Assembly (NCBI RefSeq): GCF_001687585.2
Contig: NZ_CP016537.2
Span: forward strand, 96,001 to 160,000
Direction of reading: 5' to 3'
DNA length: 64,000 nt
DNA from: Planococcus halocryophilus
Lineage (GTDB): Bacteria > Bacillota > Bacilli > Bacillales_A > Planococcaceae
The notes under the pieces were generated by a model. That model searched no databases. It was not told the DNA's origin and saw only the letters and a program-made list of their open reading frames with translations. Shown one piece after another: positions 1 to 64,000 of this stretch (position 1 is its first letter; every line of letters starts with the position of its first letter). The position numbers and the translations under genes were made by a program.

Positions 1-2529
<2,529 letters not shown>

Positions 2530-2605
2530 AAACAATGTATGCGAAGCACTTGCACGTTCCAATGTCGTTTATCCAGTTTTGAGTGAACAAGCACTCAACT
2601 AAATA

Positions 2606-2722
2606 GTCCAGTGATGATGGCAAAGAGGCCACACCCGTTCCCATCCCGAACACGGCAGTTAAGCTCTTTTGCGCTGATGGTAGTTGGGGGTTTCCCCCTG
2701 TGAGAGTAAGACGTCGCTGGGC
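2606..2722 (+). rRNA. rrf: 5S ribosomal RNA
   Basis: Small RNA of the central protuberance, bound by L5 and L18, both encoded later in this window. It carries the typical ACACCCGTTCCCATCCCGAA and GGGGGTTTCCCCCTGTGAGA segments, and its ends pair as in other Bacillales 5S RNAs. It follows the 23S gene after a 76-base spacer, the usual 23S-5S order. Ends are accurate to a few bases. No tRNA follows it. Confidence 0.95.
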
Positions 2723-2730
2723 ACTTAAAG

Positions 2731-2766
2731 AAAGTCGTTACCGATTCCGGTAACGGCTTTTTTGTA
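2731..2766 (+). terminator. Rho-independent terminator of the rRNA operon
   Basis: Arm AAAGTCGTTACCG (2731-2743), loop ATTC, arm CGGTAACGGCTTT (2748-2760) with one G-T pair, then a T run. It lies directly after the 5S gene. Confidence 0.93.
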
Positions 2767-2811
2767 TTTAAAGATAAGGTGCACTATAAGTTAATCAGAG
2801 GTTGATTACAC

Positions 2812-2846
2812 AAGTCTTTAAGTGCTTTAGTTTAAAGGCTTTTTTG
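2812..2846 (+). terminator. Second, tandem terminator after the rRNA operon
   Basis: Arm AAGTCTTTAA (2812-2821) pairs with TTAAAGGCTT (2832-2841), followed by TTTTTT. It lies about 50 bases after the first terminator with no gene between, so it probably backs up rRNA termination and insulates ctsR. Confidence 0.75.
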
Positions 2847-2874
2847 TTTGATTTATAATTTCGATACTTACTAT

Positions 2875-2929
2875 TTGATATGTGTAAAAAGCTTGTTGTA
2901 TAATTAAGTCAAATATAGTCAAAGTCAAC
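2875..2929 (+). promoter_or_regulatory. SigA-type promoter and CtsR operator of the clpC operon
   Basis: TTGATA (2875-2880), 18-base spacer, TATAAT (2899-2904). Directly downstream, two exact heptads AGTCAAA (2907-2913 and 2917-2923) spaced by three bases match the known CtsR box consensus. A third imperfect heptad, AGTCAAC (2923-2929), follows. The position over the start site predicts repression of the whole operon by CtsR. Confidence 0.92.
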
Positions 2930-2962
2930 TTTTTCATATTATGTATCGAAGAGGTGAAAGCG

Positions 2963-3433
2963 ATGCGGAACATTTCGGATGTAATTGAAGGTTATTTGAG
3001 GCAAGTTATCGAATTAAGCGAGAGAGACCATATTGAAATTAAACGCAGTGAAGTGGCTGAAAAGTTTCAATGTGTCCCATCTCAAATAAATTATGTCATA
3101 AATACTCGATTTACGGTTGATCGTGGTTACTTGGTAGAAAGTAAACGCGGTGGCGGTGGGTATATTCGCATTAAAAGAATCAGGCTCCATCAAAAGTCAG
3201 ATGTTATAGCAGAAGTTATTGAACGATTGGAACATGGAGCTACGCAGATAATGGCAGAAGATACCGTTTTTAGATTACTTGATGAAGAAATCATTTCTAA
3301 ACGAGAAGCTAAACTAATTCTTAGTGCAATTGATCGGGGTACCTTGCTTCTCCCTCTTCCTACACGCGATGAAGTTCGAGCACGTATTCTTATAGCAATG
3401 CTATTTACAATTAAATATCAAACGAACACATAA
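2963..3433 (+). CDS. ctsR: Transcriptional repressor CtsR of class III heat-shock genes
   Basis: Dimeric winged-helix repressor that binds AGTCAAA-type direct repeats and controls clp genes. The 156-residue product (about 154 in B. subtilis) begins MRNISDVIEGYLR, has the DNA-binding domain in the first 70 residues with the glycine-rich wing RGGGGYIRI near residue 65, and a C-terminal dimerisation domain. The start is the ATG at 2963, behind AGAGGTG at 2950. An in-frame GTG at 2954 lies inside that ribosome site and is unlikely. First gene of ctsR-mcsA-mcsB-clpC, with its own operator upstream, so it should regulate itself. Confidence 0.97.
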   Translation: MRNISDVIEGYLRQVIELSERDHIEIKRSEVAEKFQCVPSQINYVINTRFTVDRGYLVESKRGGGGYIRIKRIRLHQKSDVIAEVIERLEHGATQIMAEDTVFRLLDEEIISKREAKLILSAIDRGTLLLPLPTRDEVRARILIAMLFTIKYQTNT

Positions 3434-3445
3434 AGGGGTGAAAAG

Positions 3446-3979
3446 ATGATTTGCGATCAATGCGGAGAACGTTCTGCATCAGTTATAGTTAAACAACAGC
3501 AACAAGGCCAGATAGTTGAGGTGAATTTATGCCATATCTGTGCTGCTGAAAACCATAGCATTAATATTGCTTTTGAACAGGATCCATTAGCTATTCATCA
3601 GCTATTATCAAATTGGTTCCCTAATTCGCAAGCATCCATTAACCCGGTTAGAAAGGAAGTAGCAACTTGTCCTTCTTGTGGTTTTACTTTCTCTAAATTT
3701 TTACGAATCGGGAAGTTTGGCTGCTCTTCTTGTTATGATGCCTTTTCACCACAGCTTAATGAAATCTTTAAACGATTCCATAACGGGAATACAGAACACA
3801 ATGGTAAAATACCTGCTTCTTATGGCACAACCTTGAAAATAAAAAAAGAAATTGAAGAACTTCGAAAGCAAATGCAGATATCAATTCAAGGTGAAAATTT
3901 TGAAGAGGCCGCTAGATTAAGAGATGAAGTAAAAGTTTTAAGTGCGAAGCTTGAAGGGGGTATCCAGGATGGCAGTTGA
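3446..3979 (+). CDS. mcsA: Protein-arginine kinase activator McsA
   Basis: Zinc-binding activator of the arginine kinase McsB, also a ClpC modulator. The 177-residue protein shows paired CxxC motifs near the N terminus (CDQC, CHIC) and in the middle (CPSC, CSSC), then a C-terminal UVR-type coiled segment around residues 135-170 (EEAARLRDEVKVL). The same UVR motif occurs in ClpC, as is known for this family. AAGGGGTG precedes the ATG. Its last 11 bases overlap mcsB, which suggests translational coupling and equal amounts of activator and kinase. Confidence 0.95.
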   Translation: MICDQCGERSASVIVKQQQQGQIVEVNLCHICAAENHSINIAFEQDPLAIHQLLSNWFPNSQASINPVRKEVATCPSCGFTFSKFLRIGKFGCSSCYDAFSPQLNEIFKRFHNGNTEHNGKIPASYGTTLKIKKEIEELRKQMQISIQGENFEEAARLRDEVKVLSAKLEGGIQDGS

Positions 3980-5060
3980 ACGTTTTTTTCAACCCCATGC
4001 AAGCAGCTGGATGACTAACGATGGTAAAAATGTAGATATTGCAATGAGTACGAGAATTAGATTAGCTAGAAATTTGAACAATTTCAAATTTCCATATGCT
4101 TTTACAGAAGATGAAGCGCTCAAAGTTGATAAAGAAATTTCTTCTGTATTATTAGATAAAGGAAATGAATTAGATTATACTTTTAGCCATATCAGTATTG
4201 AAGAGCTTGCTGAGTTACAAAAAGAGATATTGGTAGAAAAACATTTAATTAGTCCATATCTTATTAATAGCCATCACTCAGGTTCTGTTTTGTTGTCTGA
4301 TAACGAAGAGCTGAGTATTATGGTGAATGAAGAAGATCATTTGCGAATTCAAAGTCTTCAGTCAGGATTTCAACTTCAACAAGCTTATAAAATAGCAAAT
4401 GAGCTAGATTCTCTTCTAGAAAAGAATTTATCTTATGCTTTTCATGAAAAACATGGCTACTTAACTAGTTGTCCGACAAACGTAGGTACTGGAATGCGAG
4501 CATCCGTTATGCTTCATTTACCTGCTTTGACCATGTCTCATCAGATTCAACGAATCATTCCTGCAATTTCAAGACTGGGTATGGTGGTTAGAGGCATTTA
4601 TGGCGAAGGTAGTGAAGCTTTAGGAAATGTTTATCAAATATCAAACCAATTGACTCTTGGGAAATCAGAATACGAGATTCTTCAGGATTTGGAAAATATG
4701 ACAGAGCAAATTATCCAACAAGAACGAAGAGCGCGTGAAGCAATTGCGTTAAATTCACCAGTAGTAATAGAAGATCGGATATACCGATCGCTTGGCGTTC
4801 TTACCCATTCGAGACTGCTGACGACAGAAGAAGCTGCGACGTGTCTGTCAGATGTTCGTTTGGGTATAGATTTAAAAATGATTCAAGATGTAGATATGTC
4901 GATTTTGAATGAGTTAATGATTTTTATGCAGCCGGCATTTCTGCAGCAATATGCAGACAAGCCACTGCAACCGAAAGAACGCGATTTTGCTCGGGCCAAG
5001 TTGTTCCGAGAGAGGTTGAATAGAAACGGTATAAATAGTGAAGGAGAGGATCTTGCATGA
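3969..5060 (+). CDS. mcsB: Protein arginine kinase McsB
   Basis: ATP:guanido phosphotransferase-fold kinase that phosphorylates arginines, inactivates CtsR and tags proteins for ClpC-ClpP. The product has 363 residues, the same as B. subtilis. The phosphagen-kinase motif [12 protein letters not shown] is present with the active-site Cys at residue 168, and the ATP-binding arginine stretch [10 protein letters not shown] lies near residue 28. I chose ATG 3969 because AAGGGGGT sits 7 bases upstream and MAVERFF matches the family; an in-frame GTG at 3942 lies well inside mcsA. It ends overlapping the clpC start by 4 bases. Confidence 0.96.
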
Positions 5061-7519
5061 TGTTTAATCGATTTACACAACGCGCACAAAAAGTTCTTCA
5101 GTTAGCTCAAGAAGAGGCCATTCGTATGAAACATGAATCAATCGGTACAGAGCACATTCTTCTCGGTTTGATTCGTGAAGGTGGCGGGATTGCTGCTAAA
5201 GCTCTTGAGGCAATTGAAGTAAATACACAGTTGATCGAAGAAGGTGTTAAGGAATTAGTTGGTGTCGGCGAAAAAGAAGTCGGTCCAATTGTACATTACA
5301 CGCCGAGAGCCAAAAAAGTTATTGAATTGTCAGTTGATGAGTCCCGTAAACTGGGTCACTCTTATATAGGTACAGAGCATTTGCTATTAGCGCTTATTCG
5401 TGAAGGAGAAGGGGTTGCAGCTCGTGTGTTAGGAAATGCCGGTGTTAGCTTGAATAAAGCTCGCCAGCAAGTGTTACAGCTTCTAGGAAGCAATGAGCAG
5501 ACTTCCACAGGCACAAGCCCAAATGCTTCAGCGAATACACCAACGTTAGATGGATTGGCTCGTGATTTGACACAAGTTGCTCGCGAAGGCGGATTAGACC
5601 CTGTAATTGGCAGAAGCGATGAAATTACACGTGTGATTGAAGTGTTGAGCCGCAGAACAAAAAACAACCCAGTCTTGATTGGTGAGCCTGGTGTTGGTAA
5701 AACAGCGATTGCTGAAGGATTGGCTCAGCAAATCGTAAATAATGAAATCCCAGAAACTCTACGCGACAAACGCGTTATGGTTTTGGATATGGGAACAGTA
5801 GTTGCAGGAACAAAATACCGTGGGGAATTTGAAGATCGCTTGAAAAAAGTGATGGATGAAATTCGTCAAGCTGGTAACGTTATTCTGTTTATCGATGAGC
5901 TTCATACATTAATCGGTGCTGGCGGTGCAGAAGGTGCGATTGATGCATCTAATATTTTGAAACCGTCACTATCACGTGGAGAACTTCAGTGCATTGGTGC
6001 GACAACTTTAGATGAGTACCGCAAGTACATTGAAAAAGATGCAGCTCTTGAGCGTCGTTTCCAACCAATTCAAGTAGATGAGCCTTCAGTTGAAGAATCG
6101 ATTCAAATTATCCGTGGTTTGCGCGATCGTTATGAAGCGCATCACCGTGTGAAAATTACCGATGAAGCAATTGAAGCAGCGGCTAAAATGTCAGACCGTT
6201 ATATTTCAGATCGCTTCTTACCGGATAAAGCGATTGACTTGATCGATGAGGCTGGATCAAAAGTAAGACTGCGTTCTTACACGACTCCGCCAGATTTGAA
6301 AGAGTTGGAATCTCGATTAGAAGCAGCACGTTCTGAGAAAAATGAAGCAGTTCAAAGCCAAGAGTTCGAAAAAGCGGCTTCGCTTCGTGATGCTGAACAG
6401 AAACTACAAAGTCAATTAGATAAAACGAAAAAAGAATGGAAAGAAAAACAAGGTAAAGAAGAGTCTGAAGTGACAGTAGAAGATATTGCGAAAGTTGTAT
6501 CTATGTGGACGGGTATTCCGGTTTCGAAACTGGCACAAACAGAATCGGATAAATTGTTGAATTTGGAGTCTATTCTTCATAACCGTGTTATTGGACAAAA
6601 TGAAGCAGTAACGTCTATTTCGAAAGCTATCCGACGTGCACGTGCAGGATTGAAAGATCCGAAACGTCCAATTGGATCGTTCATTTTCCTTGGTCCAACA
6701 GGTGTAGGTAAAACGGAATTAGCACGGGCCTTAGCTGAGTCTATGTTTGGTGACGAAGAAGCGATGATTCGCATCGACATGTCTGAGTACATGGAAAGAC
6801 ATTCGACTTCACGTTTGGTTGGATCACCTCCAGGCTATGTAGGCTATGAAGAAGGCGGACAATTGACGGAGAAAGTACGCAGAAAACCTTATTCAGTTGT
6901 ACTTCTTGATGAAATTGAAAAAGCTCACCCGGATGTCTTCAACATTCTGTTGCAAGTTCTTGAAGATGGTCGTTTAACGGATTCAAAAGGTCGCAGAGTC
7001 GATTTCCGTAATACGGTCATTATCATGACTTCAAATGTAGGGGCAGAAGAACTGAAATACAATAAATACGTAGGCTTTAATTTGGATGATGCAAAAACGG
7101 ATTATAAAGATATGAAAGGGAAAATGCTTGCTGAATTGAAAAAAGCATTCCGCCCAGAGTTCTTGAACCGTGTGGATGACATGATCGTCTTCCATTCTCT
7201 TGAAAAAGAAAACTTAAGAGAAATTGTAAACTTGATGACGAAACAATTGGTTGATCGCTTGAAAGAGCAGGATATCGATTTGGAGTTAACAGATGCAGCG
7301 CTTGAAAAAGTAGCGAAAGAAGGATATGACCCAGAATATGGTGCGCGTCCATTACGTCGTTCACTTCAAAAACACGTGGAAGATCGTTTGTCAGAAGAGC
7401 TATTAAAAGGTACGGCTCTGTCAGGGCAAAAGATTATCTTTGATGTTGAAGGCGATGAATTTGTCGTTCGAACAAATAAATCAGAAAAAGCAAAAGAAAT
7501 AGCGATAGAAAAACAATAA
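5057..7519 (+). CDS. clpC: ATP-dependent Clp protease ATP-binding subunit ClpC
   Basis: HSP100 unfoldase that works with ClpP and the adaptors MecA and McsB. The 820-residue protein has two N-terminal Clp_N repeats (about 1-145), D1 with Walker A GEPGVGKT at 209-216, a UVR-containing middle domain (about 410-470), and D2 with Walker A GPTGVGKT at 546-553 and Walker [14 protein letters not shown]. The C-terminal D2-small domain is complete. The start overlaps mcsB by 4 bases. A terminator follows at 7527, so CtsR should control ctsR through clpC as one unit. Confidence 0.98.
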
Positions 7520-7526
7520 GAACATG

Positions 7527-7562
7527 CCGCTCTCCGGAGTTACTTTCCGGCGAGCGGTTTTT
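7527..7562 (+). terminator. Terminator after clpC
   Basis: CCGCTC (7527-7532) pairs with GAGCGG (7552-7557), with a further inner CCGGA/TCCGG stem, then TTTTT. It ends less than 20 bases before the radA start, so radA transcription either reads through or starts within clpC. I see no clear promoter in between. Confidence 0.88.
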
Positions 7563-7580
7563 CTATTCAAGGAGGTACAC

Positions 7581-8957
7581 ATGGCTAAGAAAAAGACTAA
7601 ATTCATTTGTCAGTCGTGTGGCTATGAATCGGCCAGATGGATGGGGAAATGTCCGGGGTGCGCATCATGGAATACGATGACAGAAGAAGTAGAAGTCCAA
7701 GCTCCTAAAGGAACACGCGGTGCTTTTCAACATAGTGCGTCTGTTCCGCAAAAAGCGACGCCGATCAATGCGATTGAAACACAAGACGAACCACGAGTAG
7801 AAACGGAACTAAGCGAATTAAACCGTGTACTTGGTGGAGGCATTGTGCCAGGATCACTAGTATTAATTGGGGGAGACCCGGGTATTGGGAAATCGACATT
7901 GCTGTTACAAGTTTCAGCGATGCTTGCAAATAGTGGAAACCGGGTATTATATATTTCCGGAGAAGAATCAATTCGCCAAACAAAATTACGAGCAGAGCGT
8001 TTAGATGCGTCATCTTCAGAGTTGTTTATCTATGCTGAAACAAATCTTGAACTGATTCATCACACCATTGAAGATGTAGCACCTGATTTTGTTATTATCG
8101 ATTCAATTCAGACTGTTCACCACCCGGAAGTCACTTCTGCACCGGGTAGTGTGACGCAAGTAAGAGAAAGTACGGCAGAATTGATGCGAATCGCCAAGAC
8201 AAAAAATATTGCCATTTTCCTAGTTGGACACGTAACCAAAGAAGGACAAATTGCAGGACCACGTATTTTAGAGCATATGGTTGATACGGTGTTGTATTTC
8301 GAAGGTGAACGCCATCACACATACCGCATTTTACGTAGTGTGAAAAACCGTTTTGGTTCTACGAATGAAATTGCGATTTTTGAAATGCTTCAAAGTGGAT
8401 TAAAAGAAGTGTTGAATCCATCTGAATTATTTTTACAAGAGCGTTCGAGTGGGTCAGCAGGCTCAACCGTTGTTGCTTCAATGGAAGGAACAAGGCCAAT
8501 TTTAGTTGAAATTCAAGCATTGGTAACACCTTCAAGCTTTAATTATCCGAAACGGATGGCAACGGGAATTGACGTCAATCGTGTGACCTTACTGATGGCA
8601 GTACTAGAAAAGCGCGTAGGTATGCTTTTGCAAGCGCAGGACGCTTACATTAAAGTTGCGGGTGGCGTGAAGCTTGATGAACCAGCAATTGATTTGGCTG
8701 TGTTGGCAAGTATTGTCTCAAGCTTCCGTGATAAAGCGCCAAATGTTTATGATTGTATAATCGGCGAAGTTGGATTGACCGGGGAAGTTAGACGCGTATC
8801 GCGTATCGAGCAGCGCGTTCAAGAAGCGGCGAAACTAGGCTTTAAGCGTGCAATTATTCCTGCATCAAATTTAGGTGGCTGGGATTATCCGGAAGGAATT
8901 CGTGTAGTGGGTGTAGAAAGTGTTAACGATGCATTAAAAGAGATTTTTCCACAGTAA
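7581..8957 (+). CDS. radA: DNA repair protein RadA (Sms)
   Basis: DnaB-like helicase and branch-migration factor in recombinational repair and transformation. The 458-residue product has an N-terminal C4 zinc finger (Cys10, 13, 24, 27), a RecA-like ATPase with Walker [11 protein letters not shown] at 97-106, the RadA-specific KNRFG motif around residue 255, and a C-terminal Lon-protease-like domain without protease function. ATG 7581 follows AAGGAGGT and gives [10 protein letters not shown], as in the family; an in-frame ATG at 7524 lies before the clpC terminator stem. Length equals that of B. subtilis. Confidence 0.97.
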
Positions 8958-8983
8958 GGAGGCAATATTGCCTCCTTTTATTT
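8956..8983 (+). terminator. Terminator after radA
   Basis: Perfect inverted repeat AAGGAGGCAAT/ATTGCCTCCTT (8956-8977) overlapping the radA stop codon, followed by TTTTATTT. As a near loop-free palindrome it must open a few central bases to form the hairpin. Confidence 0.8.
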
Positions 8984-9023
8984 CTAGTCAAGTATCTTTG
9001 GAGCGTTCTTGTTTTAAAATGTG

Positions 9024-9029
9024 TATAAT
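9024..9029 (+). promoter_or_regulatory. Candidate -10 box for yacL
   Basis: TATAAT directly preceded by GTG, 21 bases before the yacL start and just after the radA terminator. No good -35 at 16-18 bases is visible; TTGGAG lies 20 bases upstream. Weak by sequence but logical by position. Confidence 0.45.
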
Positions 9030-9050
9030 TGAAAAAAGGAGGTGGAGCTC

Positions 9051-10130
9051 GTGTTAAGACCTATTATTCAAATAATGTTTTTACTTATTGGTGCGACGAT
9101 CGGAATTTTATTATTACCATCAGCATTTGAACTTATTCCCCTTCTCGACAATCCGTGGATCAGTAATCCTTATGTAGCAGCAATTGTTGGTGCTCTTATC
9201 TTTTTCCTATTATCTTTATTATTTGTTGATTCATTGATTCATTTTATGAAATGGATGGAAGAGAAGTTGTTGCGCGCCCCAACCCCGGACCTATTATTCG
9301 GAACGGTCGGGATGGTTATTGGACTTGTGGTAGCGTTCTTAGTTGGATTTGCGTTAAGTACGGTTGATATTCCCCTTGTCGCGACAGTGGCACCATTAGT
9401 TCTTTCGGTAGTGCTTGGTTATTTAGGGTTTCAAGTCGGGTTTCAAAAACGTGAAGAGATGTTAACGATGTTAACGCCTGCTAAATTCGTACCTGCGAAA
9501 AAGCAGGAAATCGAAGAACCAATTGAAAAAATGTCTTATAAATTGCTCGATACCAGCGTCATTATCGATGGACGAATTGCTGATATTTCGGCAACTGGGT
9601 TTATGGAAGGTACGTTTGTCGTACCGCAATTTGTTTTGTCGGAACTTCAACATATTGCGGATTCGTCAGATACGTTGAAACGAACACGCGGTAGGCGAGG
9701 GTTGGACATTTTAAAACGTCTTCAAAGCGAGCGCGTAGATGCTATTATGATTACGGAAGAAAGTTTTGATGAAGTAAGCGAAGTCGATTTGAAACTAATG
9801 CGTGCTGCGAAAAAAATGGGCGGCAAAGTGGTAACTAACGACTTTAATCTCAATAAAGTATGTGAACTTCATAATGTTCCAGTATTGAACATTAACGATT
9901 TGGCAAATGCTGTAAAACCTGTGGTCATTCCAGGAGAAGATATGCATGTCGTGGTCATTAAAGACGGCAAAGAGCAAAATCAAGGTGTCGCTTATTTAGA
10001 CGATGGGACAATGATTGTCATTGAAGGCGGTAAAGGATTTATTGGCCAAGCGATCAATGTTACAGTTACGAGTGTGTTGCAGACTTCTGCAGGCCGAATG
10101 ATTTTTGCGAAACCGCGTGAAGGCAAATAA
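9051..10130 (+). CDS. yacL: Membrane-anchored PIN/TRAM-domain protein YacL
   Basis: Conserved Bacillales protein of unknown exact role, a putative membrane-tethered RNase. The 359-residue protein starts with about four hydrophobic membrane segments (residues 1-125), then a PIN nuclease domain with acidic residues in LLDTSVIIDGRIADI and TNDFNLNKVC, and a C-terminal TRAM-type RNA-binding domain. The GTG at 9051 is chosen because AAGGAGGTG lies 7 bases upstream and MLRPIIQ matches the family; an earlier in-frame GTG at 9042 is inside that site. In B. subtilis disA sits between radA and yacL, and here it is missing. Confidence 0.9.
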   Translation: MLRPIIQIMFLLIGATIGILLLPSAFELIPLLDNPWISNPYVAAIVGALIFFLLSLLFVDSLIHFMKWMEEKLLRAPTPDLLFGTVGMVIGLVVAFLVGFALSTVDIPLVATVAPLVLSVVLGYLGFQVGFQKREEMLTMLTPAKFVPAKKQEIEEPIEKMSYKLLDTSVIIDGRIADISATGFMEGTFVVPQFVLSELQHIADSSDTLKRTRGRRGLDILKRLQSERVDAIMITEESFDEVSEVDLKLMRAAKKMGGKVVTNDFNLNKVCELHNVPVLNINDLANAVKPVVIPGEDMHVVVIKDGKEQNQGVAYLDDGTMIVIEGGKGFIGQAINVTVTSVLQTSAGRMIFAKPREGK

Positions 10131-10160
10131 GGTGCAACATATGGATAAAGGATGTTTTTT

Positions 10161-10856
10161 ATGAATTATACAGTCGTCTTGCCTGCTGCTGGCAGCGGGA
10201 AACGAATGAAAGCTGATAAAAATAAATTATTACTCGAACTTTTCGGTAAACCTATTTTTCTATATACATTAGAAGTTTTTCAAAAAGACCCAAATTGTGA
10301 CGCCATTTGGTTAGCGGTAAAAGAACAAGAGCGGGGATTAATTGAAAACTATGTAAAACGCTATAACTTAACGAAAGTACAAGGTTACGCTACAGGGGGA
10401 ACGGAACGGCAAGATAGTGTAAGAGCTTGCCTTGAAGCGATTCCACCTTGTGGCGTTGTTTTGGTTCATGATGCAGCTCGGCCATTTATCGACAAAGAAG
10501 TCATTGTGAATTTAGTGGAAAAAGCACACACATCGGGTGCAGCAATAGCCGCTGTTCCGGTAAAAGATACCATTAAAAAAGCGGAAAATGGCATTATTTC
10601 AGAGACGGTAGACCGCGATCAATTGTGGATGATTCAAACGCCGCAAGCATTTCGCTATTCGTTAATTTTAGAGGCTGCTCAGAAAGCTCATAACGATGGG
10701 TTTATGGGAACAGATGAAGCGATGCTTGTTGAACGTTTGCATTACCCTGTCGCGATTGTTGAAAGTACATACGAAAATATAAAAATGACGACGCCAGATG
10801 ATTTGATTTATGGAAGAGCCATTCTGGAAAGTCGCTTACAGGAGGAACAGAAATGA
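10161..10856 (+). CDS. ispD: 2-C-methyl-D-erythritol 4-phosphate cytidylyltransferase
   Basis: Third enzyme of the MEP isoprenoid pathway: MEP + CTP gives CDP-ME. The 231-residue protein (232 in B. subtilis) shows the nucleotide-binding start [12 protein letters not shown] with the following Lys-rich loop, the VHDAARPF motif near residue 103, and a C-terminal dimerisation arm. ATG 10161 is preceded by AAAGGATG; the ATG at 10152 lies within that ribosome site and is less likely. Its stop overlaps the ispF start by 4 bases, coupling two consecutive pathway genes. Confidence 0.96.
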
Positions 10857-11353
10857 TTCGAATTGGACAAGGTTATGACGTACATCAATTAGCAGAAGGA
10901 CGACCATTTATTTTAGGTGGCATTGAAATTGAACACGACCGTGGACTTCTTGGTCATTCAGATGCAGATGTATTATTGCATACCATTACTGATGCGGCAC
11001 TTGGCGCAATTGGTGGAGGCGATATCGGTAAGCATTTCCCAGACACAGATCCGGAATTTAAAAATGCGGATTCTCGCAAATTATTGACGCATATTTGGCA
11101 ATATGTAAAAGAACAAGGCTATGAGCTTGGCAATGTGGATTGCACAGTGATTGCTCAAAAACCGAAATTAGCGCCTTATATCGAACAAATGCGCGAATCA
11201 ATTGCTAACTTGCTTGAAGCAGATATTTCGCAAGTTAGTGTTAAAGCAACAACTTCGGAACACCTTGGATTTGTTGGGCGTGAAGAAGGAATTGCTGCGC
11301 TTGCAGTGATCCTACTAACGAAACACCCAGTTTCTCTTGATGTGCCAGAGTGA
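10853..11353 (+). CDS. ispF: 2-C-methyl-D-erythritol 2,4-cyclodiphosphate synthase
   Basis: Fifth MEP-pathway enzyme, turning CDP-ME 2-phosphate into MEcPP with loss of CMP; a zinc-dependent trimer. The zinc and substrate motifs GYDVHQL (Asp8, His10), [10 protein letters not shown] and [14 protein letters not shown] are intact. At 166 residues it is slightly longer than the B. subtilis protein (158), the extra being a short C-terminal tail. AGGAGGAAC within the end of ispD serves as ribosome site. No MEP gene other than ispD and ispF is in the window. Confidence 0.96.
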
Positions 11354-11395
11354 TAGAATAGTAGAAGGATAAACGATATTTTAGGAGGAAATGAA

Positions 11396-12859
11396 ATGAC
11401 ACAAGAAGTTCGCGTACGTTACGCACCAAGCCCGACAGGACATTTGCACATCGGGGGCGCTCGTACAGCTTTATTTAACTATTTATTTGCGCGTCACAAT
11501 AACGGGAAATTCATCGTTCGCATTGAAGATACAGATACGGCTCGTAATATCGAAACAGGGATTATGTCTCAGTTGGATAACTTGAAATGGTTAGGCATTG
11601 AACACGACGAGTCTATTGATGTTGGAGGAGAGTACGGACCTTATCGTCAAATGGAACGTTTGGATACGTATAAAAAACATTCAGACCAAATGCTTGAAAA
11701 AGGATTGGCTTTTAAATGTTTCTGTACACCTGAAGAGTTGGAAGTAGAACGCGATGCGCAAAAAGCAGCGGGCATTGCAGCTCCCCAGTACAGCGGAACT
11801 TGCCGTAACTTGACTACGGAAGAAGTCGCTGAAAGAGAAGAATCAGGTAAGACGTTTAGTATTCGTGCAAAAGTTCCTACGAATGTAACATATGAGTTTA
11901 ATGATTTAGTACGTGGTCCAATTTCATTTGAATCAAAAGATATTGGCGACTGGGTAATGGTTAAAACGACGGGTATTCCGACATATAATTTTGCTGTTGT
12001 CATCGATGATTATTTGATGAAAATTTCTCATGTTTTCCGCGGAGAAGAGCATTTATCAAACACACCAAGACAAATGATGATTTACGATGCATTTGGTTGG
12101 GATTATCCGAGCTACGGTCACATGACGTTGATCATTAACGAAGACCGTAAGAAATTATCGAAACGCGACGAGTCGATTTTACAGTTTATTTCACAATATA
12201 AAGAATTAGGCTATATTCCTGAAGCACTATTCAACTTCTTTGCGCTACTTGGCTGGTCTCCAGAAGGAGAAGAAGAAATCTTCTCGAAAGAAGAATTTAT
12301 TCGCATTTTTGATGTAGAACGTTTGTCTAAGTCGCCATCGATGTTTGATAAGCAAAAGTTAATGTGGATGAACAACCAATACATTAAACAATTGCCGCTC
12401 GAAGAAGTCGTGAAGTTATCGCTTCCCCATTTGCAAAAAGCAGGGAAATTGCCAGAAGAAATGACACCAGAACAAACAGAATGGGCGATCAAGCTTGTTG
12501 CTTTGTATCACGATCAAATGAGCTACGGTGCTGAAATTACCGAGCTATCAGAACAATTTTTCACTGACGACTTAACATACGGCGAAGCTGAAAAAGAAGT
12601 TTTAGCTGGGGAACAAGTACCTGAAGTGATGGCGGCATTTAAAAAGCAATTGACTGGGTTAGAAAACTTTGAACCAGCTGAAATTAAAGCGGCAATCAAA
12701 GCGGTTCAAAAAGCGACGGGTCATAAAGGCAAAAACTTGTTTATGCCTATACGTGTTGTTATTACTGGACAAATGCACGGACCTGAACTGCCAGATGCGA
12801 TTTCTTTATTAGGAAAAGACAAAGCAATCGCTCGCGTTGCACAATACGCAAGTGCGTAA
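11396..12859 (+). CDS. gltX: Glutamyl-tRNA synthetase
   Basis: Class I synthetase charging tRNA-Glu, and in most Firmicutes also tRNA-Gln, which GatCAB then amidates; I infer the non-discriminating type from lineage only. The 487-residue protein carries the HIGH signature in [13 protein letters not shown] near residue 10, the KMSKS equivalent KKLSKRD near residue 250, and a C-terminal anticodon-binding helical domain. AGGAGGAAATGAAATG gives a clear ATG start. It precedes the cysteine T-box leader of cysE-cysS, the same order as in B. subtilis. Confidence 0.97.
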
Positions 12860-12861
12860 CG

Positions 12862-12889
12862 TTGACTTATTCGGCTGACGGTGTAAAAT
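12862..12889 (+). promoter_or_regulatory. Promoter of the cysE T-box leader
   Basis: TTGACT (12862-12867), 16-base spacer, TAAAAT (12884-12889), directly after the gltX stop and before the T-box. It would let cysE-cysS be transcribed apart from gltX. Confidence 0.7.
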
Positions 12890-12904
12890 GAATTTACTAT
12901 CATA

Positions 12905-13143
12905 AAAACGTTGACGAGAAGAAGTACATGTAGCAAGTTCTTTAGAGAAGATCCTCACCGGCTGAAAAGGATCTGTGCCGCTGCTACATGGAAATGCCTC
13001 TCCGAGTGCTGAGTCGAAATAAGTAGACCAGACGTTTCGCCTGCGTTATAGGCTTTCGAGAGAAAAGGACGTTTTGTTCTTTTAATCAGAGTGGAACCGC
13101 GCAATTATGCGTCTCTGTCATTTACATGACAGGGGCGCTTTTT
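12905..13143 (+). ncRNA. T-box leader, tRNA-Cys specific, with terminator
   Basis: Fills the 312-base gltX-cysE gap. Stem I pairs GAGA (12916-12919) with TCTC and ATGTAGCA with TGCTACAT. Its specifier loop has AGTA on one side (12923-12926) and the Cys codon TGC on the other (12995-12997). The T-box sequence AGAGTGGAACCGCGC lies at 13088-13102; its TGGA (13092-13095) would pair with a UCCA 3' end, as expected for U73 of tRNA-Cys. The terminator has GCGTCTCTGTCAT (13109-13121), loop TTAC, ATGACAGGGGCGC (13126-13138) and a T run. Uncharged tRNA-Cys should prevent termination. Confidence 0.95.
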
Positions 13144-13171
13144 ATTTTGGAGCAGAAAGGAAGCGAGAAGA

Positions 13172-13834
13172 ATGTTTAAGTTATTAAAAGACGATGTTGA
13201 TGTTATTTTCGAACAAGACCCAGCAGCGCGTAATTATTGGGAAGTTATTCTCACGTATTCCGGTCTTCATGCCATTTGGTCGCACCGGCTGGCACATTTT
13301 TTCTTTAAGAATAAATTATTCTTTATTGCTCGTGTTATCTCACAGATTAGTCGTTTTTTTACAGGAATCGAAATTCATCCAGGTGCTGTAATTGGCAGTC
13401 GTTTCTTTATTGACCACGGCATGGGTGTTGTTATTGGAGAAACATGTGAAATCGGCGATAATGTGACGCTATACCAAGGAGTGACATTAGGTGGTACGGG
13501 GAAAGAACGAGGCAAACGTCATCCGACATTAGAAGACAATGTATTGGTTGCGACTGGAGCTAAAGTTTTAGGGTCTATCGTCATCGGTGCCAATTCCAAA
13601 GTCGGAGCGGGCTCGGTTGTTCTAAAAAATGTCCCAGTGAATTCTACAGTAGTGGGAATTCCAGGGAAAGTGGTTATACAAAATGGCGTGAAAGTAAAGC
13701 AAGACTTAAATCACCAAAATATGCCCGATCCTGTCATGGACAAATGTGATGGCATGGAAGCGAAAATTGCTCAATTGCAGCATGAAATAGAACAGTTAAA
13801 AACATCAACACAGAGAGAAGGGCAAGGTTTATGA
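13172..13834 (+). CDS. cysE: Serine O-acetyltransferase
   Basis: Makes O-acetylserine from serine and acetyl-CoA, the first committed step of cysteine synthesis. The 220-residue protein has an N-terminal helical part, a left-handed beta-helix of hexapeptide repeats from about residue 65 ([18 protein letters not shown] with the catalytic Asp-His pair), the [13 protein letters not shown] loop, and a C-terminal coiled tail ending in Gln- and Glu-rich helices. AAAGGAAG precedes the ATG. It lies downstream of the Cys T-box and overlaps cysS by 4 bases, so synthesis and charging of cysteine respond together to uncharged tRNA-Cys. Confidence 0.96.
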
Positions 13835-15234
13835 GTATTCAAATTTTTAATTCGTTGTCACGACAAAAAGAGGAGTTTATTCCTTTAGAAGAAGGCAAAG
13901 TAAAAATGTATGTCTGCGGCCCGACTGTGTACAATTACATTCATATTGGCAATGCCCGTCCGGTTATCGTTTATGATACGGTGCGTCGCCATTTGCAATA
14001 CCGCGGCTACGATGTGAAATATGTATCGAACTTTACAGACGTTGACGACAAATTGATTAAAGCGGCCAATGAACTTGGTCAAGAAGTGCCTGAAATTGCA
14101 GAGCGTTTTATCGCTGCTTATTTCGAAAATACAAAAGCACTTGGCTGCGCAGAAGCGGACGTCCATCCATTAGTAACCGATCATATGGCGCAAATTATTG
14201 AATTTATCGTGGCATTGATTGAAAAAGGCTATGCATATGAGTCGCAAGGCGATGTGTATTACAGAACGCGTAAATTTGAAGGCTACGGCAAATTGTCTCA
14301 TCAATCTGTAGACGAATTAAAAGTGGGCGCACGAGTTGAAACAGGCGATAAAAAAGAAGATGAGCTAGACTTTGTTTTATGGAAAGCTGCCAAACCGAAA
14401 GAAATTTCATGGGATAGCCCATGGGGCAAAGGACGTCCAGGCTGGCACATTGAATGCTCGGTGATGGCACGTGAGCATTTAGGTGATACGATTGATATTC
14501 ACGCAGGCGGACAAGACTTAACGTTCCCGCATCACGAAAATGAAATTGCCCAATCCGAAGCGTTCACAGGAAAACCATTTGCGCATTATTGGATGCATAA
14601 CGGGTATATTAATATTGATAACGAGAAAATGTCGAAGTCATTAAATAACTTTGTGTTGGTGAATGACATATTAAAAGAACTAGACCCACAAGTGCTGCGC
14701 TTCTTCATGCTATCGGTTCATTATCGTCACCCAATTAATTACTCACAGCAGTTGGTGGAAGATGCAGTGGCTGGGCTTGAGCGTTTACGTACAGCTTATG
14801 CAAACTTGAAACACCGTTTGAGTGCGTCTGCTGATTTGGGCGATCATTCGGATACTTGGGTTCATAAAATTGAAGAGATTAAAACAGCATTTATTGAAAC
14901 AATGGATGATGATTTTAATACAGCAAATGCGATTTCAAGTTTATTCGATCTGTCTCGTTTGTCGAATACGTATTTACTCGAAAAACAAACGGCGACAGCG
15001 GTTTTAGAAACATTTATTGCCGTATTTGACGAATTAGCAAGTATTTTAGGATTGCCATTTAACCAACAAGAAGAATTATTGGATGAAGAAGTTGAAGCTT
15101 TGATGGCAGAGCGCATTGAAGCACGGAAAAATCGTGACTTTGCTCGTGCTGATGAAATCCGTGATTTATTTAAAGAACAAAACATAATTTTAGAAGATAC
15201 AGCGCAAGGGACACGCTGGAAGCGAGGGCAATAA
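13831..15234 (+). CDS. cysS: Cysteinyl-tRNA synthetase
   Basis: Class I synthetase charging tRNA-Cys. The 467-residue protein (466 in B. subtilis) has the zinc-binding Cys in [18 protein letters not shown] together with the HIGH signature, the second zinc-site part in [11 protein letters not shown] and HHENE, and the KMSKS loop [11 protein letters not shown] near residue 268. The C-terminal DALR helical domain is complete. The ATG overlaps the cysE stop by 4 bases. Regulated through the Cys T-box upstream of cysE. Confidence 0.97.
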
Positions 15235-15235
15235 A

Positions 15236-15655
15236 TTGAATGTTTTACGAAAAAATGATGTAGATCAATTAAATGCATTGGCTCTTGCTTATATGGGAGA
15301 TGCGGTTTACGAGCAAGCAGTACGTGAGCATTTATTGCGTTCGGGTCGTTCGAAACCGAATATTTTGCATCGCCAATCGACTACTTTTGTTTCGGCTAAA
15401 GCGCAAGCAGTGGTATTGAAACGACTTACTGAAGAAGAATTTTTAACAGAAGCCGAACTGGCAGTCATGAGACGTGGGCGTAATGCCAAGTCGGGATCGG
15501 TTCCAAAAAATACCGATGTGCAAACCTATAATTTCAGTACCGCCTTCGAAGCGGTACTGGGATGGTTGTATTTAAAAGAAGAGCAAGCGCGTGTGGACGA
15601 AATCATTTCCTATGCGATTGAAATTATTGAAGAGCTGGGAGGCGTATTAAAATGA
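15236..15655 (+). CDS. mrnC: Mini-ribonuclease III
   Basis: Dimeric RNase III-like enzyme without a dsRNA-binding domain, which matures the ends of 23S rRNA in B. subtilis. The 139-residue protein has the RNase III core with [16 protein letters not shown] near residue 19, including the catalytic Asp, and an AVLGWLYL segment near residue 105. The start is a TTG at 15236 behind GAGGG (15224), one base after the cysS stop; no ATG gives the conserved N terminus. It overlaps rlmB by 4 bases, and both gene products act on 23S rRNA. Confidence 0.94.
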
Positions 15656-16407
15656 CGGAAGAAGAGTTGGCACCAGAGATTATTGGCGGCAAAAACCCAG
15701 TACTCGAAGCATTAAGAGCAGACCGTGATATTAATAAAATCTGGATTGCTGAAGGCGTTCAGAAAAAAGGCATTACCGAATTATTGCAATTAGCTAAAGA
15801 CAAGGGTGTTATTGTTCAATCTGTTCCGAAGAAAAAAATTGATGGCTTAACAGATACCAATCACCAAGGTATCGCGGCAGCAGTAGCTGCTTATAACTAC
15901 GCAAGCTTGGATGATTTGTTTGCTGCAGCAACGGCGAAAAACGAAGATCCATTTTTCTTGATCTTAGATGAGTTAGAAGATCCGCATAATTTAGGTTCTA
16001 TTATGAGAACTGCTGATGCAATTGGCGTTCACGGATTGATTATTCCAAAGCGTCGTGCAGTTGGTTTAACGGGTGTTGTGGCAAAAGCTTCAACGGGTGC
16101 GATTGAGCATGTGCCAGTTGTGCGCATTAATAATTTGTCACAAACTGTAGATGAATTGAAAAAGCGTGGTGTGTGGATTGCGGGTACCGACGCAAAAGAA
16201 TCGGTAGATTACCGAAGAATGGACGCATCTTTGCCACTAGCGGTTATTATTGGCAGCGAAGGCAAAGGCATGAGTCGGATTTTACGTGAGAAATGTGATT
16301 TCTTGTATCAATTGCCGATGGTTGGACATGTGACGTCGCTCAATGCTTCAGTAGCAGCGAGCTTATTGATGTACGAAGTCTATAGAAAGCGCAATCCATT
16401 AGGTTGA
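15652..16407 (+). CDS. rlmB: 23S rRNA (guanosine-2'-O-)-methyltransferase RlmB, TrmH family
   Basis: SPOUT-fold 2'-O-methyltransferase; RlmB in E. coli modifies G2251 of 23S rRNA. The 251-residue protein has an N-terminal substrate-binding domain (about 1-85), then the three SPOUT motifs: [18 protein letters not shown] (motif 1), [11 protein letters not shown] (motif 2) and the knot loop [18 protein letters not shown] (motif 3). Exact target base is inferred from the family. The start overlaps mrnC by 4 bases. Confidence 0.92.
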
Positions 16408-16411
16408 CGCG

Positions 16412-16921
16412 ATGAATATTCTGCTAGTTGATGGATACAACATCATTGGAGACTGGGTAGAACTGCAAGAATTAAAAAAAGATAAATTGGCAAATGCTAG
16501 AGATCGCTTGATTGAGCGGATGGCTGAATACCGGAGCTACAAAGGGTGGCGGGTTATTATTGTTTTTGACGCTCATCTTGTTCCGGGAATTGAAGCCAAA
16601 AACCTGCATCACGATGTGGAAGTCATTTACACAAAAGAAAGCGAAACGGCGGATGAACGGATTGAAAAACTGGTGGCCAGTTTACATACGCGCCGCGACC
16701 AGATTTATGTGGCGACTTCGGATTTAACCGAGCAATGGGTCATTTTCGGCAAAGGAGCGTTGCGAATTTCAGCGCGCGAACTGGAAATTGAAATGGATGA
16801 AATCCAGGAGAATATCACTAAAAAAGTAAAAGAAATCCAAGAGCAGCGCGGGATTTCTAAAATACCACTGTCTGGAGAAGTAGCGGAAATTTTCGAAAAA
16901 TGGCGAAGAGGCTTAAAATGA
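16412..16921 (+). CDS. rae1: Ribosome-associated NYN/PIN endoribonuclease Rae1 (YacP)
   Basis: Homologue of B. subtilis YacP/Rae1, which enters the ribosomal A site and cleaves certain mRNAs during translation. The 169-residue protein begins with the NYN-domain strand ILLVDGYNIIGDW, whose Asp is the conserved catalytic position, followed by IVFDAHLVPG and VATSDLTEQW with further acidic residues. Four bases separate it from rlmB. The ribosome site is weak. Confidence 0.9.
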   Translation: MNILLVDGYNIIGDWVELQELKKDKLANARDRLIERMAEYRSYKGWRVIIVFDAHLVPGIEAKNLHHDVEVIYTKESETADERIEKLVASLHTRRDQIYVATSDLTEQWVIFGKGALRISARELEIEMDEIQENITKKVKEIQEQRGISKIPLSGEVAEIFEKWRRGLK

Positions 16922-16925
16922 ACGG

Positions 16926-16955
16926 TTGACGCTCATTTTTTCCTTCATGTATACT
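16926..16955 (+). promoter_or_regulatory. Promoter of sigH
   Basis: TTGACG (16926-16931), 18-base spacer, TATACT (16950-16955), about 37 bases before the sigH start. In B. subtilis sigH has its own vegetative promoter here that AbrB represses; no AbrB site can be judged by eye. Confidence 0.75.
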
Positions 16956-16992
16956 GAGGATATCGAGGCTCACGCAATCGGAGGGATCACCC

Positions 16993-17643
16993 GTGGAAAA
17001 TCATGAGCAAGTTCAGCTTCAACGATTCACCGACATGACAGATGAAGAACTTGTCAGTTTAGTCCACAGTGGAAACACGGAGGCATTGGATTTTTTGATA
17101 ACGAAGTTCCGGCCGTTTGTTCGAATGAAAGCCCGGTCGTATTTTCTGATTGGCGCTGATAAAGAAGATATTATTCAAGAAGGCATGATTGGTTTATACA
17201 AAGCGATTCGGGATTTTAAGAGCGATAAATTATCTTCATTCCGTGCGTTCGCAGAATTATGCATTATCCGGCAAATCATTACCGCTATTAAAACGGCAAC
17301 ACGCCAAAAGCATATTCCACTGAATTCATATATTTCCTTGGACAAGCCGATTTATGATGAAGAGTCTGACCGTACGTTAATGGATGTGTTAACTGGAAAT
17401 GGCGTAGACGATCCGGAAGATTTGATTATTCATAATGAAGAGTTTCAGTATATGGAAGAGAAAATGGGCGAAGTACTCAGCGAATTAGAACGAGAAGTGC
17501 TGGCGCTTTATCTTGATGGTCAATCCTATCAAGAAATCTCAGAAAAGCTTGAGCGTCATGTGAAATCGATTGATAATGCCTTACAGCGAGTCAAGCGAAA
17601 ACTAGAACGCCACTTGCAGATTAATGAGATGCCCAGCTCTTGA
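16993..17643 (+). CDS. sigH: RNA polymerase sigma factor SigH (Spo0H)
   Basis: Sigma-70 family factor for transition-phase genes, and for competence and sporulation entry in Bacillus. The 216-residue protein shows region 2 (ADKEDIIQEGMIGLYKAIRDF near residue 55, then a FRAFAELCIIRQIITAIK stretch) and a region 4 helix-turn-helix (YLDGQSYQEISEKLERHVKSI near residue 175). The start is GTG 16993 behind CGGAGGG (16979). Presence of sigH does not prove sporulation; Planococcus-type genera keep it without making spores. Confidence 0.95.
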   Translation: MENHEQVQLQRFTDMTDEELVSLVHSGNTEALDFLITKFRPFVRMKARSYFLIGADKEDIIQEGMIGLYKAIRDFKSDKLSSFRAFAELCIIRQIITAIKTATRQKHIPLNSYISLDKPIYDEESDRTLMDVLTGNGVDDPEDLIIHNEEFQYMEEKMGEVLSELEREVLALYLDGQSYQEISEKLERHVKSIDNALQRVKRKLERHLQINEMPSS

Positions 17644-17650
17644 TGCGCGG

Positions 17651-17679
17651 TTGACATGTCTGTTTTAAGGTGATAACCT
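17651..17679 (+). promoter_or_regulatory. Candidate promoter of rpmG-secE-nusG
   Basis: TTGACA (17651-17656), 17-base spacer, TAACCT (17674-17679) with the extended -10 element TGA in front. A good -35 offsets the weak -10. It follows the sigH stop codon closely. Confidence 0.6.
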
Positions 17680-17712
17680 TGAAAAAGCTGTAAACTTGAA
17701 TAAGGTGATAAA

Positions 17713-17859
17713 ATGGCTAAAAAAATTGCATTAAGCTGCTCAACATGTGCATCTCGTAATTATACGGTTCCTGCGAAAGCAGAATCTAGCACACGTTTGG
17801 AACTCAAAAAATTCTGTGCTCATTGTAATGAGCATACCGTGCATAAACAAACGATATGA
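17713..17859 (+). CDS. rpmG: 50S ribosomal protein L33, zinc form
   Basis: Small protein near the E site of the large subunit. It codes for 48 residues beginning MAKKIALSCSTCASRNY, with two CxxC pairs (Cys9/Cys12 and Cys36/Cys39), the zinc-binding type. Start ATG 17713 follows AAGGTGAT. In B. subtilis the rpmG copy at this place (rpmGB) is frameshifted in the laboratory strain; here the frame is intact. First gene before secE and nusG. Confidence 0.94.
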   Translation: MAKKIALSCSTCASRNYTVPAKAESSTRLELKKFCAHCNEHTVHKQTI

Positions 17860-17918
17860 ATTTTAACTGAATGCCGGACGATATAGAGTGATTTTAAAAT
17901 TCGGAGGTTTTTTAAATA

Positions 17919-18104
17919 ATGGGTAACATTGGCAGTTTCTTTAAAAACGTCGTTTCGGAAATGCGGAAAGTTAGCTGGCCAAAACGAAAAGAACTTACAC
18001 GTTATACAATCGTTGTTCTTGCTACTTGTATTTTTATGGCTCTCTTTTTCACAGTAGTCGATGCAGGTATTTCTAAATTATTCCGTTGGTTCATAGCGCT
18101 ATAA
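17919..18104 (+). CDS. secE: Preprotein translocase subunit SecE
   Basis: Essential single-span subunit that clamps SecY in the SecYEG channel; SecY is encoded at 54834. The 61-residue protein has the amphipathic cytoplasmic helix NVVSEMRKVSWPKRKEL, with the family motif VSWP, then one hydrophobic span YTIVVLATCIFMALFFTVV. CGGAGG precedes the ATG at 17919. Minimal Gram-positive SecE size. Confidence 0.96.
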   Translation: MGNIGSFFKNVVSEMRKVSWPKRKELTRYTIVVLATCIFMALFFTVVDAGISKLFRWFIAL

Positions 18105-18132
18105 GATCGATAAGAATAATGCATAAAAAATA

Positions 18133-18161
18133 GCCCGTCATTCTATGAGAACGGGTTTTTT
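18133..18161 (+). terminator. Terminator or attenuator between secE and nusG
   Basis: CCCG (18134-18137) pairs with CGGG (18152-18155), inner stem TCAT/ATGA around TCT, small GAA bulge, then TTTTTT. The bulge makes it imperfect, so partial readthrough into nusG is likely; no clear promoter is visible between it and nusG. Confidence 0.65.
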
Positions 18162-18173
18162 CATTTGGTAAAA

Positions 18174-18207
18174 AAGGAGGGATGGACGTTTAGTCCGCAC
18201 GATTATG
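18174..18207 (+). promoter_or_regulatory. nusG ribosome binding site with hairpin spacer
   Basis: The strong Shine-Dalgarno sequence AAGGAGGG ends at 18181, 23 bases before the nusG ATG at 18205, far beyond the usual 5-9. Between them GGAC (18184-18187), loop GTTTA, GTCC (18193-18196) can form a hairpin that shortens the effective gap to about 10 bases. No in-frame ATG, GTG or TTG lies closer. Confidence 0.7.
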
Positions 18208-18738
18208 GAGAAAAATTGGTATGTAGTCCACACCTATTCGGGATATGAAAACAAAGTTAAAGCAAACTTGGAAAAGCGAGTGGAAACAATGGGGATGGAA
18301 GATCTGATCTTCCGTGTCATCATTCCTGAAGAACAAGAAACAGATTTTAAAGATGGCAAGAAACGTACAGTTATGCGCAAAACTTTCCCGGGATATGTCC
18401 TGGTTGAGTTGATCATGACAGACGAATCTTGGTATGTCGTTCGAAACACACCAGGTGTTACTGGATTTATCGGTTCGTCAGGTGGAGGAGCAAAACCAAC
18501 ACCGTTGTTAGATGAAGAAGTTGAATTCATCTTGAAACAAATGGGGATGACAGAACGCAAAGTAGATATCGATTTTGCCGTTGCGGATACAGTTGAAGTA
18601 ATGGAAGGACCGTTCGCTAACTTCCAAGGGAAAGTGGAAGAAATTGATGATACAAAAGGCAAAGTTAAAGTGTCGATTGACATCTTCGGACGCGAAACCA
18701 AAATGGAGCTGGATTTCGAACAAGTTCAAAAAGTATAA
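18205..18738 (+). CDS. nusG: Transcription elongation and pausing factor NusG
   Basis: Binds the RNA polymerase clamp; in Bacillus it stimulates sequence-specific pausing, and it links polymerase to the leading ribosome in other bacteria. The 177-residue protein (same as B. subtilis) has the NGN domain (MEKNWYVVHTYSGYENKV to about residue 115) and a C-terminal KOW domain (VEVMEGPFANFQGKVEEID near residue 130). The start matches the family exactly, although the ribosome binding site is unusually far upstream. Confidence 0.97.
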   Translation: MEKNWYVVHTYSGYENKVKANLEKRVETMGMEDLIFRVIIPEEQETDFKDGKKRTVMRKTFPGYVLVELIMTDESWYVVRNTPGVTGFIGSSGGGAKPTPLLDEEVEFILKQMGMTERKVDIDFAVADTVEVMEGPFANFQGKVEEIDDTKGKVKVSIDIFGRETKMELDFEQVQKV

Positions 18739-18745
18739 AAGCCAC

Positions 18746-18774
18746 TTGCTATTCTAAATTATTAATGGTATTAT
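18746..18774 (+). promoter_or_regulatory. Promoter of rplK-rplA
   Basis: TTGCTA (18746-18751), 17-base spacer, TATTAT (18769-18774) preceded by the extended -10 element TGG. It gives a leader of about 120 bases that includes the L1-like site at 18852. Confidence 0.72.
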
Positions 18775-18851
18775 TTCATAGGTCAGACTGTCATAGGACA
18801 CTCTGTACAATTTAGCTAATTCTATCAACATCGTTGACAGACAGATATTGA

Positions 18852-18876
18852 GTGGGAGGGGAAACCCTATTACCAC
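18852..18876 (+). promoter_or_regulatory. Putative L1-binding site in the rplK leader
   Basis: GTGG (18852-18855) pairs with CCAC, then a GAG/TATTA internal loop, then GGG/CCC. The 5' strand GTGGGAGG and the TACCAC strand resemble the L1 arm of 23S rRNA, which reads GGTAGGAGCC and GATACTACCC in this window. Ribosomal protein L1 is known to repress its own operon by binding such mimics. Close to the rplK ribosome site AAGGAGGTG. Confidence 0.75.
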
Positions 18877-18902
18877 ATCACGGACTTAAGGAGGTGTGTT
18901 TC

Positions 18903-19328
18903 GTGGCTAAAAAAGTTGTTAAAGTTGTAAAATTGCAGATCCCTGCAGCAAAAGCTAACCCAGCGCCACCAGTTGGACCAGCATTGGGCCAAGCAGGTGT
19001 GAACATCATGGGCTTTTGTAAAGAGTTTAACGCGCGTACGGCAGATCAAGCAGGACTGATCATTCCAGTTGAGATTTCAGTATTTGAAGATCGTTCATTT
19101 ACATTCATTACGAAAACTCCACCCGCAGCTGTTCTATTAAAAGTAGCAGCCGGTATTGAATCAGGTTCAGGCGAACCGAACCGCAATAAAGTAGCGACTG
19201 TGAAACGCGACAAAGTTCGCGAAATCGCAGAAACTAAAATGCCCGACCTAAACGCTGCTTCAGTTGAAGCTGCAATGTTGATGGTTGAAGGTACTGCTCG
19301 CAGTATGGGCATCGTAATCGAAGACTAA
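18903..19328 (+). CDS. rplK: 50S ribosomal protein L11
   Basis: Binds the GTPase-associated centre of 23S rRNA with L10 and L12 and is needed for factor-dependent GTP hydrolysis and for RelA sensing. The 141-residue product has the family proline-rich hinge [20 protein letters not shown] near residue 10 and the C-terminal RNA-binding domain (GTARSMGI). The GTG at 18903 follows AAGGAGGTG and gives [13 protein letters not shown]; a longer in-frame reading from 18852 runs through the regulatory leader and is rejected. Confidence 0.97.
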
Positions 19329-19388
19329 TTCGAGTAGTTGTTTTTGGATGGGTTGCGCAGTTCGTCACGAGCCGCGCAGCCTTTAATC

Positions 19389-19414
19389 GTGGGAGGTTTA
19401 AACCGTTAGACCAC
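19389..19414 (+). promoter_or_regulatory. Second putative L1-binding site, in the rplK-rplA gap
   Basis: GTGG (19389-19392) pairs with CCAC (19411-19414), followed inward by GAG and a GGT/ACC stem. The 5' strand GTGGGAGG is identical to that of the site before rplK. It lies 20 bases before rplA. A separate G+C-rich hairpin (GGTTGCGC/GCGCAGCC, about 19351-19380) stands just upstream. Confidence 0.65.
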
Positions 19415-19433
19415 AACAAGGAGGACGTTTAAA

Positions 19434-20132
19434 ATGGCTAAAACAGGAAAAAAATTGCAAGACGCAGCAAAATTGGTTGACCGTTCTAAACTATACGAAG
19501 CGAAAGAAGCTATCGAACTTGCTAAAAAAGCAAGCACTGTAAACTTCGACGCTACAGTAGAAGTGGCTTTCCGTCTAGGAATTGACACGCGTAAGAACGA
19601 CCAGCAAATCCGTGGAGCAGTAGTACTTCCAAACGGAACTGGTAAAACTCAAAGCGTTTTAGTTTTCGCTAAAGGCGAAAAACTTAAAGAAGCTGAAGCA
19701 GCTGGCGCAGATTTCGTAGGCGACGCTGAATATATCCAAAAAATCCAACAAGGATGGTTTGACTTCGACGTGATCGTTGCAACTCCTGATATGATGGGTG
19801 AAGTTGGTAAACTTGGACGCGTTTTAGGACCAAAAGGCTTAATGCCAAACCCTAAAACAGGTACAGTTACATTTGATGTAACTAAAGCTGTTCAAGAAAT
19901 CAAAGCTGGTAAAGTGGAATACCGTGCAGACAAAACGGGTATTATCCATGCGCCAATCGGGAAAGTTTCTTTTGATGACAGCAAACTTGCTGAAAACTTA
20001 GAAGCGATCTATGACGTAGTATTAAAAGCGAAGCCATCTTCTGCTAAAGGTACTTACATCAAATCATTAAACGTTACTACTACAATGGGACCTGCTGTTA
20101 AAGTAGATCCAACTAAAGTAGTTGCAAAATAA
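19434..20132 (+). CDS. rplA: 50S ribosomal protein L1
   Basis: Forms the mobile L1 stalk that helps deacylated tRNA leave the E site, and is the known translational repressor of its operon. The 232-residue protein (same as B. subtilis) has the two-domain pattern with the conserved [11 protein letters not shown] motif near residue 140 and GPAVKVDP at the end. AAGGAGG precedes ATG 19434. The L1-like RNA sites before rplK and before this gene predict feedback control. Confidence 0.97.
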
Positions 20133-20136
20133 AATA

Positions 20137-20165
20137 TTGACATCGCATTTTTGCTCTGCTATACT
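20137..20165 (+). promoter_or_regulatory. Promoter of rplJ-rplL
   Basis: TTGACA (20137-20142), exactly 17 bases, TATACT (20160-20165). One of the best promoters in the window; transcription would start at the L10 leader. Confidence 0.9.
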
Positions 20166-20171
20166 AGCGGA

Positions 20172-20316
20172 GTTGTGAAATACCCATTTGTACCGCAGAC
20201 AGTAGGGGCGCTAGTCGCTTAATTTATCCCTGCCGAGGACATGATGAATTCAGTAAACATCTTTTTGATGCTGATTTTATGCCTCTGTGTCTGTAATGGA
20301 CCAGAGGCTTTTCTTA
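20172..20316 (+). ncRNA. L10 leader RNA with terminator
   Basis: The region holds the conserved leader segments ACCGCAGACAGTAGGGGCGC and CCCTGCCGAGGA typical of Bacillales L10 leaders (Rfam L10_leader type), to which the L10-L12 complex binds. It ends in a terminator: GCCTCTG (20281-20287) pairs with CAGAGGC (20302-20308), followed by TTTTCTT. Excess L10-L12 should favour termination. A reading frame through it that joins rplJ (from 20241) is judged spurious. Confidence 0.9.
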
Positions 20317-20354
20317 TGGACGGTATAAATGAGAAATCTATAGGAGGTGCCAAA

Positions 20355-20855
20355 ATGAGCAAAGCAGTTGAAACGAAAAAAGTTGTCGTGCAAACAATCG
20401 CTGATAAATTCAATGCTGCAGCGTCAGTTGTAGTTGTTGATTACCGTGGATTGAACGTTGCACAATTAACAGAACTTCGTAAACAGCTTCGTGAAGCAGG
20501 CGTTGAGTTTAAAGTTTACAAAAACTCAATGACTCGTCGTGCGACTGAAATGCACGGACTTGAAGCAATCAACGAACACTTTACAGGACCAAACGCAATT
20601 GCATTTTCTAACGAAGATGTAGTAGCACCAGCAAGAATCATCAATAACTTCGCTAAAGCGAATGAAGCGCTTGAAATTAAAGCGGGCGTTATTGAAGGTG
20701 TAGTCGCATCTGCTGAAGATATGAAAGCATTGGCAGAACTTCCATCACGCGAAGGCTTGCTATCTATGCTACTCAGCGTACTACAAGCTCCAATACGCAA
20801 CTTTGCAGCTACAACAAAAGCAGTTGCAGATCAAAAAGAAGAACAAGGCGCTTAA
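20355..20855 (+). CDS. rplJ: 50S ribosomal protein L10
   Basis: Base of the L12 stalk; binds 23S rRNA and several L12 dimers through its C-terminal helix. The 166-residue product (same as B. subtilis) begins MSKAVETKK and shows [16 protein letters not shown] near residue 30 and the typical C-terminal helix. ATG 20355 is preceded by AGGAGGTG. Regulated by the L10 leader upstream. rplL follows after 55 bases. Confidence 0.97.
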
Positions 20856-20910
20856 TAAGTTAGCCGGCTAAGCACGACAAAAAATTACCTATCAATAGGA
20901 GGAAACTATA

Positions 20911-21270
20911 ATGACACAAGAACAAATCTTAGAATCAATCAAAGAAATGACAGTTCTTCAACTTAACGACCTAGTAAAAGCAATCGAAGAAGAGTTCGGC
21001 GTAACTGCTGCTGCTCCTGTTGCTGCAGCTGCTGCTGGCGGTGCTGCTGAAGAAGAACAAACTGAATTTGACGTTGTCCTTACTTCTGCAGGCGATTCAA
21101 AAATCAAAGTAATCAAAGCAGTACGCGAAGTAACTGGTCTTGGTCTTAAAGAAGCGAAAGCACTTGTAGACGAAGCTCCTAAAGCAATCAAAGAAGGCGT
21201 TTCTAAAGAAGACGCTGAAGAAATCAAAGGCAAACTTGAAGAAGTTGGCGCGTCAGTAGAAGTTAAGTAA
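20911..21270 (+). CDS. rplL: 50S ribosomal protein L7/L12
   Basis: Flexible stalk protein that recruits EF-Tu, EF-G and other translational GTPases. The 119-residue acidic protein has an N-terminal dimerisation domain, an Ala-rich hinge (residues 31-47), and the C-terminal domain with [20 protein letters not shown] and [22 protein letters not shown] precedes the ATG. The gene favours a small codon set, consistent with very high expression. A terminator follows at 21297. Confidence 0.98.
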
Positions 21271-21296
21271 TTTCATGACTTTATAAAAAAGGAGGA

Positions 21297-21334
21297 AAGT
21301 TCGTCAGTGTATACCGGCGGGCTTTTCTTTTTTT
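21297..21334 (+). terminator. Terminator after rplL
   Basis: AAGTTCGTC (21297-21305) pairs with GGCGGGCTT (21316-21324) using several G-T pairs, followed by TTCTTTTTTTT. The wobble-rich stem may terminate incompletely. Confidence 0.75.
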
Positions 21335-21393
21335 TAATTTATTTAGAAGATGAACAACTGTCTATAATAAGGTGAATGCAAGGAGGACTCTAT

Positions 21394-21996
21394 ATGTCTC
21401 AACATTATTATTCCAAAAATCCTCAAACAAAAAGCAATCCTCGAGAGTGGACAGACATACTGCGAGGCGAGAAATTCCGATTCCAGACTGATGCGGGAGT
21501 TTTCAGCAAAAGTGAAGTCGATTTTGGATCACGGTTATTGATCGAGGCATTCCAAGATTCTACTATAGATGGACCGGTGCTGGATGTCGGCTGCGGTTAT
21601 GGACCTATTGGAATGACGGTCGCAAAAATATCTCCTCAAAAACAAGTTCATATGGTCGATGTTAATACACGGGCTATTGAATTGGCCAAAACAAACGTAG
21701 AGAAAAATGATATTTCCAACGTTCAAATCTACGAAAGTGATGGATTGAGTGCGGTGGAGGCTAGTGGTTTTTCTGCGATTTTAACAAACCCGCCGATTCG
21801 GGCAGGTAAAGAAACTGTATTTCGCTTTTACGAAGAAGCTGCTAAGAAATTAGCGGATGGTGGATCGTTGTGGGTTGTTATCCAGAAAAAGCAGGGTGCT
21901 GCTTCTACACAGGTGAAATTAGAAGAACTTTTCGGTGAAGTAAAAGTGGTAGATAAGAAAAAAGGTTACTTTATTTTTGAAGCTCGAAAAGTTTGA
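21394..21996 (+). CDS. ybxB: Class I SAM-dependent methyltransferase YbxB, RsmC-like
   Basis: Homologue of B. subtilis YbxB and of the catalytic domain of E. coli RsmC, which makes m2G1207 in 16S rRNA; the substrate here is inferred. The 200-residue protein has the SAM-binding motif VLDVGCGYGPIG near residue 65, the acidic second strand HMVDVN, and the catalytic NPPI motif in LTNPPIRAGK near residue 130. ATG 21394 follows AAGGAGGA; an in-frame ATG at 21376 precedes the ribosome site. It lies between rplL and rpoB, as in Bacillus. Confidence 0.88.
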   Translation: MSQHYYSKNPQTKSNPREWTDILRGEKFRFQTDAGVFSKSEVDFGSRLLIEAFQDSTIDGPVLDVGCGYGPIGMTVAKISPQKQVHMVDVNTRAIELAKTNVEKNDISNVQIYESDGLSAVEASGFSAILTNPPIRAGKETVFRFYEEAAKKLADGGSLWVVIQKKQGAASTQVKLEELFGEVKVVDKKKGYFIFEARKV

Positions 21997-21997
21997 C

Positions 21998-22024
21998 TTG
22001 ACAAAACGGCTGTGTTATTATAAT
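21998..22024 (+). promoter_or_regulatory. Promoter of rpoB-rpoC
   Basis: TTGACA (21998-22003) and TATAAT (22019-22024), both consensus but with a 15-base spacer, shorter than optimal. A TTGACT 5 bases earlier gives 20. It produces a leader of nearly 190 bases. Confidence 0.7.
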
Positions 22025-22049
22025 GAAATGCAAAATTTATTATTTTGAG

Positions 22050-22140
22050 GTCGTTTGCCCTTTTTCGGGCTACGCATGGCGACATAGCTAATCAAGTGTA
22101 AACCGAAAATGAGCTGATTTTAGTCTCGTTTTCTTTTTGT
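22050..22140 (+). ncRNA. rpoB leader with internal terminator hairpin
   Basis: First element: GTCG (22050-22053) with CGAC (22080-22083) enclosing GCCC (22057-22060) and GGGC (22067-22070). Second: GAAAATGAG (22105-22113) pairs with CTCGTTTTC (22125-22133), followed by TTTTTG, a standard terminator. No gene lies between it and rpoB, so it should attenuate rpoB-rpoC transcription. The controlling factor is not visible. Confidence 0.7.
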
Positions 22141-22211
22141 CTTTTCGATATCATACACTATTTTGTATAAATCGCAAAGACCTATAATCGTTTTATTGAG
22201 GGGTGAATAAG

Positions 22212-25200
22212 TTGGTAGGTCAACTAGTTCAGTACGGTCAACATCGTCAACGCAGAAGTTTTTCGAGAATCAGTGAAGTGCTGGATCTTCCGAACTTGAT
22301 TGAAATTCAATCATCATCTTATGAATGGTTTCTCGAAGAAGGACTTCGCGAAATGTTCCGAGATATCTCGCCGATTGAAGATTTCACAGGAAATCTATCG
22401 CTCGAGTTTGTTGATTACAGTCTCGCGGAACCGAAGTATCCAGTCGATGAATCGAAGGAGCGCGACGTAACTTATGCAGCACCTTTGCGTGTTAAAGTAC
22501 GTCTGCACAACAAAGAAACAGATGAAGTAAAAGAACAAGATGTCTTCATGGGTGATTTCCCGTTAATGACAGAAACAGGTACTTTTGTTATCGACGGCGC
22601 AGAACGCGTTATTGTTTCTCAGCTAGTTCGTTCGCCGAGTGTTTATTTCCATGACAAGACAGATAAAAATGGTAAAAAAGGCTTTGGAGCAACTGTTATT
22701 CCGAACCGTGGAGCATGGTTAGAATACGAAACAGATGCAAAAGATGTTGTGTATGTAAGAATTGATCGCACACGTAAATTACCGGTAACGGTTCTTTTAA
22801 GAGCGCTTGGTTTCGGATCTGATCAAGAAATCATCGATTTACTTGGAGATAACGAATATCTTCAAAATACACTTGAAAAAGATAACACAGAGAGCACAGA
22901 AAAAGCGCTTCTTGAAATTTATGAACGCCTGCGTCCTGGTGAGCCACCAACAGTTGAAAGTGCGAAGAGCTTACTATACTCACGCTTTTTCGACCCAAAA
23001 CGCTATGACTTAGCAAATGTTGGTCGTTATAAAATGAACAAAAAGCTTCATATTAAAAACCGTCTTTTCAATCAGACAATTGCAGAAACATTAGCAGACC
23101 CTGAAACAGGCGAAATTTTAGTTGAAGCTGGTACATTAATTGATCGTCGTGTACTAGATCGCTTAATTCCAAACTTAGAAAATGGTGTTGGTTTCCATAC
23201 TGTTTCTCAAGTAGGTGGCGTTCTAGAAGGTGAAGTTACTTTACAGTCGATCAAAATTTACGCACCAAACAACGAAGATCAAAAAGAAATCACTGTTATT
23301 AGTAATGCCTATATAGAAGATAAGATTAAGCATGTAACACCGGCTGATATTATTTCTTCTATTAGTTACTTCTTTAACCTTCTTTATGGTGTCGGAAACA
23401 CAGATGATATTGATCATCTTGGTAACCGCCGTCTACGTTCAGTAGGTGAGCTTTTACAGAACCAATTCCGTATCGGTTTATCTCGTATGGAGCGTGTAGT
23501 TCGTGAACGTATGTCGATTAACGATACACAAGCAATCGTACCTCAGCAATTGATCAATATCCGTCCGGTTATTGCATCAATTAAAGAGTTCTTCGGTAGT
23601 TCTCAGCTTTCTCAGTTTATGGATCAAACCAATCCACTTGCTGAATTGACACATAAACGCCGTCTATCGGCGCTTGGACCCGGTGGTTTAACACGTGAAC
23701 GTGCAGGCTTTGAAGTACGTGACGTTCACTATTCACATTACGGTCGTATGTGTCCGATTGAAACGCCTGAGGGCCCGAACATTGGATTGATCAATACACT
23801 CTCAACATTTGCGAAAGTGAATAAGTTCGGTTTCATTGAAACTCCTTATCGCCGCGTTGATGCTGAATCAGGTGTTGTTACAAAACATATCGATTACTTA
23901 ACTGCTGATGAAGAAGATAACTATGTAGTGGCTCAAGCCAATTCGAAATTGAATGACGATGGTTCATTTGTTGAAGAAGGCATTGTGGCACGTTTCCGCG
24001 GGGAAAACACGATTTATAAGCGCGGCAGCATTGACTACATGGACGTTTCTCCAAAACAGGTTGTTTCTGTAGCAACAGCTTGTATCCCGTTCCTTGAAAA
24101 CGATGACTCCAACCGAGCGTTAATGGGAGCGAACATGCAACGTCAAGCAGTTCCGTTATTAAATCCGGAAGCTCCTTTTGTAGGAACTGGAATGGAACAT
24201 TTGGCAGCGCGTGATTCTGGTGCAGCTGTAGTAGCAAAAAATGATGGTATTGTAGAATTAGTGGAAGCTAAAGAAATCGCAGTCCGCCGTATTGAAGTTG
24301 TGGATGGCAATGAAGTCCGAGGCGACCTTGATACTTACAAATTGCAAAAATTCGTTCGTTCTAACCAAGGAACAAGTTATAACCAGCGCCCAATCGTTAA
24401 AGTTGGAGACCGAGTTTCTAAACGCGATATTCTAGCCGATGGACCTTCAATGGAACGCGGAGAGATGGCATTAGGAAGAAACGTATTGGTTGCCTTCATG
24501 ACATGGGATGGCTTTAACTACGAAGATGCGATTATCATGAGTGAACGTTTAGTTAAAGACGATGTTTATACATCTGTTCATATTGAAGAGTACGAATCTG
24601 ATTCACGTGATACGAAACTAGGGCCAGAAGAAATTACGCGCGATATCCCGAACGTTGGGGAAGACGCATTGCGTAACTTGGATGACCGTGGAATTATCCG
24701 TGTCGGAGCTGAAGTGAAAGATGGAGATATTCTTGTTGGTAAAGTAACACCTAAAGGCGTTACGGAACTAACTGCTGAAGAACGTCTTTTACATGCTATT
24801 TTCGGCGAAAAAGCACGCGAAGTTCGCGATACTTCATTGCGAGTGCCTCACGGTGCTGGCGGTATTGTATTGGATGTTAAAATCTTCAACCGTGAAGATG
24901 GAGACGAACTACCACCAGGTGTTAATCAGCTAGTCCGTGCATATATCGTTCAGAAACGTAAAATTTCTGTTGGTGATAAAATGGCTGGACGTCACGGAAA
25001 CAAAGGTGTTATTTCAAGAATATTACCTGAAGAAGATATGCCGTTTATGCCTGATGGCACGCCAGTCGACATTATGTTGAACCCACTTGGTGTACCTTCT
25101 CGTATGAATATCGGTCAGGTACTTGAATTACACCTTGGAATGGCTTCTCGTTCACTTGGAATTCATATGGCTTCATCTGTATTTGATGGAGCAAATGAAG

Positions 25201-25766
25201 AAGATGTGTTGGAGACAATGGAAGAGTCAGGTATGCCGCGCGATGGTAAAACGATTCTCTATGATGGCCGTTCTGGTGAAGCATTCGATAACCGTGTGTC
25301 TGTAGGAATCATGTATATGATCAAACTTGCCCACATGGTTGACGATAAATTGCACGCCCGTTCTACTGGACCGTACTCATTGGTTACTCAACAGCCATTG
25401 GGTGGTAAAGCACAATTCGGCGGACAGCGTTTTGGTGAGATGGAAGTATGGGCACTTGAAGCATATGGTGCTGCTCATACATTACAAGAAATCTTAACGG
25501 TGAAGTCGGATGATGTCGTAGGTCGCGTAAAAACTTATGAAGCAATTGTTAAAGGTGAAAGTGTGCCGGAACCAAGTGTGCCGGAATCATTCAAAGTGTT
25601 AATTAAAGAGCTTCAAAGTTTAGGTATGGACGTTAAAATGTTAACGATTGATGATGAAGAAATTGAGTTGCGTGATTTGGATGAAGAAGAAGATCTTCAA
25701 CCAGCTGACTCATTAAATATCTTACCGATTGCAGATACAGAAGCACCGGTTGGAACAATTGATTAA
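22212..25766 (+). CDS. rpoB: DNA-directed RNA polymerase subunit beta
   Basis: Catalytic-cleft subunit of RNA polymerase. The 1184-residue protein aligns along its length with B. subtilis RpoB. The rifampicin pocket [19 protein letters not shown] with [12 protein letters not shown] (about residues 455-490) looks wild type. The start is TTG 22212 behind GAGGGGTG (22198), giving [15 protein letters not shown] and matching the TTG start of B. subtilis; the GTG at 22203 is inside the ribosome site. The C-terminal acidic tail is shorter than in Bacillus. Expressed through the upstream attenuator. Confidence 0.97.
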
Positions 25767-25780
25767 TAATACTTGGAAAC

Positions 25781-25802
25781 GAACGGCTTTAACCGGCCGT
25801 TC
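25781..25802 (+). other. Hairpin in the rpoB-rpoC gap
   Basis: GAACGGC (25781-25787), loop TTTAACCG, GCCGTTC (25796-25802), a perfect 7-pair stem without a following T run. It is not a terminator by sequence; it could be a cleavage or stability element between the two cistrons. Confidence 0.5.
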
Positions 25803-25873
25803 TCCAGTTATTCATTCAGCCATTACCGAGGAAGAGCCGTACAGAAACTCGAGACAAAAGGGAGGTAGGCTCC

Positions 25874-28800
25874 TTGATAGATGTTAATAATTTTGAGTAC
25901 ATGAAAATCGGATTAGCGTCACCCGATAAAATTCGCTCATGGTCTTATGGAGAAGTCAAAAAGCCAGAAACAATCAATTACCGTACATTAAAACCTGAAA
26001 AAGATGGTTTGTTCTGCGAACGTATTTTCGGTCCTACAAAGGATTGGGAATGTCATTGTGGTAAATACAAACGTGTTCGTTATAAAGGTGTTGTCTGTGA
26101 TCGTTGTGGCGTTGAAGTTACACGTTCGAAAGTTCGCCGTGAGCGTATGGGACACATTGAATTAGCAGCTCCTGTTTCACACATTTGGTATTTCAAAGGA
26201 ATTCCGAGCCGTATGGGACTTATCTTAGATATGTCTCCACGTTCACTTGAAGAAGTTATTTACTTTGCTTCTTATGTGGTAATTGATCCTGCAGATACAC
26301 CACTTGAAAAGAAACAGCTTCTATCTGAAAAAGAATACCGCGCTTACCGTGATAAGTTTGGTAAGAAATTCCAAGCTGCTATGGGAGCAGAAGCAATCAA
26401 ACGTCTATTGCAAGAAATTGACCTTGAGCGCGAAACGGATTCTTTAAAAGAAGAGTTGAAAACAGCTCAAGGCCAACGCCGCACTCGTGCGATTAAACGC
26501 CTTGAAGTCGTTGAGTCATTCCGTAACTCAGGAAACAATCCTGATTGGATGATTTTAGATGTTCTACCTGTTATTCCACCTGAACTTCGCCCGATGGTTC
26601 AATTAGATGGCGGTCGCTTTGCGACTTCTGATTTAAATGACCTATATCGTCGCGTAATCAACCGGAATAACCGTTTGAAACGTCTTTTGGATCTTGGAGC
26701 GCCAAGCATTATCGTTCAAAACGAAAAACGTATGCTTCAAGAAGCTGTTGATGCTTTAATCGATAACGGTCGTCGTGGTCGTCCAGTTACAGGACCAGGT
26801 AACCGTCCATTGAAATCTCTTTCTCATATGTTAAAAGGTAAGCAAGGACGTTTCCGTCAAAACCTTCTTGGTAAACGAGTTGATTACTCAGGCCGTTCAG
26901 TAATTGTAGTTGGACCTAACCTGAAAATGTATCAATGTGGTTTGCCGAAAGGGATGGCAATCGAATTGTTCAAACCTTTTGTTATGAAGGAATTGGTTGA
27001 ACGTGGATTGGCTCATAACATCAAGAGTGCAAAACGCAAAATCGAACGTCTTCATTCTGAAGTTTGGGATGTATTAGAAGATGTAATCAAGGAGCATCCG
27101 GTTCTATTGAACCGAGCACCAACTCTTCACAGATTAGGTATCCAGGCATTTGAGCCGACACTAGTTGAAGGTAAAGCGATCCGTCTACATCCACTTGTAT
27201 GTACTGCATATAATGCCGATTTCGATGGTGACCAAATGGCTGTTCACGTACCTTTATCATCTGAAGCGCAAGCTGAAGCAAGATTATTGATGCTTGCAGC
27301 TCAAAACATTTTGAATCCAAAAGACGGAAAACCTGTTGTAACACCATCTCAGGATATGGTTTTAGGAAACTATTACTTAACACTTGAGCGTAAAGGTGCT
27401 ACAGGAGAAGGCGCTACTTTCTCAGGACCTGAAGAAGTCATGATCGCTTATCAAACAGGCCATGTGCATTTGCATACACGTATTGCGATTCAAGCTGGAG
27501 CTGTAAACAACCCGACATTCACAGAAGAACAAAACAAAATGCTTTTATTAACAACTGTTGGTAAAATTATTTTCAATGAAATTCTGCCGAAGTCATTCCC
27601 GTATATTAATGAACCGACTGATTTCAACTTGCAGGTGGAGACGCCAGCGAAATATTTTGTTCCAACAACGACTAATATTCGTAAGCATATTGAAGAATCG
27701 GAACTTGTAACACCGTTTAAAAAGAAAATTCTTGGTGAAATCATTGCAGAAGTGTTCAAGCGTTTCCATATTACGGAAACTTCGAAAATGCTAGATCGCA
27801 TGAAGAGCCTTGGATTTAAATATTCAACACAAGCCGGCATTACTGTTGGTGTGTCAGATATCGTAGTTCTTCCAGACAAGGGAGAAATTTTAATCAGTGC
27901 ACAAGAAAATGTTGATAAAGTAATGAAACAATTCCGTCGCGGATTGATTACAGAAGAAGAACGGTATGCACGTGTCATTTCTTATTGGAGTAATGCAAAA
28001 GATATCATTCAGGGCAAACTGATGGCATCTCTTGACAACTTAAACCCAATCTTTATGATGAGTGATTCCGGAGCTCGTGGTAATGCTTCCAACTTTACAC
28101 AGCTTGCTGGTATGCGCGGATTGATGGCCAACCCGGCTGGGCGTATTATCGAACTTCCGATTAAATCTTCTTTCCGTGAAGGTTTGACAGTACTTGAATA
28201 CTTCATCTCTACTCACGGTGCTCGTAAAGGTCTTGCCGATACAGCACTGAAAACAGCCGATTCTGGTTACTTAACTCGTCGTTTAGTAGACGTTGCACAA
28301 GATGCAATTGTCCGCGAAAATGATTGTGGAACGGATAGAGGCTTATTGGTTGGAGCGTTGATGGAAGGCACAGAAGTAATTGAAGAGCTTGATGAGCGTA
28401 TCGTTGGTCGTCATGCGAAGAAAACAATTCGTCATCCAGAAACAAAAGGAATTATTGTAGCAAAAGATGAATTAATCACACAAGATTTAACTCGTCTGAT
28501 TGTAGAGGCTGGTATTAAAGAAGTTACAATCCGCTCTGCATTTACATGCAATACAAAACACGGTATTTGTAAGAAATGTTATGGCACGAACTTAGCGACT
28601 GGAGACGAAGTTGAAGTGGGCGAAGCAGTGGGTATTATTGCAGCTCAATCAATCGGTGAGCCAGGAACTCAGCTTACAATGCGTACATTCCATACTGGTG
28701 GGGTTGCAGGAGACGATATTACTCAAGGTCTTCCGCGTATCCAAGAAATATTTGAATCGCGTAATCCTAAAGGGCAAGCAGTTATTTCTGAAATTACAGG

Positions 28801-29479
28801 TACAGTTACTGAAGTTGAAGAAATTCGCGAGGGCCAGAAGGAAGTAACGATTCAAGGTGATGTTGAAACACGTAAATATTTAGCTCCTTACAATGCACGT
28901 ATCAAAGTTCAAGTAGATGATGCGATTGTGCGAGGCGAAGTATTGACAGACGGTTCAATTGATCCGAAACAATTGCTTCAAGTAAAAGACGTTCAAGCTG
29001 TTCAAGTGTATCTATTGAAAGAAGTTCAAAAAGTATACCGTATGCAAGGCGTAGAAATCGGCGATAAGCACGTAGAAGTTATGGTTCGTCAAATGTTCCG
29101 TAAAGTTCGGGTAATTGAAGCCGGAGATACAGAATTGCTACCAGGTTCACTATTGGATATTCACCAATTTACTGAAGCTAATGTTAAAGCGGTTCTAGAA
29201 GGTAACTTACCAGCTACAAGCCGTCCTGTAATTCTAGGTATTACAAAAGCTTCTCTTGAAACAGAATCATTCTTATCAGCCGCATCTTTCCAAGAAACGA
29301 CTCGCGTCTTAACAGATGCAGCGATTAAAGGGAAACGTGATGAGCTTCTAGGATTGAAAGAGAACGTTATTATCGGCAAACTTGTTCCAGCTGGAACAGG
29401 AATGCAGCGTTACCGTCAAATTAAAATTGCTCAAAGCGAAAAAGCAGCACAGCAAGAAATTGTCGGTACAGAATCATAA
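25874..29479 (+). CDS. rpoC: DNA-directed RNA polymerase subunit beta'
   Basis: Catalytic subunit with the active-site Mg motif NADFDGD at residues 447-453. The N-terminal zinc ribbon has Cys60, 62, 75 and 78. A second zinc site uses the Cys of DCGTDRG and the cluster [11 protein letters not shown] near residue 895. The 1201-residue length fits Bacillales. The start is TTG 25874 behind GGGAGGT, giving the conserved [13 protein letters not shown] is also used in B. subtilis. A strong terminator follows at 29494. Confidence 0.98.
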
Positions 29480-29493
29480 AATAGATTTCTTGG

Positions 29494-29530
29494 ATTCCGG
29501 GGAGCTTGTAAAATCTCCCCGGGATTTTTC
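29494..29530 (+). terminator. Terminator after rpoC
   Basis: ATTCCGGGGAG (29494-29504) pairs with CTCCCCGGGAT (29515-29525) with one G-T pair, then TTTTTC. Strong G+C-rich stem that separates rpoBC from the str genes. Confidence 0.92.
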
Positions 29531-29540
29531 AAGAACTTTG

Positions 29541-29569
29541 TTGACAGCATTATCATAGGATGATAATAT
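29541..29569 (+). promoter_or_regulatory. Promoter of rplGB and the str genes
   Basis: TTGACA (29541-29546), 17 bases, TAATAT (29564-29569) with extended element TGA. It sits directly after the rpoC terminator. Confidence 0.82.
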
Positions 29570-29615
29570 GTTAAGGGTTGATGGTTAACGGTTTGATGCT
29601 TTGGAGGATATGCAA

Positions 29616-29864
29616 ATGTCTAATGAAAAAGTAAAACAGACAAGTAAAATAATCATCGGTACAAAGCAGACAGTAAAAGCATTAAAAAGCGGTATTGTCC
29701 AAGAAGTAATAGTGGCAAAAGACGCGAACGATCGAATGACTGAACAGATCGTCCATCTAGCTTTAGAAAAAGGTATTCGGATCGAACTTGCAGATTCACG
29801 ATTAAAGCTTGGCAAAGCATATGGCATTAATGTCGGTGCAGCTGCAGTAGCTATTACTGGATAA
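29616..29864 (+). CDS. rplGB: L7Ae-family K-turn RNA-binding protein (RplGB/YbxF)
   Basis: Small protein that binds kink-turn RNA in B. subtilis; its physiological role is unclear. The 82-residue product shows the L7Ae fold signature [14 protein letters not shown] near residue 14 and [15 protein letters not shown] at the end. ATG 29616 stands 7 bases after GGAGGA; earlier in-frame TTG (29601) and ATG (29610) overlap or crowd that site. First gene of rplGB-rpsL-rpsG-fusA. T-box RNAs with K-turns also occur in this window, but no link can be claimed. Confidence 0.92.
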
Positions 29865-29961
29865 CAGTTTTTGTGTAAATCACAAAGACTTTGTTTTTTA
29901 CCCAAAAATGAACCACCTGGATATGTGGTATTAGAACACCTTTTGAGAGGAGGAAAAATCG

Positions 29962-30381
29962 ATGCCTACAATTAACCAATTAGTTAACAAGCCTCGTAAA
30001 CCAAAGAGCACTAAATCAGGTTCACCAGCCCTAAACAAAGGGTACAACAGCTTTAAAAAGTCTCAAACTAACGTGACATCACCACAAAAACGTGGAGTAT
30101 GTACTCGTGTTGGTACGATGACACCTAAAAAACCAAACTCGGCATTGCGTAAATATGCGCGTGTGCGTTTGACGAACCAAATTGAGGTTAATGCTTACAT
30201 CGGCGGCGAAGGTCACAACCTTCAAGAGCACAGTGTAGTTCTTCTTCGCGGCGGACGCGTAAAAGATTTACCGGGTGTACGTTACCATATCGTACGTGGA
30301 GCACTTGATACAGCTGGAGTAACTGGCCGTATGCAAAGCCGTTCTAAATACGGAACTAAACGCCCTAAAGTAAAAAAATAA
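29962..30381 (+). CDS. rpsL: 30S ribosomal protein S12
   Basis: Decoding-centre protein that governs accuracy; mutations at its conserved lysines give streptomycin resistance. The 139-residue product has [17 protein letters not shown] and [17 protein letters not shown], with the resistance-site lysines as in sensitive strains. GAGGAGG precedes ATG 29962. The 97-base gap after rplGB has a small TTTGTG/CACAAA hairpin but no clear terminator or promoter. Confidence 0.98.
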
Positions 30382-30425
30382 TATCTTAAATTAACGAAGT
30401 GACTTCGTTGAAAGGAGGAACATAC

Positions 30426-30896
30426 ATGCCTCGTAAAGGTCCTGTAGCTAAACGTGACGTGTTGCCAGATCCAATTTATAATTCGAAATTGGTGACACGC
30501 TTAATTAATAAAATGATGGTTGACGGAAAAAGAGGTACTTCACAAAAAATCCTATACGGAGCGTTTGAGCTAGTTAAAGAACGCAGCGGTAAGGATCCAA
30601 TTGAAGTATACGAACAAGCACTGACTAACATTATGCCAGTTCTTGAAGTTCGCTCTCGCCGTGTTGGTGGAGCTAACTACCAAGTGCCGGTTGAAGTTCG
30701 TCCTGAACGCCGTACAACTTTAGGTCTTCGCTTCCTTGTGAACTATTCACGTCTTCGTGGAGAGAAAACAATGGAAGAACGTTTGGCTAATGAAATTTTA
30801 GATGCAGCCAACAATACTGGTTCATCAGTTAAGAAACGTGAAGATTTGCATAAAATGGCAGAAGCTAACAAAGCATTCGCTCACTATCGCTGGTAA
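30426..30896 (+). CDS. rpsG: 30S ribosomal protein S7
   Basis: Primary binder of the 16S 3' domain that nucleates head assembly and contacts E-site tRNA. The 156-residue protein starts [16 protein letters not shown] and has the family motifs [11 protein letters not shown] and [10 protein letters not shown] at the C terminus. ATG 30426 follows AAAGGAGGAAC; a longer frame from 30399 includes the ribosome site and is rejected. It follows rpsL after 44 bases in the str cluster. Confidence 0.98.
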
Positions 30897-30950
30897 TTTC
30901 TTTCGAGATGTTTTTAACATCTTAATCAGAAACGGAAGGAGAAAAACAAC

Positions 30951-33029
30951 ATGGCTAGAGAATTCTCCTTAGACAAAACACGTAATATCGGTATTATGGC
31001 ACACATTGATGCCGGTAAAACGACTACTACGGAGCGTATTTTATACTACACTGGTAGAATCCACAAAATTGGAGAAACACATGAAGGTGCTTCTCAAATG
31101 GACTGGATGGAGCAAGAGCAAGAACGTGGAATCACAATCACTTCTGCTGCAACAACTGCTTCATGGAAAAACCACCGTGTTAACATCATCGATACTCCAG
31201 GACACGTAGACTTCACTGTTGAAGTTGAACGTTCATTGCGCGTACTTGATGGTGCAGTTACAGTTCTTGATGCTCAATCAGGTGTTGAGCCTCAAACTGA
31301 AACAGTTTGGCGTCAAGCTACAACATACGGAGTTCCACGTATCGTATTTATCAACAAAATGGATAAAATCGGTGCGGATTTCCTTTACTCTGTAGGTACA
31401 TTACATGATCGCCTACAAGCAAATGCTCAACCGATCCAGTTGCCAATCGGCGCAGAAGATGAGTTCTCAGCTATCATCGATTTAGTTGAAATGAACGCAC
31501 GTTTCTATGCAAACGATTTGGGAACTGAAATTACTGAAGGTGAAATACCTGAAGAATATAAAGAACTTGCTGAGGAATGGCACACTAAATTAGTGGAAGC
31601 TGTTGCTGAGCTTGACGAAGACTTAATGGAAAAATACCTTAGTGGCGAAGAAATTACTGTTGAAGAACTTAAAGCTGGTATCCGCCAAGGAACGCTAGAC
31701 GTTGAGTTTTACCCAGTAGTTTGTGGATCTGCTTTCAAAAATAAAGGGGTTCAATTAATGCTTGATGCAGTAATTGATTACCTACCATCTCCATTGGATG
31801 TACCACCAATGACTGGTGTTCTTCCAGACTCAGATGAACAAGTAATACGTAAACCTAGCGAAGATGAACCGTTTTCTGCGTTGGCGTTTAAAGTAATGAC
31901 GGATCCATACGTTGGGAAATTGACTTTCTTCCGTGTATATTCAGGTTCTCTTAAATCTGGTTCATATGTTCAGAACTCTTCTAAAGGCAAACGTGAGCGC
32001 GTTGGACGTATCCTTCAAATGCACGCAAACTCTCGTGAAGAAATCGCTGAAGTATATTGCGGAGATATCGCTGCTGCTATCGGACTTAAAGATACATCAA
32101 CAGGTGATACTTTAAGTGACGAGAAACATCAGGTGATTCTTGAGCGTATGGTATTCCCAGAACCAGTTATCTCTCTTTCTGTGGAACCTAAGTCTAAAGC
32201 AGACCAAGATAAAATGGGTCAAGCCCTTGCTAAATTGCAAGAAGAAGATCCAACTTTCCGTGCGCACACTGACCAGGAAACTGGCCAAACAATCATCGCG
32301 GGTATGGGTGAACTTCACCTTGATATCCTAGTTGACCGTATGCGTCGTGAATTCAACGTAGAAGCTAATGTGGGTGCACCTCAGGTATCTTACCGTGAGA
32401 CATTCCGTGAGTCTGCTAAAGTTGAAGGTAAATTCGTACGTCAGTCTGGTGGACGTGGACAATTCGGACACGTTTGGATTGAATTCTCTCCAAACGAAGA
32501 AGGAGCAGGTTTTGAATTTGAAAATGGTATCGTCGGTGGTGTTGTTCCTCGTGAATACATCCCAGCAGTTGAAGCGGGTCTTCGTGACTCACTAGACAAT
32601 GGTGTTATTGCCGGATATCCTTTGATTGATATCAAAGCTCGTTTGTTCGACGGATCTTACCATGATGTTGACTCGAATGAGATGGCATTTAAAGTTGCTG
32701 CTTCTATGGCACTTAAAAATGCGATTTCTAAAGTTCGACCGGTTCTTCTTGAACCAATTATGCGTGTTGAGGTTGTTATCCCTGAGGAATACCTTGGAGA
32801 TATCATGGGTGACATTACGTCACGCCGAGGCCGCGTAGAAGGTATGGACGCTCGCGGAAACGCGCAAGTTGTTCGTTCTATGGTACCTCTTGCACAAATG
32901 TTCGGTTATGCAACTTCATTGCGTTCAAATACGCAAGGTCGTGGTGTGTTCTCAATGCACTTTGATCACTATGAAGAAGTACCGAAATCAATTTCTGAAG
33001 AAATCATCAAAAAAAATAAAGGTCAATAA
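30951..33029 (+). CDS. fusA: Elongation factor G
   Basis: Translocation GTPase, also used in ribosome recycling. The 692-residue protein has all five domains; G motifs AHIDAGKTT (about 17-25), [15 protein letters not shown] and NKMDKIG are intact, and [16 protein letters not shown] marks domain V. ATG follows AAGGAG. It is followed by a 114-base gap with a promoter and a palindrome before tuf. Confidence 0.98.
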
Positions 33030-33058
33030 TTGAATTTTGATCTTTAATCAAGTATAAA
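33030..33058 (+). promoter_or_regulatory. Promoter of tuf
   Basis: TTGAAT (33030-33035), 17-base spacer, TATAAA (33053-33058), starting one base after the fusA stop codon. The predicted start near 33065 puts the palindrome at 33073 within the first 35 bases of the tuf mRNA. Confidence 0.7.
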
Positions 33059-33072
33059 TAGTTTGTATGCTC

Positions 33073-33096
33073 GGAATAATAGGGCCCTATTATTCC
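33073..33096 (+). repeat. Perfect 24-base palindrome in the tuf leader
   Basis: Two 12-base arms, GGAATAATAGGG and its exact complement, with no spacer; as RNA it folds to a 10-pair stem with a GGCC loop. No T run follows, so it is not a terminator. Near the predicted mRNA 5' end it could be a stabilising stem-loop; as DNA it could be a dimeric regulator site. Confidence 0.85.
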
Positions 33097-33143
33097 AGCA
33101 CTTCAAATGAACAATCACTTACATTTCGAGGAGGATTTTTCTA

Positions 33144-34331
33144 ATGGGAAAAGCTAAATTTGATCGCTCTAAAACACACGCGAATATTGGTACAATTGGT
33201 CACGTCGATCACGGTAAAACTACTTTAACTGCTGCAATCGCTACAGTTCTTGCAAAAAAATCAGGTGGGGAAGCTCGTTCGTACGCACAAATCGACAACG
33301 CTCCTGAAGAAAAAGAACGCGGAATCACTATCAACACTTCACACGTTGAATATGAAACTGCAACTCGTCACTACGCACACGTAGATTGCCCTGGACACGC
33401 CGATTATGTTAAAAACATGATCACTGGTGCTGCTCAAATGGACGGCGGGATCTTAGTAGTATCTGCTGCTGATGGCCCAATGCCACAAACTCGTGAGCAC
33501 ATCCTTCTTTCACGTCAAGTTGGTGTTCCTTACCTAGTAGTATTCATGAACAAATGTGATATGGTAGATGACGAAGAACTTCTTGAACTAGTTGAAATGG
33601 AAGTTCGCGATCTTCTTTCTGAATATGACTTCCCTGGCGATGACATTCCTGTCATCAAAGGTTCAGCTCTTAAAGCTCTTGAAGGAGAAGCTGAATGGGA
33701 AGAAAAAATCGTTGAATTAATGAACGCTGTTGATGAGTATATCCCTACTCCACCACGTGACACTGACAAGCCATTTATGATGCCTGTTGAGGATGTATTC
33801 TCTATTACTGGCCGTGGAACAGTTGCTACTGGACGTGTTGAACGTGGACAAATCAAAATCGGTGATAACGTTGATATCATTGGTCTTACTGAAGAACCAA
33901 AATCTACAACTGTAACTGGTGTAGAAATGTTCCGTAAATTACTTGACTATGCTGAAGCTGGCGATAACATTGGCGCACTTCTACGCGGAGTTTCTCGTGA
34001 TGACGTACAACGTGGACAAGTATTGGCTAAACCAGGCACAATTACTCCACACACTGAATTCAAAGCTGAAGTATATGTTCTTTCAAAAGAAGAGGGTGGA
34101 CGTCACACTCCATTCTTCACAAACTACCGTCCACAGTTCTACTTCCGTACAACTGATGTAACTGGTGTTTGTAACCTTCCTGAAGGTGTAGAAATGGTTA
34201 TGCCTGGAGATAACATCGAAATGATCGTTTCTCTAATCTCTCCTATCGCACTTGAAGAAGGAACTAAGTTCTCTATCCGTGAGGGTGGACGTACTGTAGG
34301 CGCTGGCGTTGTTGCTACAATTACGAAGTAA
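33144..34331 (+). CDS. tuf: Elongation factor Tu
   Basis: GTPase that delivers aminoacyl-tRNA to the ribosome. The 395-residue protein has GHVDHGKTT (about 19-27), [25 protein letters not shown] switch II and NKCDMVDD, plus complete domains 2 and 3. GAGGAGG precedes the ATG. Codon choice is strongly biased, as for an abundant protein. It is the only tuf copy here. A near-perfect terminator ends the unit at 34352. Confidence 0.98.
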
Positions 34332-34351
34332 GAATTGCTAAGTGTTAATTT

Positions 34352-34393
34352 AAGACCCTATCTCATTATTTAATGAGATAGGGTCTTTTTTTG
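34352..34393 (+). terminator. Strong terminator after tuf
   Basis: Perfect 16-base arms starting AAGACCCTATC (34352-34367 and 34372-34387), loop ATTT, then a run of T. It cleanly ends the str transcription unit before the ilv genes. Confidence 0.96.
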
Positions 34394-34483
34394 CGTTATT
34401 TTAAGTGATATAGAGAGAAAAATGATAAAAGTACAACTCGTTCATAAAATATTCAAACTTTTTAAAAATTCCATTAAACATAG

Positions 34484-34593
34484 TGATAGCAACAATGAAA
34501 ACGGATACATGATTCTCGAATGTTCTAAATTAATAAAAAACTTAACGAAAGTAGATTGACACGGTTCCGAATAGGCGATATGATAGCAACAAT
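34484..34593 (+). repeat. 13-base direct repeat in the ilvE promoter region
   Basis: TGATAGCAACAAT occurs at 34484-34496 and again at 34581-34593. The second copy overlaps the -10 box and start region of the ilvE promoter; the first lies 97 bases upstream. It could be a paired operator or a trace of promoter duplication. The rest of the A+T-rich 34394-34555 stretch shows no gene. Confidence 0.6.
34556..34584 (+). promoter_or_regulatory. Promoter of ilvE and the ilv-leu genes
   Basis: TTGACA (34556-34561), 17 bases, TATGAT (34579-34584). The only good promoter seen before ilvE. No convincing match to the CodY consensus was found around it. Confidence 0.88.
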
Positions 34594-34659
34594 TTACAAA
34601 ACACATACAGAATTCGATATATTGCATATTATAAAACTTTCGAGAAAGAAGTGGACATC

Positions 34660-35559
34660 ATGAATGAACAAGTAATTTATATGAATGGTGAATTCGTGAA
34701 AAAAGAAGACGCTAAGATTTCCGTTTATGATCACGGTTTTTTATACGGGGATGGAGTGTTTGAAGGAATACGTTCTTATAACGGTAATGTCTTTCGACTG
34801 GAAGAACACCTTGAGAGACTTTACGATTCCGCAAAATCTGTGATGCTTGAGATTCCGCATACTTTTGATGAAATGATTGAAATTGTTGTCCGCACACTTA
34901 GAGAAAATAAGTTTAAAGATGCTTATATCCGACTTATTGTTTCAAGAGGAGTAGGAAACCTTGGATTAGATCCTTACAGCTGTTCACACCCAAGTGTGAT
35001 TGTAATAGCCGAACCTTTATCGCTGTTTCCGAAATCTATGTATGAAACAGGATTAGAGATTGTTTCTGTAGCTACACGAAGAAGCAGGTCGGACGTATTA
35101 AGCCCGAAAGTTAAATCATTAAATTATATGAACAATATTTTAGTGAAGCTTGAAGCTAATTTAGCGGGTGTTTCTGAAGCTCTTATGCTAAATGATCAAG
35201 GCTACGTAGCTGAAGGTTCAGCAGATAACATCTTCATTGTTCGGAAAAATAAAATAGTAACACCTCCAGGCTATGTAGGAGCGCTTGAAGGAATTACACG
35301 TAATGCCATCATAGACATAGCGGGGCAAAAAGGTTACGACATTCAAGAAGGTGTTTTCACCAGACATGATGTGTATGTAGCTGATGAAGTCTTCTTAACA
35401 GGGACTGCTGCTGAAGTCATTTCGGTAGTGAAAGTAGATGGCCGAGTGATTGGTGAAGGAAAGCCGGGGCCAGTTACAAACGATTTGCTTGTATCATTCA
35501 GAGAGCTTGTTCAAAACGATGGTGTAAAAGTTTACTCAGATCAGTTAAATGTAGTTTAA
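34660..35559 (+). CDS. ilvE: Branched-chain amino acid aminotransferase
   Basis: PLP enzyme of fold type IV doing the last step to Val, Ile and Leu from their 2-oxo acids. The 299-residue protein has the N-terminal YDHGFLYGDGVFEGIRSYNG, the PLP lysine in SPKVKSLNYMNNI near residue 157, and the cofactor loops EGSADNIF and LTGTAAEV. This is the short E. coli IlvE type, not the about 360-residue YwaA/YbgE type of B. subtilis. ATG 34660 is preceded by AAGAAGTGG. It stands before the T-box, so its transcription is not under T-box control. Confidence 0.9.
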   Translation: MNEQVIYMNGEFVKKEDAKISVYDHGFLYGDGVFEGIRSYNGNVFRLEEHLERLYDSAKSVMLEIPHTFDEMIEIVVRTLRENKFKDAYIRLIVSRGVGNLGLDPYSCSHPSVIVIAEPLSLFPKSMYETGLEIVSVATRRSRSDVLSPKVKSLNYMNNILVKLEANLAGVSEALMLNDQGYVAEGSADNIFIVRKNKIVTPPGYVGALEGITRNAIIDIAGQKGYDIQEGVFTRHDVYVADEVFLTGTAAEVISVVKVDGRVIGEGKPGPVTNDLLVSFRELVQNDGVKVYSDQLNVV

Positions 35560-35574
35560 AAAAACTGAATATTA

Positions 35575-35869
35575 GTTCAACTCAATGACGAGGTTAAAGT
35601 AAATGGAAGCTGTATTCACAGAGAGCCGGTATAGGTGGAAGCCGGTAATACAACCATTTGCGACATCCCCTCTGAGTGGATTGCTGAAAGGCTTAGGCTG
35701 TTTAGGTAGTCCCGGTGACTTGCAAGTTAAAAGTTATCGTTATCAGCGGATAAGCATTGCTTATCTATGAGGCTGCGGTTGCGCAGTAAAGTAGGGTGGT
35801 ACCATGAAACTTTTTCATCCCTATGCAAAGAACAAGTTTCTTTGTGTAGGGATGGAAAAGTTTTTTTGT
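35575..35869 (+). ncRNA. T-box leader of ilvB, probably tRNA-Ile specific
   Basis: Fills the 343-base ilvE-ilvB gap. Stem I: ACTCA/TGAGT, a kink-turn-like ATGAC/GA region, GAGG/CCTC, then the specifier loop with AGTA (35598-35601) opposite ATC (35665-35667), an Ile codon, and AATGG/CCATT above. The T-box AGTAGGGTGGTACC ends near 35803; its TGGT fits a tRNA with A73. The terminator pairs 35808-35830 with 35840-35862, followed by a long T run. I infer Ile because ATC lies in the same place as TGC in the cysE T-box; Leu or Val is less likely. Confidence 0.9.
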
Positions 35870-35902
35870 TTCAAAAGAGTTTTAGAAAAGGAGGCGGAAA
35901 GA

Positions 35903-37626
35903 TTGGGAGTAGACGTAAAGGTTAGAGAAGAAGTTAAACAAGAGTTAACAGGCAGTGGGGCTGATGTACTAATTCAATCTTTGAAAAATCAAGGAGTAGA
36001 AATCATTTTCGGATATCCCGGTGGCGCGGTGCTACCAATTTATGATGCCTTGCACCAAAATCCGATACGTCACATATTGGCGAGACATGAACAAGGTGCT
36101 ATCCATGCAGCTGAGGGATATGCAAGAGTATCCGGTAAAACAGGTGTTGTACTTGCTACATCGGGACCGGGAGCAACGAATTTGGTTACAGGTATAGCGG
36201 ATGCCATGCTGGATTCCTTACCATTAGTTATTTTTACAGGACAAGTTGCAACTTCAGTAATTGGAACAGATGCATTTCAAGAAGCAGACATCATCGGAAT
36301 CACTCAGCCGATTACAAAGCATAACTACCAAGTGAAAAAAGTTTCGGATCTACCAAGAATCGTGAAGGAAGCATTTTACATCGCTTCTACCGGACGTCCG
36401 GGGCCGGTTCTAGTAGACATCCCTAAAAATATTGCGACAGAACTATTTTTATCTACTAAAGAGGAAGAAGAAGTAAACTTACCGGGTTATCAACCAACAA
36501 CCAACCCGAACTTTCTGCAAATCCAGAAAGCTGCACAGCTATTATCACAATCGAAAAAGCCGTTAATTTTAGCAGGTGCAGGTGTGCTAGCGGCCAAAGC
36601 AACCGAAGAGCTAAAAACCTTTTCTGAGCGTCATCAAATTCCAATTACCAATACACTACTCGGATTGGGCAGTATCGCTGGCGAACACGAACTATTCCTA
36701 GGAATGGCCGGCATGCATGGAACTTATACAGCAAACACAGCAATTTGTGATTGTGATGTGCTGCTAAATATCGGTGCTCGGTTTGATGACCGATTAACTG
36801 GAAATTTAGCTCACTTTGCACCGAATGCTCAAGTAATTCATATCGATATCGATCCAGCAGAAATTGGCAAAAATGTACCAACAGCAATTCCGATTGTTGC
36901 AGATGCGAAAGAAGCATTGATTCAATTGTTAAATCAACCATTTGAAAGCCCTAATATAACAGAGTGGATAGCAAAATTATCCGGCGATAAAGTGGAATAC
37001 CCACTTCAGTATCATGTGAAGGGCCGAGAAGGCATTCTTCCTCAACAAGCGGTTGAATTGATCCATCGTTTGACCAAGGGCGATGCTGTTGTAACGACGG
37101 ATGTCGGGCAGCACCAAATGTGGGCGGCGCAATATTACCGATTTAACAATCCACATAACTGGGTAACTTCAGGGGGCTTAGGCACAATGGGCTTTGGTTT
37201 TCCAGCAGCAATTGGTGCCCAACTGGCAAAACCAGATGAAAAGGTTATTTCCATTGTAGGAGATGCTGGTTTCCAAATGACGTTGCAAGAATTGTCGCTG
37301 CTTCAAGAGCTACGCCTTCCGGTAAAAATTGTTATCTTAAACAATCAAAGTCTAGGAATGGTAAGACAATGGCAAGAGACATTTTATGAGTCGCGTTATT
37401 CTCAGTCATTAATGCCTGTTCAACCTGATTTTGTTAAATTGGCAGAAGCTTATAACGTTAAAGGTTATAAAGTAGAAACGATGGAAGAAGCAGAAGCTGT
37501 TTTTGCAGAAGCATTTAATTCAAACGAGCCGGTTTTGATCGATTGTCGTGTGGTGCAATTGGAATGTGTGTATCCAATGGTTGCGCCTGGTAAAGGCTTG
37601 AATGAAATGATCGGAGTGAAAGGCGA

Positions 37627-37630
<4 letters not shown>
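35903..37630 (+). CDS. ilvB: Acetolactate synthase large subunit
   Basis: TPP-dependent enzyme making acetolactate or acetohydroxybutyrate from pyruvate. The 575-residue protein has the [14 protein letters not shown] start, the TPP glutamate in [18 protein letters not shown], and the Mg-TPP motif [11 protein letters not shown] with the downstream NN; the third motif residue is Ala where Gly is usual. TTG 35903 is chosen because AAAAGGAGGCGG stands 8 bases upstream; a longer frame from ATG 35804 runs through the T-box terminator and is not credible. It overlaps ilvN by 4 bases. Confidence 0.95.
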
Positions 37631-40730
<3,100 letters not shown>

Positions 40731-40760
40731 AAGAACAGATCGAAAGAGGAGGAATTTAAA

Positions 40761-41861
40761 ATGAAAAAAACAATAGCGGTATTGCCAGGAGACGGAATCG
40801 GACCGGAAGTAACAGATGCAGCGGTAAAAGTGCTGCAATCCATTGCAATGCGTTATGGACATACTTTTCATTTAAAGCACGCGGTAATCGGAGGGGAAGC
40901 GGTTGATCAATTTGGGAATCCGCTTCCCGAGCAAACGATTGAAGTTTGTGAAGCGAGTGACGCGATTCTCCTTGGTGCGGTCGGGGGAACAAAATGGGAT
41001 AACAACCCAGCTCACTTGCGTCCTGAAAAAGGGCTTTTGAACATCCGGAAGCATTTCGATTTGTTTGCAAATATTCGTCCAGTGAAAGCAATCCCGGCAT
41101 TGCTAGCATCTTCGCCGCTAAAAGAAGAAGTAGCAAAAGATGTAGATATGGTCATCGTGCGCGAATTGACAAGTGGTTTGTATTTCGGTGAACCTAAACG
41201 GCGCTCTGAAAAATCAGCTGTCGATACGTTGGTTTACACAAGGGAAGAAATTGAACGCATTGTGAATCAGGCGTTTGAAATCGCTCGTACTCGAAGAGGC
41301 AAAGTAACGTCGGTTGATAAAGCCAATGTATTGGAAACGAGTAAGCTGTGGCGTGAAGTGGTAGAAGAACGTAAAGCTGCATATCCAGATATCGAAGTGG
41401 AGCATATGCTAGTTGATTCAGCTGCGATGAAGTTGATCACAAATCCACGCACTTTCGATGTTGTCGTAACAGAGAATATGTTTGGCGATATCTTGAGTGA
41501 TGAAGCTTCTGTTATTACCGGTTCGCTTGGCATGTTGCCATCTGCTAGCGTACGTTCAGACGGTTTTGGTCTTTACGAACCCGTACATGGTTCGGCTCCT
41601 GACATCGCTGGACAAAACAAAGCGAATCCATCGGCTGCTATTTTGTCAGCCGCGATGATGTTGAAGCATTCGTTTGGTCTGCATACAGAAGCTGCAGCGA
41701 TTGAACAAGCTGTAATGGGTGTTCTAGAAGATGGTTATTGCACAGGAGACTTGGCTGGTAGCGGGAAACGTGTAGTTTCAACAGAGCAATATGTAACAAA
41801 AGTTATAGAAGAACTAGAAAGAGAATTTGTATCGGAACACATTATGTATTCTTATGTGTAA
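40761..41861 (+). CDS. leuB: 3-isopropylmalate dehydrogenase
   Basis: NAD-dependent oxidative decarboxylation of 3-isopropylmalate. The 366-residue protein starts KKTIAVLPGDGIGPEVTDAA, has the Arg-containing RPEKGLLNIRKHFDLFANIRPVK, the metal-site strand with DEASVITGSLG, and the NAD site YEPVHGSAPDIAGQ with a following NP. These fit LeuB rather than isocitrate dehydrogenase. GAGGAGG precedes the ATG. It lies 30 bases after leuA. Confidence 0.97.
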   Translation: MKKTIAVLPGDGIGPEVTDAAVKVLQSIAMRYGHTFHLKHAVIGGEAVDQFGNPLPEQTIEVCEASDAILLGAVGGTKWDNNPAHLRPEKGLLNIRKHFDLFANIRPVKAIPALLASSPLKEEVAKDVDMVIVRELTSGLYFGEPKRRSEKSAVDTLVYTREEIERIVNQAFEIARTRRGKVTSVDKANVLETSKLWREVVEERKAAYPDIEVEHMLVDSAAMKLITNPRTFDVVVTENMFGDILSDEASVITGSLGMLPSASVRSDGFGLYEPVHGSAPDIAGQNKANPSAAILSAAMMLKHSFGLHTEAAAIEQAVMGVLEDGYCTGDLAGSGKRVVSTEQYVTKVIEELEREFVSEHIMYSYV

Positions 41862-41879
41862 GTAAAAGGAGCGGTTCGC

Positions 41880-43298
41880 ATGGCAAAAACAATCATAGAG
41901 AAAATTTGGGAACAACATGTCGTCTTCGAAGAGCAAGGGAAGCCGGACCTATTATATATTGACCTTCACTTATTGCATGAGGTGACATCTCCACAGGCGT
42001 TTGAAGGGTTGCGGTTAAACGGACGCAAAGTTCGCCGACCAGATCTTTGTTTTGCGACAATGGATCATAACGTGCCTACCCGAAATCGGGATACCATCAC
42101 TGATCCGATTTCGCGTAAGCAAATCAAAACTTTGCAAGACAATTGCGATGAGTTTGGGGTTCCACTTGCGGGCATTAACCACCCGGATCAAGGAATTGTC
42201 CACGTCATTGGGCCAGAACTTGGATTGACGCAACCAGGTAAGACGATTGTTTGTGGTGACAGCCATACTTCGACGCATGGTGCGTTTGGTGCTTTGGCGT
42301 TCGGTATTGGTACAAGTGAAGTCGAGCACGTTCTATCAACGCAAACGCTATGGCAATCAACACCTAAAACGATGGAAGTTCGCATTGAAGGCAAGTTGGG
42401 CTTTGGTGTTACCGCTAAAGATGTCATCCTTGCGATTATTTCGAAATTCGGTATCGATATGGGAACAGGATTTATTATGGAGTATACGGGCGAAGCAGTT
42501 CGTAACTTAACGATGGAAGAGCGTATGACCATTTGTAATATGTCTATTGAAGCTGGTGCGCGTGCAGGTTTGATTAGCCCAGATAAAACGACAATCGAAT
42601 ATTTGAGAGGACGTAGAAACGTCCCTGAAGGAGACGCGTTTGAACAAGAAGCTAACCGTTGGCTAGCTCTTGCAACAGATGAAGGCGCAAAGTATGATGC
42701 GACTGTTTCAATTCATGCAGATGAAATTTCGCCATTCGTCACATGGGGTACGAACCCATCAATGGGCTCAGGTATTGCTGAACGTGTTCCGTCTGCGGCT
42801 GATTACGAGAAGCAGTCAGATAAAGACGCATTAAAACAAGCTTTAGCTTATATGCATCTAGAAGAAGGAATGCCGCTTTCTTCGATTGCGATCCAACATG
42901 TTTTTATCGGTTCTTGCACAAATGCGCGTCTTAGTGATTTGCGTGCAGCAAGTGAAATCATTAAAGGAAAGAAAGTGCATTCGTCTGTAACGGCAATTGT
43001 GGTACCTGGATCTGAAACGGTAAAACGTGCTGCTGAACAAGAAGGGTTGGATCAAGTATTCCTTGAAGCTGGCTTTGAGTGGCGCGAGACAGGTTGCAGT
43101 ATGTGCTTAGCGATGAACGAAGACTCGGTTCCGGCTGGTGAACGTTGTGCGTCTACTTCTAACCGGAATTTCGAAGGTCGACAAGGAGCGGGCTCGATGA
43201 CGCACCTAGTAAGCCCTGTAATGGCAGCTGCCGCTGCGATTGAAGGTCATTTAACAGATGTCCGTAACTACATGGAAGAACCTGTAGCATCTGTATGA
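41880..43298 (+). CDS. leuC: 3-isopropylmalate dehydratase large subunit
   Basis: Aconitase-family subunit carrying the [4Fe-4S] cluster that isomerises 2- to 3-isopropylmalate with LeuD. The 472-residue protein has cluster cysteines at 346 (GSCTN), 406 and 409 (TGCSMC), the substrate motifs MDHNVPT and [18 protein letters not shown], and [10 protein letters not shown] near the end. AAAAGGAG precedes the ATG. leuD follows after 27 bases, so the two subunits are co-made. Confidence 0.97.
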
Positions 43299-43325
43299 CA
43301 AACGAAAGTGAGGAGACCCTTCGAT

Positions 43326-43913
43326 ATGAAACCGATTAATAAAATTTCAAGCGTTCTGACGCCATTAGAACGAAAAAACGTAGATACGGACCAAATCATT
43401 TCAAAAGAATTTCTAAAGCGCATTGAACGAACGGGATTCGGCAAGTATTTATTTTATCATTGGCGCTTTCATGCAGATGGTACACCAATAGAAGACTTTG
43501 TTTTGAATAACCCTCGATTCGAAAACTCCGAAATTCTAGTCGCACAAGAAAATTTCGGTTGCGGTTCTTCTCGTGAACATGCTCCGTGGGCAATTTTAGA
43601 TTATGGATTCCGTGTAGTGATTGCACCTAGTTATGCAGACATCTTCTATAATAACTGTGTTAAAAATGGAATTTTGCCAATCCGCTTGAAAGACCAAGAA
43701 GTAGATGAGTTGATTAGCAAAGGTCAACAACAAGACTTTAAGTTAGAGGTCAACTTGGAAGACCAGTCTGTTACCGGACAAGATGGTACGCGTTATGAAT
43801 TTGAAATTGATCCTTATTGGAAAGAAATGCTGCTAAAGGGCTGGGATGAAATTGCGTTAACCTTCCAGTATGATTCATACATTGCGGCTTATGAAGAAAA
43901 ACAACGCGCTTAA
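43326..43913 (+). CDS. leuD: 3-isopropylmalate dehydratase small subunit
   Basis: Swivelling small subunit that completes the LeuCD active site. The 195-residue protein has NVDTDQIISKEFLKRI near residue 20 and the family motif FGCGSSREHAPWAI near residue 77. ATG 43326 has GAGGAG 10 bases upstream; a GTG at 43308 falls before that site. Last gene of the ilv-leu cluster; a strong terminator begins at 43922. Confidence 0.96.
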   Translation: MKPINKISSVLTPLERKNVDTDQIISKEFLKRIERTGFGKYLFYHWRFHADGTPIEDFVLNNPRFENSEILVAQENFGCGSSREHAPWAILDYGFRVVIAPSYADIFYNNCVKNGILPIRLKDQEVDELISKGQQQDFKLEVNLEDQSVTGQDGTRYEFEIDPYWKEMLLKGWDEIALTFQYDSYIAAYEEKQRA

Positions 43914-43921
43914 TATTTTAG

Positions 43922-43958
43922 AAAGACCTTTTACTTAACCGTAAAAGGTCTTTTTTCA
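43922..43958 (+). terminator. Terminator of the ilv-leu operon
   Basis: AAAGACCTTTTAC (43922-43934), loop TTAACC, GTAAAAGGTCTTT (43941-43953), then T run. Perfect stem. Confidence 0.95.
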
Positions 43959-43983
43959 TTTTAAGTAAATCAATCATCAGCTG

Positions 43984-44012
43984 TTGACAACTATTTTTTA
44001 TTTTGTTAATTT
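43984..44012 (+). promoter_or_regulatory. Promoter of the YuiF-type antiporter gene
   Basis: TTGACA (43984-43989), 17-base spacer, TAATTT (44007-44012) with extended element TGT. Positioned between the leuD terminator and the antiporter start. Confidence 0.75.
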
Positions 44013-44058
44013 AAAAAAGGTACTTTAACGCTTTAGCAAACTAAAGGAGAGTTTATTT

Positions 44059-45384
44059 ATGAATGCAGTTATTATTGCTGTCTTAGTCATGCTCGTATTG
44101 AGCTTATTGCGGGTGAATGTCGTATTTGCTTTATTAATCGGCGCGCTTGCAGGTGGACTAAGTGGCGGATTATCTTTTTCCGATACAATCACATCATTTA
44201 CAGATGGTTTAGGAGCAGGGGCGACCATTGCATTGAGTTATGCCATGCTTGGTGGATTTGCCGTAGCCATATCGCGTACAGGGATTCCAGAGTTACTTGT
44301 CTCAGGAGTTCTTAAGTTGGTAAATAAAGATGGCAAAGCAACGCGACAAAATTTAGCGAAGGCTCTTATTGTTTTGGCTTTGTTGGCAATGGCTATCTTC
44401 TCGCAAAACTTAATTCCGATTCACATTGCGTTTATTCCATTATTGGTTCCACCGATTTTGCATATTTTAAACGAACTACGAATTGATCGCCGCTTGATCG
44501 CTGCTGTCTTGACGTTTGGTTTGACTGCGCCATATATTTTGTTACCATATGGCTTTGGATTGATTTTCCACGAAATTGTTTTTACACAAATGGAACTAGC
44601 GGGATTGACGATTGACATGGCGGATATTCCAAAAGCTATGGCGATTCCGGTATTGGGCTTATTAGTAGGTCTAATCATTGCTGTGTTCTTTTCTTACCGG
44701 AAGCCACGTGATTACAAAACAGTTCGTTCTTCTTCTATAGAAGGAACGTTGAAAAAGACAGCTTCTTCAAAAGACGTAATCGTGACGATTGCTGCGTTAG
44801 TTGCGGCACTGTTTGCCCAAGTGCAAACAGATTCGATGATCATCGGTGCGCTTGCTGGTATTTTAGTGCTTTACATGTTCGGCGCAATGAAATGGCGTGA
44901 AGCTGACGAGGTCCTAACAGAAGGAATGCGCATGATGGCGTTCATCGGCTTTGTTATGATCACGGCGAACGGGTTTGCTTCGGTCATACAAGCGACAGGA
45001 GCGATTGCACCACTAGTCGACAGCGTATCGGATTTATTTGCAGGCAATAAAGGCATTGCTGCGCTAGCGATGTTAATTGTCGGTTTGTTTGTAACGATGG
45101 GCATCGGTTCATCATTTGCAACGATTCCGATCATTGCGGCGATCTTTGTTCCGTTAAGTCTTGAGTTCGGCTTCTCGACGATGGCAATCATTGCTTTAAT
45201 AGGAACTGCGGGTGCATTAGGTGATGCTGGTTCGCCAGCTTCTGACTCAACACTCGGACCAACAGCTGGACTGAACGTAGATGGACAGCACAATCACATC
45301 TGGGATACATGTGTTCCGACCTTCCTTCACTACAATATTCCGTTGGTAATTTTCGGTTGGGTTGCTGTTATGTTCTTGGGATAA
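44059..45384 (+). CDS. Na+/H+ antiporter family membrane protein, YuiF-like
   Basis: Integral membrane transporter resembling B. subtilis YuiF, annotated as a putative Na+/H+ antiporter but suspected in places to carry amino acids; the substrate cannot be read from sequence. The 441-residue protein has roughly eleven hydrophobic segments and glycine-rich helix stretches such as ALLIGALAGGLSGGLSF and GIGSSFATIPIIAAIFVP, with polar residues in GDAGSPASDSTLGPT near residue 395. AAAGGAGAG gives a clear start. It has its own promoter and stands alone between ilv-leu and the S10 genes. Confidence 0.8.
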   Translation: MNAVIIAVLVMLVLSLLRVNVVFALLIGALAGGLSGGLSFSDTITSFTDGLGAGATIALSYAMLGGFAVAISRTGIPELLVSGVLKLVNKDGKATRQNLAKALIVLALLAMAIFSQNLIPIHIAFIPLLVPPILHILNELRIDRRLIAAVLTFGLTAPYILLPYGFGLIFHEIVFTQMELAGLTIDMADIPKAMAIPVLGLLVGLIIAVFFSYRKPRDYKTVRSSSIEGTLKKTASSKDVIVTIAALVAALFAQVQTDSMIIGALAGILVLYMFGAMKWREADEVLTEGMRMMAFIGFVMITANGFASVIQATGAIAPLVDSVSDLFAGNKGIAALAMLIVGLFVTMGIGSSFATIPIIAAIFVPLSLEFGFSTMAIIALIGTAGALGDAGSPASDSTLGPTAGLNVDGQHNHIWDTCVPTFLHYNIPLVIFGWVAVMFLG

Positions 45385-45415
45385 GCGTGAAGTGTTCCGA
45401 CTATTATCATCTGGC

Positions 45416-45443
45416 TTGAAGTTCTAAAATATCCTGTTATACT
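45416..45443 (+). promoter_or_regulatory. Upstream promoter (P1) of the S10 operon
   Basis: TTGAAG (45416-45421), 16 bases, TATACT (45438-45443) with extended element TGT. Its transcript meets the hairpin terminator at 45459 almost at once. Confidence 0.65.
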
Positions 45444-45458
45444 AATAAAAGCGAATTA

Positions 45459-45496
45459 AAAAGAATTTCGTGGAACCACTTGCGGAATTCTTTTTT
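45459..45496 (+). terminator. Terminator between S10 promoters P1 and P2
   Basis: AAAAGAATTTCG (45459-45470) pairs with CGGAATTCTTTT (45483-45494) with one G-T pair, then T run. It would end transcripts from P1 and from the antiporter gene. Its right arm overlaps the -35 box of P2. Confidence 0.85.
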
Positions 45497-45508
45497 ATTG
45501 TGTATAAT
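45480..45508 (+). promoter_or_regulatory. Downstream promoter (P2) of the S10-spc-alpha operon
   Basis: TTGCGG (45480-45485), 17 bases, consensus TATAAT (45503-45508). It is embedded in the right arm and T run of the preceding terminator, so it is the likely main start for rpsJ. Confidence 0.75.
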
Positions 45509-45509
45509 A

Positions 45510-45948
<439 letters not shown>

Positions 45949-45996
45949 TCGGCAACGAAATAGAAAAACACAAATAACCACAGGAGGTGTGACAAC

Positions 45997-46626
45997 ATGA
46001 CCAAAGGAATCTTAGGTAGAAAAATCGGTATGACGCAAGTTTTTGCTGAGAACGGTGATTTAATCCCTGTAACTGTTATTGAAGCTTCTCCAAACGTAGT
46101 TCTTCAAAAGAAAACAGTTGAGGTTGACGGCTACGAAGCTATCCAATTAGGTTTTGAAGACAAGCGCGATAAGCTTTCTAACAAACCTTCTAAAGGACAC
46201 GTAGCAAAAGCTAACACTGCTCCTAAGCGCTTCATTCGCGAACTTCGCAATGTAAACTTAGCTGATTACGAGATTGGTCAAGAAGTCAAAGTAGATGTAT
46301 TCGCAGAAGGCGATGTAGTAGATGTCACAGGAACAACAAAAGGTAAAGGTTTCCAAGGTGTTATTAAACGCCACGGACAATCTCGCGGACCAATGACACA
46401 CGGTTCACGTTACCACCGTCGTCCTGGTTCAATGGGTGCGGTTGCTCCTAACCGCGTATTCAAACAGAAGAAATTACCTGGTCAAATGGGTGGAACAACA
46501 ATTACGATTCAAAACCTTTCAATCGTGAAAGTAGATCTTGAACGTAACTTGCTACTTGTTAAAGGTAATGTTCCTGGTTCTCGCAAAGCGTTGATCCGTG
46601 TTAAATCGGCAACTAAAGCGAAATAA
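45997..46626 (+). CDS. rplC: 50S ribosomal protein L3
   Basis: Early-assembly protein that reaches toward the peptidyl transferase centre. The 209-residue product starts [16 protein letters not shown] and has the central extension [17 protein letters not shown] followed by [13 protein letters not shown]. The Gln in the GQMGG stretch is a known methylation position in E. coli L3. AGGAGGTG precedes the ATG. Between rpsJ and rplD in the standard order. Confidence 0.98.
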
Positions 46627-46655
46627 TATATTTTTAGAGAAAGGAGGAAACAAGA

Positions 46656-47279
46656 ATGACTAAAGTAGCTTTATTAAATCAAACAGGTTCACAAGTTGGC
46701 GAAATCGAATTGAACGACCATGTATTCGGTATCCAACCAAACGAATCAGTGTTATTCGACGCAGTAGTGTCTCAACGCGCTTCACTTCGTCAAGGTAACC
46801 ATAAAGTAAAAAATCGTTCTGAAGTTGCTGGTGGTGGTAAAAAGCCATGGCGTCAAAAAGGAACTGGACGTGCTCGTCAAGGGTCGATCCGTTCACCACA
46901 ATGGCGCGGAGGCGGTATCGTATTCGGACCAACTCCACGTAGCTACAGCTACAAACTTCCTAAGAAAGTACGTCGTTTAGCTCTACGCTCTGCACTTTCA
47001 TCTGCAGTAGTTGGCGAAAACTTGATGGTACTTGAAGGATTAACATTTGATGCGCCAAAAACAAAATCTTTCAACCAGTTGATCGCAGATCTTTCAATTG
47101 GCAAAAAAGCTTTGTTCGTAACTGCTGACCTTGATGAGAACGTTGCAAAATCTGCACGTAACCTTAAAGGTATGACAGTAGTAGCAGCAGATGGTATTAA
47201 CGTATTAGACTTGCTTGGACATGACAAAATTGTTATGACTAAAGCAGCTGTCGAGAAAATTGAGGAGGTGCTTAGTTAA
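46656..47279 (+). CDS. rplD: 50S ribosomal protein L4
   Basis: Lines the exit tunnel with its long loop; in E. coli it also represses the S10 operon. The 207-residue product has the tunnel loop with [19 protein letters not shown] near residue 60, the region hit by macrolide-resistance mutations, which looks wild type. AAAGGAGGAA precedes the ATG. The stop codon overlaps the rplW ATG by one base. Confidence 0.98.
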
Positions 47280-47563
47280 TGGAAGCACGTGATGTAATTA
47301 AACGTCCGGTCATTACTGAGCAATCGTCTGAAGTAATGGCAGAGAAAAAGTACACTTTTGAAGTGGACACTCGCGCAAATAAAACACAAGTTAAACAAGC
47401 CGTACAAGAAATCTTTGGCGTGAAGGTTGAGAAAGTCAACATCATGAACTACAAAGGCAAATTCAAACGTATGGGCAAACACGCAGGATACACTAACAAA
47501 CGCCGTAAAGCGATTGTGAAATTGACTGCTGAATCTAAAGACATCGAGTTATTCGAAATTTAA
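47279..47563 (+). CDS. rplW: 50S ribosomal protein L23
   Basis: Sits at the tunnel exit and docks trigger factor and SRP. The 94-residue product begins [16 protein letters not shown] and has [19 protein letters not shown] with the basic loop [12 protein letters not shown]. Start ATG overlaps the rplD stop by one base; GGAGGTG lies inside the end of rplD. Confidence 0.97.
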
Positions 47564-47609
47564 TTTTCTATAAGTTCTTATAGGACTGTTAAAGAAGGAG
47601 GGAACTAAC

Positions 47610-48440
47610 GTGGGGATCAGAAAATACAAACCTACCACTAACGGTCGTCGTAATATGACGAGTTCAGATTTCGCTGAAATCACTACGAACAAGCCTGAAA
47701 AATCGCTTCTACAACCTGTAAAGCGCAAAGGCGGCCGTAATAACCAAGGTAAAATTACTGTACGCCATCACGGTGGTGGACATAAACGTCAATACCGCGT
47801 GATCGATTTCAAACGTAACAAAGACGGCATTCCAGGACGCGTTGCTACAATCGAGTACGATCCTAACCGTTCTGCAAACATCGCATTGATTAATTATGCT
47901 GATGGTGAAAAACGTTACATCTTAGCTCCTAAAGGAGTAGAAGTTGGAACTCAAATCATGTCAGGTATCGAAGCAGATATTAAAGCAGGTAACGCATTGC
48001 CATTATCTAACATCCCGATGGGTTCTACAATCCATAACATTGAATTGAAGCCAGGTGGCGGCGGACAACTAGTTCGTTCTGCAGGAACTTCAGCTCAAGT
48101 ATTGGGTAAAGAAGGTAAATACGTAACAGTTCGTTTGCAATCAGGCGAAGTTCGCATGATCCTTGCTACTTGCCGCGCAACTATCGGCGCAGTAGGGAAT
48201 GAGCAACACGAATTAATCAATATTGGTAAAGCAGGTCGTAACCGTTGGAAGGGCAATCGCCCAACTGTACGTGGATCTGTAATGAACCCTAACGATCACC
48301 CACACGGTGGTGGTGAAGGACGTTCGCCAATCGGACGTAAATCACCAATGTCTCCATGGGGCAAACCAACTCTTGGATACAAGACACGTAAGAAAACGAA
48401 TAAATCCGATAAATTTATCGTGCGTCGTCGTAAAAAATAA
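47610..48440 (+). CDS. rplB: 50S ribosomal protein L2
   Basis: Largest early-assembly protein, near the peptidyl transferase centre and the subunit bridge. The 276-residue product starts [17 protein letters not shown], and has [17 protein letters not shown] and the C-terminal [16 protein letters not shown] with the conserved His near residue 230. The start is GTG 47610 behind AAGGAGGGA. Standard position before rpsS. Confidence 0.98.
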
Positions 48441-48500
48441 TTTGATTCCGCTACGGTTCGCCAAAAGAACCGTGGTGCAATCACGAAGGGAGGATCCCAC

Positions 48501-48779
48501 ATGGGCCGCAGCTTGAAAAAAGGACCTTTTGTTGATGATCATCTTATGAAAAAAGTTGAAGCACAAAAGGACTCTGAGAAAAAACAAGTGATCAAAACTT
48601 GGTCTCGCCGTTCTACAATTTTCCCGACATTCATCGGACAAACAATCGCAGTATATGATGGTCGCAAGCACATTCCTGTATACGTGACTGAAGACATGGT
48701 GGGCCATAAACTAGGCGAATTCGCTCCAACGCGTAAATACGCTAGTCATGGTGCAGACGATAAGAAAACAAGACGTTAA
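48501..48779 (+). CDS. rpsS: 30S ribosomal protein S19
   Basis: Head protein that forms a complex with S13 and contacts the A-site finger. The 92-residue product starts [19 protein letters not shown] and has [17 protein letters not shown] and [29 protein letters not shown] precedes the ATG at 48501. Located between rplB and rplV. Confidence 0.98.
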
Positions 48780-48798
48780 TTGAGAGGAGGATTTCCCT

Positions 48799-49140
48799 AT
48801 GCAAGCAAAAGCTGTCGCTAGAACAGTACGTATTGCTCCTCGTAAAGTCCGTTTAGTAGTAGATTTGATCCGAGGCAAGCAAATTGGCGAAGCTGTTGCG
48901 ATTTTGAACCATACTCCAAAAGCAGCAACTGTTGTTATTGAGAAGTTATTGAAATCTGCAGCTGCTAACGCTGAACACAACTACGAAATGGACCTGAATG
49001 ACTTAGTCATCAGCGAAGTATTCGTTGACGAAGGACCAACACTTAAACGTTTCCGTCCCCGTGCAATGGGACGCGCAAGCGCAATTAATAAACGCACAAG
49101 CCACATCACACTAGTGGTATCTGACCAGAAGGAGGGATAA
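48799..49140 (+). CDS. rplV: 50S ribosomal protein L22
   Basis: Spans the large subunit with a beta-hairpin that lines the exit tunnel opposite L4. The 113-residue product begins [20 protein letters not shown] and contains the tunnel hairpin [19 protein letters not shown], which appears wild type at macrolide-resistance positions. GAGAGGAGG precedes ATG 48799. rpsC starts 4 bases after its stop. Confidence 0.98.
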
Positions 49141-49143
49141 TTC

Positions 49144-49800
49144 GTGGGACAAAAAATACATCCAATTGGGATGCGTATCGGAATCATTCGTGATTGGGAA
49201 TCTAAATGGTACGCTGAGAAAGATTATGCTACGCTTCTTCACGAAGATATTAAAATCCGTGAATATGTTGAAGCACGTTTGAAAGAAGCTTCAGTTTCTA
49301 AAATTGAAATTGAGCGCGCTGCAAACCGTGTTAACGTAACTATTCATACTGCGAAACCAGGTATGGTAATTGGTAAAGGTGGATCTGAAGTAGAAGTACT
49401 TCGCACACAGCTTAACTCTATGACTGGCAAGCGTGTACACATCAACATTATTGAAATTAAAAGAGCTGATCTTGATGCAAGATTAGTAGCTGAAAGTGTT
49501 GCGCGTCAATTGGAAAACCGAGTGTCTTTCCGTCGTGCACAAAAACAAGCGATCCAACGCACTATGCGTTCTGGCGCTAAAGGAATCAAAACTCAAGTAT
49601 CTGGACGTCTAGGCGGCGCTGACATTGCGCGTGCTGAACACTACAGTGAAGGTACTGTTCCGCTCCATACGCTCCGCGCTGATATCGATTATGCGCATGC
49701 TGAAGCAGACACAACTTATGGTAAGCTTGGCGTAAAAGTATGGATCTACCGCGGTGAAGTCCTTCCAACTAAGAAGAAATCTGAGGAAGGAGGCAAATAA
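49144..49800 (+). CDS. rpsC: 30S ribosomal protein S3
   Basis: Forms part of the mRNA entry channel with S4 and S5 and has mRNA helicase activity with them. The 218-residue product starts [20 protein letters not shown], has a KH domain with [13 protein letters not shown] near residue 77, and the C-terminal [14 protein letters not shown]. The start is GTG 49144 with AGGAGGG in the end of rplV. The rplP start follows one base after its stop. Confidence 0.98.
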
Positions 49801-49801
49801 T

Positions 49802-50426
<625 letters not shown>

Positions 50427-50450
50427 TAAATCGAGAGGAGGTTTGCAAGT

Positions 50451-50714
50451 ATGACTGAGCGTAACCAACGCAAAGTATACACAGGCCGTGTTGTGTCTGA
50501 CAAAATGGACAAAACCGTTACAGTAATGGTTGAAACTCAAAAGAAGCACGCATTCTATGGCAAACGTGTAAAATACTCTAAGAAATATAAAGCTCATGAT
50601 GAGCTAAACGAAGCGAAAATGGGCGACGTAGTTCGCATCATGGAAACTCGTCCGCTATCAGCTACTAAACGTTTCCGCGTATTGGAAATTGTAGAAAAAG
50701 CGGTTATCATTTAA
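50451..50714 (+). CDS. rpsQ: 30S ribosomal protein S17
   Basis: Primary 16S 5'-domain binder with an OB fold. The 87-residue product starts [22 protein letters not shown] and has [22 protein letters not shown] and [23 protein letters not shown] precedes ATG 50451. Between rpmC and rplN, the usual order. Confidence 0.97.
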
Positions 50715-50761
50715 TTTAAATAATTTCGGAACCTAAGAAATTCCGGAGGGAGGTTACCTAA

Positions 50762-51130
<369 letters not shown>

Positions 51131-51165
51131 TAAATCAATGTGCCATACCAAGGAGGTGCGACAGA

Positions 51166-51477
51166 ATGCATGTTAAAAAAGGCGATACAGTTAAGGTAAT
51201 CTCAGGCAAAGACAAAGGCAAAACAGGTGTTGTTTTGACTGCTTTACCTAAGAAAGACCGTGTGCTTGTTGAAGGTGTAAACATCGTGAAAAAGCATACA
51301 AAACCGAACCAGGCAAATCCACAAGGTGGAATTGTCAGCCAAGAAGCAGCAATTCACGTTTCTAACGTAATGTTACTTGACCCTAAATCCGGCGAGCCGA
51401 CTCGTGTAGGTTATAAGGTTGAAGATGGTAAAAAAGTTCGTGTTGCAAAAAAATCCGGCGAAAAATTAGATAAATAA
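51166..51477 (+). CDS. rplX: 50S ribosomal protein L24
   Basis: Assembly initiator that binds the 5' domain of 23S rRNA. The 103-residue product starts [20 protein letters not shown], a KOW motif, and has [20 protein letters not shown] and [27 protein letters not shown] precedes the ATG. rplE follows after 27 bases. Confidence 0.97.
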
Positions 51478-51504
51478 AATTCCTGAATGAAGGGAGGTAC
51501 ACAC

Positions 51505-52249
<745 letters not shown>

Positions 52250-52278
52250 TCCCCTAATTTGGGAAGGAGGTAAAAGTA

Positions 52279-52677
52279 ATGACAATGACAGATCCGATTG
52301 CAGATATGCTGACACGCATTCGTAATGCAAACATGGTTCGTCACGAAAAATTAGAGCTTCCGGCTTCTAATGTGAAAAAAGACATCGCTGAAATCCTTAA
52401 GCGTGAAGGTTTCGTTCGTGACGTAGAATATGTTGAAGATGATAAACAAGGCATGATCCGGATTTTCCTTAAATACGGAGCTAACAACGAACGCGTTATT
52501 ACTGGATTGAAACGTATTTCAAAACCAGGATTACGTGTTTACGCTAAAACTAACGAGGTGCCACGTGTACTAAACGGTCTTGGAATCGCTTTAGTCTCAA
52601 CATCACAAGGTTTAGTAACTGATAAAGAAGCCCGCGCGAAACAAATCGGCGGAGAAATCATAGCATACGTTTGGTAA
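52279..52677 (+). CDS. rpsH: 30S ribosomal protein S8
   Basis: Primary 16S central-domain binder; in E. coli it represses the spc operon. The 132-residue product starts [20 protein letters not shown] and has [13 protein letters not shown] and the signature [23 protein letters not shown] 52279 sits 8 bases after AAGGAGG; a second ATG at 52285 is 14 bases away and less favoured. The length of 132 equals B. subtilis S8. Confidence 0.97.
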
Positions 52678-52707
52678 TAAGCAACAAACGAATGGAGGTG
52701 CAAAAGA

Positions 52708-53247
52708 ATGTCACGTGTAGGTAAAAAACCAATTGAGGTTCCTGCAGACGTTACAATTACTCTTGGAGACAAGAATGCTGTAACTGTTAAAGGACCTAAA
52801 GGCGAGTTAACTCGCGAATTCCATAAAGATATTACAATCGCTCTAGAAGATAACGTGCTAACATTGACACGTCCTTCAGATTCTAAAGACCACCGCACAA
52901 ACCACGGTACAACTCGTGCTTTGCTTGCAAACATGGTTACTGGAGTTTCAGAAGGATTCTCACGCACACTTGAATTAGTGGGTGTAGGTTACCGTGCTCA
53001 ATTGCAAGGTGAAAAATTGGTTCTTAACGTAGGCTACTCTCACCCGGTTGAATTCACACCGGAAAACGGAGTTACAGTTGAAGTTCCAGCTAACACTAAA
53101 GTTATTGTTAAAGGTATCGATAAAGAACGTGTTGGAGCTCTTGCTTCGAACATTCGCCAAGTACGTCCGCCAGAGCCATATAAAGGCAAAGGTATCCGTT
53201 ACGAAGGAGAAGCAGTTCGTCGTAAAGAAGGTAAAACAGGTAAATAA
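52708..53247 (+). CDS. rplF: 50S ribosomal protein L6
   Basis: Binds 23S domain VI next to the factor-binding site. The 179-residue product starts [20 protein letters not shown] and has the second-domain signature [16 protein letters not shown] near the C terminus. GGAGGTG precedes the ATG. rplR begins 33 bases downstream. Confidence 0.98.
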
Positions 53248-53280
53248 TGCTGCTTAGGCAGGCTGAAAGGAGTGACCTCA

Positions 53281-53643
53281 GTGATTACGAAACTCGATAA
53301 AAACGCATCTCGTAAAAAACGTCATGCACGCGTACGTTCTAAAATTACGGGTACAGCACAACGCCCACGTTTAAACGTATTCCGTTCAAATAAATACATT
53401 TACGCTCAATTGATCGACGATATGAATGGCGTTACACTTGCAAGTGCATCATCTATGGAGAAAGATTTTTCTGTAGAATCTACTGGCAACGTGGAAGCAG
53501 CAACTAAAGTCGGCGAAACAATCGCAAAACGCGCTATTGAAAACGGCTTGAAATCGGTTGTATTCGACCGCGGTGGTTATTTATATCATGGACGTGTAAA
53601 AGCGTTAGCAGAAGCTGCACGTGAAAATGGTTTACAATTTTAA
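53281..53643 (+). CDS. rplR: 50S ribosomal protein L18
   Basis: 5S rRNA-binding protein of the central protuberance, partner of L5. The 120-residue product has [20 protein letters not shown] and the C-terminal [23 protein letters not shown] 53281 lies 7-8 bases after AAAGGAG and gives [15 protein letters not shown]; an earlier in-frame GTG at 53272 overlaps that site. Length equals B. subtilis L18. Confidence 0.96.
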
Positions 53644-53663
53644 AAGAAGGAGGGACACATTTC

Positions 53664-54164
53664 ATGCGTCGTATTGATCCAAACAAACTTGAACTTGAAG
53701 AACGCGTAGTTACGATTAACCGCGTAGCGAAAGTTGTAAAAGGTGGACGTCGTTTCCGTTTCTCCGCATTAGTTGTTGTAGGCGACAAAAATGGTAATGT
53801 CGGTTTTGGTACTGGTAAAGCTCAAGAAGTTCCAGATGCTATCCGCAAAGCTATTGAAGATGCGAAGAAAAACCTAATTGAAGTACCAATGGTTAAAGGT
53901 ACAACTCCACACTTAGTAATCGGTCGTTTTGGTGCAGGCCAAATCTTAATCAAACCTGCTTCTCCGGGTACTGGTGTAATTGCTGGCGGACCTGTTCGTG
54001 CGGTACTTGAATTAGCTGGGGTACAAGATATTTTATCTAAATCTCTAGGTTCAAGCACACCAATCAACATGGTACGTGCAACTATTAACGGTTTAACTCA
54101 ATTGAAAAGTGCTGACCAAGTTGCAAAACTTCGCGGCAAATCAATAGAAGAACTGTTAGGATAG
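53664..54164 (+). CDS. rpsE: 30S ribosomal protein S5
   Basis: Accuracy protein at the mRNA entry, with S3 and S4. The 166-residue product has the double-stranded RNA-binding-like N-terminal domain with [21 protein letters not shown] and [17 protein letters not shown]; the loop around VKGGRR, known for spectinomycin resistance, looks wild type. AAGGAGGGA precedes the ATG. rpmD follows after 13 bases. Confidence 0.98.
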
Positions 54165-54177
54165 GAGGGAAAATCAC

Positions 54178-54360
54178 ATGGCAACTAAATTGGAAATTAC
54201 CCTCACAAAATCTGTGATCGGCGCTAAACCGTCACAACGTAAAACTGTTCAGTCATTAGGATTGCGCAAAATGCATCAAACTGTTGAGCACCAAGACAAT
54301 GCAGCCGTTCGCGGAATGATTGATAAAGTCGCTCACTTAGTAACTATTAAAGAAGTTTAA
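54178..54360 (+). CDS. rpmD: 50S ribosomal protein L30
   Basis: Small large-subunit protein without known essential catalytic role. The 60-residue product starts [20 protein letters not shown] and has the signature [19 protein letters not shown] followed by IRGM-like [19 protein letters not shown] precedes the ATG. In the standard place between rpsE and rplO. Confidence 0.97.
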
Positions 54361-54393
54361 TTACGGATTTCTATAGAAGGAGGTGCCAACCAA

Positions 54394-54834
54394 ATGAAAC
54401 TTCATGAATTAAAACCGGCAGAAGGTTCACGCAGCTCGAGAAAGCGTATCGGACGCGGTATCGGTTCAGGTACTGGTAAAACAGCAGGTAAAGGTCATAA
54501 AGGTCAAAACGCACGTTCAGGCGGCGGTGTTCGTCCTGGATTTGAGGGTGGTCAAAACCCATTATTCCGTCGTTTACCAAAACGTGGATTTACCAACATT
54601 AACCGTAAGGACTATGCAGTCGTGAATGTGGAAGTGTTAAATCGTTTCGACGAAGGCACAGAAGTAACACCTGCATTGTTGATTGAAACAGGTGTTGTGA
54701 GCAACGAACGTTCTGGAATCAAAATTCTCGGCAATGGTAGCTTAGAAAAGAAATTGACAGTAAAAGCTCACAAATTCTCTGGATCAGCTAAAGAAGCGAT
54801 CGAAGCTGCTGGCGGACAAACCGAGGTGGTTTAA
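54394..54834 (+). CDS. rplO: 50S ribosomal protein L15
   Basis: Large-subunit protein with a long basic N-terminal extension into the rRNA core. The 146-residue product starts [20 protein letters not shown], is rich in Gly, Arg and Lys through residue 60, and has the C-terminal [27 protein letters not shown] precedes the ATG. The last base of the stop is the first base of the secY ATG. Confidence 0.97.
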
Positions 54835-56129
54835 TGTTTCAGACAATCTCTAATTTTATGCGCGTGACTGATATTCGAAATAAAATATTCTTTACATTAT
54901 TGATGCTCATCATTTTCCGTGTTGGAACTTTTGTTCCAGTACCGAATGTTGACGCTTCGGTTTTGCAAGCTACTGACCAGATGGGTCTGGTTGGATTCTT
55001 AAATACTTTCGGTGGAGGTGCCCTTGCTAACTTTTCGATTTTAGCAATGGGAATTATGCCATACATTACAGCATCAATCATTGTGCAATTATTGCAGATG
55101 GATGTTGTACCGAAATTTGCAGAGTGGGCGAAACAAGGAGAAGTCGGAAGACGGAAACTTGCTCAATTCACTCGCTACTTCACAATCGTTCTTGCCTTTA
55201 TTCAAGCAATCGGTATGTCTTATGGGTTTAACCAAATGTACGGAGGTTCTTTAATCCAGAATGACACGATTTCAACTTACGTTGTCATCGCTATTGTATT
55301 GACTGCAGGTACAGCGTTTCTACTGTGGCTTGGCGAGCAGATTACGGCAAAAGGTGTGGGGAACGGTATTTCGATTATCATCTTCGCAGGGATTGTCGCT
55401 GCAATACCAGGTGCTATTAACCAATTATATGCACAGCAGATTCAAGGAGCTGGAGATCAGCTTCCAATCAATATTGCCATCATGGCATTGCTTGCATTAG
55501 CTGTTGTTGCCATTACGGTTTTGGTCATTTACGTTCAACAAGCGTTGCGTAAAATACCGATTCAGTATGCAAAACGAGTTGCTGGCCGTGGTCAGACAGC
55601 AAGTGGGCAGCAAACGCATTTACCTTTGAAAGTGAACGCGGCCGGAGTAATACCGGTAATCTTTGCAGTAGCGTTTATTATTACGCCACAAACTATTGCT
55701 TCTTTCTTTGGTGCCAACGCGTTTACAGAAGCGATTCAGAATACGTTTGATTATACGCGTCCAGTCGGCATGATTATTTATGTCGCTTTGATCGTAGCAT
55801 TTACGTATTTCTACGCATTTATTCAGGTTAATCCTGAAAACGTGTCGGATAACTTGAAAAAGCAGGGTGCATATATTCCGGGAATCCGTCCGGGTAAAAA
55901 TACGCAGGATTATTTAACAAGTGTGTTATATCGATTGACATTCGTTGGCGCTATTTTCTTGGCAATTATTGCTGTTCTTCCGATTTTCTTCATTAACGTA
56001 GCTAATTTACCGCAATCGGCGCAAATCGGTGGAACAAGTCTTTTGATTGTTGTAGGTGTAGCACTAGAAACGATGAAACAATTAGAATCACAACTTGTAA
56101 AACGTCATTACAAAGGCTTTATGAAATAA
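54834..56129 (+). CDS. secY: Protein translocase subunit SecY
   Basis: Pore subunit of the SecYEG channel; SecE is at 17919. The 431-residue protein has ten hydrophobic spans, the plug region after the first span (NVDASVLQATDQMGLVGFLN), the cytoplasmic loop C4-C5 with Arg-rich RKIPIQYAKRVAGRGQ (near residue 240) for SecA and ribosome contact, and the conserved GIRPGKNTQDYL loop. It overlaps rplO by one base, as in the spc operon of B. subtilis. Confidence 0.98.
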   Translation: MFQTISNFMRVTDIRNKIFFTLLMLIIFRVGTFVPVPNVDASVLQATDQMGLVGFLNTFGGGALANFSILAMGIMPYITASIIVQLLQMDVVPKFAEWAKQGEVGRRKLAQFTRYFTIVLAFIQAIGMSYGFNQMYGGSLIQNDTISTYVVIAIVLTAGTAFLLWLGEQITAKGVGNGISIIIFAGIVAAIPGAINQLYAQQIQGAGDQLPINIAIMALLALAVVAITVLVIYVQQALRKIPIQYAKRVAGRGQTASGQQTHLPLKVNAAGVIPVIFAVAFIITPQTIASFFGANAFTEAIQNTFDYTRPVGMIIYVALIVAFTYFYAFIQVNPENVSDNLKKQGAYIPGIRPGKNTQDYLTSVLYRLTFVGAIFLAIIAVLPIFFINVANLPQSAQIGGTSLLIVVGVALETMKQLESQLVKRHYKGFMK

Positions 56130-56178
56130 TCAGTGGGATATAAAGGGGCGTGAAAGCGTCTCTTGTCCAATTGTTTGA

Positions 56179-56844
<666 letters not shown>

Positions 56845-56901
56845 TCCCCGGCGCCGGGCGCAGTTAGTTGCCTCCATGTGGCTTTAAGGAGCACCGGAGA
56901 T

Positions 56902-56946
56902 ATGAATTTTCGAGAGCTGCAAAAGCATACAAGGCTCAGGATATGA
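56902..56946 (+). CDS. Possible 14-residue leader peptide
   Basis: ATG at 56902 with AAGGAG about 10 bases upstream opens a frame MNFRELQKHTRLRI ending in TGA. I recognise no family. It could be a chance frame, a leader peptide for the structured gap, or a relic of a lost gene. Reported at low confidence only because the ribosome site is real and the gap is otherwise unexplained. Confidence 0.2.
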   Translation: MNFRELQKHTRLRI

Positions 56947-57197
56947 AAGTCGATGTAAACGCACTTTAGTGCAATTATTTATCGAAACTAGTATAATGGG
57001 TTTCGTGGAAGCATCTGTGTAACGGGTTTGGAACTCATCCAAGGCAGTCCGGGCAGTCGAGGATACATGAGACAGACTGGCTTTGCTGGATTAATGCCGC
57101 CCCGCTAATCTGCGGAGCTCGGATAATGTCTTTCAAATGTCACTCATGCATTTCTCGTGAATGAATGTACTACTACTATTCAATCAGCAAATACTGT

Positions 57198-57225
57198 TTG
57201 AAGATGAGATCCTGATTTGTATACA
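57198..57225 (+). promoter_or_regulatory. Candidate promoter just before infA
   Basis: TTGAAG (57198-57203), 16 bases, TATACA (57220-57225). The start would fall about 10 bases before the infA ATG, leaving almost no leader, so the call is uncertain. Confidence 0.4.
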
Positions 57226-57242
57226 GAAGGGAGACTGGGTCG

Positions 57243-57461
57243 ATGGCGAAAGACGATGTAATCGAAATCGAAGGAACTGTCGTTGAGACTTTGCCTAACG
57301 CGATGTTTAAAGTGGAATTGGAAAACGGTCATACGATTCTTGCGCACGTATCAGGCAAGATTCGCATGCATTTCATCCGCATTCTGCCAGGAGATAAAGT
57401 GACAGTGGAACTTTCTCCTTATGATTTAACACGCGGTCGTATCACATACCGTTTTAAATAA
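57243..57461 (+). CDS. infA: Translation initiation factor IF-1
   Basis: Binds the A site of the 30S subunit during initiation. The 72-residue OB-fold protein starts [20 protein letters not shown] and has [20 protein letters not shown] and the C-terminal [27 protein letters not shown] precedes the ATG. First gene of the alpha part; the long structured gap upstream suggests that it may have its own transcription start. Confidence 0.98.
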
Positions 57462-57498
57462 TCTTTTGCACTCCGGACTACTAAGGAGGTTGGGTTAG

Positions 57499-57612
<114 letters not shown>

Positions 57613-57635
57613 TATGAAGGAGGTGCATCGCACAC

Positions 57636-58001
57636 ATGGCACGTATTGCTGGTGTTGACATTCCGCGCGACAAACGCGTTGTTATTTCATTAACATATAT
57701 TTTCGGTGTTGGTAAAACAACTGCTCAGAAAGTTCTTTCTGCTGCTGGTATCTCTGAAGAAACACGAGTTCGTGATCTTACAGAAGATGAGTTGAACAAT
57801 ATCCGTGAACAATTAGATCAATACAAAATCGAAGGTGACCTTCGCCGTGAAGTTTCAATGAACATCAAACGCTTGATGGAAATTGCTAGCTTCCGAGGAA
57901 TTCGCCATCGCCGTGGACTACCTGTTCGCGGACAAAATACGAAGAATAATGCGCGTACGCGTAAAGGTCCTCGTAAAACTGTAGCTAACAAGAAAAAATA
58001 A
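57636..58001 (+). CDS. rpsM: 30S ribosomal protein S13
   Basis: Head protein that contacts P-site tRNA and forms inter-subunit bridges. The 121-residue product starts [20 protein letters not shown], has a helix-two-turns-helix with [19 protein letters not shown] and the basic tail [29 protein letters not shown] precedes ATG 57636. rpsK follows after 25 bases. Confidence 0.98.
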
Positions 58002-58008
58002 TCAGTAA

Positions 58009-58416
<408 letters not shown>

Positions 58417-58546
58417 TCGTTAATCTGAATAGGATTTTTGAACATCACGACTTACTGGATGGGTTCTGAATCGTAGCGAAAGTCTGTGACTATCGAATTC
58501 TTGATGAAACGAAAAAAAACCGACGTTTTGAAGGAGGGTAAAATGA

Positions 58547-59491
58547 ATGCTTGAAATAGAAAAACCAAAGATTGAAACGGTTGAGATCGATAATAATGCC
58601 AAGTTTGGTAAATTTGTTATTGAACCTCTTGAGCGTGGATATGGAACCACTTTAGGAAACTCCTTACGTCGAATCTTACTTTCATCTTTACCTGGCGCAG
58701 CTGTTACTTCTATTCAAATTGATGGCGTACTACACGAATTCTCCACTGTTGAAGGTGTAGAAGAAGATGTAGCAACAATTATTTTGAATATCAAGAAGCT
58801 TGCTTTGAAAATTTACTCTGACGAAGAAAAAGTCATTGAAATTGATGTAAAAGGTGATGGAACGGTTACGGCTGCAGATATCACGCACGATAGTGACGTG
58901 GAAATTCTGAATCCGGATCTATATATTGCAACAATCGCTAAAAATGGTCACTTACGTATGCGTATGTATGCGAACAGAGGCCGTGGATATGCTCGTGCAG
59001 ATCAGAACAAACGTGAAGATCTTCCGATTGGCGTTATCCCGATTGACTCTATTTACACTCCAGTTTCACGCGTTAATTTCCAAGTGGAAAACACTCGTGT
59101 GGGTCAACTAGCTCATTTCGACAAATTATCTCTTGATGTTTGGACAGATGGCAGCATTGGTCCAAAAGAGGCAATTGCACTAGGGGCAAAGATTTTTACT
59201 GAGCATTTAAATATCTTCGTAGGATTAACTGATGAGGCACAAACGGCTGAAATCATGGTTGAAAAAGAAGAAGACCAAAAAGAGAAAGTATTAGAGATGA
59301 CTATCGAAGAACTTGATCTTTCGGTTCGATCTTACAACTGCTTAAAACGTGCGGGTATCAACACGGTACACGAACTGGCAAGCAAGTCGGAAGACGACAT
59401 GATGAAAGTACGCAACCTCGGACGCAAATCACTTGAAGAAGTTAAAGTGAAGTTGGAAGATTTAGGCCTTGGACTTCGTAAAGAAGACTGA
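58547..59491 (+). CDS. rpoA: DNA-directed RNA polymerase subunit alpha
   Basis: Assembles the polymerase and contacts UP elements and activators. The 314-residue protein (same as B. subtilis) has the N-terminal dimerisation domain with [20 protein letters not shown] near residue 20 and the C-terminal domain (from about 245) with [19 protein letters not shown] and [19 protein letters not shown] precedes ATG 58547; an ATG 4 bases earlier, in another frame, meets a stop after two codons. Confidence 0.98.
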
Positions 59492-59537
59492 GAGTTAAGA
59501 TCGGATCCGAACTATTGAACAAAGGAGGGAAACTTCA

Positions 59538-59912
59538 ATGAGAAAGCTTCAACGTACAAGTTCTCAACGTAAAGCACTATTACGTGACCTTACAACAGAC
59601 TTAATCGTACATGAACGCATTCAAACGACTGAAGCTCGTGCGAAAGAAGTGCGTTCGACTGTAGAAAAAATGATTACACTTGGTAAACGTGGAGATCTTC
59701 ACGCTCGCCGTAAAGCAGCAGCATGGATGCGCCGTGAGTTGGTAACAACTGCAGACGCTGAAGGCAACGAAACTACAACTTATGCATTGCAAAAATTGTT
59801 TGATGATGTTGCACCACGTTACGCTGACCGTCAAGGCGGTTACACACGCATTATGAAAATGGGGCCTCGTCGCGGAGATGGCGCACCTATCGTTATTATC
59901 GAATTGGTTTAA
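59538..59912 (+). CDS. rplQ: 50S ribosomal protein L17
   Basis: Tunnel-exit region protein of the large subunit. The 124-residue product starts [20 protein letters not shown] and has [21 protein letters not shown] and [28 protein letters not shown] precedes the ATG. It is the last gene of the alpha part; a terminator starts 7 bases after its stop. Confidence 0.98.
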
Positions 59913-59918
59913 TCAATC

Positions 59919-59945
59919 GAAGGGGGTTAATAGCCCTCTTCTTTT
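59919..59945 (+). terminator. Terminator after rplQ
   Basis: GAAGGGGG (59919-59926), loop TTAATAG, CCCTCTTC (59934-59941) with one G-T pair, followed by TTTTA. Ends the S10-spc-alpha superoperon. Confidence 0.85.
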
Positions 59946-59960
59946 AGCATTATGATTTAT

Positions 59961-59990
59961 ACGACAATATGAAAAGCTGAGTGTTATGAT
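59961..59990 (+). promoter_or_regulatory. Promoter of the ecfA1 leader
   Basis: ACGACA (59961-59966), 18 bases, TATGAT (59985-59990) with the extended -10 element TGT. Weak -35, good extended -10. Transcription would begin near the GAGCGAGCC stem of the leader. Confidence 0.55.
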
Positions 59991-60112
59991 GAGCGAGCCG
60001 AAAGGCGGCGTCTCGTCTAGCTCTACGCACCTCATTCAACCCTGGCTTAAGCAACCGGGGAAGCCATAGAGACAGAAAAGCGCATTTCTCTGAATGAGGT
60101 GCGCGCTTTTTT
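59991..60112 (+). ncRNA. Attenuator-like leader RNA upstream of ecfA1
   Basis: Element 1: GCC-GAAA-GGC tetraloop hairpin (59997-60006) within GAGC/GCTC (59991-59994, 60020-60023). Element 2: CGCACCTCATTCA (60026-60038) pairs perfectly over 13 bases with TGAATGAGGTGCG (60091-60103). Element 3: AAAGCGC (60077-60083) pairs with GCGCTTT (60103-60109) next to a T run, a terminator. Elements 2 and 3 share bases and largely exclude each other. A 38-base core (60039-60076) lies inside element 2. I match it to no named riboswitch; the Rfam L17 downstream element is a possible relative by position only. Confidence 0.65.
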
Positions 60113-60200
60113 TATTTATTTACCCTTTTACAAACGCGCATAAAAACCAGTAGAGTAGAGATGAGAAGAGCAAAGCACGTGTTAGAGGAGGTCAGTTTAG

Positions 60201-61049
60201 ATGAATTCGATTATTTTGTCATTCGAAAATGTGACATTTACATATATGCAAGAAGACGAGTCGGTAAAACCGGCCGTGAAAGATTTATCGTTTTCCATTC
60301 AAGATGGAGAGTGGATTGCCTTAGTTGGCCATAATGGTTCAGGGAAATCGACTATCGCCAAATTAATGAATGGCTTATTGTTTCCACAGACTGGTAAAGT
60401 GGAAGCGATAGGGAAATTAATGACAGAAGAAAGTTTATGGGATATCCGTTCTCAGATGGGCATGGTATTTCAAAATCCAGACAATCAATTTGTAGGAGCG
60501 ACGGTTCAAGATGACGTAGCTTTTGCGTTAGAAAATAATGGTGTACCACATGAAGAAATGGTGGTTCGTGTAAAAGAGGCTCTGCAACAAGTAAAAATGG
60601 CTGATTACCTCGATCACGAACCCCATCATTTATCGGGTGGTCAAAAGCAACGTGTGGCAATCGCAGGTGCGCTTGCGATGCGTCCGCGGCTGTTGATATT
60701 AGACGAGGCAACATCTATGCTCGACCCTCAAGGTCGTATGGAAGTAATCGAGACCATTCGTGAACTTCGAAAAGCAACAGGGTTGACGGTTATCTCCATT
60801 ACGCATGATTTAGAAGAAGCGGCGCTCGCTGATCGTATTTTGGTAATGAATGCAGGCGAAAAACAATTAGAAGGCAAGCCGGAAGCTGTATTTCTTTCTA
60901 GTAACGAATTAACGAACTTAGGATTAGATTTGCCATTTTCAATGCGCATGACACATTTATTGCGCGAAGTTGGTGTTGAGCTACAAGGGGAACATATGAC
61001 AGAAGACGAATTGGTGGATGAACTATGGACATTTTACTCCAGGAAGTAG
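60201..61049 (+). CDS. ecfA1: ECF transporter ATPase A1 (EcfA1, CbiO-type)
   Basis: One of two ATPases of the energy-coupling factor module that powers uptake of vitamins and some metals through exchangeable S components. The 282-residue protein has Walker A GHNGSGKST from residue 43, signature LSGGQKQR, Walker B LLILDEATSMLD and the switch His in ITHD. GAGGAGGT precedes the ATG. It overlaps ecfA2 by 25 bases. No S component lies nearby, as usual for group II ECF systems. Confidence 0.95.
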   Translation: MNSIILSFENVTFTYMQEDESVKPAVKDLSFSIQDGEWIALVGHNGSGKSTIAKLMNGLLFPQTGKVEAIGKLMTEESLWDIRSQMGMVFQNPDNQFVGATVQDDVAFALENNGVPHEEMVVRVKEALQQVKMADYLDHEPHHLSGGQKQRVAIAGALAMRPRLLILDEATSMLDPQGRMEVIETIRELRKATGLTVISITHDLEEAALADRILVMNAGEKQLEGKPEAVFLSSNELTNLGLDLPFSMRMTHLLREVGVELQGEHMTEDELVDELWTFYSRK

Positions 61050-61897
61050 GATATAGTTACGCAAAAGATACGCCGTTTGAAAAACGAGCATTAACTGATG
61101 TTTCGCTGCATATCCCTTCTGGTTCCTATACGGCAATCATCGGCCACACCGGATCTGGAAAATCGACGGTTCTTCAGCATTTGAATGCGTTGTTAAAACC
61201 AACAGAAGGTTCGGTCATGATTGGTGAGCGTAAAATCAAAGCGGGAGTGAAAGCGAAAAATTTACGTGATGTGCGTCGTCAGGTCGGGATTGTTTTTCAA
61301 TTTCCTGAACAACAACTGTTTGATGAAACTGTATTAAAAGATATTATGTTCGGACCATTAAATTATGGTGTATCAGAAGAAGAAGCGAGTCGACGAGCAC
61401 ATGAGCTAGTTGATCAACTTGGGTTACCGCCAGAAGTATTAACAAAATCACCGTTTGATTTGTCAGGTGGGCAAATGCGCCGTGTAGCAATTGCCGGTGT
61501 TTTGGCAATGGAGCCAGATGTTTTAGTGCTTGATGAGCCAACAGCGGGACTAGATCCACGCGGACGCCGTGAAATCATGGATTTGTTTCATAGGCTTCAT
61601 ATTGAAAAAGGACTGACGACAGTCTTAGTGACTCATAGCATGGAAGATGCAGCGCGTTACGCAGATAACGTTGCAATCATGCACAACGGCCGTTGTGTGG
61701 TTACAGGCGAGTCTGTAGAAATCTTTTCAAATGAAGAGCAGTTACGGGACTACCGGCTAGAACCGCCACGGACTATTCGTCTTCAACAGAAGTTCGAAGA
61801 AAAATTGGGCATTAAGCTCGATTCAATTTCATTGACGGAAGAAGCATTGGCTAAAAACATTGCGCTTGCTTTATCGGAAGGGCGTGATTCCGAATGA
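61025..61897 (+). CDS. ecfA2: ECF transporter ATPase A2 (EcfA2)
   Basis: Second ATPase of the ECF module, forming a heterodimer with EcfA1. The 290-residue protein has Walker A GHTGSGKST from residue 40, the Q-loop FQFPEQQLFDETV typical of A2, signature LSGGQMRR, Walker B VLVLDEPTAGLDPRG and VTHSM. It starts inside ecfA1, with CAGGAAG-like weak upstream sequence, implying translational coupling, and overlaps ecfT by 4 bases. Confidence 0.95.
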   Translation: MDILLQEVGYSYAKDTPFEKRALTDVSLHIPSGSYTAIIGHTGSGKSTVLQHLNALLKPTEGSVMIGERKIKAGVKAKNLRDVRRQVGIVFQFPEQQLFDETVLKDIMFGPLNYGVSEEEASRRAHELVDQLGLPPEVLTKSPFDLSGGQMRRVAIAGVLAMEPDVLVLDEPTAGLDPRGRREIMDLFHRLHIEKGLTTVLVTHSMEDAARYADNVAIMHNGRCVVTGESVEIFSNEEQLRDYRLEPPRTIRLQQKFEEKLGIKLDSISLTEEALAKNIALALSEGRDSE

Positions 61898-62691
61898 TGG
61901 AGAAAATGATTTTTGGCCGTTTTATTCCTGGAGACTCCTTGATTCACCGAATGGACCCGCGAGCAAAGATTTCGTTTGTCTTTGTCTTTATTGCTATTGT
62001 CTTTATCGCAAATAGCGCGATGACGTACGGTATTCTACTAGGTTTTACTTTATTGGTCGTATTCTTATCTAAAATTCGCTTGTATTTTTTAATAAATGGC
62101 TTAAAACCGGTCTTTATTTTACTGATTTTCACGTTTCTTCTTCATATATTCTTTACACGCGAAGGGGAGTTATTAGTGGATATCGGGTTTATTAAAATTT
62201 ACGAAGAAGGATTGCGGCAAGGGATATTCATTTCGATTCGCTTTTTAGTATTGGTGTTTATCACGAGTATTTTAACGTTGACGACCTCACCAATTTCAAT
62301 CACAGATGGCATTGAAGTGTTGCTTGGGCCATTCAAGCGAGTTAAATTGCCTGTCCATGAACTGGCTTTAATGATGTCTATTTCGTTGCGCTTTATCCCG
62401 ACTTTAATGGATGAAACCGGAAAGATCTTAAAGGCACAAATGGCTAGAGGTTCAGATATCGGCTCAGGTCCAGTGAAAGAGCGTATAAAAGCAGTTGTTC
62501 CATTATTGATCCCATTGTTTGTTAGTGCCTTTAAACGAGCAGAGGACCTTGCTACGGCAATGGAAGTTCGAGGTTATCGCGGTGGCGAAGGCAGAACGCG
62601 TTATCGCCAGTTAAATTGGCGCTTAATAGATAGCTTAAGTTTAGTGGTACTGGCGGGTCTTGCGGGAATACTGGTCTATTTCCGTCTATAA
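61894..62691 (+). CDS. ecfT: ECF transporter transmembrane protein EcfT
   Basis: Membrane scaffold that links EcfA1-EcfA2 to the substrate-binding S components. The 265-residue protein has several hydrophobic spans in its first half and near the C terminus, and two coupling-helix motifs AQMARGSD and AMEVRGYRGG around residues 185 and 225, the paired X-Arg-Gly motifs known for EcfT. The ATG overlaps ecfA2 by 4 bases. The second motif has Val for the common Ala. Confidence 0.94.
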   Translation: MMEKMIFGRFIPGDSLIHRMDPRAKISFVFVFIAIVFIANSAMTYGILLGFTLLVVFLSKIRLYFLINGLKPVFILLIFTFLLHIFFTREGELLVDIGFIKIYEEGLRQGIFISIRFLVLVFITSILTLTTSPISITDGIEVLLGPFKRVKLPVHELALMMSISLRFIPTLMDETGKILKAQMARGSDIGSGPVKERIKAVVPLLIPLFVSAFKRAEDLATAMEVRGYRGGEGRTRYRQLNWRLIDSLSLVVLAGLAGILVYFRL

Positions 62692-62702
62692 GGAGAGTAA
62701 TT

Positions 62703-63446
62703 ATGAAACGATTAAAAGCGACCATTGCATATGACGGTTCGGGATTTGCAGGTTATCAAGTACAGCCCGATTCACGTACGGTGCAACTTGAATTAATGAA
62801 AGTGCTAGAGACCATCCATAAAGGAAAAGTGGTTCAAGTGGTAGCGAGTGGCCGAACAGATGCTAAAGTTCATGCGACGGGTCAAGTTATTCATTTTGAT
62901 ACAGAACTGTCGATTCCGATAAGTGGCTGGTTAAAGGCGCTTAATGTCTTGTTGCCGGAGGATATTCGGGTCAACTCGATTGAAGAAGTAGATACATCTT
63001 TTCATGCGCGTTATCATACGACGGGCAAAACATACCGTTACAAATGGGATCGGAGTCAAATCATCAGTCCATTTACGCGTAGTTTGATGGTTCATGTTAA
63101 GCAACCATTAAATGTCGAAGCTATGAAAAATGCTTCTCAAGCAATCATTGGTACGCATGACTTTTCTAGTTTTTGTGCAGCCAATACAGCCGTAGTTGAT
63201 AAAGTTCGAACAGTAAGGCGATTAGACTTTGAAGAACACGGCAATGAGTTGCACATGATTATAGAAGGAACTGGATTTTTATACAACATGGTTCGAATTA
63301 TTGCGGGAACCTTAGCGGAAGTTGGCATGGGTAGAAGAAAAGCTGAGGAGCTCGAGGAAATTGTAGCTGCAGCCGACAGAGATGCTGCCGGGATAACAGC
63401 TCCAGCTCATGGTCTTTACTTGGAAAACGTGATGTATAGGAGCTGA
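62703..63446 (+). CDS. truA: tRNA pseudouridine(38-40) synthase
   Basis: Isomerises uridines 38-40 in the anticodon stem of many tRNAs. The 247-residue protein begins [20 protein letters not shown] and has the catalytic Asp53 in [10 protein letters not shown], followed by [12 protein letters not shown] and [16 protein letters not shown] of the family. AAGGAGAG precedes the ATG. It follows ecfT by 11 bases and precedes rplM, the B. subtilis order. Confidence 0.96.
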
Positions 63447-63478
63447 AGCAACTTTTCCTGGTGTTTTTAGAAAAGCCC

Positions 63479-63507
63479 TTGACTTTTGATGATTTTCGTT
63501 ATAACAT
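63479..63507 (+). promoter_or_regulatory. Promoter of rplM
   Basis: TTGACT (63479-63484), 17-base spacer, TAACAT (63502-63507); reading TATAAC (63500-63505) instead gives 15. It follows the truA stop by about 30 bases. Confidence 0.6.
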
Positions 63508-63529
63508 GATGTATGGTATTTTCATTACC

Positions 63530-63600
63530 CCCACGATATGCCCCGGAAGGTTATTTGTGTTAAGGGATAACGAAAAAACGGAACAGCGGAACACTGTAAA
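63530..63600 (+). ncRNA. Putative L13 leader RNA
   Basis: Between the promoter and rplM lies a leader with ACGATATGCCCCGGAAGG, and a stem GTTAT/ATAAC (about 63550-63570) inside a CCG/CGG pairing. L13 leaders (Rfam L13_leader) are known before rplM in Bacillales; the assignment here rests on position and pairing, not on an alignment. Confidence 0.5.
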
Positions 63601-63640
63601 TGATATTAAAAAGAGACGATTTATTAGGAGGACAATATAC

Positions 63641-64000
63641 ATGCGTACAACATTCATGGCTAAAGGTCACGAAGTAGAGCGTAAATGGTTGGTTGTCGAT
63701 GCAGAAGGGCAAACTCTTGGACGTTTAGCTTCTGAAGTCGCTTCAATCTTACGTGGAAAATACAAACCAACATTCACACCAAACGTTGACACTGGTGATC
63801 ACGTAATCATCATCAACGCTGAAAAGATTCACCTTACAGGTAAAAAACTTACTGACAAAATCTACTACCGTCACACACAATACACGGGTGGATTGAAACA
63901 ACGTACTGCACTTGAAATGCGCACAAAATACCCAACAAAAATGCTTGAATTGGCTATTAAAGGGATGCTTCCTAAAAACTCTTTAGGTCGTCAAACGTTC
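63641..64000 (+). CDS. rplM: 50S ribosomal protein L13, cut by window end
   Basis: Early-assembly large-subunit protein. The first 120 codons are present, starting [20 protein letters not shown], with [19 protein letters not shown] and [16 protein letters not shown], and ending in [11 protein letters not shown]; about 25 residues remain beyond the window. AGGAGGAC precedes the ATG at 63641. In B. subtilis rpsI follows directly. Confidence 0.96.

Follow-up and report, generated by a model that had tools for sequence, protein, structure and literature searches.

An L17DE-related RNA element between rplQ and ecfA1A2T in Planococcus: a candidate terminator in the form of a three-way junction

The region between rplQ and the genes of the shared ECF energy module raises the question of what the structured RNA encoded there does, and which of its two neighbours it serves. 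The window, meaning the whole 64,000-nt stretch of DNA that was analysed, covers positions 96001-160000 of a genome of 3,424,893 bases in one contig. Open frames on the forward strand, named by recognition, gave the gene order rpoA-rplQ-[element]-ecfA1-ecfA2-ecfT-truA, with the rplQ stop codon at 59910-59912, ecfA1 at 60201-61049, ecfA2 at 61025-61897, ecfT at 61894-62691 and truA at 62703-63446; the names of the last four were taken from an earlier note on this DNA and from recognition by eye. The element occupies approximately 59972-60113. In the earlier note it was considered a candidate riboswitch or attenuator of the ECF genes. The closest named RplQ relatives belong to Planococcus and Planomicrobium (up to 98% identity), and on this basis the window's genus (g1) was equated with Planococcus and its family (f1) with Planococcaceae; the names of other families were inferred, family f9 being probably Staphylococcaceae.

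All features described below lie on the forward strand. Just 3' of the rplQ stop codon is a terminator-like hairpin followed by TTTT (T1; 59919-59945; GAAGGGGG/CCCTCTTC), which was read from the sequence, is absent from the output of the terminator scan, and by eye resembles hairpins found after rplQ in many loci of the family. A box conserved in the loci of the window's family, GATTTATACGACA (59954-59966), precedes the outer helix P0, the 5' strand of which, AAAAGC (59972-59977), pairs with 60105-60110. The hairpin P1 (59979-60023) corresponds to the L17DE core and consists of GAGT/GCTC, an internal loop GTTAT/TA, GATGAG/CTCGTC and an apical GCC-GAAA-GGC. It is followed by the helix PA, whose 5' arm CGCACCTCATTCA (60026-60038) pairs with the 3' arm TGAATGAGGTGCG (60091-60103), and by the hairpin hp2 (60040-60060; CCCTGG/CCGGGG, loop CTTAAGCAA). 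A local hairpin (60077-60106) rivals PA for the 3' arm, using CTC/GAG and GCGCA (60080-60084) with TGCGC (60100-60104), and has AAA (60077-60079) opposite the T run. The GC of the P0 3' strand and the U-tract (60107-60113) together form the predicted termination point, T2 (60105-60113). In some genera a sequence resembling the box, AUACGACA, was seen by eye to precede the local hairpin.

Direct reading agreed with the earlier note in finding PA to be a perfect 13-bp helix and in placing two mutually exclusive helices on the arm before the U-tract. The note had also described a hairpin at 60077-60109 running into seven T; both are present, and the T run is 60107-60113, so that an end at 60109 already includes three T. 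Of its two alternative pairings in the core, CCCTGG/CCGGGG is the conserved hp2, whereas GGCTT/AAGCC was found by eye only in some copies from the window's genus and g122.

The predicted fold of 59985-60115 has an energy of -48.0 kcal/mol, compared with -36.2 +/- 3.6 kcal/mol for shuffled sequences (z -3.30; 1 of 200 shuffles as good), and the fold of 59985-60078, in which the 3' arm is left out, was not unusual (z -0.93). As in an intrinsic terminator, a stable hairpin stands directly before a U-tract. The terminator scan lists this hairpin, and on its own is weak evidence because the number of terminator-like sites in 6 kb, eight, is near the 5.1 +/- 2.3 expected. The PA fold of the window is favoured over the local fold by 7.4 kcal/mol. 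When the growing chain was folded, PA was present before the U-tract was exposed and was in place as the polymerase got there. P0 was compatible with PA as well as with the local hairpin, and the long helix of PA and P0 is itself a terminator-like fold. The terminator/antiterminator architecture proposed in the earlier note was accordingly too simple: the competing helices exist, and the outer helix P0 had been missed.

A search with Rfam at the gathering threshold revealed nothing at the element; elsewhere in the window a T-box leader (12902-13119) and an L10 leader (20175-20323) scored above their Rfam cut-offs. At relaxed thresholds the top score was for L17DE (RF01708) at 59978-60027, with 23.2 bits (E 0.039) against a cut-off of 37, while a second match, potC at 60093-60147, was taken as chance (22.0 bits, cut-off 44). 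The window strands UGAGUGUUAUGAUGA and GUCUAGCUCU match the L17DE model almost letter for letter, and the conserved L17DE strands UGAGUGUUAUGAUG and GUCUAGCUC are present with their pairs. The position directly 3' of rplQ is likewise that of L17DE, with T1 in between, and two orthologues of the same family reach the cut-off (G272 with 41.2 bits and G289 with 37.0). The relation to L17DE that the earlier note had suggested from the position after rplQ is therefore confirmed as homology. As the window copy scores below threshold, the 5' half of the element is best described as a diverged L17DE homologue, not as a member of that family.

L17DE was described by Weinberg et al. (2010; PMC2864571) as an element of undetermined function for which L17 feedback was proposed; it is tabulated there for Lactobacillales and Listeria, and has been located within an rplQ 3'UTR of about 180 nt in Enterococcus (PMC7724050). 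Of 299 Bacilli genomes searched with RF01708, 65 had a match at E <= 1; the cut-off was reached in 27, two of which belong to the window's family. Among 50 loci from this search, rplQ was present in 30 of 30 selected automatically and in 18 of 20 additional ones; two weak matches away from rplQ, L075 and, in a family genome, L079, were considered false and left out. In all 17 loci from family f26, L17DE lies behind rplQ and no ecfA1 is found in the flank covered. Some f26 loci (L033, L034, L036 and similar ones) carry AACACUCAUCAU after the second L17DE hairpin, which is complementary to GAGUGUU and AUGAUG of the L17DE 5' strand and could provide a competing pairing outside the Rfam match.

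Conservation within the family is a stronger test of the element than the terminator scan. Of 131 family genomes, 129 gave an RplQ match, and these represent all 19 genera. A total of 133 family loci were collected, 90 via RplQ, 30 via DNA similarity to the leader and 13 via L17DE matches; some genomes are represented twice, RplQ-positive genomes are only partly included, and L165-L167, with no RplQ match in their stretch, were placed by motif. The element was present in 133 of 133 loci, comprising 103 distinct sequences from 19 genera. Every locus contained, in this order, the box TACG(A/G/T)C, GAGYGU, UYUAGCUC and GCUUUUUU, and every one contained GCTTTTTT, which represents the P0 3' strand and U-tract.

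Covariation was assessed in an unrefined alignment for which 63 sequences covering the 19 genera were picked from the 103 distinct ones. The P0-P1-PA-hp2 fold had 90.8% of cells paired and 20 pairs with changes on both sides, in 168 cells. None of 500 shuffles reached its pairing, number of both-side pairs, number of both-side cells or covariation score, four of 500 reached the native value for further pair types, and controls with slid partners were 33.9-52.4% paired. PA was paired in 99.2% of cells and showed both-side changes in six of the 12 pairs counted (of 13), for example CACCUC/GAGGUG, CACCCC/GGGGUG and CAUCUC/GAGAUG. Both-side changes were also seen in eight of 11 pairs of the P1 upper stem; the base of P1, GAG/CUC, is invariant and paired in 63 of 63 sequences, which is uninformative on covariation either way. 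In hp2 the four upper pairs, paired in 70.2% of cells, all show both-side variation, its two lower pairs are paired in 42.1% of cells in this unrefined alignment, and its loop is near-constant in the family, with the consensus UUGAGCA. The four inner pairs of P0 were paired in 93.7% of cells, with zero both-side changes inside the family. The local hairpin was paired in 98.8% of cells (88.9% in a second register), also with zero compensatory changes. Within the family, PA, P1 and upper hp2 are backed by covariation, and P0 and the local hairpin by conservation.

Two other readings of the conserved sequences were rejected. The conserved TATGAT in P1 was considered as a promoter box, but GATG/CGTC becomes GATC/GGTC in g30, placing this stretch in RNA, and the spacing between the GAG of P1 and an ACGACA box upstream of it is not fixed (9-16 nt). 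A pseudoknot between UGAGC of the hp2 loop and GCUC of P1 fits at four bases in most sequences, but by eye the window's genus has UAAGC with GCUC unchanged.

Since P0 showed no both-side changes inside the family, its support comes from comparison between families. The bases before GAGYG change together with the bases before the U-tract, giving AAGC/GCUU, AAGCC/GGCUU, ACGC/GCGU and AUCAUUU/AAAUGAU, and in enterococci, where the T run was correctly placed, a closing helix CACUUU/AAAGUG. The native P0 pairing energy averaged -5.26, compared with -3.52 when partners were permuted among groups, and 0 of 1000 permutations were as low (66 distinct rows, 25 3' segments); the heuristic for locating the U-tract chose the wrong T run in some rows (several enterococcal rows and L070), and the misassigned enterococcal rows are included in this figure. 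L17DE thus appears to sit inside a helix that closes on the U-tract. P0 apparently lies outside Rfam's L17DE model, because in the alignment to the window that model starts one base before GAGU. The P1 internal loop is near-constant across distant families.

A search of 398 Bacilli genomes with a covariance model, R1, built from the P0-P1-PA-hp2 fold gave matches in 128 at E <= 1, including 39 from the family; at E <= 0.001, ten families were represented. In the 20 of 89 non-family genomes with a match that were read, rplQ was located just upstream in 20 of 20 and ecfA1 downstream within the stretch in 19; the link of the element is therefore to rplQ. When 80 named rplQ loci were scanned with R1, matches were obtained in Rossellomorea, Neobacillus, Robertmurraya, Domibacillus, a record labelled B. 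subtilis, Listeria and others, while records of Geobacillus jurassicus, Anoxybacillus mongoliensis, Metabacillus idriensis, Priestia and B. pumilus gave no R1 match and nothing by eye. These comparisons would extend the L17DE-type element to Planococcaceae and to Staphylococcus-like and several Bacillaceae genomes. In 199 rows (66 of mixed origin and 133 from the family), ecfA1 was found downstream in 191, the match at L145 being weak, and was not in the downstream stretch of the other eight, which include Listeria and Lacticaseibacillus. The common denominator of the element loci is rplQ.

In f9 the T2 region resembles a described staphylococcal RNA. Sub-threshold matches to Sau-30 (RF02388; 31.0-49.6 bits, cut-off 70) were obtained there in five of 15 f9 loci, and the window scored 16.9 bits with part of the model. 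The matches in L205, L207, L210, L218 and L219 cover the T2 arm, that in L219 extending past the U-tract. Sau-30 has been reported upstream of ecfA in S. aureus (PMC6102330), and it may be a piece of the present element, not an independent small RNA.

The local hairpin was tested in single sequences by keeping the 3' arm and shuffling the 5' side (p < 0.05). It was better than chance in 60 of 66 family sequences, 12 of 14 from f9, two of three from f42 and the one from f38, and was not above chance in any of three from f29, two from f33 or the single ones from f44, f51 and f10; one match in f53 was discarded as PA itself. The local hairpin is thus confined to part of the tree. Of the two competing helices, whose joint conservation would be expected of a riboswitch, PA covaries, and the local hairpin is supported in f1, f9, f38 and f42 only, without covariation.

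Overall, the element probably serves the rpoA-rplQ transcription unit as a structured 3' terminator with a three-way junction, which acts conditionally and in some species as an attenuator of ecfA1. In this model P0 closes on the U-tract, and the two arms are P1, the L17DE hairpin, and PA, the 13-bp helix. Polymerase that has passed rplQ and T1 would stop at 60110-60113 when P0 forms together with PA or with the local hairpin. A factor bound at the near-constant internal loop of P1 (GUUAY/UA) could stabilise or destroy the terminator; such a factor could make or break it because P0 needs a folded P1 to join its two strands. The sequence, its conservation and the pairing support for P0, P1 and PA are shown directly, whereas we infer termination at T2, its regulation and the identity of the regulator; regulation is likely, and as ligand a protein encoded in the upstream operon is the best candidate, ahead of any vitamin. 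We recognised no description of P0, of an ecfA1 attenuator or of TRAP control of ecfA1 in the open-access papers searched.

Whether such a terminator would also gate ecfA1A2T depends on the DNA that follows it. The distance from the end of the U-tract to ecfA1 ranges from 15 to 504 nt in the 191 rows, and is 15-57 nt in 16 of them (25 nt in Domibacillus mangrovi), the ecfA1 start of L062 and the U-tract of L057 being doubtful among these short measurements. With 57 nt or fewer after T2, ecfA1 can hardly have its own promoter there, and a conditional terminator would gate ecfA1A2T where the ecfA1 start is within about 55 nt. The window itself has a possible ecfA1 promoter, TTTACA-N18-TAGAGT (60127-60156; 9 of 12 matches in the scan), the second box of which overlaps the NAG tract described below, although promoter-like sites were not enriched in the scan (15 compared with 12.7). 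In 28 of 35 distinct spacers from the genus and g122, TTTACA is found at a fixed distance of 16 nt from AG(T/C)AGAG while the bases between vary; this spacing, which was tested after being noticed, looks like a promoter in Planococcus. Promoter enrichment between T2 and ecfA1 was not clear in 115 family spacers (mean best score 7.23 compared with 6.92 for shuffles) or in 14 f9 spacers (9.36 compared with 8.99), and a promoter pattern seen by eye in f9 is only a lead. Given a promoter candidate between T2 and ecfA1, T2 need not control ecfA1 in the window or in f9.

The same spacer offers another route to ecfA1, and we regard the chances as about even that ecfA1 is controlled mainly by tryptophan-bound TRAP, which would block the ribosome binding site as for trpP, the terminator being incidental to ecfA1. 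Ten NAG triplets (60148-60199) lie over the ecfA1 Shine-Dalgarno sequence; eight of the nine spacers are 2 nt and one is 7 nt, and seven of the ten triplets are G- or T-first. A TRAP site has about 9-11 NAG triplets close to a translation start, most of them G- or U-first and separated by 2 nt, and the tract conforms to this description. Its score of 6.7, on a scale devised after the tract had been seen, is an outlier in the window, the next best of 12,784 overlapping 86-nt windows on both strands scoring 3.6 (mean 1.05, sd 0.44). A pattern of six AG occurs at two places in the genome, before ecfA1 and in the leader before trpD, with 0 matches for the reversed control, but a stricter pattern with G or T first in two triplets matched the trp leader only and missed ecfA1. 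The six-AG pattern was found in 111 of 131 family genomes, at sites partly identified, and there the reversed control also matches in many genomes. The leader before trpD has a second NAG tract (6.8) over the trpD start and, in L304 (1500-1860), a sequence that we take to be a T-box-like antiterminator, so that one trp operon in Planococcus may be subject to both T-box and TRAP control.

The distribution of TRAP is compatible with this reading. A TRAP gene is present in the window's genome (PF02081 at G000:C1:2026030-2026233, E 4.2e-39) and in each of the 131 family genomes; none was found in the single f4, f8, f9, f10 and f16 genomes searched. All 18 genus genomes searched have trpP. In the window's genome a tract scoring 4.2 precedes the trpP start; of three other species looked at, two have one scoring 4.8. 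In B. subtilis, TrpP is counted as an ECF S protein (PMC11487621). The ecfA1 tract was significant against dinucleotide shuffles in 84 of 116 family leaders, 28 of 32 from the genus and 32 of 61 named loci; it was mostly not significant in g30 (two of 13), g33 (none of three), g120 (none of two) and g127 (none of two), despite the TRAP genes there, and in none of 14 f9 leaders. In addition, if the candidate promoter is real, part of the tract would not be transcribed from it.

It is possible, and we hold it as a tentative alternative, that T2 is a plain, unregulated composite terminator that also stabilises the 3' end of the rplQ mRNA, the local hairpin being a lineage-specific backup with no switching. 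T1 and T2 stand in series, and T2 may serve as a backup to T1, which is already 3' of rplQ; P0 can form with either PA or the local hairpin, so that both could lead to an end at the U-tract. The lack of compensatory change in the local hairpin and the candidate promoter after T2 are consistent with this view, but the constancy of the P1 internal loop and of the hp2 loop goes beyond the needs of a terminator, and some loci leave ecfA1 little or no room for a promoter after T2.

A further suggestion, close to that of Weinberg et al. for L17DE, is that L17, S4 or RpoA binds P1 and acts from the 3' side on its own mRNA, altering how it terminates or how stable it is (such ribosomal protein control has been proposed in PMC2864571 and PMC7247131). 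The element follows rplQ in the loci read and the P1 internal loop hardly varies between distant families, but T1 separates rplQ from the element in the family, and searches for rRNA-like motifs gave results at chance level. In the 5.7-kb stretch with rRNA genes there was one match each for GTTAYGAT, TCTAGC and TTGAGCA and none for six other motifs, for which chance suffices, and mimicry of rRNA was rejected. We consider this suggestion doubtful in its specific form; it is a sub-case of the conditional terminator, not its opposite.

A metabolite riboswitch for the ECF module, in which a ligand on P1 or hp2 would switch PA against the local hairpin, is very improbable: mutually exclusive helices and a conserved hp2 loop do lie ahead of ecfA1, but the element follows rplQ even where ecfA1 does not adjoin it, the hp2 loop is not kept outside the family or in three g27 sequences (by eye), the competing hairpin was not found in several families and in the window is the weaker fold, and no known riboswitch aptamer reached the gathering score in the window, nor was there one in the ten matches that a search of 59900-60220 at E <= 10 gave. 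The riboswitch claim of the earlier note was therefore not upheld; a vitamin riboswitch at this element is unlikely.

The conditional terminator and the NAG tract could also act in one leader with three signals, in which the terminator responds to a ribosomal-operon product and gates ecfA1A2T, while tryptophan-loaded TRAP blocks ecfA1 translation; the terminator decision would be taken by exchange of PA and the local hairpin, or by making and breaking P0. This combination is unlikely as a whole. If it were true, Bacillales would couple the uptake of vitamins and of tryptophan to ribosome synthesis and to the supply of amino acids, and L17DE would gain a mechanism. The outer helix on the U-tract would in itself give L17DE a concrete role, as an arm of a three-way-junction terminator, and would connect it to staphylococcal Sau-30. 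From the NAG tract one would predict the shared ECF energy module to be part of the TRAP regulon; this would be sensible if TrpP is an ECF S protein.

Among known systems, T-box and trp leaders are terminator/antiterminator leaders with a hairpin, a U-tract and competing pairings. The element shares these features, but the base of its stem, P0, is closed across a three-way junction, and no known sensor domain was matched. TRAP sites have been described over the translation start regions of trpG, trpP and ycbK (PMC11255114); the NAG triplets over the ecfA1 start are arranged in the same way, and ecfA1, which is not on that list, is a site predicted from sequence. Sau-30 differs in having been described as a separate small RNA, only part of whose model is matched in the window. 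The closest likeness is to L17DE itself, which shares the position behind rplQ, the strands GAGYGUUAYGAUG and GUCUAGCUC, and the pairs GAGU/GCUC and GAU/GUC. L17DE-related elements of some families have an extra competing hairpin, and to the L17DE plan the element in the window adds the outer helix P0 on the U-tract and a long PA arm with hp2.
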